39,961 bases of DNA from a virus, in IMG/VR virus record IMGVR_UViG_3300049783_000449, positions 1-39,961 of that record, one strand, 5' to 3'. Positions within the stretch are counted from its first letter, which is position 1; each line of letters begins with the position of its first letter. Position numbers and translations under genes: made by a program. Positions 1 to 39,961 of this stretch are shown one piece after another. Below the pieces are notes generated by a model. It was not told where the DNA came from and made no database searches. It worked only from the letters and a program-made list of their open reading frames with translations.

Positions 1-30
1 CAAATGTAAAGATGATACCAATCCCCTTGG

Positions 31-105
31 TTACAACCCAAGCTCTTCAAGATGCTGTACAAGCTCTTCAAGTGTGTACCTTTCACCATGGTGAAAGAAT
101 GTCAT
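31..105 (-). CDS. Tiny coupled ORF, 24 aa, unknown
   Basis: A 24-residue ORF whose ATG overlaps the stop codon of the upstream gene (ATGA), so it could be translated by re-initiation. The product is acidic and likely helical, with two short LEEL-type repeats (ends in HLEELGL). No family is recognised. Its short length leaves its reality uncertain; the tight coupling and matching direction are the only support. The 30 bases left of it show no clear gene. Confidence 0.4.
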   Translation of the reverse strand: MTFFHHGERYTLEELVQHLEELGL

Positions 106-272
106 ACCGCTGCCCCTATATAGTCTCTAACTTCCCGCTTACGTCTAAAAAGAATCCCATGCGTTGCATTGTTTTCTTTTAATATGTACTCAGTGCCTTT
201 GCTCATGTGACGGATAATAATAATCATACTACCAGTTACCCTCAACACACGCTCGTTGATTAGTTTAGTCAT
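102..272 (-). CDS. Hypothetical small basic protein, 56 aa
   Basis: Unknown small basic protein with a short hydrophobic stretch (SMIIII) and an Arg/Lys-rich C-terminal half (FRRKREVRDY). I chose the ATG at 272 because AGGAG lies seven bases upstream. An in-frame ATG at 287 overlaps the preceding stop (ATGA) and would add five residues. It is the third gene of a minus-strand run that starts at 777 and probably depends on the promoter at 834-861. No function is assigned. Confidence 0.6.
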   Translation of the reverse strand: MTKLINERVLRVTGSMIIIIRHMSKGTEYILKENNATHGILFRRKREVRDYIGAAV

Positions 273-283
273 TACATAGCTCC

Positions 284-499
284 TCATATTACATGTCGTC
301 TAAGATTGTGATTAGAAAGAATCTCGTATTCTTCAAATATATCTGCACTCACATTTAACCCACCCACACCACCTTCACCAACAAAACGGAACACACCGCT
401 TGGCCTAGTTTTTAATGAGGAATAGTATGCAAATGCTTTGCTGTGTGTATCAAAATCTTTTCTTGTATGTAGTGTTAATACTGTATATGTGAAGTTCAT
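284..499 (-). CDS. Hypothetical protein, 71 aa
   Basis: Unknown protein, second gene of the run starting at 777. Its ATG overlaps the upstream stop codon (TAATG), which indicates translational coupling. It has a Gly-rich turn in the middle (GEGGVGGLN) and no membrane segment or recognisable motif. Small early phage proteins of this kind often act on host targets, but nothing in this sequence shows that. Confidence 0.6.
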   Translation of the reverse strand: MNFTYTVLTLHTRKDFDTHSKAFAYYSSLKTRPSGVFRFVGEGGVGGLNVSADIFEEYEILSNHNLRRHVI

Positions 500-777
500 T
501 ACATACCCACTTCAAATCTATTAGTAAAGGTGAATTCAAACACACGTTTGATAGTCTTGCATGGTGATTTAGACACAAGCTTTGTAACCACATAGCCATT
601 GCATGTATATGAGCGTGTCAACGTCTCACTTCCACCCAATCCACGCATGAAGGGTGCTGCATTAATTACATTGTTATAGTACTCTTCTCTCAGCTCTTGA
701 GTGAATGTCTCAACTTGATTCCATACTGTTTTAGTACCTGCTTTTAATTCGTAGTTTGTACTTGTTACTGTGTTCAT
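499..777 (-). CDS. Hypothetical protein, 92 aa
   Basis: Unknown protein, first gene of the leftmost minus-strand run. The start is supported by AAGG seven bases before the ATG. The leader is almost identical (21 of 23 bases) to the one before the clamp gene at 1440. A sigma70-type promoter lies just upstream at 834-861. No domain is recognised; the protein is polar with several aromatic residues. Confidence 0.65.
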   Translation of the reverse strand: MNTVTSTNYELKAGTKTVWNQVETFTQELREEYYNNVINAAPFMRGLGGSETLTRSYTCNGYVVTKLVSKSPCKTIKRVFEFTFTNRFEVGM

Positions 778-833
778 GTTGCTACCTTTTGTTGTTAATG
801 GGTGGGTGATACCATTGATGATACCAGTTGCCC

Positions 834-861
834 AATATACTTATGTATACTGAGCTGTCAA
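834..861 (-). promoter_or_regulatory. Sigma70-type promoter, minus strand
   Basis: On the minus strand a perfect -35 TTGACA (861-856) is followed after 16 bases by TATATT (839-834), five of six matches to the -10 consensus. It lies directly after the clamp gene stop and 57 bases before the ATG at 777, so it would drive the genes at 777-31. The spacer holds GTATAC, a palindrome that recurs in the 2-3 kb control region. Confidence 0.65.
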
Positions 862-864
862 TTA

Positions 865-1440
865 TTAAAGTCTACATGACATGATAATCATAACGCTTTT
901 TAAGTTATCAATGCCGTTATCAAATGTCACTCTCATACTACTTGCACTGTCTTTGAATTCCAGCTTAACAGGTTGGTGTTTTTTAGATATGAATGGCTTA
1001 GTCACTTTTAAGATATCGGCTAGAAACCTTGCATCCATTCCTATCTCTCGTATTTCTTTCGATTCGTCTTTCCATATAACACGTTCACAATCCGGATACC
1101 TACCGTTGATTGTCTCCACACTGCCCAGATTAAAATCAATTTGATTGTCTGTTATACCTGTTATAAACAACTCGTTCACGTCTGTCTTGTGATAGCCCAT
1201 TGCTTTAATCTTATCAATGAACAACTTAACATGTTTAATATCTAAGATAACATCTACTTCCATGCCTTGGATGATTGACTCTGATTTGAATTGAACTAAC
1301 TTGTGTCCGTCCGTTGACTCAATAGTATAACCATTAGGCATTGATTTGAAGTGTACGCCATTCAAATAATAACGTACGTCTGTTTTAGGTGCGATTGCGT
1401 AGCAAGCTGTCAGTATTTTGTAAAGCTCTTGATAGTTCAT
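865..1440 (-). CDS. Truncated DnaN-like beta sliding-clamp protein
   Basis: A 191-residue relative of bacterial DnaN (366 residues in E. coli). It aligns from the first helix of domain II: DVRYYLNG (21-28), TDGHKL (43-48), INGRYPDCERV (111-121) and the C-terminal IIMSCRL (185-191) match E. coli DVRYYLNG, TDGHRL, VDGRFPDYRRV and VVMPMRL. Domain I is absent, and about 45 residues from the first half of domain III are missing. The retained motifs are those lining the hydrophobic pocket that binds clamp-binding peptides in DnaN. The start has AAAGG upstream of the ATG. It could be a two-domain ring subunit (as trimers in T4 gp45 or PCNA), an accessory factor for the phage polymerase, or a decoy for clamp partners. 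The DnaN relationship is clear; the role is inference. Confidence 0.85.
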   Translation of the reverse strand: MNYQELYKILTACYAIAPKTDVRYYLNGVHFKSMPNGYTIESTDGHKLVQFKSESIIQGMEVDVILDIKHVKLFIDKIKAMGYHKTDVNELFITGITDNQIDFNLGSVETINGRYPDCERVIWKDESKEIREIGMDARFLADILKVTKPFISKKHQPVKLEFKDSASSMRVTFDNGIDNLKSVMIIMSCRL

Positions 1441-1457
1441 GTTATTACCTTTTGTTG

Positions 1458-1688
1458 TTATCGAGTTGTTCTTACAATTTGTACTGCTTTCTTTGTGCGT
1501 TCTATGTACTGGTCGCCTACGTCCTTGGAGTTTGGCTCATCTAAGAACTCACACAGCATCGCGTTAACAGCTCTCCAGCCTTTAAAGATTTGAGTTTCTA
1601 AGTGGTGAAATCTATCCTCAGGCCGTTTCGTACCACATGCAGGATTGTAGAATTTAACACATGCATATATGTAGCGTTGTTTTGTCAT
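1458..1688 (-). CDS. Hypothetical protein, 76 aa
   Basis: Unknown small protein upstream of the clamp gene, 17 bases away and probably co-transcribed with it. I chose the ATG at 1688 because AGGA precedes it; an upstream in-frame ATG at 1724 falls inside the repeated leader at 1701-1737 and lacks a ribosome site. It contains a KRPEDRFHHLE segment and an acidic-aromatic middle, with no recognised family. Confidence 0.6.
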   Translation of the reverse strand: MTKQRYIYACVKFYNPACGTKRPEDRFHHLETQIFKGWRAVNAMLCEFLDEPNSKDVGDQYIERTKKAVQIVRTTR

Positions 1689-1700
1689 TATATTATTCCT

Positions 1701-1737
1701 GTTAGTTGATAAGACAATAAGCATTCATTGAATACTC
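1701..1737. repeat. Leader repeat, copy 1
   Basis: A 37-base stretch that aligns without gaps to 1970-2006 (29 of 37 identical by eye). Both copies begin with GTTAGTTGATA and end with ATGAATACTC or TTGAATACTC on the plus strand. Each lies just before the start of a small minus-strand gene, so it is probably a shared promoter, operator or leader element. Confidence 0.6.
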
Positions 1738-1750
1738 ATTAGCCTATGAA

Positions 1751-1954
1751 CTACACTCTAGTAATTTTAGCGTGATTACTATCCGCGTCCCAATAGTGAG
1801 CACTACCAAGCTCTTCTATAGCTCTCTTAGAGCCCATCCGTGTTATATCTGTGTCAAGGTTGTTTCTAACTTTCTGGACAGCACCCGCTAAAGTATTAAA
1901 ATCAAATACGCCACTGTATTTAGTTGAAGTCATTTCTAATGTTACTTGATACAT
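1751..1954 (-). CDS. Hypothetical protein, 67 aa
   Basis: Unknown small protein, first gene after the non-coding segment in the minus direction. Its start has GAG upstream of the ATG and is preceded by the second leader repeat (1970-2006). It has a polar N-terminal half and an acidic C-terminal end (HYWDADSNHAKITRV). No membrane segment, signal peptide or known motif is seen. Confidence 0.55.
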   Translation of the reverse strand: MYQVTLEMTSTKYSGVFDFNTLAGAVQKVRNNLDTDITRMGSKRAIEELGSAHYWDADSNHAKITRV

Positions 1955-1969
1955 AATCTCACTCTTTTA

Positions 1970-2006
1970 GTTAGTTGATACGTTTAAAAGTACTCAATGA
2001 ATACTC
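1970..2006. repeat. Leader repeat, copy 2
   Basis: Second copy of the 37-base leader, immediately upstream of the gene starting at 1954. The outer blocks match copy 1 best and the centre diverges, as expected for two half-sites or a -35/-10 pair with a variable spacer. No single clear sigma70 promoter can be assigned inside it. Confidence 0.6.
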
Positions 2007-2223
2007 TTAAAGGTATACACCACATCGTTGCGGAACAACTACAAGACTACAGTATACTATTATTAATGCAACTATAAATATCAATATAAATACAATTAAA
2101 TGATAAGGCATTGAAACATAACGAATTATATATGCAAATAAACCGTATACATATACATATACTTATCACACAACTTGTAAACATATACATAAACAATGAT
2201 GATAGCATTACTTTATTACAGGC
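2007..2223. other. AT-rich non-coding segment
   Basis: No gene seen. The segment is rich in alternating purine-pyrimidine tracts with repeated ACATATAC units and GTATAC palindromes. On the minus strand TATACT near 2050-2060 is a -10-like hexamer but lacks a good -35. It probably carries the start signals for leftward transcription toward 1954, and may be part of a replication origin; both are inference. Confidence 0.4.
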
Positions 2224-2249
2224 AATAAAAAGCCCTAATTAAAGGGCTT
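2224..2249 (-). terminator. Rho-independent terminator, minus strand
   Basis: Perfect 7-bp stem AAGCCCT/AGGGCTT (2230-2236 and 2243-2249) with a six-base AT loop. On the minus strand it runs into TTTTTATT. It follows the stop at 2268 closely, so it ends the transcript of the small gene there and insulates it from the leftward genes at 1954 and below. Confidence 0.75.
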
Positions 2250-2267
2250 GTTGTAAAAGCGTTAGGA

Positions 2268-2426
2268 TTATCCTTCGACTGTCTCAGTATAAACAATCCA
2301 TTCGCTATATGACATAGCACCAATGATAAGAGGCTCAACTGTATCAACATAGTAACAAAACAACTTATCATTATTAATAGTAGTGAGGAGGACGTTTACA
2401 TATGCACAAAGTTTGATAAGGAACAT
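2268..2426 (-). CDS. Possible small protein, 52 aa
   Basis: A short ORF that ends just before a strong minus-strand terminator, which is the main reason to believe it. The ATG at 2426 has only a weak GAGTAAAG ribosome site; the reading frame continues upstream to a TTG at 2486 without a ribosome site. The N-terminus is hydrophobic (MFLIKLCAYVNVLL) and could insert in a membrane. No family is recognised. Confidence 0.4.
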   Translation of the reverse strand: MFLIKLCAYVNVLLTTINNDKLFCYYVDTVEPLIIGAMSYSEWIVYTETVEG

Positions 2427-2524
2427 TTTCTTTACTCGGTAGGTGTTTAAGTCATTACATAATAGCCATTCATTTACATAAGTCAAATACTAATTCAAAT
2501 AAACATACAACTAATACATACACA

Positions 2525-2580
2525 TAACATGTACACATAAACATCCTATATAAACATGTACTACTAACATGTACACATAA
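2525..2580. repeat. AACATGTAC repeat cluster
   Basis: The 16-mer TAACATGTACACATAA occurs at 2525-2540 and 2565-2580, exactly 40 bases apart. A third AACATGTAC lies between them at 2553-2561. The core ACATGT is palindromic, so each unit could bind a dimer. Iterons like this mark phage origins or operator arrays; no binding protein is identified. Confidence 0.6.
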
Positions 2581-2784
2581 GTACATAATCAATAAACATA
2601 ACACAACATACATATATACATATAGACACTGAGAGCTAGTAGGAGCCACACCACTGATAAGTGTAGACGTGTTGCCTTGGCAATATGGCTAACTATATAC
2701 AACTCAATCACTTAGCCATTGTGTCCGGTTTAGGACGCTAGGCTACACTCACTTCGTTCCTTCCACCCGAAATTATAATGAAGA

Positions 2785-2798
2785 CCCCCACAAGGGGG
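2785..2798. other. G/C hairpin
   Basis: CCCCC (2785-2789), loop ACAA, GGGGG (2794-2798), in very AT-rich surroundings. Neither strand has a clear T-tract directly after the stem, so it is a weak terminator at best. It starts about six bases after an isolated TATAAT and could form the 5' end of a rightward transcript. Confidence 0.4.
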
Positions 2799-2995
2799 GA
2801 ATTGCTTTGTTGAGGGTGTATATGCATAGCACTCTACAAATTTCTACAAAAAAGAATTTATATACACTTGAGTAGTTGCTGGGTAAACCACAGCTCCTTT
2901 GCTCACAAGGTCTAAAGACCATATTCGCGTAGTAGCAGCCTAAGTATTTACTGCTATTCTATTTAGTATGCTTGTATGCTAATAGATAAAGTAGA

Positions 2996-3024
2996 TTGCA
3001 TTACTGTTTCTTAATCAGTATACT
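2996..3024 (+). promoter_or_regulatory. Candidate late sigma70-type promoter
   Basis: TTGCAT (2996-3001), a 17-base spacer, then TATACT (3019-3024), five of six matches to the -10 consensus. It is the best rightward promoter-like sequence before the late genes and would give a leader of about 105 bases. The -35 is weak, which would fit a promoter that needs an activator or another sigma factor. Confidence 0.45.
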
Positions 3025-3138
3025 AGATTGTATGGTTTGCTTAATGCAGATAATCAATTTAAAGTGTACTCCTAGACAACAGAGACATAAGAACAGTCCA
3101 TTGGCAGATACAGTACACAATTATTCTAAAGGGGATGT

Positions 3139-3507
3139 ATGGGAAGTCTAATACTAACAGCCGTAACATCTCTGTTTACAGGTTGGGTAGAAGTTAAGAA
3201 AGCTAAACAAGCAGCAGAAGCAGAGAGAGCTTCTCGTATTGTTCAAGGTGAGTTTGATTACGACATAATGGCTATGGAGGCTGCTAAGACTTCATGGAAA
3301 GATGAAATGATTATGGTGATATGGTACAGCCCTCTAGTTATAGGCTGGTACGATAACAACACAGGTAAGCTGATTAGTGCATCAGACTGGGTAGAGTTCG
3401 TAGGTAAGCTCCCCTACTGGTGGCAAGTAGGAGCATTTGGTATTATGGCTGCATCCTTTGGCCTGAGATGGTTTTTTAAACAACAGAATTTCAAGGTAAC
3501 AAAGTAA
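3139..3507 (+). CDS. Putative holin, membrane protein
   Basis: A 122-residue protein with a hydrophobic N-terminus (about 1-16), a charged helical segment (about 18-55), a hydrophobic Trp-rich stretch (about 59-70, IMVIWYSPLVIGW) and a C-terminal membrane segment (about 92-112) before a basic tail. This layout resembles the three-membrane-segment holin-like proteins of many podoviruses and gene transfer agents. A holin would form inner-membrane lesions that release the endolysin. It is the first late gene, has AAGGGG upstream of the ATG, and its stop overlaps the next start (TAATG). Holins are poorly conserved, so a virion-membrane role cannot be excluded. Confidence 0.55.
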   Translation: MGSLILTAVTSLFTGWVEVKKAKQAAEAERASRIVQGEFDYDIMAMEAAKTSWKDEMIMVIWYSPLVIGWYDNNTGKLISASDWVEFVGKLPYWWQVGAFGIMAASFGLRWFFKQQNFKVTK

Positions 3508-5138
3508 TGGCAAGATACACAAAGACAGGCACACCTAATACAATAGGAGAGATAAACTCTCAATTTGATTTAATAGCTGTGGCTATAGCTGATACACTTT
3601 CTCGTAAAGGTGATGTTCCTAATCAAATGGAAACGTCTCTAGATGCTAATAGCAATCGTATCCTCAACCTACCAAAACCCCTTTCTGAGAATGAACCTGC
3701 ACGTCTTTCTGATTTGGCAGGTAGTTCTATTTCAATTGCATCTGCTATTACAACAGTAGATTTAATTGCCTCTACTACTGTTTATCTATCTAATACTATT
3801 GTTACTACAAACGGCTATACAGCATCAGGAGACAGTGGCAAAGGAGATTGGAAACAGAATGGTGTAATTAATCAAACAGTAAGTCAATCCCCTGCTCAAC
3901 TAGCAGCCCCGCTTCTTAATGATGCCTCTGGTAATCAATGGGCCCTAGTTCAAGGAAGTGGTGGCAGCCTATCTCAACTTGGTGTGGATAACATTACGTT
4001 TAGCATACCAACAGCTTTTCCAACAATATCTAGTGCAATTAACTTCCTATCTGGCTTCTCTCCTAAAACAAATCAAAGAGTAATACTAAGCCTAGAAACA
4101 GGTTTTTCAATGCAAGAACAAGTTTTTGTATATGGTATAAATTTAGGTTGGATTACAATCAGCTCTGTAGATGCAGAAGTAAACGTAGCACGTAGTTCTT
4201 TAACCGCCGTATTAGGAAGTTTGGATACATCCAGACCTGCCTTTGGTGGTATAAATTGCGTAATGCCTAAAATAAATGTTCTGTTTAGAATGGACACAAG
4301 CGGCAGTGCAGTAGGAAGACAAGACGGTCTTTTTGTTGAGAATGGCAAAGCTATTGTGCTTTCTGGAGCAGGATTTCAAGACTTTACGGAAGTAGGTATT
4401 TATGCTAATTCTGGTTCAGAAATAAATGCTGAAGGTTCTCTTTGTAGTGGTAATGGGGTGTATGGATACTTTGCATTTAAAACCTCAAATATAAACTGCC
4501 AGAATGCTATAGCTAATAATTGTGGTCAATATGGTTTATATGTAAACAGGGTTTCACAAGGTAGTGCTAATGGAGCAACTTTTAACAACGCAGGTGTTAA
4601 CGCTGTCCGAATAATCAGAGGTTCCGCTTTGTCATGGGAAAATGGTGTTGGTACAGGCTCAGGAGCAGACGGTATTTTTGCCCTCTCTTCTACTGTGCAA
4701 GCACTCGGAGCAAATGTTTCAGGGTCAACAGGCGCAGGTGTTTATGCACATGATGCATCTACTGTAGGTTTTAGAGATGGAAATGCAAGTGGATGTGGAG
4801 GGGTTGCTTCTTTATGGGCTTTCCGTGGCTCCATTATTGATGCGGATAACGCTACAGCTTCTACATCTTCTGGCTCGACTGCGGCTGTTCTTGCACAACG
4901 GGCTAGTACTATAAATTTTCAAAGCGGTACAGTTAACCCATCAACATCACCTAGAGGAATCAGAGCTTCAGAAGGTTCTACTATTAATGCGGTAAGTGCT
5001 AATGCTCAAACAACAGCAAGCCCTCTCTCAAGTGATGCTTCAGTGTTTGCAGGAGGCCAACTTGCGTTTACTTCTGGTACAGGCGGTGTGAGTCAGACTA
5101 TTAATGTACTTGCAGCCGAAGGAGTTATTTATCAATAA
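3507..5138 (+). CDS. Tail spike/fibre protein 1
   Basis: A 543-residue receptor-binding protein. The N-terminal adaptor (about 1-75) contains the phage tail-fibre motif around NQMETSLDANSNRILNLP, which in related phages joins the spike to the tail. A linker domain holds TNGYTASGDSGKGDWKQNG (about 100-118). The remainder is rich in Gly, Ser, Asn and small hydrophobics in short irregular repeats, as in right-handed beta-helices of polysaccharide-binding or -degrading spikes. No catalytic residues can be named. The same adaptor and linker occur in the next protein, so the virion probably carries two spike types. The start overlaps the upstream stop. Confidence 0.75.
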   Translation: MARYTKTGTPNTIGEINSQFDLIAVAIADTLSRKGDVPNQMETSLDANSNRILNLPKPLSENEPARLSDLAGSSISIASAITTVDLIASTTVYLSNTIVTTNGYTASGDSGKGDWKQNGVINQTVSQSPAQLAAPLLNDASGNQWALVQGSGGSLSQLGVDNITFSIPTAFPTISSAINFLSGFSPKTNQRVILSLETGFSMQEQVFVYGINLGWITISSVDAEVNVARSSLTAVLGSLDTSRPAFGGINCVMPKINVLFRMDTSGSAVGRQDGLFVENGKAIVLSGAGFQDFTEVGIYANSGSEINAEGSLCSGNGVYGYFAFKTSNINCQNAIANNCGQYGLYVNRVSQGSANGATFNNAGVNAVRIIRGSALSWENGVGTGSGADGIFALSSTVQALGANVSGSTGAGVYAHDASTVGFRDGNASGCGGVASLWAFRGSIIDADNATASTSSGSTAAVLAQRASTINFQSGTVNPSTSPRGIRASEGSTINAVSANAQTTASPLSSDASVFAGGQLAFTSGTGGVSQTINVLAAEGVIYQ

Positions 5139-5184
5139 TTCTTTTTTATCTCAAGTTAAAACTCTAAAAAGGTTAAAGTTATAA

Positions 5185-7377
5185 ATGAGTAACTACACAC
5201 GTAATACATTAACAGGTAATTTAGCCCCAGTAAACGCTGAGTTAGAAAAAGTACAAACTGCTATAGCGGACAAGCTAGATAGAAACCCTTCTACGGGTCA
5301 AGCTAACCAACTAGAAAATACACTAGACGCTAACAGTAATAGAATTATAAACCTTCCTGCCCCATCCCACCCTAATGACCCTGCTCGTTTAGCGGATATT
5401 GCAGCAAGCCAAGGTAGTTCTGTGTTACCTCCCCAAGTAGGGCAGGTTAATAAATATTTAAGAACAGATGGCACTACTCCTTTTTGGGATGTTGTACTAA
5501 AAGCAACAGTTGGTTTAGGTAATGCAGATAATACCAGTGATGCTAATAAACCCGTAAGTACAGCACAACAAACAGCTCTTAATTTAAAAACTGACTTAGA
5601 TACTACTACAACAGCTTTAATAAGTAGTGTTGTTGTTTACAGCGCAGCTGTCATTATTAAAACAAATGGCTTTACTACAAGCGGTGACGGTGGAGCAAGT
5701 TCTTGGAAACAGAATGGTGTTACGGGTCAGGTTGTAAGTCAAAGCCCCTCACAAATTTTTGTAGCTACAGGTGTCGGTAATTTGCTTAACGATGCCAATG
5801 GTGTTCAATGGTCATTAAAAAGCTATCCTCATAATGTACACATGCTCGGCGCGGTAGGAAACGGGTCGACTAATGACAAGCCGATTTGGGAGGCGTATTT
5901 AAACGTATACGCATTGGTTGGTTGCAACGGTATAAAAGGCAAGGTTTATGCGATTGACGGGGATTTAACTTTACCCGTACGAGTCGGCATTAAAGACGCT
6001 GATTTTTTACAAATAAATCCTGCAGCTAACACAAAAACACTAGTTAGCTTAGCAAATGTTCATTGCGAATTAGAAAACGTGGAGGTAAATAGGGGCACTA
6101 ATAAAAACGCAGGTAGTTTGAGCGGGAGTTCAGGGTTTTGGATAGTTGGTGGTGTCGTCAGAGGTAGAGATATCAGTGCAACGGGTAATGGTTTTGGCTC
6201 AGGAATGTCATTCCATCAGTTCACAGATTTAATAATCTACAGCCCTTTAGTCTACGATACTTTTGCGGGTGATAGTTCGACATCTGCAATAACTGATGAT
6301 GTGTTTCAAGGCTTTTGGCTAAACCAAGGAGAGAAAGCACAGGTATATGCCCTTAATGTTAAAAACACAACTATTCAATGGACAGGTCAAGCGGCAACAA
6401 CTCAATACAATAGAGGCGTTGCAGTAGGTGGTACAAAAGATTTTACCTTCCACGGTGGGGTTGTAGATACGGTAGGTCAAGGCTGGGATTTTACAGGAGA
6501 CCAATTTACTACTAGGTTTAGCGTTTTTGGCGCTCATGCAAAAAATTGTTATTCTTGGGGATTTAAAGCAGCTAACACAGTAACATCAGGTCGATACTTT
6601 GGTTGCCACACATACCGAGCAGATTTAGGGGGATTTGTTGCAAGTCCTCCTAGCGCAACAGTAGCCAACCCAGTTGCAGAATATACGCAGAATATTGTAT
6701 ACACAGGGTGTACAGCAACAGAAACGGGGACGGTTGGTAACTGGGCGGGAATTGCTACTATTTGTGGTTTTAGAACTCAAACCAATGCAACTTATCCTAC
6801 GTACCCACAAGGTATAAAATGGGTTGATTGTTTGTCCGATAGTACAACTGTACAGTTTGGATTTTTTAATGAGGTAAGTATTGGAGGGTCAACAACAAAC
6901 AACTGGGTTGAAGAAATGGGCTGTAGGTCAGTTGGACATACAACAGCAGCGTTTAGGGGTTTAAACACTGCATATTTAGAAAGAAACCGAGCAACAAACC
7001 AAACAATACCTAATAACACAGCAACATTAATATCATATAACGATACTATATACGACGGATTCAACGGCACTACATCCGCAACACTGCATACAATACGTAG
7101 AGATGGTTTGTATACTGTTAACGCATATGCGGAAATTTCGGGTAATGCGTCTGGAATTAGGCGTATACAAATCAATGTAAATGGCGCGGCAGGAGTTAGG
7201 CGCACATACCCACCAAGCGCATCCGGCACAACAATGGGAATTAATGACACAAAAAAATACTCTGCGGGTGACACAATTGAAATAATTGTTTTACAAGATA
7301 GCGGATCTGCTTTAGATATCCAGTCTGGTCAAACTAAATTAAGCATCGTTGGTGAAGTGCAAGCGGGTCGATCTTGA
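5185..7377 (+). CDS. Tail spike/fibre protein 2
   Basis: A 730-residue second spike. Its N-terminal adaptor (LENTLDANSNRIINLP, about 48-63) and linker (TNGFTTSGDGGASSWKQNG) are clearly related to those of the preceding spike. From about residue 215 (MLGAVGNGSTNDKPIWEAYL) it enters a pectate-lyase-like beta-helix of the kind seen in tailspikes, and the last 130 residues look like a C1q/TNF-like C-terminal beta-sandwich (HTIRRDGLYTVNAYAEISGN). The DNA from about 5830 uses codons such as GCG, CGG, GGG and ACG more than the adaptor does, which suggests a swapped-in receptor-binding module. Confidence 0.75.
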   Translation: MSNYTRNTLTGNLAPVNAELEKVQTAIADKLDRNPSTGQANQLENTLDANSNRIINLPAPSHPNDPARLADIAASQGSSVLPPQVGQVNKYLRTDGTTPFWDVVLKATVGLGNADNTSDANKPVSTAQQTALNLKTDLDTTTTALISSVVVYSAAVIIKTNGFTTSGDGGASSWKQNGVTGQVVSQSPSQIFVATGVGNLLNDANGVQWSLKSYPHNVHMLGAVGNGSTNDKPIWEAYLNVYALVGCNGIKGKVYAIDGDLTLPVRVGIKDADFLQINPAANTKTLVSLANVHCELENVEVNRGTNKNAGSLSGSSGFWIVGGVVRGRDISATGNGFGSGMSFHQFTDLIIYSPLVYDTFAGDSSTSAITDDVFQGFWLNQGEKAQVYALNVKNTTIQWTGQAATTQYNRGVAVGGTKDFTFHGGVVDTVGQGWDFTGDQFTTRFSVFGAHAKNCYSWGFKAANTVTSGRYFGCHTYRADLGGFVASPPSATVANPVAEYTQNIVYTGCTATETGTVGNWAGIATICGFRTQTNATYPTYPQGIKWVDCLSDSTTVQFGFFNEVSIGGSTTNNWVEEMGCRSVGHTTAAFRGLNTAYLERNRATNQTIPNNTATLISYNDTIYDGFNGTTSATLHTIRRDGLYTVNAYAEISGNASGIRRIQINVNGAAGVRRTYPPSASGTTMGINDTKKYSAGDTIEIIVLQDSGSALDIQSGQTKLSIVGEVQAGRS

Positions 7378-7416
7378 TTTTTTACAATTAAACTTAACTA
7401 ACTAAAGAATAATATT

Positions 7417-7902
7417 ATGCCAAGATACAAAGCAGAAAACGGAATACAACTAACACAAGGCTTGTTTTATGAATTTAACAAGCCAGATGCGCCCTACACT
7501 CTTCGCTCAGAAGACTACGTATCTAAAAAAGGGATAGAGTACAAAAGTGTTAGTGCTTTGTATAGAGACTGTAATAGCGAGTACGAAGCCGCTATTCTTA
7601 TTGTAGAAAGCTGGGAGCATTGGAAGAAGCTTTGTTCTCTAGATTGGTTTGTCAAGGGACATGAGACTACTGCTGGTTTACGTTACCAAGGACTAGATGC
7701 TTGGAAAGAAGAACAAGAGCTTCGTAAGAAGTCCGTAAGTGAAAAGATTCTTATGGCTGAAGTTGTTAAGGGTAATGTTACTGCTGCTAAATTCATATAC
7801 GAACAACAGGGTAAGCAAAGTACTAAGGGAAGACCAGAGACTAAAAAGCCTAGAATTAAACAGAGTAATGTAGAAAGTTTGTATGCAAAGGTTAAACGAT
7901 GA
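7417..7902 (+). CDS. Putative terminase small subunit
   Basis: A 161-residue protein directly upstream of the packaging genes. It has a helical middle with Trp-rich segments (SWEHWKKLCSLDWF) and a basic C-terminal tail (KGRPETKKPRIKQ). Position before TerL, size, helical content and basic tail fit a small terminase that recognises phage DNA and loads the motor. No helix-turn-helix is certain by eye, so the call rests mainly on context and resemblance to proteins at this position in marine podoviruses. Its stop overlaps the next start (ATGA). Confidence 0.5.
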   Translation: MPRYKAENGIQLTQGLFYEFNKPDAPYTLRSEDYVSKKGIEYKSVSALYRDCNSEYEAAILIVESWEHWKKLCSLDWFVKGHETTAGLRYQGLDAWKEEQELRKKSVSEKILMAEVVKGNVTAAKFIYEQQGKQSTKGRPETKKPRIKQSNVESLYAKVKR

Positions 7903-8228
7903 GTGTTGAAACAAGTGGGTTAGAACTTTTCTTAGAGTACGTATGGATACCCACAATTGGTTTATTAGGTTGGTTTATTGGAGGATATCTAAACAAGCTA
8001 GATGCAAGGCAATCTCTCTCTGAACAGAAACTAGGAGAGCTTGAATTAAAACTTAACAAAGAGTATTACGATAAAGTGGAGATACAACAACACATAGTAC
8101 GTCCATTACAAACAAGCATTACAGAAACAAGAGAAGAATTAAAAGCTACAAGTAAGATGATTTCTGAAATGCATAGTGACATACGACTCTTAACATTTAA
8201 GATACTAGGTAAGGATGGCAGTGAATGA
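7899..8228 (+). CDS. Membrane-anchored coiled-coil protein
   Basis: A 109-residue protein with one N-terminal membrane segment (about 14-31, WIPTIGLLGWFIGGYL) followed by a long charged helix with heptad-like Leu/Ile spacing (about 38-100). It overlaps both neighbours by four bases, between the TerS candidate and TerL. The topology fits an inner-membrane lysis protein (spanin-like or class III holin-like), which some podoviruses encode beside terminase genes. No partner outer spanin was found, so the lysis role is tentative. Confidence 0.5.
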   Translation: MSVETSGLELFLEYVWIPTIGLLGWFIGGYLNKLDARQSLSEQKLGELELKLNKEYYDKVEIQQHIVRPLQTSITETREELKATSKMISEMHSDIRLLTFKILGKDGSE

Positions 8229-9838
8229 GTATTAATGTAATAAGACAAGAGTGTGAAGACAGTTTGTACACATACGCTCAAATCTTGTTTCCTAATCGGT
8301 ACTTTGGTGACTTGCATAGAGATATGTTTATGTTTTTTGAGAATTCCCTTAATGGAGCACTTAAAGGCGGTGAAGGGGATAATGCAGCAGCCTTAGTACC
8401 TCGTGACCATCAGAAGAGTTTTTGTATTGCTGTAGCGTGTAGTTGGGCTATTACTAAGTTTCCTTGGTTTACTGTTACATATGTTTCTTCTAACCCTACG
8501 TTGTCACAGAGACAGCTTACTGTTATTAAGAATATATTTAAGAGTGAAGCACATAGAGAGCTTTGGCCTGAAATGTTAAATTATGAGATACATCCTAGAA
8601 CCAAAGACTACGAGCATAAACCTACAGGTACATGGACTATTAGTGAGATAGCTATAGACCACCCAGAACGTCCTAAGAGTGAGAAAGACCCCACAGTAGC
8701 AGCAACTAGTGCTAAGAGTACAAACACTGGTGCTCACTATAAGATGTGTATATTTGATGACTTAGTAACTAACGAAAACTACCGAAGTGCAGCAGAGCGA
8801 GAAGACATTAAAGAGGTATATCAGTCTTATGCTTCAATTGCCACAACAGGTAGTATTAAGTGGATGGTTGGTACTAGGTATGGGGATAATGACCTATACG
8901 GGGACTTGAAGGAAAAAGAATACGAAGTATTTGATGCAGAAGGTAATTGCACAGAAACAAGACCTCTTTGGAAATGGTTTGAACGGACAGTAGAAGACAG
9001 TAAGCATAAAGATGGTAGTGGTACGTTTGTATGGCCTAGACAGCAAATGCCTGATGGCAACTGGTATGGCTTTAACAGGACAGAACTAAGTAAGAAGCGT
9101 AGTGAAGCATTTAATTTAATACTTTACTACTGCCAGTACTACAATGACCCTAACGCTGCTGCTGTAGATAAGATTACTAACAGTTGCTTTATGTATATGC
9201 AGCCTCAGATGTTAGAACAACGACAAGGTAAGTGGTGGTATGGTACTAAAGAACTTAAAGTGTTTTGTGGTATGGATTTGGCTTTCTCTGAAGGAAGTGG
9301 AGCCAAGAAGGTTAAACGAGACTACACAGCTATTGCTGTTATTGCATGGGATGCAGACGGGTATTTATATGTTCTTGACCTCCAAAGATTTCAAACAGAC
9401 AGAGCAGAAGTCTATTACGACAAAGTAATTGAACTTCATCAGTATTGGAACTTCAGAGAAGTTACTGTTGAAACAAATGCTGGTGGTAATGTAATAGCTA
9501 ACTTTGTACAAGATGAGGTACGTAAAGCTGGTGAGACTCTTGTAGTTAAACATCAAACTAAAAACCAGAGAGAAGGCAGTAAGGAAGAGCGTAATGCTCA
9601 GTTGTTTGAGCCTTTGTACAGAGGTAAGAGTGTTTATCATACTAAGGGTGGCTACACTCGTTTACTTGAAGAAGAGTTAAGACTAAACAAACCACCACAT
9701 GATGACTTAAAAGATGCCTTATGGATAGCTGTTAGTAACAGTACACGAATGAGTAAGCCTAAGTTTGCCACTAACAGAAACAGAAATGTAGTGAAAGCAG
9801 AGAGTAGGTTTTTAAATAGAGGAAGAAAGAGAGCTTAA
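8225..9838 (+). CDS. terL: Terminase large subunit (packaging ATPase/nuclease)
   Basis: A 537-residue packaging motor that pumps DNA into the prohead and cuts it. The ATPase domain has a Walker A-like motif VPRDHQKS (58-65, in place of the usual Gly-rich form) and Walker B IFDD (176-179). The RNase H-like nuclease domain shows CGMDLAF (D351) and, near the C-terminus, HDDLKDALW (D493/D494). Length matches T7 gp19-type terminases. The C-terminal end is basic (NRGRKRA). It starts in an ATGA overlap and its stop overlaps the portal start (TAATG). Confidence 0.92.
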   Translation: MSINVIRQECEDSLYTYAQILFPNRYFGDLHRDMFMFFENSLNGALKGGEGDNAAALVPRDHQKSFCIAVACSWAITKFPWFTVTYVSSNPTLSQRQLTVIKNIFKSEAHRELWPEMLNYEIHPRTKDYEHKPTGTWTISEIAIDHPERPKSEKDPTVAATSAKSTNTGAHYKMCIFDDLVTNENYRSAAEREDIKEVYQSYASIATTGSIKWMVGTRYGDNDLYGDLKEKEYEVFDAEGNCTETRPLWKWFERTVEDSKHKDGSGTFVWPRQQMPDGNWYGFNRTELSKKRSEAFNLILYYCQYYNDPNAAAVDKITNSCFMYMQPQMLEQRQGKWWYGTKELKVFCGMDLAFSEGSGAKKVKRDYTAIAVIAWDADGYLYVLDLQRFQTDRAEVYYDKVIELHQYWNFREVTVETNAGGNVIANFVQDEVRKAGETLVVKHQTKNQREGSKEERNAQLFEPLYRGKSVYHTKGGYTRLLEEELRLNKPPHDDLKDALWIAVSNSTRMSKPKFATNRNRNVVKAESRFLNRGRKRA

Positions 9839-11604
9839 TGATTACACTCAATTACAGCAACAAACCTAAACTAGCAAATGAAATTGCATTGTATAAGCAT
9901 GAATGGAACAGTGTACGTACAAGTGCTTGTGATATGTGGGCAGAGATTGATAGTTACATCCACGCTACAGATACTTCTATGCTTGAAGGTGGAGAGTTCT
10001 TTGACCACAAAACATTCATTCCTATTATTTCTGAAATACATGAAGACCTAATAGCTATTATATTTTCCACTGTCTTTCCACATGAAGATTGGCTTAGTTG
10101 GAAGGGTTATGATGCTAAGGCTATTGCTACAGAGAAGCGTAGAAAGCTTATCTCCATGATTAAGCAAGTACATGCACTTAATGGTTTTAGTACTACTTTC
10201 CGTAAGGTTATTGATGACTTAGTACGTTATGGTAATTGTTTTGTAAAGGTGGACTTTGTTAATGAAACAGAAATGGAAGATGATGAGATTGTCACTGGTT
10301 TCCTTGGTCCAAAGCCTATTCGTATTAGTCCTTATGATATTGTTTTTAATCCAACTTTTGCAGAGTTTAAGAAAACCCCGAAGATAATTACAAGTCTTCT
10401 TCCTACAGGTGAGTTTAAAGAGTTTGTAGATAGCCTAGGTGACAAGAGTAAGATAGATGAAGGGACACTATCTCTTTTACTCAATCGTCGAGCAGGGGCC
10501 AGTACAGACAACTCAGACAGGTATAAAGACGCACAGTACATACCAGCGGGGTTTGGTACTATTAAGGAGTACTACACGAGTGGAATGATTGAGCTGTTAT
10601 GGTTCTATGGTGATGTCTATGATGAAGAAACACAAGAAGTACACAAGGGTAGGTGCGTTATAGTTGTTGATGGCAACACTGTTGTCTATGACGAATTTGA
10701 ACCTAAGACTAAGATATTCAAAGGTAGTTGGAAACCTCGTCCTGATAGTTTGTGGAGTCAAGGCCCGTTAGATAATCTAATTGGTATTAACTACATGATT
10801 AACCACAGAGAGAATTCTAAAAATGACTCTATTGATAAGTTTGCTAATCCAGATAGGGCTTACGTAGGTGATGTAGAAGAGATATACGACGAAGTAACAG
10901 GTCAGACTAAGTACATTATGCCTGAAGGTGGAAGTGTACAAGACATCGTTCCTGATGCAACTGTCCTGACGTATGACAACCAAATAACAATGCATACAGA
11001 AATGGCTCGTAGAGCAGCACGTATTCCTCAGCAACTAACAGGCTTTAAGACCTCTGGTGAAAAGACAGCCTTTGAAGTACAAAACTTAAACGATGGTGCT
11101 TTCAGAGGGTTTATTAATAAGGCTATGCAGTTTGAAGAAGATGTTATTGAGCCTTGTGTTACAGCAGAACTACGAGTAGCGAGAGAGAATTTTAGTACGG
11201 TTATTAGTGTTTTAGAAGAAGATGAAGAAGGTATTATTAGTGTACTAGAAGTAACAGAGGAAGACCTTAGCAGTAATGGTAAGCTTATCCCCTTTGGAGC
11301 TAGACGCTTTGCACGTAACCTACAACAGCTTGCAGCACTACAAAACCTTAATCAGAGTGGTATGTATCAGATATTTGGTAAGCACTTCAACACATACGAC
11401 TTAGCTCGTGTATGGGAGACTTTGAATGGCTTTGAAAACTACCAAGTAATTACTAAGTTTGCTGCTATTGATGAGGCTATGGAAGAACAGGAAGCAACAA
11501 TGCTTGCACAACAAGAAATGGAGCAAGGCATGGCACAACCAAGTCCAATAGAAATGCAGATGGATGCAGAGATGGATGCTGAAATGGAGATGGGTAATGA
11601 GTGA
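9838..11604 (+). CDS. Portal protein (head-tail connector)
   Basis: A 588-residue portal that forms the dodecameric ring at one capsid vertex. Its position directly after TerL, its length and its long helical stretches fit the family. Recognisable portal-like segments include DDLVRYGNCFVKVD (about 125-138) and PQQLTGFKTSGEKTAFEVQNL (about 398-418). The C-terminus is Met/Glu/Gln-rich (about 545-588), as in T7-group portals where it projects into the head. It overlaps the next gene by eight bases. Confidence 0.85.
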   Translation: MITLNYSNKPKLANEIALYKHEWNSVRTSACDMWAEIDSYIHATDTSMLEGGEFFDHKTFIPIISEIHEDLIAIIFSTVFPHEDWLSWKGYDAKAIATEKRRKLISMIKQVHALNGFSTTFRKVIDDLVRYGNCFVKVDFVNETEMEDDEIVTGFLGPKPIRISPYDIVFNPTFAEFKKTPKIITSLLPTGEFKEFVDSLGDKSKIDEGTLSLLLNRRAGASTDNSDRYKDAQYIPAGFGTIKEYYTSGMIELLWFYGDVYDEETQEVHKGRCVIVVDGNTVVYDEFEPKTKIFKGSWKPRPDSLWSQGPLDNLIGINYMINHRENSKNDSIDKFANPDRAYVGDVEEIYDEVTGQTKYIMPEGGSVQDIVPDATVLTYDNQITMHTEMARRAARIPQQLTGFKTSGEKTAFEVQNLNDGAFRGFINKAMQFEEDVIEPCVTAELRVARENFSTVISVLEEDEEGIISVLEVTEEDLSSNGKLIPFGARRFARNLQQLAALQNLNQSGMYQIFGKHFNTYDLARVWETLNGFENYQVITKFAAIDEAMEEQEATMLAQQEMEQGMAQPSPIEMQMDAEMDAEMEMGNE

Positions 11605-11875
11605 GTTTAAAGTTCCAAAGTTTCTATCAAAAAGTTTTAATTCTGCAACAGATGAGAAGAGAGGAAAACTAATAACAGGATACAAGTCATGGTATGACAC
11701 GGATATGACTGCTATGTGGATAGAGAGTTTTAAATCAAGGATTGAGGAGTTAATCAGAGAAGAAGAACTTGCTGTTCCTAGTAATAGTTTTGAATTCCAA
11801 CATCAAGTTATTTCTAATCGAGCAGAGCGATTAATACTACGTTCTTTAATCAAAGAAATGAATTACAAAGTTTAA
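11597..11875 (+). CDS. Hypothetical protein, 92 aa
   Basis: Unknown, polar, probably helical protein between portal and scaffold. I chose the ATG at 11597, which overlaps the portal stop by eight bases and has GAGATGGG upstream; an earlier in-frame start at 11564 lies inside the portal gene and would give an unlikely Trp-rich leader. Position suggests a head-assembly accessory role, but no motif supports one. Confidence 0.6.
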   Translation: MSEFKVPKFLSKSFNSATDEKRGKLITGYKSWYDTDMTAMWIESFKSRIEELIREEELAVPSNSFEFQHQVISNRAERLILRSLIKEMNYKV

Positions 11876-11885
11876 TAGGAATAAT

Positions 11886-12032
11886 ATGGTTACGGGTTTA
11901 TACGCAAACATCCATGCTAAGAAGAAAAGAATTGCTGCTGGTAGTGGTGAGAAAATGAAAAAGAAAGGAGCTAAAGGCGCTCCCACCGATAAACAATTTA
12001 CTAGAGCTGCTAAAACAGCTAAGAAGAAATAA
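11886..12032 (+). CDS. Lys-rich small protein, 48 aa
   Basis: A 48-residue basic protein starting MVTGLYANIHAKKKRIAAGSG and ending AAKTAKKK. Similar Lys-rich proteins with a GLYANI(H/N)AK start lie between portal and scaffold in many podoviruses, as I recall. It has AGGA upstream of the ATG. The charge suggests nucleic-acid or scaffold contacts during head assembly, but the function is unknown. Confidence 0.7.
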   Translation: MVTGLYANIHAKKKRIAAGSGEKMKKKGAKGAPTDKQFTRAAKTAKKK

Positions 12033-12034
12033 TT

Positions 12035-12136
12035 ATGATGGGTAAAACTACATACAAAGCAACTAAAAAAGCTCCAGCTCCTAAATCAAAGAAGCCAGCT
12101 ATGACTAAAACTTCAATGAAAATGAAAAAGAAATAG
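12035..12136 (+). CDS. Lys-rich peptide, 33 aa
   Basis: A 33-residue very basic peptide (14 Lys by count) starting two bases after the previous stop, with two consecutive ATG codons (12035 and 12038). It shares the KK-rich, Ala/Pro-rich style of its neighbour and may be a diverged companion. Composition makes chance coding possible, but its tight packing between two genes in the same direction supports it. Confidence 0.5.
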   Translation: MMGKTTYKATKKAPAPKSKKPAMTKTSMKMKKK

Positions 12137-12145
12137 GAATTATTA

Positions 12146-12853
12146 ATGTCTGACCAAGACTTGAAACAAGAACCAATTGCTGACAAAGCACAACCATTAT
12201 TTACTATAGGTGATAGGAACTTTAGTAAGGATGATGCAGTAAATAAGATTACTAATGCTGATTCTTTTATTGAACAACTAAAAGCTGAAAGTAAAACTAA
12301 AGACGAAGAACTAGCTCAACTGAGAGCGCAGATTGACCAATCTACGAAATTAGACGATGCCTTGGCACGTATGAATTCTCAGGGAACAGGTGAAACGCCA
12401 AATCAAGAAGCACCCACCAGTGCCATTGATATAGAGGCTCTAAAGAAAGAACTATTAGGTACGATGTCTGAATCCCTTTCAAAGAAAGAACAAGACACCT
12501 TATCTCAGAAGAACCAAGAGGATAGCATTAGTGCTGCTCAAGCGGTTTATGGTGACGCTTATGAGAGTAAATTGAGGGAGAGAGCAAAGCAACTAGGTAT
12601 GTCTGATGCAGATATTATCTCTGAAGCTAGTGCTAATCCTAAAAAGTTTAAGTCCTTGTTTGGCTTAGATAAACAAAATACAGCATCACCTTCTCTTAAT
12701 TTTGGTGGCAGTGTACCTCGTACTAACAACGAAGCACTTGTTCTCAATCTTGGAGGTTTTAGTACATCAGAAAAAGTATCTAACTTAAAGAAAACTTTTG
12801 ACTCTTATGCTAAAAAATATGGTGTTGACCCTGAATCATTGTACAAATTTTAA
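12146..12853 (+). CDS. Capsid assembly scaffolding protein
   Basis: A 235-residue acidic protein with an extended helical region (about 35-65, KAESKTKDEELAQLRAQIDQ) and Gln/Glu/Lys-rich segments, ending in a short basic helix. Position between portal and capsid, length and composition fit the T7 gp9-type scaffold that guides capsid assembly and leaves before or during packaging. AGGA precedes the ATG. Confidence 0.8.
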   Translation: MSDQDLKQEPIADKAQPLFTIGDRNFSKDDAVNKITNADSFIEQLKAESKTKDEELAQLRAQIDQSTKLDDALARMNSQGTGETPNQEAPTSAIDIEALKKELLGTMSESLSKKEQDTLSQKNQEDSISAAQAVYGDAYESKLRERAKQLGMSDADIISEASANPKKFKSLFGLDKQNTASPSLNFGGSVPRTNNEALVLNLGGFSTSEKVSNLKKTFDSYAKKYGVDPESLYKF

Positions 12854-12862
12854 GGAATAAAT

Positions 12863-13828
12863 ATGTCTTACGTATCTTCACAAAACCCCAATATAATCCG
12901 TCAGGAAATCTATGACGGTCAACTAGTAAAATCATTAGATGATTGGCTAGTAGGTCGTCCCCTTTTCGATGACAAGACAGGCATCTTCGGTGATGGTGAC
13001 ACATTAAAGATTACCAAAACTGGTGACAGAGCCTTGTCTAACTACTCAGAAGACACTGGTGTAGACTTTAGTAAAATGGCTACTAGCCGCGTTGAGCTTG
13101 CAGTAACAGACTATAAGCAAGACGGTTGGTACATGACTGACAAGCAGAAGCAAGATGGTCATCAGGCTATGGCTTTTTTTGCTGAGAACGTTCGTAAAAG
13201 CTCTATTGCTTTTGAGCGTGACATTGAGAAGTCAGTATTAGCAGTTGCTAACCAGCAGACTCTTGGAGACCGTAACTTAATTAATGGTCAACCTCACCGT
13301 TTTGCTGGTAGTGGTACAAGTGGTAACTTAGCATTACAAGATATTGCTAACTTAAAGCTTTCTTTTGACTTAGCTTTAGTTCCTGAAGGTAATCGTGTGT
13401 TAATCATTAACCCACAACAGGAATTTGAAATTAACAAGTTGTTAAACATTGTTGCTGTTTCTGATGGTAGTACTTTCAACAAAGACTTTGATGGCCTTAT
13501 CCAAACTGGTTTTGGTGACAAGCTTAACTTTGTTCGTAACATCTACGGCTTTAACATTATGATTAGCCACAACCTTCCTGCTATTACAGCAGAAACAATT
13601 GTAAAAGCTGATAATACAGGCAGTGCTACATACACTGGACAAGCTATGATTGCAATGTCTATGGCTTCTGCTGACGATATGCCTTTCATGGGGGTTATAC
13701 GTCAACGTCCTGCTTCTGAGTTTTTCCGTAACAGTACAATGAAGCGTGATGAGTACTCTACTACTTGTCGTTATGGTTTTGCATTAAAACGTGCTGAAAC
13801 TCTTGCGGTAATCGTAACTCCAACTTAA
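12863..13828 (+). CDS. Major capsid protein
   Basis: A 321-residue coat protein, immediately after the scaffold gene and within the size range of T7-group capsids. The sequence reads as an HK97-fold shell protein: an N-terminal arm, a beta-rich E-loop-like region (about 45-75, GDGDTLKITKTGDRALSNY), a long spine-like helix (about 95-130, ending KSVLAVANQ) and an A-domain core with GNRVLIINP (about 173-181). A strong AAGGA lies before the ATG. The downstream hairpin may raise or end the transcript. Confidence 0.85.
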   Translation: MSYVSSQNPNIIRQEIYDGQLVKSLDDWLVGRPLFDDKTGIFGDGDTLKITKTGDRALSNYSEDTGVDFSKMATSRVELAVTDYKQDGWYMTDKQKQDGHQAMAFFAENVRKSSIAFERDIEKSVLAVANQQTLGDRNLINGQPHRFAGSGTSGNLALQDIANLKLSFDLALVPEGNRVLIINPQQEFEINKLLNIVAVSDGSTFNKDFDGLIQTGFGDKLNFVRNIYGFNIMISHNLPAITAETIVKADNTGSATYTGQAMIAMSMASADDMPFMGVIRQRPASEFFRNSTMKRDEYSTTCRYGFALKRAETLAVIVTPT

Positions 13829-13842
13829 TAGGAATATAAAAT

Positions 13843-14268
13843 ATGTCTGCACAACCTTTAAATCTATATGATGTTAACCAATACACTGCTTCCGTCAATG
13901 GTGCTCAAGTAGGGCAGGTAGGTACTACCCGTACTCTTGAATACCGTTTTGATGTAGGTAGTTTGCCTACTACTGGCGCTAATGGCCCACAGATTACAAT
14001 GCCTGTTGGCGCTATAATCCGTAGTGGTAGTCTTATTATTGAGTCTGCTCTGTCTGGTGGAACTAACATTACCCTTGGTGTTTCAACCCCTGCTGGTGTT
14101 GTTACAGATGCTGATGGTTTACTAGCAGCTAACACGGGTACTACAGGTGTTATTGCTTTTGCTGGTGCCTTGTTAGGTACAGCACTTGCTGCTGAAGGCC
14201 AACTTACCGTAGCTACTTCACGTACGGCTGGTGTTGTTAAAGTTGTTATAGTTTACGACTTGTATTAA
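13843..14268 (+). CDS. Head-associated structural protein
   Basis: A 141-residue beta-rich protein with Gly/Thr/Ala-rich composition and no charged coils, located right after the capsid gene. Proteins of this size and composition at this position often decorate the capsid or plug its surface. It contains TLEYRFDVGSLPTTGANG (about 30-47), a style seen in phage head proteins. The exact role cannot be read from the sequence. Confidence 0.55.
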   Translation: MSAQPLNLYDVNQYTASVNGAQVGQVGTTRTLEYRFDVGSLPTTGANGPQITMPVGAIIRSGSLIIESALSGGTNITLGVSTPAGVVTDADGLLAANTGTTGVIAFAGALLGTALAAEGQLTVATSRTAGVVKVVIVYDLY

Positions 14269-14290
14269 GAGTTAATATTTCATAGGGAGC

Positions 14291-14310
14291 GGGAAGGGAT
14301 TCCTTTTCCC
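14291..14310 (+). terminator. Hairpin after capsid genes, weak terminator
   Basis: GGGAAGGG pairs with CCTTTTCC plus the next C (eight pairs, two of them G-U) around a four-base loop, followed by TATTATAATATTTATT rather than a clean T-run. It may partially end the highly expressed head transcript, or stabilise its 3' end. The following TATAAT could serve a downstream promoter, but no -35 is clear. Confidence 0.4.
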
Positions 14311-14336
14311 TATTATAATATTTATTGGAGAGAATG

Positions 14337-15116
14337 ATGCAATTAACACTTTTAGAAGTTGTCCAACAGTACCTAGATGCTACAAGTGGTTTCTATGTGG
14401 ACAGTATATTTGATAATGATGAAGCACAACAAGTAGCTAATATAGCAGAACGTATCTATTACGAAATGGTACAAGAGTTTCCTAACTTATTATTTGTACA
14501 GAAAGATGTAACACTAGATGCAGTAAGTGATGTAACTAAGCCTAATTTTCTTTTAATACCTAGTGCTGTACAGAACATTAAAGATAGTGAGTTGTTTTAC
14601 AACGTATCAGAAACAGGTGACTTACAATACAAAGCATTAAAGTACTGTGCTCCTTTAGAGTTTATGAGTATTACTGCTCAGTACAGTTCTAAAGATACAA
14701 GTGTAGATGTTATTACTGGATTTGATAATCAAAAGCTTCCTGTTATTAATGATGAGTGGCCTACGTACTTTACATCCTTTGATGGCAAATACATTGTAAC
14801 TAATGCTTACAACAGTGAATATGACACAACAATGCAAGCCAGTAAGACAAGAGTACTAGTTACACAGATGCCTGTCTTCCTCAGACAAGATGCTTTCCTT
14901 ATACCTATCCCACAACATCTTAGTACTACGTATTTGGCTATGGTGTTAAGTGAGTGCTTTAACCTTGTATACCAACAGCCTAATGCAATGCTTAATCAAA
15001 AGGCTCGTAAGCTTAGAATTAAAATGCAGCAGGCAAGCCAAGTATTAGGTAGTGGGGGTAGAGCTAAACAGTCTTATGGTAAACGTAATGCTGTATCAAG
15101 GAAAAGCAGACGATGA
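14337..15116 (+). CDS. Tail adaptor (tail tubular protein A-like)
   Basis: A 259-residue protein that by position and style matches T7 gp11-type adaptors, which join portal and nozzle. It starts with a helical segment (LLEVVQQYLD), has a beta-rich middle, and ends with two long helices (TTYLAMVLSECFNLVYQQPN) and a basic tail with Arg/Lys clusters. I chose the ATG at 14337 because GGAG is six bases upstream; ATG at 14334 and TTG at 14325 are too close or within the ribosome site. It overlaps the next gene (ATGA). Confidence 0.75.
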   Translation: MQLTLLEVVQQYLDATSGFYVDSIFDNDEAQQVANIAERIYYEMVQEFPNLLFVQKDVTLDAVSDVTKPNFLLIPSAVQNIKDSELFYNVSETGDLQYKALKYCAPLEFMSITAQYSSKDTSVDVITGFDNQKLPVINDEWPTYFTSFDGKYIVTNAYNSEYDTTMQASKTRVLVTQMPVFLRQDAFLIPIPQHLSTTYLAMVLSECFNLVYQQPNAMLNQKARKLRIKMQQASQVLGSGGRAKQSYGKRNAVSRKSRR

Positions 15117-15478
15117 GTGATGATATATTTCAAAAAGATTTAGTAACAGTTGAAGGCGCTAAGTATTCCCTCCTGTACTCTCCTCTACGGCTATATCACT
15201 TCAGTAGTAAAGGCAATACACCTCTTGAGCTAATGGGTGGCTTCATGTGCCGTACAGAAGCTCTTACGCAGTTTGAAAGGTATAACAGGAGGTTGGCTTT
15301 AACAGCAGAAGTAATTCGTGTAAAACTAGCAGAGGATGTTTTACTTGATGACCTTAATTCAAAGGTTGAATTGTTAAGCTATGCAGAGCAACACAACATA
15401 GACGTACCTAATGCTCTTTCTCATCCTAAACAGATAAAGAAAATGTTAAAAGCTAGTTTATCAGAAGGTGGTGTGTAA
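15113..15478 (+). CDS. Hypothetical tail-module protein, 121 aa
   Basis: Unknown protein between the adaptor and the nozzle genes, overlapping both (ATGA and TAATG). It is mixed alpha/beta with a helical C-terminal half. Position suggests a tail assembly or completion role. No domain, membrane segment or signal peptide is visible. Confidence 0.6.
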   Translation: MSDDIFQKDLVTVEGAKYSLLYSPLRLYHFSSKGNTPLELMGGFMCRTEALTQFERYNRRLALTAEVIRVKLAEDVLLDDLNSKVELLSYAEQHNIDVPNALSHPKQIKKMLKASLSEGGV

Positions 15479-16461
15479 TGAGGGCTGCTGGTCAAAAAGA
15501 ATACGTTAACTTAGCTAAAGGTTTAATTACAGAAGTAAGCCCTTTATCTTTTCCTGATGGGGCAACAAGTAATGAATTGAACTTTACTGTTAACAAAGAT
15601 GGTTTAGTAAGAGAACGCAGAAAAGGGTTTAGTTACATCTACCCTCTTAACACATTTGCAGGAGCTACAAGCAAACTTGAAAACTTGTTCTACTGGAGAG
15701 GAAGTAAGTATGCCATTGCTATACTAACTAATGCTGTTCCAGAAACTTTTTTAAGAGTTCATGCAATAGATGCAAACTTTACAGCCATTGCAGATGTCAA
15801 AATAGCTGATGCTGTAGTTAGTACACAGATAGCCGAATTAACAAACTTCCTAGTAATTACTCTTTCCAACAGTGACAAACCTATTCTTCTTGAATACTTT
15901 CCGGCTACAGACACCATAGTTGTTAACACAGTTAGCTTGCATGTAAGAGACTTTGAGTTAGTTAATGACGGTTTAACTGTTTCAGAAACACCTGTTACTC
16001 TTACAGGTAATCATAATTACAACTTGTTTAATGCAGGTTGGTTTGTAAGTAAAAGGGATGAGGACACAAGTGGACACCCTTTAACATCCACCGTTACTAT
16101 TTACTTTAATGCTTTTTCTAAATACCCCAGCAATGCAGATAGTGTTGGTGTAGGTATGATTACTAATGCAACAGGAGACCTTACTTTTGACCCTGTGTAT
16201 GTACGTGATGCGGGTTTAGGTAATAGCCTTTCTCCTAGAGGTCATTACGTATTTCCTATTGATAATTACAACAGAGCAAGCAAGCTAACAGCTCCTAATT
16301 TAGATGGGGCACCTAGTACCACGCTAGCTGTCTTAGGAACAATTACATTGTCAGGCACACCTTCTTACGACCCTAATGTACCAAATACAGGTGGTGGTGG
16401 AGGAACAGTACCATTTGACCCTTACCCTGAAGAAGCACCAGCAGGAGGAGAAGTACCTTAA
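15478..16461 (+). CDS. Tail nozzle, N-terminal half (gp12-like, split)
   Basis: A 327-residue beta-rich protein resembling the N-terminal half of T7 gp12-type nozzle proteins (tail tubular protein B): VNLAKGLITEVSPLSFPDGATSNELNF (about 11-37) is the typical family start. It ends in a Gly/Pro-rich linker (GGGGGTVPFDPYPEE). In T7-group phages the nozzle is one protein of about 700-800 residues. Here a TAA lies in the linker and the next ORF restarts in the overlapping ATG. The two halves add up to 733 residues, so they probably assemble into one nozzle. Confidence 0.75.
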   Translation: MRAAGQKEYVNLAKGLITEVSPLSFPDGATSNELNFTVNKDGLVRERRKGFSYIYPLNTFAGATSKLENLFYWRGSKYAIAILTNAVPETFLRVHAIDANFTAIADVKIADAVVSTQIAELTNFLVITLSNSDKPILLEYFPATDTIVVNTVSLHVRDFELVNDGLTVSETPVTLTGNHNYNLFNAGWFVSKRDEDTSGHPLTSTVTIYFNAFSKYPSNADSVGVGMITNATGDLTFDPVYVRDAGLGNSLSPRGHYVFPIDNYNRASKLTAPNLDGAPSTTLAVLGTITLSGTPSYDPNVPNTGGGGGTVPFDPYPEEAPAGGEVP

Positions 16462-17681
16462 TGTCAGTTACAGCCCCAACAACAAACATTAAAAACCCCA
16501 ATTGCTGTGCTTCAGCTTTTGGGAGAATATTTTATGCTGTAGATAGTACAGTGATGTTTTCACAAGTATTAGTTTCTTCTAAGCAAGCAGGTAACTGTTA
16601 CCAGAACAACGACCCCACCAGTGAGACAATACCAGATTTGTTAGATACGGATGGTGGTGTTATCCCCTTAGAAGATACTGTAGAGATTAAAGCTCTTACA
16701 CCCTTTAAGAGTGGTGTTGTTGTCTTTGCTACTAATGGCGTGTGGTATATCTACAATGCTGATGGCGGCTTTAAAGCAACAGGCTTTAACATAGCGAAGG
16801 TAAGTGAACGGGGTATAACAAGCGTACGTAGTATCGTAGAAGCTGAAGGTAGTTTGTTCTACTTTAGTGGCAACGGTATTATGCAAATACAAGGCAGTGA
16901 GTTTAGAGTCCTAGATGCGAAAGACATATCAGCTCAGACTGTACGCTCTTATTACCTTACTTCTTTTGCTGGTAGAAATGCTAATGGCATATACAACGAA
17001 ATAGATAAACAAATTGTGTGGTGGACACCTGATAATACAAGTGACGGCATAATTCTTGATTTAGAAGTAGGGGCTTTTTATCCACAAAAACAAGCAAACC
17101 CTTTGTACACAGCTAGTAGACCTTTTAAAGTAAACAATGCAACTCTTTACCCTTTCTACACAGTAGGGGCTACAACAATAAGTTACAGCCTAGCACAGTT
17201 AACCAGTGAGTTGTTTCAAGACTTTACTACTAATGTTCCAGCTTATTTAGTTTCAGGGTATGAGACATTAGGTAAGTTTGCTAATAAGAAAAGTATACAA
17301 CAAGCTAAAGTATTTTTTAAAAAAACAGAGACACAGATAACAGGGTTTGTAGATGGAGCATACGTATTTGATAAACCAAGTAGTTGTTTGTTTCAGGCTC
17401 GTTGGGACTTTGATAATGGTAATGAATTTAAGAAATGGGTGGGTGTAACAGCACTAGCTGGTGGGAGTGGTAAAGCAATGCAATTGTACAAGCCATTACA
17501 AAGAGGGTTTATACCTGATGCTTATCCTTATGCATTTAATACAGGAGAAAATTTAATTAGTAAGAAGTTTAATATACGTGGTAATGGGGATGCTGTTCAG
17601 TTTGTATTTGAAGCAGAGCCTTTAAAGGATATGAAGATGTTAGGCTACAGTGTTAACTACACAATGAGAGGTAGAATGTGA
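16461..17681 (+). CDS. Tail nozzle, C-terminal half (gp12-like, split)
   Basis: A 406-residue continuation of the nozzle. It carries the beta-propeller-like part of the family: FGRIFYAVDSTVMFSQVL (about 20-37), CYQNNDPTSE (about 46-55), DLLDTDGGVIPL, and VVFATNGVWYIY (about 85-96). Its C-terminus (GYSVNYTMRGRM) also looks like the normal family end. The start overlaps the stop of the N-terminal half (TAATG), so near-equal amounts could be made by coupled translation. Confidence 0.8.
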   Translation: MSVTAPTTNIKNPNCCASAFGRIFYAVDSTVMFSQVLVSSKQAGNCYQNNDPTSETIPDLLDTDGGVIPLEDTVEIKALTPFKSGVVVFATNGVWYIYNADGGFKATGFNIAKVSERGITSVRSIVEAEGSLFYFSGNGIMQIQGSEFRVLDAKDISAQTVRSYYLTSFAGRNANGIYNEIDKQIVWWTPDNTSDGIILDLEVGAFYPQKQANPLYTASRPFKVNNATLYPFYTVGATTISYSLAQLTSELFQDFTTNVPAYLVSGYETLGKFANKKSIQQAKVFFKKTETQITGFVDGAYVFDKPSSCLFQARWDFDNGNEFKKWVGVTALAGGSGKAMQLYKPLQRGFIPDAYPYAFNTGENLISKKFNIRGNGDAVQFVFEAEPLKDMKMLGYSVNYTMRGRM

Positions 17682-18115
17682 TTAAGAATATGCTTTCTGA
17701 AATAGAAGGAAAAAGTTATTTAGATAAAGCTTATACCTTGCAAGAGATTATGTTAGCTCAGCCTAAAGAACTCCAACTTAATTTAGAGCCTATTCATTAT
17801 TTTACAGAGGGTATGTACCTTCGTTCTTTGTTCATTCCTGAAGGTGTTGTTGTTGTAGGTGAAGTTCATAGACACCCTCATTTTACAATCCTTGCTGAAG
17901 GTAGAAGCACAATAGTAAGTCAAGATGGAAATATGGATGTAGAGGCTCCTTTTGTTTTTATATCAACTCCTTTTGCTAAGAGGTCTGTGTATGCAACTAC
18001 AGATTGCACTTGGATTACTGTACACAAAAACATTGATAACGAAACAGATATAGAAATAGTTGAAAACCAACATGTTATTAAAGATAAACAAGAATTACTG
18101 GAGTTAATAAAATGA
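17678..18115 (+). CDS. Cupin-like protein in tail module, GTG start
   Basis: A 145-residue protein with a cupin-like core: VVVGEVHRHPHFTILAEG (about 58-75) contains an H-x-H arrangement followed by a Gly turn, and the flanks are beta-rich. Cupins bind metals or small ligands, or act as structural barrels. I kept the GTG at 17678 because GAGG lies seven bases upstream and it overlaps the previous stop; the next ATG (17690) lacks a ribosome site. It lies between nozzle and internal virion genes, so a virion or assembly role is likely, but enzyme activity is not shown. Confidence 0.6.
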   Translation: MIKNMLSEIEGKSYLDKAYTLQEIMLAQPKELQLNLEPIHYFTEGMYLRSLFIPEGVVVVGEVHRHPHFTILAEGRSTIVSQDGNMDVEAPFVFISTPFAKRSVYATTDCTWITVHKNIDNETDIEIVENQHVIKDKQELLELIK

Positions 18116-18561
18116 CTTTTGCAGTTGTAGGAATAACAAACGCAGCTATAGGTATAGCAGCAGTGGCAACAGCGGGTTCTTTAGTAACAGGGGCTAAAGC
18201 TAGAAGCGCACAAAGAAAAGCTAACAAAGTTCAAGAACGTGTTAGACAAACACAAGATGCTAGAGCAAGACTTGCTCAAGTAAGAGAAGCACGTATGGCT
18301 CAAGCCCAAGTATTACAGAGTGGGGCTACACAGGGAGCAATGCAGAGTAGTGCTGTTCAAGGGGGCTTTAGTGCTATTGGAAGTAATGCAGAAAACAACA
18401 TACAGTTTATTAATCAAGTGGATACATTACAACAAGCAATAAATAAAAGAATGAGTGAAGCTAATAGGTTTAGTGGGGCAGCTAGTGCTTTAGGTGGTGT
18501 TGCTTCTATTGCAGGAAGTTTTACTGGTGGTACACCCCCTAATAACAACACAGGTAATTAA
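18112..18561 (+). CDS. Internal virion protein (gp14-like)
   Basis: A 149-residue protein with a hydrophobic Ala/Gly-rich N-terminus (about 1-26), a charged helical region (about 30-65, Arg/Gln/Ala-rich) and a second Gly/Ala-rich hydrophobic stretch (about 120-140). This layout matches T7 gp14, the ejection protein that forms the outer-membrane pore. It is followed by two large internal virion genes, as in the T7 ejectosome module. It starts in an ATGA overlap. Confidence 0.7.
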   Translation: MTFAVVGITNAAIGIAAVATAGSLVTGAKARSAQRKANKVQERVRQTQDARARLAQVREARMAQAQVLQSGATQGAMQSSAVQGGFSAIGSNAENNIQFINQVDTLQQAINKRMSEANRFSGAASALGGVASIAGSFTGGTPPNNNTGN

Positions 18562-18563
18562 TA

Positions 18564-21500
18564 ATGGCTGAATTGATAGGACCAGGAATTGTAGAAGAAA
18601 TTAAACCGATAGAGCCTGTAGAAGTGGCACCTGTAGGTGTGGTTCAAGAAGAGCCTATTACAAACCAACCTACAGTAGATACATCCTTTGCTACAAGTTT
18701 TCCTGAAGAAGTATCTGAGGCAGGATACATTGGTAATGCACCTCTTTCTGTTATAAGAACAAAAGGAAGTAATAAAGAACTTTCTAAGCTGAGTGCTGTA
18801 ACATTAGAAATAGATAGTTTATTAGTAGAACAGGATTTAGAAAGTGGCAGTGACAGTTATTTAGACCAGAGCTTTGCCAAGATACAAGAAGAACTAGATA
18901 AGTTTGTATTTGATAAAGCTAACCAATCTATTGTAGAAGCACAAACACCTGAAGAGGTTGTAGGTATACTAGAACGGTTGAAAGAAGAAGGTAAAACAAC
19001 TGTTAATCTCGGTACATTAAGAACTTATGCTTTAAGTAAATTAGAAACTATTAAACCTGAGAGAATGGGATTTGTTGCTCAGCACGTAGCCCGTAACATT
19101 GTATTTGCTCAAGAGATACAAAAGCGAAGCTCAGAGTTAAGTGCAGGTACACCTTTCCTTAGTATGTTAGGTGATGTGGGGGAGTACTTCTTACCTACAG
19201 GTACAATTAGTGAGCAGCTTGTTAAATACAAAAGCAGTATACCTGAAGCCTTAGAAGCTATTAAGAACACACCACCTGAAAAACAAATAGAAATGCTCAA
19301 TGCATTAATGGATGGATGGGAAGAACAGGAAACGTTTTTAATAGAAAACAACAATTCATTAATGACTCTTAGCCAGTTTGAGTCTTTACGTAATGCTGTG
19401 CTACAAGGTGGATTGGATGTTATTGATGGTAGAACAGATTCAGAAATAGAGCAGTATTTAGAAACAACATTAGATGTAGGTTTATCTTTAATTGGTGCTA
19501 AGGGTGTATTCCAAAGTGTAGGTAGTTTATTTGGTTATTTAAGTAAAAGAGTGTTTGCTTCTAACACTACAGTTGTTAATTCAGATTTAATGACAGGGTT
19601 GTTTATGCCTCGTCCTCTAGAAATTGGTGGGCCTTCTACACGAATAGAAGCCTCTGTACTTGAAGGTGATTTTATAGAAATACCTACAACAACTAGAATT
19701 AATTCCCACACAGTAGATACAGAATATTTAGAGAACCCTGTTAGTAAATTAGGAGTTGAGCAAGAAGGTGGATTACAAAAGATAGTAGATGACACAGGAA
19801 TAAGCGTAGAAGACGTGGCTTCACGTCAAGTGTTTACTCCAACAGAAGACACTCCTATTGGCTTTCCTAATGTGTTAGATAACTTAACATCTATGAATGA
19901 GCTTATCTTAGCTGATAAAACTTTAACAAACATTGGAATGCAAAGAGCACGTACGCTAGAAACACAAGCAGGTACTTCTCTTACTGTTCAAGACAGCGCT
20001 ACAGGGTTTAAAGCTAATGACATTGAAGACAGTTTAGGTACGTTTACATTCCTACTAGGAGATGGAGCTAAAGGTTTTGAATCAGCAGATGATGCACTTA
20101 GTGCTTCAAAGGTTGGACTAACAGGAATGGATGTTAAGATTGTTCAACAAGATGGTAAGTGGTATGCACAAACTACTATTGAACATAAGTTCGACCCTGA
20201 GAACGATGTAGGTGGTTTGTATCTTGACCCCAATAAAGCTGCTGGCCCCGTAGGAAGAATGTTCCTTGACCCTTTACGCCTCTTAGGTGAGGATGTAATA
20301 AAAGGTTTGTTTGCTTTAAAAGGCAAGAATCGTTCTACAGTTCAAAAGCTTGAAGATAGATTTAAAGTGGGTGTACGTAAGCTTAGTGCTAAACAAGGAC
20401 TGTCTCTTTCTAAAATATTGGAAAAGGGTGATTCTGAATCCCTAGACTGGACTACAAGAGCTTCTTTTAGAAAAGCAACAGGAGAGCAGGATGACAAGGT
20501 TTGGGAAGCGTACCAAGTCATACGGGACGTGTATGAGGATGTTTACCAAATAAGAAACAAAGTGTTTCATCAAAAGCTAAGTTCTAAGAATACTAAGTTT
20601 ATAGATGACGGAGCTGATGGCAACCTCGGTACTATCCTTGACCCTAAAAAAGATATTGATACAGCAGATGGTTTAGTTTTAGACATGGAAACAGGAAGAC
20701 TTATTGTCCCTACACCTGATGATGGCTTTAATTACGTTAAGGTTACCAATGCTATAGATGCTGGTGAAGAGGTAGGCTTTAGAAGTGTAGTAAGAGTTAA
20801 ACCTGAAAGAATTTCAAGACTCCCTGAGAATGTTCTTAACAGAAGAGCAGGTCACATTGATAGATTTTATAGAGAAACAGGTTGGCTTGTAAAGACATTA
20901 GGTACAAAGATAGTAGATGGTAAAGAAGTTCCTTCTAATAGTATTACACACATTGTATCTTCTCAGAAAGAAGCTAAAAAGATTGCAGAACGTGAAGGTG
21001 GTGTTGCTGTACGTTCGAGAGAAAACGATGACATAGATAGTATATTTGGTTCAGACAGTGATGTTCAGTTCTCTTATAGCAGTAGCCATACAAAGAAAAG
21101 AGGAGAGCAGCTTAAAGGGAGTGATGGTTTAAATGCTCCTGTACTCAATGCTTTTGAAACTATGGGTAAAAGTATTACTAGTACACAGAGTGCATTAGAC
21201 TACAACATGCTTAAAAGTGTAGAGGCTCGTTTCTTTAATGAGTTCGATGACATGCTTGTTAAAGACGGAGGACAAGTTTCTTTTAGTCCTAATGCAGGTA
21301 GTATGATTAGAAAGCAAAGAGATGATGAAGTCTTGTTTTCTGATAAGAGATTAAATGATTTTAAAAACTGGCATGGATACCTAAAGACCCTTCGTACACA
21401 TACAAATGGTGAAGCTTACAAAGCTGTAGATAGAGCTGTATCCCCTGTCTTTGACCCTATACTAGGATTGATAGGTAAAGGCACAGACACACAAGCTGCT

Positions 21501-23267
21501 GTAATGGAGCTGAAGGGGCTTGTATCAAACTTATTTGTTGTACTTAACCCTTTGTATCAAGTACCACAGAACATGGCCATAGGCATTTATATAGCAGGTA
21601 CTAAGGGTACAAGTGGATTTAAGTCCGTACTCCAACTCCCAGCTCTTATAGCAGCACGTAGTACAGGTAACTACAAACTCCTCACTTCTTTAATTGGTGG
21701 GGATGAGAAGCTTGCCAGAGAACTAGTAGCGGAATTGGAAAGTAATGGTTTAGTGGATGCAATAGGGAGAAGTAATGACTTCCTTGATATGGCTAGGGGT
21801 AACTTAGACGTAGGGGCTACTACTAAATTAAGGAGTGGCTTTAATGCTGTTAAAAGAAAAACTACAGGTTTAGCTTACAATGCTGCAAGAGGAAGTCAAG
21901 AAGCTTCTTTAGCTGCGATGAACATGATGTCTTATCTAGCAGAATTCAACATCCTTATGAAGGCTGGTAAGAAGTTTGATGGGAAGGGTAAAGCGGAAGT
22001 AAGCTTTCAAGCACAGAAGAACGTACAAACACAAAACTCTCTTAATATGTTTAAGTACCAAGACAACAGCAGTGTACTTAGTGTTCCTTTACAGTTTTTT
22101 CAGCATGTTCACAAGTTGTTCTTAGATATTATTTTAGAACCCCAGTATAAAGGTATTACTGGTGCGGTTGAGAGTATTATAAAAAGAGAAATTAACACAG
22201 GAAGAAATATTGGTAGAGAAGCAGGGGCATATTCAAATACGTACGCTACCGCTATTGTTTCTACAATGCTTACCTACGCTACATTTGGTATGCAAGGTGG
22301 CTTAGGACAGTCCCTAGGAAGTGAAGCAGAAGCTAAAATAAGAAAAGAGTTTCCTGATTTAGCTGATGTTCCTATTTTTGAGATAATGATGAACGGAGCT
22401 ATTAACGAAACCTTTAACAGTACAGTGGAACACTTAGGAGGTAAAGGTGCTATTGATATTACATCTACATATGGCCCTGCTGCTTTCCTAGACATGGTTA
22501 AGAGTTTTATGCTTGATAGTTTTCCTTCCTTTAATGTACTAGGTGTATCTGGTGCAGCTATAGGAACAATCTTTGAGAGTGCTGCAAGTATACAAGCATT
22601 AGCAAGAGCACCGAATATAGACAGCTTTGATAAAGCTACAATGATTGCTAGTGAAGTTATGGAGCCTATCTCTGGTTTAAAGAACATAGAGAAAGCTGTT
22701 ATAGGGTATTTGTTTCAAGAACTACCTTATGCAAAGAGTCTGTCTAGTGGAATGAAGATAGAGAAGATAGAAGCTATTATGTTAGCTGCTAATATACAGC
22801 CAGCTCTTGTTACTGATTACTTCAATGGCAGTAGCTTTGATAAAAAGAACGAAGGTATCTTCAGTATAATGAATGATGAGAAAACGGCTATACGGAATGC
22901 TGAGACAATGCTACAGGCTATGTCAAGGGATATGGCTTACCACAAGTTAATGGGTACATTAGATTTAGCAAAAGGAAATGAACTACTAGAGAAGTGGAGT
23001 ACAGCAGCCAAAACTATATCCAACCCTAAGTTTAAGGATGAGATAGCTAAAGCTTTTGCACAGAGTGCTTTAACAAGTGGGAGTAGTACGTATCAGCAGT
23101 ACATACGTCCGTATCAAGTAAGTGGACAAATTAACAATAGAGCAGAAGGTTTAAGGCTACTGGCACAGAAAGCACAGAGTCCTGAGTCTAAAGCTTTGTT
23201 TGATGCAGCATTAAAAATAGCGGAGTCAACAGACAGTATGCAGAAGATATTAGAGGATAAAGAATAA
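18564..23267 (+). CDS. Large internal virion (ejection) protein
   Basis: A 1567-residue protein, the longest in the window. It is largely helical and charged, with a few hydrophobic stretches (for example about 995-1015 and 1218-1240, GAYSNTYATAIVSTMLTYATFG). Its size and place after the gp14-like gene fit T7 gp16-type ejection proteins that form the conduit across the cell envelope. No clear lytic transglycosylase Glu motif could be picked out at its N-terminus, unlike T7 gp16. The Pro/Glu/Val-rich first 50 residues are probably disordered. Confidence 0.7.
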   Translation: MAELIGPGIVEEIKPIEPVEVAPVGVVQEEPITNQPTVDTSFATSFPEEVSEAGYIGNAPLSVIRTKGSNKELSKLSAVTLEIDSLLVEQDLESGSDSYLDQSFAKIQEELDKFVFDKANQSIVEAQTPEEVVGILERLKEEGKTTVNLGTLRTYALSKLETIKPERMGFVAQHVARNIVFAQEIQKRSSELSAGTPFLSMLGDVGEYFLPTGTISEQLVKYKSSIPEALEAIKNTPPEKQIEMLNALMDGWEEQETFLIENNNSLMTLSQFESLRNAVLQGGLDVIDGRTDSEIEQYLETTLDVGLSLIGAKGVFQSVGSLFGYLSKRVFASNTTVVNSDLMTGLFMPRPLEIGGPSTRIEASVLEGDFIEIPTTTRINSHTVDTEYLENPVSKLGVEQEGGLQKIVDDTGISVEDVASRQVFTPTEDTPIGFPNVLDNLTSMNELILADKTLTNIGMQRARTLETQAGTSLTVQDSATGFKANDIEDSLGTFTFLLGDGAKGFESADDALSASKVGLTGMDVKIVQQDGKWYAQTTIEHKFDPENDVGGLYLDPNKAAGPVGRMFLDPLRLLGEDVIKGLFALKGKNRSTVQKLEDRFKVGVRKLSAKQGLSLSKILEKGDSESLDWTTRASFRKATGEQDDKVWEAYQVIRDVYEDVYQIRNKVFHQKLSSKNTKFIDDGADGNLGTILDPKKDIDTADGLVLDMETGRLIVPTPDDGFNYVKVTNAIDAGEEVGFRSVVRVKPERISRLPENVLNRRAGHIDRFYRETGWLVKTLGTKIVDGKEVPSNSITHIVSSQKEAKKIAEREGGVAVRSRENDDIDSIFGSDSDVQFSYSSSHTKKRGEQLKGSDGLNAPVLNAFETMGKSITSTQSALDYNMLKSVEARFFNEFDDMLVKDGGQVSFSPNAGSMIRKQRDDEVLFSDKRLNDFKNWHGYLKTLRTHTNGEAYKAVDRAVSPVFDPILGLIGKGTDTQAAVMELKGLVSNLFVVLNPLYQVPQNMAIGIYIAGTKGTSGFKSVLQLPALIAARSTGNYKLLTSLIGGDEKLARELVAELESNGLVDAIGRSNDFLDMARGNLDVGATTKLRSGFNAVKRKTTGLAYNAARGSQEASLAAMNMMSYLAEFNILMKAGKKFDGKGKAEVSFQAQKNVQTQNSLNMFKYQDNSSVLSVPLQFFQHVHKLFLDIILEPQYKGITGAVESIIKREINTGRNIGREAGAYSNTYATAIVSTMLTYATFGMQGGLGQSLGSEAEAKIRKEFPDLADVPIFEIMMNGAINETFNSTVEHLGGKGAIDITSTYGPAAFLDMVKSFMLDSFPSFNVLGVSGAAIGTIFESAASIQALARAPNIDSFDKATMIASEVMEPISGLKNIEKAVIGYLFQELPYAKSLSSGMKIEKIEAIMLAANIQPALVTDYFNGSSFDKKNEGIFSIMNDEKTAIRNAETMLQAMSRDMAYHKLMGTLDLAKGNELLEKWSTAAKTISNPKFKDEIAKAFAQSALTSGSSTYQQYIRPYQVSGQINNRAEGLRLLAQKAQSPESKALFDAALKIAESTDSMQKILEDKE

Positions 23268-25087
23268 TGACTGAATTTACCAGAGGTATCCAAACTCTTG
23301 TGCAACAAGCAGCGGGGCCGTCTCAACTCCAAACTAACACAGGTAGCCTTGCTTCAGACACTATAAGTGCAGTGAGCTTTGGTCTTGGGTTGTATAGGCA
23401 AAACAAAGCACAGGAAGCTCTAGGAGCTGCTAAACAACAACAGGTAGAGTACAACACTCGTATTGCAGAAGGAACTCTTAAATACAGGGAGTTCAGAGAA
23501 ATGCAAAAACAGAATGGTGTATCAGGTAATGCCTTCCGTAGAGCAGAGAAGTCTTTCCTTAGTAACCTAGGAGACTCTTCTCTTCAAGTAGATATTATTA
23601 ACAGTACCAACTCACTCACCAGACAGACAAGTGGTGATGTGATGGATGATGTTACAAAAGCAGAAGTACAGAAAGCACAACAACTAGAAACACGTCAGAT
23701 TGCAAGGCAAGAAAGAAACATATCTATTACTAATGCAGCCTATACAGCGGGTGTAGCTATTGGTAATCCTGCTGAGATGACTGAAGAAGAGATGGATAAA
23801 GTAGAAATACAGAGTGCAAGAATACAAGCAGAAACATCTGCTCAGAATGCTAAGATGCAAAGAGACAGGGATGCGCTAACAGATAAAATTGCTATCCAGA
23901 ATCAGAATGATAGGATGTGGTCTTATAACACAGGGAGGGAACTAGGAGCTGTGGGTGCATCGGATATGGGTTCTTTTGCTAAACAACAGGGAGGGGTTTC
24001 CTTAGAAAACGTACCTTTGATTGTAGAGCGCCTTAACTTATACAAGCAAAACATAACACAAGTTGTTAATGCAAGAGCTAGGCAGTCAGAAACATACGTA
24101 TCCCCTAATGCTATTAGTACTATGATTAATAACTTAGAGCAAGGTGTAAACAACACAATAGCCTTGTTTACTAAGACAGAATCCTTGAAAGCACTACAGA
24201 ATAATGCTGATAGCTTGTATCAAGGAGGCTTAAATAAGATGTTCGGGGGTACAAAGGATGAAAGGACAGCAGTAAACTCATTGTACTCTAGTAAATTTAT
24301 TGGCCTCCCACAAGAAATGACAAGCTTTAATACAATGTTGGAGTTTGTACAAGGGAGTATAGGCGGGAATGTAGACCCTGAACAAGAAGGCTTTGATGTT
24401 ATTCTAAGAAACCTTCCTAATATAATGCAGACTAATGGTGCTCCCTCAGAAGAAAGCCAAGAGACTAATCAGAAGATTATTGATGGGTTGTTTAACAACT
24501 CCCCTGCTAAGATTAAGAGTGCTGTAATTAAAGGAGCACTTGATGCTACCACTAAGGCTATAGTTGCTCAAGGGAAGGGAGTTGTAAGTGCAGAGAAGGC
24601 AGAGGAATCAGCAGACTTAATATACAGAGCAGCAGTCCCATCTCTTGCAGGTAATATTCAAAGACTTATGATGCAAGAAACATCTAACAACACAACTACT
24701 AATGAATTTGGTTCAATGGGTATGAGTGCAGATGTTAGGAATGATTATAAGTTCAATACTAAAACAATGCAGTTTGATAGGACAAGTAGGATAGCAGGAA
24801 GGAATGCTCAGATAGAACAAGTTAACTTATTGATTAGAAATACTAGGAAGTCTTTTACTGAGTTAGGTATGGATAATACTTATGTTAGTGGATTTGATGA
24901 GGATATTCTTATGTCTCTTGGAATGGCTCCTACTAAAAACCCAGATAAATCACCACCCATAACAAACTATAATTCTATTGCGGAGGAGCAAGGGGTGGAT
25001 ATCTCCACAATGGCTGATGGGGAGTATGATGACGGGACTGGGGTAACTGTTACTATTAAAGCTGGCAAAGTAGTGAGTGTAAACTAA
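23267..25087 (+). CDS. Internal virion protein (gp15-like)
   Basis: A 606-residue, mainly helical, Gln/Ala/Asn-rich protein with long charged helices (about 45-90 and 130-215). It overlaps the previous gene (TAATG) and the next one. Size, composition and place fit T7 gp15-type ejection proteins, which form part of the periplasmic tunnel. In T7 the gp15 gene precedes gp16; here the order would be reversed, so the assignment between the two is by size only. Confidence 0.6.
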   Translation: MTEFTRGIQTLVQQAAGPSQLQTNTGSLASDTISAVSFGLGLYRQNKAQEALGAAKQQQVEYNTRIAEGTLKYREFREMQKQNGVSGNAFRRAEKSFLSNLGDSSLQVDIINSTNSLTRQTSGDVMDDVTKAEVQKAQQLETRQIARQERNISITNAAYTAGVAIGNPAEMTEEEMDKVEIQSARIQAETSAQNAKMQRDRDALTDKIAIQNQNDRMWSYNTGRELGAVGASDMGSFAKQQGGVSLENVPLIVERLNLYKQNITQVVNARARQSETYVSPNAISTMINNLEQGVNNTIALFTKTESLKALQNNADSLYQGGLNKMFGGTKDERTAVNSLYSSKFIGLPQEMTSFNTMLEFVQGSIGGNVDPEQEGFDVILRNLPNIMQTNGAPSEESQETNQKIIDGLFNNSPAKIKSAVIKGALDATTKAIVAQGKGVVSAEKAEESADLIYRAAVPSLAGNIQRLMMQETSNNTTTNEFGSMGMSADVRNDYKFNTKTMQFDRTSRIAGRNAQIEQVNLLIRNTRKSFTELGMDNTYVSGFDEDILMSLGMAPTKNPDKSPPITNYNSIAEEQGVDISTMADGEYDDGTGVTVTIKAGKVVSVN

Positions 25088-25713
25088 TGGGTTTCTTATC
25101 TGCACTAAAAACTATGAGTAAATCAGGGGATAACTTTATAATTCCTGCTAGTGTTAAACAAGACATTACCATTTTAGAAAATTTAGGAGGCCGCTTATCT
25201 CCAGAAAACATCTTAAAAATATCAGAAAACAGTGGTGGTTTTACATCGTCACAAAGAGAAACCTTACTAAAAACGTATGAAGGAAAACTCTCTGGTGGCG
25301 TGAGCGACCAGTATGCAGACTGGCAAAAGTGGGGAGCTAAGAACCCTGAAGGCGCTGTCTACAAAAGAAAAACAAAAGAATTAGATGCAGGTTTATTAGG
25401 TATTGTCCTACGTAACCTTGAAAAACAGAATGGAATAGATAACTTAGAAGAAGTAAAGGCTGCAAACAAAGGGAAGTCTCCTAAAGAGATGGTGAGTTAT
25501 ACACAGGAGTATACGCTTCGACCTTCTTTTCCAAAAGGGTATGAAAATGTAGGTGGTATAAAAAAGTATGATGAGGGAGTAGCAGATGCAGGAAGGAATG
25601 TTAATAGGTATTCAGAGGAAGTTAGTGTACCTAAAAAAGTAAATTTTAACAACTTACAAAGAAAGGGTAATGTAATAAGTGTTAACTTTCAAAACCTAAA
25701 GCCTAAGTTATAG
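25087..25713 (+). CDS. Hypothetical virion-module protein, 208 aa
   Basis: Unknown protein overlapping the end of the gp15-like gene. It has a helical N-terminal half, a Lys-rich middle and a C-terminal end VNFNNLQRKGNVISVNFQNLKPKL with two short related units. Place suggests an accessory virion or ejection protein. No catalytic motif is visible. Confidence 0.55.
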   Translation: MGFLSALKTMSKSGDNFIIPASVKQDITILENLGGRLSPENILKISENSGGFTSSQRETLLKTYEGKLSGGVSDQYADWQKWGAKNPEGAVYKRKTKELDAGLLGIVLRNLEKQNGIDNLEEVKAANKGKSPKEMVSYTQEYTLRPSFPKGYENVGGIKKYDEGVADAGRNVNRYSEEVSVPKKVNFNNLQRKGNVISVNFQNLKPKL

Positions 25714-25938
25714 TTAGATAGGATGTTTAATGTTTATTAATTTATAGAATACTTCTAAAACCCTAGAGAAGAAAGAAAACTTCTTATTCAAAAGAAGTAA
25801 AAGAAAGAACATACACAGTATTGTCATCCAGCAACCCTCATGCAACTATATTTGCGATGAATGACATATAAAACGGGATGAGTGACATACAATCCCCATT
25901 TTAGTAAGTGACCACTAACACAAATAAGAGAGAAAAAC
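25714..25938. other. Non-coding gap in late genes, short repeats
   Basis: About 225 bases without a gene, unusual in this densely packed region. It holds a hairpin ACTTCTT/AAGAAGT (around 25780-25800) with a T-rich run only on the minus strand, and two 14-base direct repeats GATGA(A/G)TGACATA(C/T) at 25856-25869 and 25877-25890, 21 bases apart (two helical turns). These may regulate the small genes to the right. Confidence 0.45.
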
Positions 25939-26226
25939 ATGCCAGCCAAAGGAGAATTTAAAGCTAATGCCAAGCCTGCAAGCAAGGCAAAAAGAGCTTT
26001 TAATAGCAAGACTCAGGACAACCGTGTAAAGAGAAATCAAGCCCGAAGAGTTGCAGAAAAAGAAGGAAGAGTTAAGAAGGGAGATGGTAAAGAGATAGAC
26101 CACAAGAAGCCTCTTAGGAACGGTGGGAGTAATGCTAAGTCTAATCAAAGAGTAGTGAGCAGTAAAACAAACAAAGCGAAGAATGGTAGTTTTAAAGGCA
26201 TGACTCGCAAAGGCCCAAGAAAGTAA
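25939..26226 (+). CDS. Lys-rich HNH-like small protein
   Basis: A 95-residue very basic protein. The C-terminal half contains EIDHKKPLRNGGSN (about 53-66) and NQRVVSSKTN (about 70-79), resembling the DH...N...N core of small HNH-type phage proteins. A catalytic His of the DH pair is present, but the final HNH His is replaced (N-x-x-K), so nuclease activity is uncertain. It follows a 225-base non-coding gap. It could be a DNA-binding or packaging-linked protein, or a degenerate homing-type nuclease. Confidence 0.6.
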   Translation: MPAKGEFKANAKPASKAKRAFNSKTQDNRVKRNQARRVAEKEGRVKKGDGKEIDHKKPLRNGGSNAKSNQRVVSSKTNKAKNGSFKGMTRKGPRK

Positions 26227-26251
26227 ACTAATTAATTAATAGGAAATAAAC

Positions 26252-26656
26252 ATGGCAAACGCATTATACGCTTTAGGGAGGGAGTCTTTCTTAAAAGGGG
26301 AGATTAGCTGGAGTGGAGATAACATCAAATCTGTAGTGGTTGACTCCGCAGACTACACACCCAACTTAGCTACAGACCAATTTTTAAGTGATGTAGCTGC
26401 TGCTGGAAGGGCTACCAACGGTACAAGTGTCAACCTTACATCTAAGACAACCACTAATGGTTCAGCGGATGCTGCTGACGTCACCCTTACAGCTGTTACA
26501 GGGGATATCTCTGAATACGTAGTTATCTACCAAGATACAGGGGTAGAAGCATCCTCAAGGCTCATAGCTCTTATTGATACAGCTACAGGCTTACCTGTTA
26601 CCCCCAATGGTGGTGATATTACTATTCAATGGTCTGCACCAATATTTACATTATAA
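26252..26656 (+). CDS. Phage structural protein, 134 aa
   Basis: A 134-residue beta-rich protein starting MANALYALGRESFLKGEISW and ending with TATGLPVTPNGGDITIQWS. This pattern (ANA...R..FL.G...W...; DTATGLPxTPNGGDI) is shared by many phage virion proteins of unknown detailed role. AGGA precedes the ATG. It is probably a small tail or capsid accessory protein. Confidence 0.7.
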   Translation: MANALYALGRESFLKGEISWSGDNIKSVVVDSADYTPNLATDQFLSDVAAAGRATNGTSVNLTSKTTTNGSADAADVTLTAVTGDISEYVVIYQDTGVEASSRLIALIDTATGLPVTPNGGDITIQWSAPIFTL

Positions 26657-26665
26657 GGAACACTT

Positions 26666-26830
26666 ATGTTTGGCTTTACTAAATTAACACCTGAAGAAAC
26701 ACTAGAAAGAACCACTCGTTTACGTATTCAAGAATTAGACAGTTTGCTTGTTAAGGAAACGCTTAAAAGAGCTACTTCCTTAGAGCTGAGTGGTGTTCTA
26801 CGTAACGAGTTAGAAGAACTTTTAAAATAA
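26666..26830 (+). CDS. Small helical protein, 54 aa
   Basis: A 54-residue charged helical protein (MFGFTKLTPEETLERTTRLR at the start) with AAGGA nine bases before the ATG. Leu spacing suggests an amphipathic helix. It fills the gap between two structural genes in the same direction. Function unknown. Confidence 0.65.
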   Translation: MFGFTKLTPEETLERTTRLRIQELDSLLVKETLKRATSLELSGVLRNELEELLK

Positions 26831-26850
26831 TTTTAATAAGGATTTATATA

Positions 26851-27195
26851 ATGGCTTGCAGGTTGTTAGTTAAACATACAGAAAACACAAATGCCACTGG
26901 TGACGTACTCGGTGTGTTTAATGACAACCACGTTTTTGGTAAATTTGAAAGTAAATTAAGGTTTATTGAAGCAGGTCTTACAGATTGGCCTATGCATTTT
27001 GTAATAATTAATATATCCGATGCGGAAAAAGAACAATATGTGTACCTCTTAGACTCGGATGAAGAAAACGTTAAGCTACGTAGGTTAGTTTTCCCCCGTC
27101 AGGATTCACCTTTTTACCAAGAACTATCTGATTTTGCAGAGGCAACAGTAACGGCAGACGATATTAATTCAGCAATTATACAGGTGGGTGTGTAA
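26851..27195 (+). CDS. Hypothetical virion-region protein, 114 aa
   Basis: Unknown acidic alpha/beta protein with an AAGGA ribosome site. It begins MACRLLVKHTENT and its stop overlaps the next start (TAATG). Placed among structural genes, so possibly a virion or assembly factor; no recognised motif. Confidence 0.6.
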   Translation: MACRLLVKHTENTNATGDVLGVFNDNHVFGKFESKLRFIEAGLTDWPMHFVIINISDAEKEQYVYLLDSDEENVKLRRLVFPRQDSPFYQELSDFAEATVTADDINSAIIQVGV

Positions 27196-28553
27196 TGCCA
27201 CAAAATGCAATAATACGGGCAGATGGGACGGGTGATTATACAACTCCACAGGCATGGGAAGCAGCAGAGCAGTCATCAAATTACGGGAGCATAACCGTAG
27301 GTCGCGTTGATGGGTTTTTTGATAGCGGGTCATCTCAATTAGATATAAACGGCAGTTGGCCTAATGGAGCTAGATTAGAAGCCTTTTCTTCTACGGGGGC
27401 TTTTGACGGCACAGAGCGTCAACTTTGCGGCATGACATCGACAGGAATTACTGTTCGAGGTAGAGGAAATAAAACAGAGCTTTTTGGCTTAGAGATTTAT
27501 TCTACAACTACTCAGGGCGCATACATAGCCACGACATCAGGGGGTGATACAAATATATCATCTTGTTTATTGCGCGCAAATAGCGGTACGAGTAGACTAA
27601 ATAGTTTGGTAGGCAATGGGTATGTAAATTGCGTTTTAGCTAGTAATTCTGATACTGTGTTTAACGGCGATACCGTAGGAACTGGCAATTCTATATTTGC
27701 AAACGAATCTTCCTCTGTTGGTTCTACTGACACAATTACACTTTCTAACACTGCAGTATATAACGACAACGTGGGGGCGTGTTTTAGAGATACTGTAACT
27801 CAATCAAATAACGCATCGACAGACGCAACAGCGGACACTCTTACAAACATTGTTGTCGCTGATAATTTTGTTTCAACAACGCCATTGACTAGCGGCGATT
27901 ATCGAATTAAGTCTGGCTCTCTGCTTGATACAAATGGCATAGGTGCTTTCGTGCAATCTAGTGGAGGGTTGGTAATAACAACAAGCCCTATTGCTAGTGC
28001 AGAAAGCTTTGGCTCACCTACTATTACAACAGGTGTTGTATTAATATCACCAATAGCTATAGCAACGCAGGAAAGTGTGGGGAGTCCTGCAATACTACCA
28101 GAGCTGTTTATAGGCCCAAGTGCAATAACATCTCTTGAGTTTGTAGGAAACCCTATTATAGAACTCATACTACAACAGATATTCCCTAATGGAATACCTA
28201 CAGAAGAATTTGTAGGAAGACCTTTAGTACTAGGAGGGGCTAGCATTGTTATACCTGTAGACAGTAGACAAACATGGAATGCTGTAGCTCAGTATCTAAG
28301 GAATTTAGTATTTAGAGGGCAGGATAATGATGTAATTGTAGCTTGGCTTAGGAGTGAAGGATTTGAGGAGGGGGCTTATAATGACATGTGGTATGACTAC
28401 CTCTTCCAGAGTGGATTCTTAGATGGGTCTTTGACAGACAAGTATGCAGCATGGAGACAAAATGTTTTACAGGATGACCCTTGGTTGTTGTCATCAGGTA
28501 GTTGGAATGATAATAAAATTTGGAGAGATAATGAAAACTGGAGAGATAGCTAA
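27195..28553 (+). CDS. Beta-helix virion protein with repeat domain
   Basis: A 452-residue mosaic protein. Residues about 1-255 start with a RADGTGDYTTPQAWEAAE motif seen in phage beta-helix proteins and are rich in Ser, Thr, Gly and Asn. Residues about 264-346 hold four units of about 22-23 residues around E-(S/F)-(F/V)-G-(S/N/R)-P. The C-terminal 90 residues are Trp/Asp-rich (ending WRDNENWRDS). The first part of the gene uses GCG, ACG and CGG codons more than its neighbours, which suggests a transferred module. A receptor-binding or decoration role is likely but not shown. Confidence 0.6.
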   Translation: MPQNAIIRADGTGDYTTPQAWEAAEQSSNYGSITVGRVDGFFDSGSSQLDINGSWPNGARLEAFSSTGAFDGTERQLCGMTSTGITVRGRGNKTELFGLEIYSTTTQGAYIATTSGGDTNISSCLLRANSGTSRLNSLVGNGYVNCVLASNSDTVFNGDTVGTGNSIFANESSSVGSTDTITLSNTAVYNDNVGACFRDTVTQSNNASTDATADTLTNIVVADNFVSTTPLTSGDYRIKSGSLLDTNGIGAFVQSSGGLVITTSPIASAESFGSPTITTGVVLISPIAIATQESVGSPAILPELFIGPSAITSLEFVGNPIIELILQQIFPNGIPTEEFVGRPLVLGGASIVIPVDSRQTWNAVAQYLRNLVFRGQDNDVIVAWLRSEGFEEGAYNDMWYDYLFQSGFLDGSLTDKYAAWRQNVLQDDPWLLSSGSWNDNKIWRDNENWRDS

Positions 28554-29110
28554 TGCCTATTGGTAATATATTAGATGGGGAGTTGGGGAGTAGTGTACGT
28601 GGGAAGTTAAATGCTACTAAGGATTTAGCAGAAGCATTGGGGAATAGCACTTATTGGTTTGTTACGGGAAACACAGCTTCAGCCCAGTCACACTTAGGAG
28701 GAGCAACTGATACATTTCTTACTAGTAATGGGCTAGGAGGTGAGTCAGCATCTTACAACCCTACTTCCAAAGCAGCTTTATGGAACCCCTCAACAAATAA
28801 GTTTGATCTTACAAGCTTAAAAGTAGGGGATACTATTCACTTCACAGGGAGAGTAGAGTTTGACAACTTAGCAGCTCAAGAGGTTGATATATCCATCAGT
28901 GCAGCAGAAGGTACAGCTTCAGCACATGAACATACGATAAACCATACGTACTACAAAACTGCAAATACGGGGAGTGGTCTTACTTTTAATACGGCTTTTG
29001 TTATTAGGAACGCAAATGAGAAGAATGGAGGGGCGAGGTTTAGGTTTGCAAGTGTTCAGGCTGCTTCAATTACAGTGATTAGTTGGACAACTATAATAAC
29101 ATCCGTATAA
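28553..29110 (+). CDS. Putative virion protein, C1q/TNF-like C-terminus
   Basis: A 185-residue beta-rich protein, last gene of the late unit. After a short helical start it becomes Gly/Thr/Asn-rich; the segment KVGDTIHFTGRVEFDN (about 91-106) and the strand-rich end suggest a small beta-sandwich as in fibre tips and decoration proteins. The start overlaps the previous stop (TAATG), and the stop lies 19 bases before the terminator stem. Confidence 0.55.
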   Translation: MPIGNILDGELGSSVRGKLNATKDLAEALGNSTYWFVTGNTASAQSHLGGATDTFLTSNGLGGESASYNPTSKAALWNPSTNKFDLTSLKVGDTIHFTGRVEFDNLAAQEVDISISAAEGTASAHEHTINHTYYKTANTGSGLTFNTAFVIRNANEKNGGARFRFASVQAASITVISWTTIITSV

Positions 29111-29128
29111 GAAAGTAGTAGATACAAA

Positions 29129-29153
29129 AAAAGGAGCCTTAATAGCTCCTTTT
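29129..29153. terminator. Bidirectional terminator
   Basis: Perfect 9-bp stem AAAAGGAGC/GCTCCTTTT around a seven-base loop. The plus strand continues CTTTTTC and the minus strand continues in a T-run, so it can stop both the rightward late unit and the leftward replication unit that converge here. Confidence 0.9.
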
Positions 29154-29162
29154 CTTTTTCTG

Positions 29163-29600
29163 TTAGAATGGCAGTGGTGGGAAGGACTTAGCTCTCTCTA
29201 GGCTGTCTATGGCCTCTTGTAAGTCTGTTTCCCAGTCTTTTAATCCCCTACTACCTGTACAAAGGAGTTTTTTAATAGCGTGAGCTGTAGCGGGATTGGA
29301 GACATTGAATGCATTAAGTACATCATACACATCTATAAAAACTTCTGTCTCTGTCTCTGCAAGGTTTCTGTCCCACACCATAAGAGGACTTGTTAGTTTA
29401 CGTTGATACTTATTCATGTAATGCTCTCCTGTTGGGCCATTGTGCCCTATGTTATCTATACGTTCTTCTGTAGGCCATTCTGGAGGCATATTCCTTGTGC
29501 ATCTCCCCGCTGAAGGTGCTTCTCTTTCAGGTGCATGTATCCTCCACAACTTCTCTATTTCCCTATCATAGAAATCTTCTCTCTGTTCATCATAACTCAT
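29163..29600 (-). CDS. Conserved phage protein, 145 aa
   Basis: Last gene of the leftward unit. It holds DNIGHNGPTGEHY (about 49-61) and YDVLNAFNVSNPATAHAIKKLL (about 92-113), both familiar from uncharacterised proteins of many phages of Gram-negative bacteria. The C-terminal part is helical. The start overlaps the upstream stop (TAATG). Function unknown. Confidence 0.7.
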   Translation of the reverse strand: MSYDEQREDFYDREIEKLWRIHAPEREAPSAGRCTRNMPPEWPTEERIDNIGHNGPTGEHYMNKYQRKLTSPLMVWDRNLAETETEVFIDVYDVLNAFNVSNPATAHAIKKLLCTGSRGLKDWETDLQEAIDSLERAKSFPPLPF

Positions 29601-29929
29601 TATTCTACCCTCATATTCTTTTGTGTTGTAAACACTCTCAATCCGTATATCATGTTAATACTCCCTTTATCCTTTAAGTACGTACCTACATCTGCATATA
29701 TATCCATCTGCTGTTCGTGTGTTAAGTACACTTTTGTTGCTGGCTTGTTATCCATTGCTGCTTCCATCCTCAAATCAAGTATATGGTTACAAGTTGGGTT
29801 GCTCTCCATTATTGTAATAGTCTTGTATAACCTCTCCAACTCACTCTTGTGGGAGAGTAAGTCTTCCTCTAGGAATTCATTCTTCTCAAGCTCTGCATAT
29901 GCACGCTTCTTCCACTTATTAAAGAACAT
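29600..29929 (-). CDS. Hypothetical coiled-coil protein, 109 aa
   Basis: Unknown protein with a charged helical N-terminal half (about 5-45, Lys/Glu/Leu-rich). I chose the ATG at 29929, which overlaps the upstream stop (TGATG) with GGAGG nearby; a TTG three bases earlier is less likely. The THEQQMDIYADV segment is a polar helix. No family recognised. Confidence 0.6.
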   Translation of the reverse strand: MFFNKWKKRAYAELEKNEFLEEDLLSHKSELERLYKTITIMESNPTCNHILDLRMEAAMDNKPATKVYLTHEQQMDIYADVGTYLKDKGSINMIYGLRVFTTQKNMRVE

Positions 29930-30429
29930 CAACTATCCCTCCATACAAAATAATCTGTTACGTACTTACTGCTTGTAGCCTTACCAAGATGTGTATTGTA
30001 ATACTTCTTAGCATAAGCTCCTAATTGAGTCATGTAATTGGTATCATCTTTACTAGGGAGAGCTTCTGGTACTCTCCAGTAGTGTACTCTTGCCATAGCT
30101 GTTGCGTATGCTAGGTTGGTTATGAGTGGTTGAGCCACTTCCGCACGGCAATCCACTAACAAGGACTGAATAAGTTGTTCTGTCAGCGCCCTATATTCTA
30201 TGTAGTTAAACCATATATCGTTATGTGTTGCCAACTCCATTTGATAAACACCAAATGCTCCTATATCCCCCGTCACGCCCTTCTGTCTTAAATATGTACC
30301 ACCTATACTCTCATGGGCACAAGTCATCATGAGGAGGTCTACAGCTTCTTCACTGTAAGGTATCTCACTGTCTAAGTACTTTAATGTAGGTATTACTACG
30401 TGTTCTTTGAATTGGTTAAAATCAATCAT
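29929..30429 (-). CDS. Lysozyme/transglycosylase-like protein
   Basis: A 166-residue protein resembling the family of small phage proteins with a lysozyme-like fold. TCAHESIGGTYLRQ (about 36-49) places a candidate catalytic Glu at residue 40, followed by GAFGVYQMELATHNDIWFNYI (about 57-77), matching the G(A/I)(F/Q)Q-type substrate-binding segment. It has no signal peptide, so a holin would be needed for release if it is the endolysin. It is the only visible muramidase candidate in the window. The first bases are part of an 18-bp repeat shared with the upstream gene start. Confidence 0.65.
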   Translation of the reverse strand: MIDFNQFKEHVVIPTLKYLDSEIPYSEEAVDLLMMTCAHESIGGTYLRQKGVTGDIGAFGVYQMELATHNDIWFNYIEYRALTEQLIQSLLVDCRAEVAQPLITNLAYATAMARVHYWRVPEALPSKDDTNYMTQLGAYAKKYYNTHLGKATSSKYVTDYFVWRDS

Positions 30430-30436
30430 ATTTTAC
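30419..30436. repeat. 18-bp junction repeat, copy 1
   Basis: AAATCAATCATATTTTAC, identical to 30649-30666. On the minus strand it spans the stop of one gene and the start of the next (ATGA overlap), encoding KI-stop and MIDF. Confidence 0.85.
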
Positions 30437-30659
30437 CTGCCTTTCTTAATCTCTCCAAAGCGTATGTCTGAAACTTAGAAAAACCCCCTAAGTCGCCATT
30501 CAAGCCTTCTATATCTATATCATCACTCAGAAGCTCTTCTTTTTTCTCTTTCTGAACATCAAGTAACTCACCCCCAAACCTCACTATCATTCCGTAGTGC
30601 CAAAGGAGATACTTCTTGTGTATCATCTCATCCGTTGCTTTATCAAGGAAATCAATCAT
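30426..30659 (-). CDS. Hypothetical protein, 77 aa
   Basis: Unknown helical, acidic protein starting MIDFLDKATDEMI. Both its start and its stop lie inside identical 18-bp sequences, so it occupies exactly one repeat-to-repeat unit. GGGAG lies upstream of the start, within the previous gene. It overlaps both neighbours by four bases (ATGA). Confidence 0.65.
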   Translation of the reverse strand: MIDFLDKATDEMIHKKYLLWHYGMIVRFGGELLDVQKEKKEELLSDDIDIEGLNGDLGGFSKFQTYALERLRKAGKI

Positions 30660-30666
30660 ATTTTAC
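30649..30666. repeat. 18-bp junction repeat, copy 2
   Basis: Second copy of the 18-bp repeat, 230 bases from the first, at the stop/start overlap of the genes ending at 30656 and starting at 30659. Confidence 0.85.
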
Positions 30667-31027
30667 AGCTCCCGCCAGCACAACTATTATCTTCTGTCTC
30701 GTACACAGCTACAGAACTAGAAGGAAACATCTCTACTTGAGGACTCTCTATCACTGCTGTGTGCTCCACTTTATAAACTTCTTCTTTCCCATCTTCCCAT
30801 TTGTATACTAATACAATGTACCCGAAGTGAGCAAGGATTTCTATCTGCTGTTCTAAGTACTCTGCTCTATCGTCATCAACACTACCACACCATCCCTCAT
30901 GTACATAGACAATAATACGTGGATGTCCTATTATCTCCTTAGCATCCTGTAGTCTAAACCACTTATAACTCTCTGCTTCGTACATTGTTTCCCAATCACT
31001 ATCATCACATAAAACAAAACTACTCAT
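30656..31027 (-). CDS. Hypothetical acidic protein, 123 aa
   Basis: Unknown acidic protein with a mixed alpha/beta core (RIIVYVHEGWCG about 37-48; FGYIVLVYKWEDG about 68-80) and a Cys-Gly-Gly-Ser-Cys C-terminal end. GAAGGG precedes the ATG and its start overlaps the upstream gene. The CxGGxC-like tail could bind a metal or form a disulfide. No family recognised. Confidence 0.6.
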   Translation of the reverse strand: MSSFVLCDDSDWETMYEAESYKWFRLQDAKEIIGHPRIIVYVHEGWCGSVDDDRAEYLEQQIEILAHFGYIVLVYKWEDGKEEVYKVEHTAVIESPQVEMFPSSSVAVYETEDNSCAGGSCKI

Positions 31028-31244
31028 TACCCTTCTCCTTTAAAGAATTAAAATCCACACGGCTTATTATGTAGTGTTTTACATAACCACTCATTTCAAA
31101 CCCCCTTCTAACGGCCTGTGTATTCCTACCGTTTGCTAAGACTTCCTTTGCATTGTTAGTAACGTTTAAAATCTCTCTCTCAAGCTCTGCAATACGATTA
31201 TTTAAACTTTCAATCACTGTGCTGTTATCTGTTCTGATGTTCAT
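31020..31244 (-). CDS. Hypothetical protein with short coiled coil, 74 aa
   Basis: Unknown protein with a heptad-like N-terminal helix (VIESLNNRIAELEREIL, about 10-26). It starts in an ATGA overlap with the metallophosphoesterase gene. No motif; possibly an oligomerising regulator. Confidence 0.6.
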   Translation of the reverse strand: MNIRTDNSTVIESLNNRIAELEREILNVTNNAKEVLANGRNTQAVRRGFEMSGYVKHYIISRVDFNSLKEKGNE

Positions 31245-32065
31245 ATCTTATCCCCATATCTCTCTTTCAAATAATCTAAATCAACAAACATAGGATTGAA
31301 ACTCCCTTCCTGAACGTTGTGCTTAACTACTATGCCTCTCCAATGGTGGTTGCCTTGATGTCCTTTGTATCCCTCATCATGTCCATAACAAGCTCCTGCT
31401 ATAATCCCCCATTGTTGCTTACCACTAGCAGGGAGGAATCTTGTAGCTACATCCAATGTCTGCTTATGTCCTACACAGAAACTCTCTCCCACTTGCTTCA
31501 GTACATTCTGTGCAGACCCACCATAGGGCTTACCTGAGAAAGGATTAGCCATGAAGTGACAGTACGCTACACCATTAATAATAACAGGTTTTAAGAAGTC
31601 ATGTACTTCCCATCCAAACTCTTTGTACTTCAAGTTGTCATAAGAAAGGAAGTCAGCTAGTTCAGGATTGGACTCCACATGTCTCATGATTCTCTCCTCA
31701 TGATTACCTAGTGTAATCACCATCTTTGGTGTATAGACTTTCTTCTTGTCTTGTTTCTGTTTCTTTTGTAGTTCATGCAGTGGCCCTAGAAGGAGCCTCA
31801 TACCCTCTATACTGGCTTCAATGTCTAAAGCGAGCCTCTTACCCTCTGCACTCTTCTTACCCTTGTCATAGGAGCTTAGAGAGGGCATATCAGCGTGGTC
31901 TCCAATGTGGACAATAACTTCTGGTCTCTTGTCTACAATATACTGCCCTATGTGGCTCAAGTGTGACATATCTACATCTGGTTTACACTGAGTATCTGGA
32001 ATCATGAGGTGACAGATGTTAGAGGGAACGTTCTTGGTTGTCTTTATCTTGAATACTTTACTCAT
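31241..32065 (-). CDS. Calcineurin-like metallophosphoesterase
   Basis: A 274-residue phosphoesterase. Metal-binding motifs appear in order: PDTQ (D24), IGDHAD (55-59), LGNHEER (119-125), and later VGHK and a His-rich segment (CYGHDEGYKGHQGNHHW). This is the calcineurin/Mre11 superfamily, which includes DNA nucleases and phosphodiesterases. I chose the ATG at 32065 because AAGGA lies upstream and it overlaps the previous stop by eight bases; a further upstream in-frame start at 32089 lies inside the preceding small gene. A role in host or phage DNA processing is plausible, since it sits near HNH and FEN nucleases. Confidence 0.8.
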   Translation of the reverse strand: MSKVFKIKTTKNVPSNICHLMIPDTQCKPDVDMSHLSHIGQYIVDKRPEVIVHIGDHADMPSLSSYDKGKKSAEGKRLALDIEASIEGMRLLLGPLHELQKKQKQDKKKVYTPKMVITLGNHEERIMRHVESNPELADFLSYDNLKYKEFGWEVHDFLKPVIINGVAYCHFMANPFSGKPYGGSAQNVLKQVGESFCVGHKQTLDVATRFLPASGKQQWGIIAGACYGHDEGYKGHQGNHHWRGIVVKHNVQEGSFNPMFVDLDYLKERYGDKI

Positions 32066-32234
32066 GTATATATCCTTCTGCTGCTTCAATGGCTTCGGCT
32101 TCTGTTATGTCTATGTCTTCTGCATCCATGTAAGGAATGAGCTTCTGTATCTCTTCCCTGATTGCTTCTTCTAGCTCATCAATATCATTGTTCTCAATAA
32201 GCATAAGCCAATTCTGGTATTTATCGTAAGTCAT
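32058..32234 (-). CDS. Hypothetical acidic protein, 58 aa
   Basis: A 58-residue very acidic helical protein (Asp/Glu-rich from about residue 16, for example DIDELEEAIREEI). Its ATG overlaps the HNH gene stop (TAATG) and its end overlaps the phosphoesterase start. Small acidic phage proteins sometimes mimic DNA, but nothing else supports that here. Confidence 0.65.
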   Translation of the reverse strand: MTYDKYQNWLMLIENNDIDELEEAIREEIQKLIPYMDAEDIDITEAEAIEAAEGYIHE

Positions 32235-32605
32235 TATTTCTTCCTCTCTTCATCAGTTCTCTTTTTGTGACAAGGTTTGCATAATACACGTAAGTTGTCA
32301 GCTTCACAAAACAATCTCTCACAGAATCCAGCTAAGTCGCTGTAGTCCTTTAAACTACCTGCTCCTACAATGTGGTCTACCTCCACTTCCTTTGTCTTGA
32401 AATCCTTAGAACAATCAGCACATTCATACATCCATTTAGTTCTCTTGTCTTCTCCTGTGTATGGCTTCTGTGCCTCCTTCAGCACTTGATAACGGACAGG
32501 ATATCTACTCCATGCTCTCCTTAGACAACTCCTTATGAAGCTCCAGTATCTTGGTGTTGACCATGTACCCCCTGCCTTATTCTTTAGCCCTCTAACAGCA
32601 GCCAT
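32234..32605 (-). CDS. HNH endonuclease
   Basis: A 123-residue HNH nuclease. The zinc-ribbon style core is present: CADC (62-65), EVDHI (75-79, general-base His78), then N104 and LCKPCHKKRT with C109, C112 and H113. The N-terminal 55 residues are basic and aromatic and may bind DNA. It lies between replication genes, so it may act on recombination or replication intermediates, on host DNA, or as a free-standing homing nuclease. The start overlaps the upstream gene by one base. Confidence 0.8.
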   Translation of the reverse strand: MAAVRGLKNKAGGTWSTPRYWSFIRSCLRRAWSRYPVRYQVLKEAQKPYTGEDKRTKWMYECADCSKDFKTKEVEVDHIVGAGSLKDYSDLAGFCERLFCEADNLRVLCKPCHKKRTDEERKK

Positions 32606-33084
32606 TAGCTCCCCATCACTTTGTTAATACCGCACTCTACATTGTGTTGCTCTCTAAGCTTCACTATCTCCTCTGTCAGTTCTTGAATACGTAGTTGTGT
32701 AGGTGTTATCTCAGGCTTTACTCTGTATTGCGTATCCTCCGTGAAGCGGGGGGTGAATGCTTGAACCCACCTACCACTGAGTATACTCAAAAACTCAATC
32801 TCTTCTCCATTAGCCCAAGCAATAATCTCCTTTTGGTGTACATGTGGAATAAGCTTCTCTTCCTCTTTCTCTCCTGTTATGAGGGCTACCATCTGTTCGT
32901 ATGAAATAATTATGTCTGAAGGGTCAATAGCAAACGTTCCGGCTGTGCCATGCTGGGTAAAACCTAGAAGTTCCTCCTTTTCCATAAAATCAAAACAATT
33001 GCTCTTAGGCATCAACACCCTTAATTTATCTATCTGTGTTTGTGTCAGTGCCTTCAGTTCGCAATATCTATTTGTAATCTTCAT
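32605..33084 (-). CDS. Conserved phage protein, 159 aa
   Basis: Contains the domain KEIIAWANGEEIEFLSI...GRWVQAFTPRFTEDTQYRVKP (about 86-125), a common uncharacterised phage module in which the Trp and the final YR(I/V)KP are hallmarks. The C-terminus is a coiled coil (TQLRIQELTEEIVKLREQ). The start overlaps the upstream stop (TAATG), with AAAGGA from an A-rich run upstream. Function unknown. Confidence 0.65.
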   Translation of the reverse strand: MKITNRYCELKALTQTQIDKLRVLMPKSNCFDFMEKEELLGFTQHGTAGTFAIDPSDIIISYEQMVALITGEKEEEKLIPHVHQKEIIAWANGEEIEFLSILSGRWVQAFTPRFTEDTQYRVKPEITPTQLRIQELTEEIVKLREQHNVECGINKVMGS

Positions 33085-33281
33085 TATTTATTTTCCTTTT
33101 TTTTTTTAGCGTAGCCTATCATAAACAAGAAAGGGCCAATTACGATTTTGAATGCAACTCGGCTACCGTCAGTGAAGGAGCCTATATGAAAGTAATACGT
33201 GTCATCATTTTTTGCCCATAATAAAGACCTTGCAACTCCCATCTTAACCAATAATCGAAATAAATAAAATTTAATAGTCAT
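33084..33281 (-). CDS. Small membrane protein, 65 aa
   Basis: Basic protein with hydrophobic segments at both ends (IKFYLFRLLVKMGVA about 3-17; FKIVIGPFLFMIGYA about 45-59) and a Lys-rich tail encoded partly by a run of 11 A. I chose the ATG at 33281, which overlaps the exonuclease stop (ATGA); the upstream TTG is less likely. It could be a holin-like or membrane-targeting protein, but the hydrophobic stretches are short. Confidence 0.55.
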   Translation of the reverse strand: MTIKFYLFRLLVKMGVARSLLWAKNDDTYYFHIGSFTDGSRVAFKIVIGPFLFMIGYAKKKKENK

Positions 33282-34048
33282 ATAGGTGATTTCCAATGTA
33301 TCAGTTTGTCATTATCCCATCCTCTACACATGTAAAGGAGGTGCATATTCTCTTCTAGTCTCTCTACTGGCTGTTCAAAGTGCAGGGTATAAAGCTCCAG
33401 CACTGTCTCATAAAGCTCTCTTTCTGTTGTCTTCTCATGTAACAACTCAAACGCTTTAGCATCACCAGCTCCATGTATTCCCTTGATGTTATCTGTGGAG
33501 TCACCCATGATGGCTTGTGCATACAACCACATAGCACCCTCACCATAGAGCTTCTTGCCTCTCATCTCTAGCTTACCCCAGCTATCAACGTAGTGCAACT
33601 CCCTCTCTCCCTTGTTGTGTGTACCCCATCCGTAGTGCCACCCCTGTACTTGTAAAAGGTCTTTATCAATTGTACAGCATATGGCATTGGTATCACTTGT
33701 TATGTCCATAGCTAATTGGTCATCAGCCTCCATACCTTCTACAACTACAGCATCCCATTCATGTATCAAGTGCTGTTTAATACTGTTGTACCAATACGGC
33801 TTGTCCTTCTTCCTTGTTCCTTTGTACTTGTGGCTCACTGCCACTGTCTCTCTAAAGTTGCCCCTACCTGTCAAGTAAGCTTTATAGTTGTATGTTTCAT
33901 GTGTAGCAAATAATTTAGAAAAGAAATCATCTACTCGTCTATGTACTTGGTCTTCGTCCTCTTCCTTCTCACATCCCCATCCAATGCTATAGACAATAAT
34001 ATCTGCATCAATGCAGAGTAGCTTCTTGCTCTGCTCTAATTCTTTCAT
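33278..34048 (-). CDS. 5'-3' exonuclease, FEN/T5-exo family
   Basis: A 256-residue flap-endonuclease-family nuclease, as in T7 gp6, which removes RNA primers and degrades 5' ends. Metal-site motifs: IDAD (13-16), EGMEADD (104-110), TIDKDL (126-131). The helix-three-turn-helix DNA-binding segment is MGDSTDNIKGIHGAG (181-195). The ATG at 34048 is chosen over a TTG six bases upstream. Its start lies within the preceding 37-residue ORF. Confidence 0.9.
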   Translation of the reverse strand: MKELEQSKKLLCIDADIIVYSIGWGCEKEEDEDQVHRRVDDFFSKLFATHETYNYKAYLTGRGNFRETVAVSHKYKGTRKKDKPYWYNSIKQHLIHEWDAVVVEGMEADDQLAMDITSDTNAICCTIDKDLLQVQGWHYGWGTHNKGERELHYVDSWGKLEMRGKKLYGEGAMWLYAQAIMGDSTDNIKGIHGAGDAKAFELLHEKTTERELYETVLELYTLHFEQPVERLEENMHLLYMCRGWDNDKLIHWKSPI

Positions 34049-34121
34049 ATTCAAGTTGCTCCAATATCTCTTGTTCTGTTAATACACCGTTTGGATTGGT
34101 AAACCATAAGGGGGCAGTCAT
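34008..34121 (-). CDS. Small protein, 37 aa, overlapping exonuclease start
   Basis: A 37-residue acidic helical ORF (TEQEILEQLEYERIRAEQEA) with a strong ribosome site, GAGGAA, seven bases before its ATG. It overlaps the first 41 bases of the exonuclease gene in another frame, so its translation may deliver ribosomes to that start. A leader peptide is an alternative to a functional protein. Confidence 0.6.
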   Translation of the reverse strand: MTAPLWFTNPNGVLTEQEILEQLEYERIRAEQEATLH

Positions 34122-34165
34122 TTCTCATTCCTCAAATTAAATGACATCCTTGTCATTGTTGTCAG

Positions 34166-34744
34166 TTAGATAGGGTCATCATCTGATAAGTCTACAACAG
34201 GCTTCTCAACAGCCTTCGGTACTTCCTTCACAGGAGCCTTACCTGCCACTACAGAAGGATACAACTCCGTAAACAACTCCCTCACTTCCTTGTACCACTT
34301 AATAGCTACTGTAACCTGTGTGGTGTCAAGGAGAGCTTCTGCATCAAGTCCTAATACATCAGCAGCTAGATTCAAACACTGCCCAACTTCTGCTGGATTT
34401 ACAAAGCTACCCTTAGCTTGTGGAGCCTTGTAAGCAGGAGCTTGTTGCTGTGGCTGAGGAGCTTGTGCAGCCTGTGCTCCTTCTGTATTAAGAACAGATA
34501 GAGATGTCTTACTAATGTTCTTGAAGTCTCCATTCTGTTTGTACATGAACTCCACTTCCATTCCCTTCTGTAGGGTTTTGTAGTTCTCACCTTCTTTGTA
34601 AGAGATTTCAGGCTTCTTAGTGGTTCCCCAACTAATCCAATCCTCTCCTATCTTAATGCTACATCTATGTAAGTTACCAAAACGGTCTGGTTCGTTAAGT
34701 GGCTTGATACTGATTCCTTCTACGATTCCTGAAATTGACGGCAT
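34166..34744 (-). CDS. Single-stranded DNA-binding protein
   Basis: A 192-residue protein: an OB-fold-like N-terminal domain (about 1-85, with GISIKP, SIKIGEDWISWGTT and KGMEVEFMYKQNG), a Gln/Ala/Pro-rich linker (about 90-112), a helical segment (about 115-165) and an acidic tail DLSDDDPI like the protein-binding tip of SSBs. It would coat single-stranded DNA at the fork. The extra helical segment between linker and tail is unlike E. coli SSB. The start overlaps the upstream stop. Confidence 0.8.
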   Translation of the reverse strand: MPSISGIVEGISIKPLNEPDRFGNLHRCSIKIGEDWISWGTTKKPEISYKEGENYKTLQKGMEVEFMYKQNGDFKNISKTSLSVLNTEGAQAAQAPQPQQQAPAYKAPQAKGSFVNPAEVGQCLNLAADVLGLDAEALLDTTQVTVAIKWYKEVRELFTELYPSVVAGKAPVKEVPKAVEKPVVDLSDDDPI

Positions 34745-35016
34745 TATTCACTATCTCCTAAAAAGTTTAAATTAAAATATTCGTTGTCGTATGCTGCTTG
34801 TTGCTCTAATAAACTACTCATGCCTTGCTCAATCTCTTGTGATGTTAAGCTTGTTGTGAAGAACACCGACTCCTTACCTAGTAAGTGATGGACTTCTGTC
34901 TCTACCTCTGGTCTTACTCTATCAACTAAGCATACAATATTATGTGGCTTGATGCTATGTATTGCTTGTGTTGTTGACGGTATTCTAAGGAATACTGGTG
35001 GTGGTTTTAAATTCAT
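34744..35016 (-). CDS. Hypothetical protein, 90 aa
   Basis: Unknown mixed alpha/beta protein upstream of the SSB. The ATG at 35016 overlaps the previous stop (TAATG); a TTG six bases earlier is closer to the GAGAGG ribosome site, so the start is uncertain by two codons. No motif is recognised. Confidence 0.6.
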   Translation of the reverse strand: MNLKPPPVFLRIPSTTQAIHSIKPHNIVCLVDRVRPEVETEVHHLLGKESVFFTTSLTSQEIEQGMSSLLEQQAAYDNEYFNLNFLGDSE

Positions 35017-35261
35017 TAACAATGCGCCTCTCTGTAAGATTGTACTAAATCCTCTAACTCGAGTATCCTTTTAATGTCTGCTAGTGAGCGCACTGTATGA
35101 AAGTGAAGCAACTCTGTTCTTACGTCATTATCACCCCATCGAGAATTGCTATATGAGGATACATACGCATCGGGGTCTGCACGTAGATAGATAAGCCCGT
35201 AATCCTCACTTATATGAGTCGCACCATCTGGTGCATTATCTATAATTTCTCGATTATTCAT
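35016..35261 (-). CDS. Hypothetical protein, 81 aa
   Basis: Unknown acidic protein starting MNNREIIDNAPDGATHISED, a pattern (..AP.GATH......Y) seen at the start of many uncharacterised phage proteins. I chose the ATG at 35261, with AGAGGA upstream and an ATGA overlap with the preceding small gene, over a start 36 bases further upstream. Helical C-terminus. Confidence 0.65.
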   Translation of the reverse strand: MNNREIIDNAPDGATHISEDYGLIYLRADPDAYVSSYSNSRWGDNDVRTELLHFHTVRSLADIKRILELEDLVQSYREAHC

Positions 35262-35422
35262 CTGCTGTCCTCTTTTAAAAGCATAAGGTTTATGCACTTG
35301 AAGGGGTTCCTATAATTATAGCTTGTGTCTAACGTTCTCAATCTAAAAAAGAATATAGACCTAAAAGTAAAAACAAGCTCTAGTTTTATCTTTTCATATT
35401 TACATATGTTTATAACTATCAT
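35258..35422 (-). CDS. Small basic protein, 54 aa, after DNA polymerase
   Basis: A 54-residue basic protein (aromatic and Arg/Lys-rich, MIVINICKYEKIKLELVF at the start). The ribosome site AGGAGG, one of the strongest in the window, lies four bases before the ATG and overlaps the polymerase stop region. Its stop overlaps the next start (ATGA). No family is recognised. Confidence 0.6.
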   Translation of the reverse strand: MIVINICKYEKIKLELVFTFRSIFFFRLRTLDTSYNYRNPFKCINLMLLKEDSR

Positions 35423-35430
35423 ACTACCTC

Positions 35431-37428
35431 CTAGTGAACTTCTGCCCAATTTAAACCAATCTGCCCCTCACCTATCTGCTTGATAGTGAGATTGAAAAAC
35501 TCTCCTGCTTGTGCTATACATCTCTCCAATATACCCTTGACATCTTCTGCTATCTCAGGTTTTGTTTCAAATGTGTATTCATCGTGGTAGAAACATACTT
35601 GTTTGTAGTCTACACCATCTATGTACTTACTTCTTAGTTCTTTGTTAGCCATGACTGTTGCGACCTGCATCATAATAGCTTCATCACTCTGTACTGCGTA
35701 TACTAACACATCCTTCTCACTACGTACAAGCACTCTTCTCCCATCCAGTGCAACTATATATCCGTTATAGAACTCTGTCTTCTCTTGCTTCCTCCCATTC
35801 CATGTGTACTTCACTGTCCTTCTTCTTGCTGTCTTAACCCACTCTTCCCTGATATGAGCCTGTAGTCCTATCTGAGCTTGGAATACTGTATCAAATGCAG
35901 CCTTAACAGCCTTGCCTATAACAACAGCTCTTGCTTCGTTCTTCTCCCCTGCCATGAAGCCAATCTTCTTAGCACCACATCCAAACTTGTAACCATAAGA
36001 GAAGTTCTTAGCTGAATCCCTTTCTATGGTTTCCCTTCCTAGTGCAGGGAATAGTTTGTTAATCTCATCCCTAGCTCTCGTATGGCTATCTGTTCCTTTA
36101 GCCTTATCTCCATTTAATATCATATCCTCAAATATATCATCTGATATACCTGCATCCTTTGCTCTTGATACAATCATCCTGTCTTGACAACTAGCAGCAT
36201 CAGCACTAACCAATACCATCCCTTCTTCGGCTATAAAGCATCGTCTCATCTGCTTACCAAAGAAACTAGTTACCTTGGGGACATTGGCTAAACTGGCATG
36301 TCTAACTCGGTATGTGTCAGCGAATCCGCTCACTCTACTCTCTAAGCGTCCATCCTCCCTCACCCTATCCAACCACCCCTGTATACTAGAACGTCTGTGT
36401 ACGCACTGTACACGCTTACATATCAACCTCCCCAGCTTTCCATCAACACCAAGGAAGCTGTCATCAGAGGAGAGCTTAGGACTCGTTCTAACTGGATTAC
36501 CATCTTCATCTACTTCCTTTTTACTGTAGTTGTATTCTTCTGGTTGCCATCCCAAATCGAGAAGAAACTCTTTAACTTCTTTATCCGAGGCCAGATTAAC
36601 CCTCCTAAAATCCACCCTACAGAAAGGACCACCCACATTGCTAGCAAAACTATCCAAATCATTCTTATCTATCCACTTCTGTAGTCTTAGTGCCATTGTC
36701 CCTGCTTTAGTAAAGGGAGCTTGAACACCCTCACTATATCCGTCTTCCATCCTGTCTTCTTTAATCGTGGGAATCATAGGTAGTTGGGGATGTAACACTC
36801 TATCTATCCTATCCACCCACGTAGTAAGCTGTCTTATGTAACGCTCACATCTAGGAATATCAAGCTTCCATCCATGCTTCTCTTGTCTACTGATGCAGTC
36901 CATGAAGTCCATAGTGAGCCACACAGCTCTAGGAGGGAAGTTACCATTCTGTAGCTTCTTCTGCATCTCTAAGTACACAAGATACGTAATCTCTACATCC
37001 TCTACACATCTATGCATCATCTCAGGTGTGTACTGACTCCAGTCCTCATGTTCCACCTTACCCCTACCTAACCTATATCCCCAAGCTGCAAGGCTGTGAG
37101 GGCCATCTAGCTTCTTCCCTTTCTCTATGTAATCAAGCTTCATCTGTTCAGGTACAGGTATGTTCTTGCACAACTCTCGGGACAACAACACAGTATCTAT
37201 TACACGTCCTTTGTACTCATAGCCCCATATCTTTTTAAGAAGAGGCTTATCATATCCAATACCATGATGCATAATCAATACTGTTGCCTTATCAAGCATA
37301 GCCTCTATCTTAGCTTGTGTTCTAAACCTCCATACTTGCCCTGTTTCTGTACATTTAAACACAGCACACCATATCTGTGTAGCCTCTTGATAAAGGCCAT
37401 CAGCCTCTAGGTCACATACTAATTTCAT
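35431..37428 (-). CDS. T7-type DNA polymerase (family A)
   Basis: A 665-residue replicative polymerase like T7 gp5 (704 residues). Proofreading exonuclease: CDLEADG (D6, E8), GIGYDKP (D60), CVEDVEITY (D144). Polymerase: motif A DAASCQDR (410-417), motif B RDSAKNFSYGY (470-480), motif C YHDE (614-617), and the C-terminal GLNWAEVH resembles T7 GPNWAICH. The thumb (about 210-295) has an insertion comparable in place and length to the T7 thioredoxin-binding loop, so a host processivity partner is possible; the phage clamp fragment is another candidate. The motif A Glu that excludes ribonucleotides in T7 (E480) is Gln here. Confidence 0.93.
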   Translation of the reverse strand: MKLVCDLEADGLYQEATQIWCAVFKCTETGQVWRFRTQAKIEAMLDKATVLIMHHGIGYDKPLLKKIWGYEYKGRVIDTVLLSRELCKNIPVPEQMKLDYIEKGKKLDGPHSLAAWGYRLGRGKVEHEDWSQYTPEMMHRCVEDVEITYLVYLEMQKKLQNGNFPPRAVWLTMDFMDCISRQEKHGWKLDIPRCERYIRQLTTWVDRIDRVLHPQLPMIPTIKEDRMEDGYSEGVQAPFTKAGTMALRLQKWIDKNDLDSFASNVGGPFCRVDFRRVNLASDKEVKEFLLDLGWQPEEYNYSKKEVDEDGNPVRTSPKLSSDDSFLGVDGKLGRLICKRVQCVHRRSSIQGWLDRVREDGRLESRVSGFADTYRVRHASLANVPKVTSFFGKQMRRCFIAEEGMVLVSADAASCQDRMIVSRAKDAGISDDIFEDMILNGDKAKGTDSHTRARDEINKLFPALGRETIERDSAKNFSYGYKFGCGAKKIGFMAGEKNEARAVVIGKAVKAAFDTVFQAQIGLQAHIREEWVKTARRRTVKYTWNGRKQEKTEFYNGYIVALDGRRVLVRSEKDVLVYAVQSDEAIMMQVATVMANKELRSKYIDGVDYKQVCFYHDEYTFETKPEIAEDVKGILERCIAQAGEFFNLTIKQIGEGQIGLNWAEVH

Positions 37429-37463
37429 TCTGTTCTCCTGTATCCAAATACAATATCGAATGT

Positions 37464-37670
37464 TTAATCTTGTTCTGTATATCCATACATTCTAGCCATT
37501 TTAGCTACTTCTCCTAGGCATTCCGCTTCTGCAAACTCTCCTACTAAATTTTCTATTTCTTTCTCAAGCTCTGCATTCTTAGCAACTTCTGCTTGTAACA
37601 CTTGCATTTGTATCTGCAATATATCCCACAAATCTTTCCTATTGGCGTCTTTGTATTGTTCTAAGCTCAT
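37464..37670 (-). CDS. Small coiled-coil protein, 68 aa
   Basis: A 68-residue helical protein (heptads in ILQIQMQVLQAEVAKNAELE) just upstream of the polymerase gene. I chose the ATG at 37670, with GGGGAG upstream and a TGATG overlap with the preceding gene; upstream TTG codons are unlikely starts. Possibly an oligomerisation or polymerase-accessory factor; unproven. Confidence 0.65.
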   Translation of the reverse strand: MSLEQYKDANRKDLWDILQIQMQVLQAEVAKNAELEKEIENLVGEFAEAECLGEVAKMARMYGYTEQD

Positions 37671-37975
37671 CACATACTCCCCGACCAACAAGCTATATAA
37701 TATTTATTAGCAAACTCACTAATAATTCTCTTTTTGTACATGTCTGTGGCATACACTGGTCGCTGATACGCAGCAATAACAATGTGCATGTGTGCCCTGT
37801 ACAACCACTCCTCTTTCACTTCCTTTCCTAGTTTATCCACTACTACTTGAGCTTCAACCTCTGCCTGCCTAGCTTGCATTATTGTACTTGCTACATTCTT
37901 AATATTCAAACATGCATCTGGTCTAGCTTGAGCTAAGAGTGGTATCATCAATGCTGTTAGTATTAGTTTTTTCAT
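37670..37975 (-). CDS. Exported protein with signal peptide, 101 aa
   Basis: Starts with a classical Sec signal peptide (MKKLILTALMIPLLAQA, predicted cleavage after residue 17) and continues as a polar helical protein with two Cys in the mature part (C22, C95). A periplasmic product in the replication region is unusual; candidate roles are superinfection exclusion, envelope modification or lysis control. It lacks the lipobox of an outer spanin. It overlaps both neighbours. Confidence 0.7.
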   Translation of the reverse strand: MKKLILTALMIPLLAQARPDACLNIKNVASTIMQARQAEVEAQVVVDKLGKEVKEEWLYRAHMHIVIAAYQRPVYATDMYKKRIISEFANKYYIACWSGSM

Positions 37976-38517
37976 AACAACTCCTTATTCTCATGTATGT
38001 TGCCTATAATTTCAAAGTAGCGTGATTCGTCAATTTCTTTCCATCGCTCTCTAGACATGCTGTTTGTTCCGTAAGAGTCTTCAAGCATTAATCTACCCCG
38101 ATTTAAATAATCTTCACTAAGCCGCGAATACTTTTCTGATAACGTAGAATGTAGCGTGTGTTGATTCCATCCGTGAGATTCCCACATTAACGCCCTGTAC
38201 TGCAACTCTATGCCACCTAGCGCACCCTTAACCACCTGATAAATACAGTCATGTATGTGTTCACCGTTGTTTGATGTAAAATATACGTTTACCAAATCAC
38301 CTACGCAGTAATTAATTCCGTTTTTATCTTGTAGGTCAAAGTATTGCAATAGCTCAAATTCACCCTCTTCAAGATGTGTAAAGCCTCCATTATCTTCGTC
38401 AAATGGCTTGCCAGAAATTGACATTTTATCGAACTCATCATACATAACGCTTTCAACTTCAATCATGCAAGGATGCGGGCTTACTTTATCCCAAGCTCTA
38501 AATTTAATCTGTCTCAT
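37972..38517 (-). CDS. YopX-family protein
   Basis: A 181-residue protein with the YopX pattern: IKFRAWDK at the start (4-11), YFDLQDKNGINYCVGDLVNV (about 59-78) and the end FEIIGNIHENKELL. These proteins are widespread in phages and prophages and have no assigned biochemical function. It overlaps both neighbours by four bases (ATGA). Confidence 0.8.
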   Translation of the reverse strand: MRQIKFRAWDKVSPHPCMIEVESVMYDEFDKMSISGKPFDEDNGGFTHLEEGEFELLQYFDLQDKNGINYCVGDLVNVYFTSNNGEHIHDCIYQVVKGALGGIELQYRALMWESHGWNQHTLHSTLSEKYSRLSEDYLNRGRLMLEDSYGTNSMSRERWKEIDESRYFEIIGNIHENKELL

Positions 38518-38777
38518 AAATCACCCCTTGCTTCAGCTAGTAGTTGCTCTATTGGGTAATCCGTACCCCTGCCGTTAGCTAAGTCATCTAAAAATTTGTA
38601 CATCTCGGGTGCTGCTGCTATTAGATTAGCATCTGCTTCTGTGTAAACAGTGTCGCATATAACCTCTCCGATTTCTGAATAGCAAACCTCAAGATGTTTT
38701 AAATCTGGGTTATTCCAGTGAATTCCACAATCATTTATATACCATCTGCCCTTTGTAAATTTAGTTAACTCGCTCAT
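38514..38777 (-). CDS. Conserved phage protein, 87 aa
   Basis: Starts with FTKGRWYIND and holds YTEADANLIAAAPEMYKFLDDL (about 45-66), the hallmark (FTxGxW...EADAxLIAAAPELxxAL) of a common small phage protein of unknown function. The start overlaps the sigma-like gene stop (ATGA), so both would be made together. Confidence 0.75.
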   Translation of the reverse strand: MSELTKFTKGRWYINDCGIHWNNPDLKHLEVCYSEIGEVICDTVYTEADANLIAAAPEMYKFLDDLANGRGTDYPIEQLLAEARGDL

Positions 38778-39238
38778 ACCTTACCCCTTGTTGCCAACCC
38801 TTTCTTATTTCGAATGTAATCAGGACTCAGCCCCACTACTGCCCCTATCTCTTTAAACGTATATCCTAATGCTTCCATCTGTTGCACCTCTGTTAGTTTA
38901 TTGAATTCTCTCTCAACATATATCTGCTCCTCCATATCACATTCAAATGGGACATCATGCCAAGGCTCTATCTGCTCTGCACTGTTAGCTAATTTTATAT
39001 TAGCCTTAATGGGTCTGCATACTTCCTGCATTACAAGGATTCCTATGTATGCACTCTTAGAAGCCACCTCCGGTTTATAATTAGGGATGTTCTTCAGGAT
39101 AGTATAAGCAACATTCTGTACTATGTCTTCATAACCGGGAGTCCAAGATGCACATATTTTCCATTTCTTTAGGAGGAAATGTATGAGCTGCATGTTCTCC
39201 CCTACCCATTCTGGTGTTAAAGGCTCGTTGTCTTTCAT
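38774..39238 (-). CDS. Sigma-factor-like protein (regions 2 and 4)
   Basis: A 154-residue protein with the layout of a small sigma70-family factor. A region 2-like helix bundle spans about 34-80 (PGYEDIVQNVAYTILKNIPN, then SAYIGILVMQEVCRPIK). A region 4-like helix-turn-helix spans about 114-146 (LTEVQQMEALGYTFKEIGAV, then GLSPDYIRNKK). A ribosome site AGGAGG precedes the ATG. No phage RNA polymerase is visible in this window, so it could direct host polymerase to phage promoters. Related sigma-like phage regulators (ArpU/RinA type) or a plain DNA-binding protein are alternatives, because region 2 is diverged. Confidence 0.65.
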   Translation of the reverse strand: MKDNEPLTPEWVGENMQLIHFLLKKWKICASWTPGYEDIVQNVAYTILKNIPNYKPEVASKSAYIGILVMQEVCRPIKANIKLANSAEQIEPWHDVPFECDMEEQIYVEREFNKLTEVQQMEALGYTFKEIGAVVGLSPDYIRNKKGLATRGKV

Positions 39239-39573
39239 GTTTCCTCCTGCATCTCAATGTAACAGATACATGCTGCTACTAGTTTTGTGCATTTGTGTTG
39301 ATGCATTAAATATTGCCACCTTGAAAGGACGCAATACTCATACTTAACAGACATCAACTCATTCCAGCACTTATCAATAATAGCATCTGTGTCTACTGGG
39401 TTTGTGCATGGGTTATATTCCACATACTGAGAGCAGCTAGCCTCCATACTCATAACAGGGTCAGGAATTAGCACATATACGTCATTAGTGATGTATTTAA
39501 TTGCCAATAACTCAGCACACCGCTTATTAATATCAAGCTCAGTGTATGGTTTACCGTTTATTGTGTATGCCAT
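39235..39573 (-). CDS. NinX-like (DUF2591) protein
   Basis: A 112-residue protein resembling the NinX/DUF2591 phage family: a short N-terminal helix with LDINKRCAELLA (about 13-24), then YNPCTNPVDTDAII (about 53-66) like the family's YxPxxNPxDAWPII, and a C-terminal ACICYIEMQEE like AxxxxxLMQE. Function is unknown. It overlaps the sigma-like gene start (ATGA). Confidence 0.7.
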   Translation of the reverse strand: MAYTINGKPYTELDINKRCAELLAIKYITNDVYVLIPDPVMSMEASCSQYVEYNPCTNPVDTDAIIDKCWNELMSVKYEYCVLSRWQYLMHQHKCTKLVAACICYIEMQEET

Positions 39574-39761
39574 ATCCCCTCCAATTCATTAATATCTACT
39601 ACACATGAATGTCTGTCAGATTCAGGGTCAGCAACTTGCAGAGCAATCCACTTGGCCTCCGTTTCGTCCCCTGCTTCCACATCTAAACGGTAAGTAGCAT
39701 AACCCAAACAAGCGAAATTCTTTGTCAAATAAGTTTTTACTGTTACATCATACGTTTTCAT
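39558..39761 (-). CDS. Hypothetical protein, 67 aa
   Basis: Unknown protein with a beta-strand-rich first half (MKTYDVTVKTYLTKNF) followed by GDETEAKWIALQ, a layout seen in small phage ssDNA- or protein-binding accessory proteins; this is not diagnostic. GGAG lies seven bases before its ATG. It overlaps the neighbours on both sides. Confidence 0.6.
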   Translation of the reverse strand: MKTYDVTVKTYLTKNFACLGYATYRLDVEAGDETEAKWIALQVADPESDRHSCVVDINELEGIWHTQ

Positions 39762-39961
39762 AATCAGGCTCCAATTCCGTATTAATTATTACAAGCCTAT
39801 GTAGCTCCTTATCAATAGCTACAAGCTCACTATCTATTTCTGATATCCCTTCTTCATACTCCCCTATTTTAGCCAGAAATCCTGCTCTATTGTACTCCAG
39901 AAGTTCTGCTCTTTGAATCAAACTCGTACGTCTGGTATCACTAAGTTTTAATATAGAATGT
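39748..39961 (-). CDS. Partial coiled-coil protein, cut by window edge
   Basis: An open frame enters from the right edge and ends with TGA at 39750-39748. The visible 70 residues are charged and helical (LIQRAELLEYNRAGFLAKIG, then SEIDSELVAIDKELHRL) and look like a coiled coil. The N-terminus is outside the window. Its end overlaps the next gene by 14 bases. Confidence 0.6.
   Translation of the reverse strand, partial: HSILKLSDTRRTSLIQRAELLEYNRAGFLAKIGEYEEGISEIDSELVAIDKELHRLVIINTELEPDYENV

Follow-up and report, generated by a model that had tools for sequence, protein, structure and literature searches.

A phage protein family that keeps the peptide-binding pocket of the bacterial sliding clamp and lacks its ring interface

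Introduction

The peptide-binding pocket of the bacterial sliding clamp is a hub that coordinates replication, repair and initiation control, and is an antibacterial target. What might a phage gain from a gene that encodes this pocket and little else of the clamp? We have addressed this question for a gene located in a 39,961-nucleotide stretch of viral DNA (hereafter the window), which is a fragment of a marine podophage genome whose terminase resembles those of Vibrio, Pseudoalteromonas (RIO-1, Zobellviridae) and oyster-associated phages. The structural genes of the window run rightward and the replication operon runs leftward from about position 2000, with the gene under study near the operon start.

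Results

The gene and its homology to DnaN

The gene and its two parts lie at the following positions:

865 to 1440, minus strand: half-clamp gene (PHROG 3007 family), 191 aa
1090 to 1425, minus strand: codons of the domain II-like part (about aa 6-117; Pfam DNA_pol3_beta_2 match at 6-117), aligning with E. coli DnaN 136-252
868 to 1053, minus strand: codons of the second half of domain III (about aa 130-191), ending in IIMSCRL and matching DnaN 313-366

The reading frame starts with ATG, and AAAGG upstream provides a good ribosome-binding site. The Pfam profile DNA_pol3_beta_2 matches the protein with E = 5e-7 and 30.4 bits (cut-off 27), and the match of residues 6-117 to profile positions 7-116 of 116 corresponds to the entire domain II, within which the pocket segments DVRYYLNG, TDGHKL and INGRYPDCERV are found. 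The NCBIfam dnaN profile TIGR00663 matches with E = 7e-12 at 45.1 bits, below its equivalog cut-off of 137.65, and all PDB matches in a phmmer search at E ≤ 0.12 are DnaN. A profile built from 28 relatives recovers E. coli DnaN (E about 1e-27), and a second, separate match covers DnaN 314-366, including the C-terminal ...VVMPMRL. As the halves of domain III are similar, a local alignment may also extend into the first; that the second was kept is shown by the C-terminal signature and the full alignments. Full-length phage clamps (PHROG 947) also match the window protein, at E = 3e-10, but this family spans 368 positions and keeps the regions that the half-clamp is missing; the beta clamp of Ralstonia phage Heva shares the clamp fold. 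An initial sequence-only reading had claimed homology to DnaN from domain II to the last residue and had proposed a search for a DnaN profile match as a check. Such matches were found with Pfam, TIGR00663, PHROG 947 and the 28-relative profile, and together with the PDB matches they bear the claim out. The family identity and the half-clamp anatomy described below are, in our view, virtually certain.

The pocket is kept and the ring interface is deleted

Three domains are expected of a DnaN; the half-clamp consists of domain II and half of domain III only. Compared with the 366 aa of E. coli DnaN, with which it shares domain II, the second half of domain III and the peptide pocket positions, the 191-aa window protein lacks domain I, the first half of domain III and the ring interface. 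Across 45 aligned non-redundant members, the kept parts correspond to about residues 136-252 and 311-366 of E. coli DnaN, and the missing parts to domain I (residues 7-135) and the first half of domain III (residues 253-310); the apparent occupancy of DnaN residues 1-6 is an artefact of the N-terminal alignment. The earlier suggestion that domain I and about half of domain III are absent thus holds on alignment to E. coli DnaN, with the missing half now identified as the first.

A 2024 review lists as pocket residues R152, L155, T172, G174, H175, R176, L177, P242, R246, V247, N320, Y323, V344, V360, M362, P363, M364 and R365, and as dimer-interface residues I78, R103, F106, I272, L273, E298 and E304 (PMC11139829). 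In all 45 non-redundant members, the 18 pocket positions fall inside the kept segments and the seven interface residues fall inside the deleted segments. Mean identity to E. coli DnaN is 73% at the pocket positions versus 23% at the other kept positions (45 members; P = 1e-7, Mann-Whitney test). In the window half-clamp, 11 of the 18 pocket positions are identical to E. coli DnaN, which upholds the previous claim that the pocket-lining positions are retained. The other seven are K176, D320, F323, A344, I360, S363 and C364; most of these changes are conservative, and they leave room for the affinity or specificity of the window copy to differ.

We compared these values with those of 77 cellular DnaNs from a scan of bacterial contigs (77 of 80 sequences were full-length; they are mostly gammaproteobacterial and are no guide to the host). 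Their identity is 93% at the pocket, 49% at the other retained positions and 89% at the interface. Because cellular DnaNs show 93% against 49%, the half-clamps have diverged about twice as far outside the pocket and have kept most of the pocket itself. In any DnaN, conservation is highest at the pocket residues, and their retention alone is no proof of function. Furthermore, when the kept/deleted pattern was moved around DnaN in 366 circular shifts, 11 shifts left every pocket position in kept segments, and each of these also deleted every interface position. Pocket retention and interface loss are therefore partly linked by the layout of DnaN.

Predicted structure

The AlphaFold2 model of the window half-clamp (input of 28 natural relatives; mean pLDDT 91.7, pTM 0.89) consists of three alpha-beta3 repeats, with helices at 3-16, 68-80 and 138-150, equivalent to 1.5 clamp domains. 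Among the best 50 PDB matches found by Foldseek, all are DnaN, with TMq of 0.68-0.78; the alignments extend to about 254 columns because they include the gap left by the missing half-domain. Since the match spans about 254 DnaN columns with TMq of 0.73-0.78, both retained pieces superpose together on DnaN, and we infer the pocket geometry from this superposition and from sequence. The fold recurs in the BFVD library, in many phage proteins with lengths of about 160-270 aa. We also modeled a second family member, similar to that of phage yong1 (pLDDT 91.1). Its predicted fold differs from that of the window copy in the absence of the second inner, DNA-facing helix of domain II. Judging from these two models, the DNA-facing side is thus not maintained, whereas the pocket side is.

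A catalogued family under purifying selection

The closest profile to the window protein is PHROG 3007 (190 positions), which matches over its full length (E = 6.4e-28; residues 7-191 to profile 7-186 of 190) and is also matched by all 28 members of the family alignment. The window copy shares the same two deletions and the same pocket motifs with the other members. At least 257 phage records carry the family according to tblastn, and a pattern derived from the family alignment hit 279 places in viral contigs, of which 80 were kept; the window protein alone as a query found no relatives among the viral contigs. In a tree based on the retained columns, 45 half-clamps including the window copy form one clade apart from 23 cellular DnaNs (SH support 0.986), although the branches are long and the exact root is uncertain. 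The window copy branches with two members to which it is 42-47% identical (L022 and L023), and shares less than 34% identity with the other aligned members. It is a new, divergent member of a catalogued family. The dN/dS ratios of close half-clamp pairs range from 0.06 to 0.28; by this measure of sequence change, the family is under purifying selection.

Family members, including Sodalis phage SO-1 gp7, a protein of Shigella phage EP23 and BcepC6B gp31, are recorded under the names “DNA polymerase III beta subunit”, “clamp” or “DNA clamp protein” and “RusA-like Holliday junction resolvase”. The RusA label is attached to PHROG 3007 and to RefSeq records such as NC_016566, NC_013600 and NC_005887. 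No RusA domain was matched in the half-clamp at E ≤ 1 in Pfam or NCBIfam, and the label appears to be a propagated error. Two genes on bacterial contigs, at 7941-8720 of L163 (Shewanella oncorhynchi) and 7968-8879 of L205 (Colwellia sp.), are half-clamp-like with long C-terminal extensions, and probably lie in prophages. None of the PADLOC profiles of anti-phage defence matched the half-clamp or its four neighbouring ORFs.

A functional study of half-clamps was not found in the papers searched; a Kagunavirus paper assumes a processivity role (PMC9825357). The toxicity of the Adephagia gp35 “sliding clamp” (PMC11373665) was set aside, the HHpred value given there being 18.4. As far as we searched the literature, the pattern of a kept pocket with a lost interface and the independence from polymerases described below are new.

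Genomic context in the window

The neighbourhood of the half-clamp gene contains the following features, listed with the phage DNA polymerase gene:

285 to 2033, minus strand: accessory early-gene cassette with the half-clamp, where synteny with the three closest relatives (L102, L103 and L107) is broken
499 to 777, minus strand: downstream co-directional ORF, PHROG 16226 (no function assigned)
1458 to 1724, minus strand: upstream co-directional ORF, with no match to a PHROGs or PADLOC family
35431 to 37428, minus strand: T7-like family A DNA polymerase, 79-83% identical in relatives that have no half-clamp

The terminases of the three closest relatives are 89-96% identical to that of the window. 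Synteny with them is lost at about 273-285 and picks up again at 2034; in this interval the relatives have unrelated small ORFs. The half-clamp gene and ORF 499-777 have a ribosome-binding leader in common, TAACAACAAAAGGTARYAACATG (at 777-800 and 1441-1465, minus strand), and a promoter-like TTGACA-16-TATATT is located directly past the half-clamp stop (861-834, minus strand). Positions 2034-3130, which separate the structural operon from the early one, hold few ORFs and AT-rich short repeats, with blocks conserved at 75-85% in the three relatives; this region likely contains divergent early promoters or an origin. At 3507-5138 and 5185-7377 there are consecutive tail-fibre-like genes with a common N-terminal motif, LDANSNRI(L/I)NLP, which suggests duplicated anchors to the virion, each with a tip of its own. 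The record stops within the replication operon (39748-39961), and the primase/helicase that adjoins the sigma-like gene in RIO-1 is missing, which indicates that the window genome is incomplete. By comparison with RIO-1, the replication operon would continue past the contig end into 39961-29163. Rfam and tRNA scans returned no matches.

The half-clamp does not track phage polymerases

The polymerase of the window is 83% identical in L102 and 79% in L107, and the half-clamp was not found elsewhere in the records of these two relatives or of L103. It is absent from all ten terminase-relative records, several of which are fragments. No clamp-binding motif (CBM) above chance was found in the window proteins. 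The window polymerase aligns with T7 gp5 in the last 20 residues of the presumed thioredoxin-binding insert of gp5, and on the strength of this alignment it likely has a processivity route other than the half-clamp.

The placement of the gene varies widely among phages. In SO-1, Escherichia phage 26, Segz_1 and Proteus CJR it is an opposite-strand insertion among structural genes, described as a possible moron by the SO-1 annotators, and in Acinetobacter phage Cato it lies inside the tail genes. In the lambdoid, temperate phage yong1 it sits between cII and the replication genes, and in BcepC6B and PEi21 it adjoins the phage DNA polymerase. The PEi21 copy (Edwardsiella phage, L012, 6001-6528) is broken by a stop and annotated as two genes. 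T4-like phages normally own a gp45 clamp, and a T4-like Morganella phage carries a half-clamp. The half-clamp is also carried by temperate and other phages, among them temperate or RepL-type Vibrio phages, in which no family A or B polymerase was detected; absence here means none detected, as some annotated polymerases (for example in PEi21) escape both Pfam DNA_pol_A and PHROG 17. PHROG 947 found no second clamp gene in the carriers, but in sortkaff it also missed the half-clamp itself. The neighbouring genes differ in almost every genome.

The half-clamp does not track phage polymerases, and this independent distribution makes a ring or processivity role unlikely. The premise of the sequence-only reading, that a clamp piece is odd in a phage with a T7-type polymerase, is weakened, as the family is common in tailed phages.

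Discussion

Alternative roles

Several roles could be assigned to a protein of this kind. A processivity or tether factor for the phage DNA polymerase, as some genome papers assume (PMC9825357) and as was also suggested at the outset for the window polymerase, would account for the “sliding clamp” name in annotations and for the gene adjoining the polymerase in BcepC6B and PEi21. However, close relatives of the window phage possess a polymerase 79-83% identical and no half-clamp, several carriers have no detectable polymerase, the window proteins have no CBM above chance, the ring interface is lost, and the alignment with the presumed thioredoxin-binding insert of T7 gp5 points to another route; we consider such a factor quite improbable. 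The half-clamp could alternatively build a new ring, in which protomers of 1.5 domains pair through their half-domains, for example as a two-fold tetramer (4 x 3 half-repeats = 12), or form a mixed ring with host DnaN. The window model has exactly three alpha-beta3 repeats and a clamp ring has 12, yet the published interface residues are missing, one inner helix is absent from the yong1-type member, and PHROG 947 detected no further clamp gene in the carriers, so that a new ring seems very unlikely. A trimeric two-domain ring, as first imagined, is not supported: the protein has three half-repeats and not the two domains that a PCNA-like trimer needs, no published dimer-interface residue is left, and the yong1-type member does not even have the second inner helix of domain II.

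An adaptor is also conceivable, with the pocket holding a CBM protein of the host, such as a ligase, a polymerase or a mismatch-repair factor, and the other face holding a phage protein or phage DNA, such that the host protein would be recruited to phage DNA. This would suit the conserved pocket, the lost ring and the position beside replication genes in yong1, BcepC6B and PEi21, but no constant phage partner gene accompanies the half-clamp, whose neighbours vary in almost every genome and which often stands alone among structural genes; we regard an adaptor role as unlikely. That the gene is a decaying, functionless dnaN fragment might be read from its shortened length and from the stop-interrupted copy in PEi21. 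For the family this is refuted by purifying selection (dN/dS 0.06-0.28), and it hardly agrees with one broadly spread clade having the same deletions throughout and intact frames in nearly all members; it is exceedingly improbable. The current database label, a RusA-like Holliday junction resolvase, draws on the PHROG 3007 and RefSeq product names and is almost certainly wrong: the Pfam, NCBIfam and PDB matches are to DnaN only, the predicted fold is that of DnaN, and the label is refuted on both sequence and predicted fold.

A ring-less pocket as a proposed decoy

The simplest explanation is that the half-clamp acts as a decoy, because the ring surfaces are lost, the distribution of the gene does not fit processivity for a phage polymerase and selection preserves the pocket. 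DnaN domain II and the C-terminal half of domain III would fold as one unit carrying the CBM pocket. As both canonical ring-closing surfaces are lost, no DnaN dimer ring and no sliding on DNA would be expected. Made from the accessory early-gene cassette, presumably early in infection, the half-clamp would be a soluble monomer that binds CBM peptides from at least one host protein in competition with host DnaN. Candidate clients are the clamp-loader delta, Pol III alpha, Pol II/IV/V, MutS/MutL and Hda, and the competition may bias host replication, repair or initiation control in favour of the phage. We give a ring-less decoy that captures host CBMs and competes with DnaN about an even chance; the CBM binding, monomeric state, early expression, competition and choice of client are our proposals. 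Among the roles suggested from sequence, soaking up host clamp partners fits the data best.

According to the 2024 review, delta has an affinity for a monomeric DnaN mutant about 50 times that for the dimer (PMC11139829), which makes this subunit, and with it the loading of clamps, a plausible target. A general block of host Pol III would harm temperate carriers such as yong1, which presumably depend on this enzyme, and this argues for a narrower client or a low dose. In at least some phages the target may be narrower: Hda, translesion polymerases, mismatch repair, or a defence factor that uses the clamp. The polymerase-adjacent copies in BcepC6B and PEi21 fit a replication role and count against the decoy.

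Implications

Other phage proteins share the clamp fold or act on the host clamp-client network on which the half-clamp would act. T4 gp45 is a clamp that forms a ring. ORF168 of S. aureus phage Twort reportedly binds and inhibits the host clamp DnaN itself, whereas the half-clamp would mimic DnaN and bind its clients. More broadly, many unrelated tailed phages might carry an “anti-hub”, a half-clamp pared down to the client-binding pocket, which would hijack the clamp interactome away from DNA by sequestering, for instance, Hda, the clamp-loader delta or a factor involved in repair or defence, an idea for which we put the chances at somewhat below even.

Whatever the role, the database name RusA resolvase, which stands on many phage records, is corrected. 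If the anti-hub idea is true, the half-clamp is the mirror image of the phage proteins that inhibit the clamp itself, and a phage family with the pocket only would be a natural competitor of the clamp hub. Half-clamps would then reveal the clamp interaction whose disruption matters most to phages, and would supply a small, soluble pocket for use in biochemistry and screening, with E. coli K-12 phages among the carriers of the gene.
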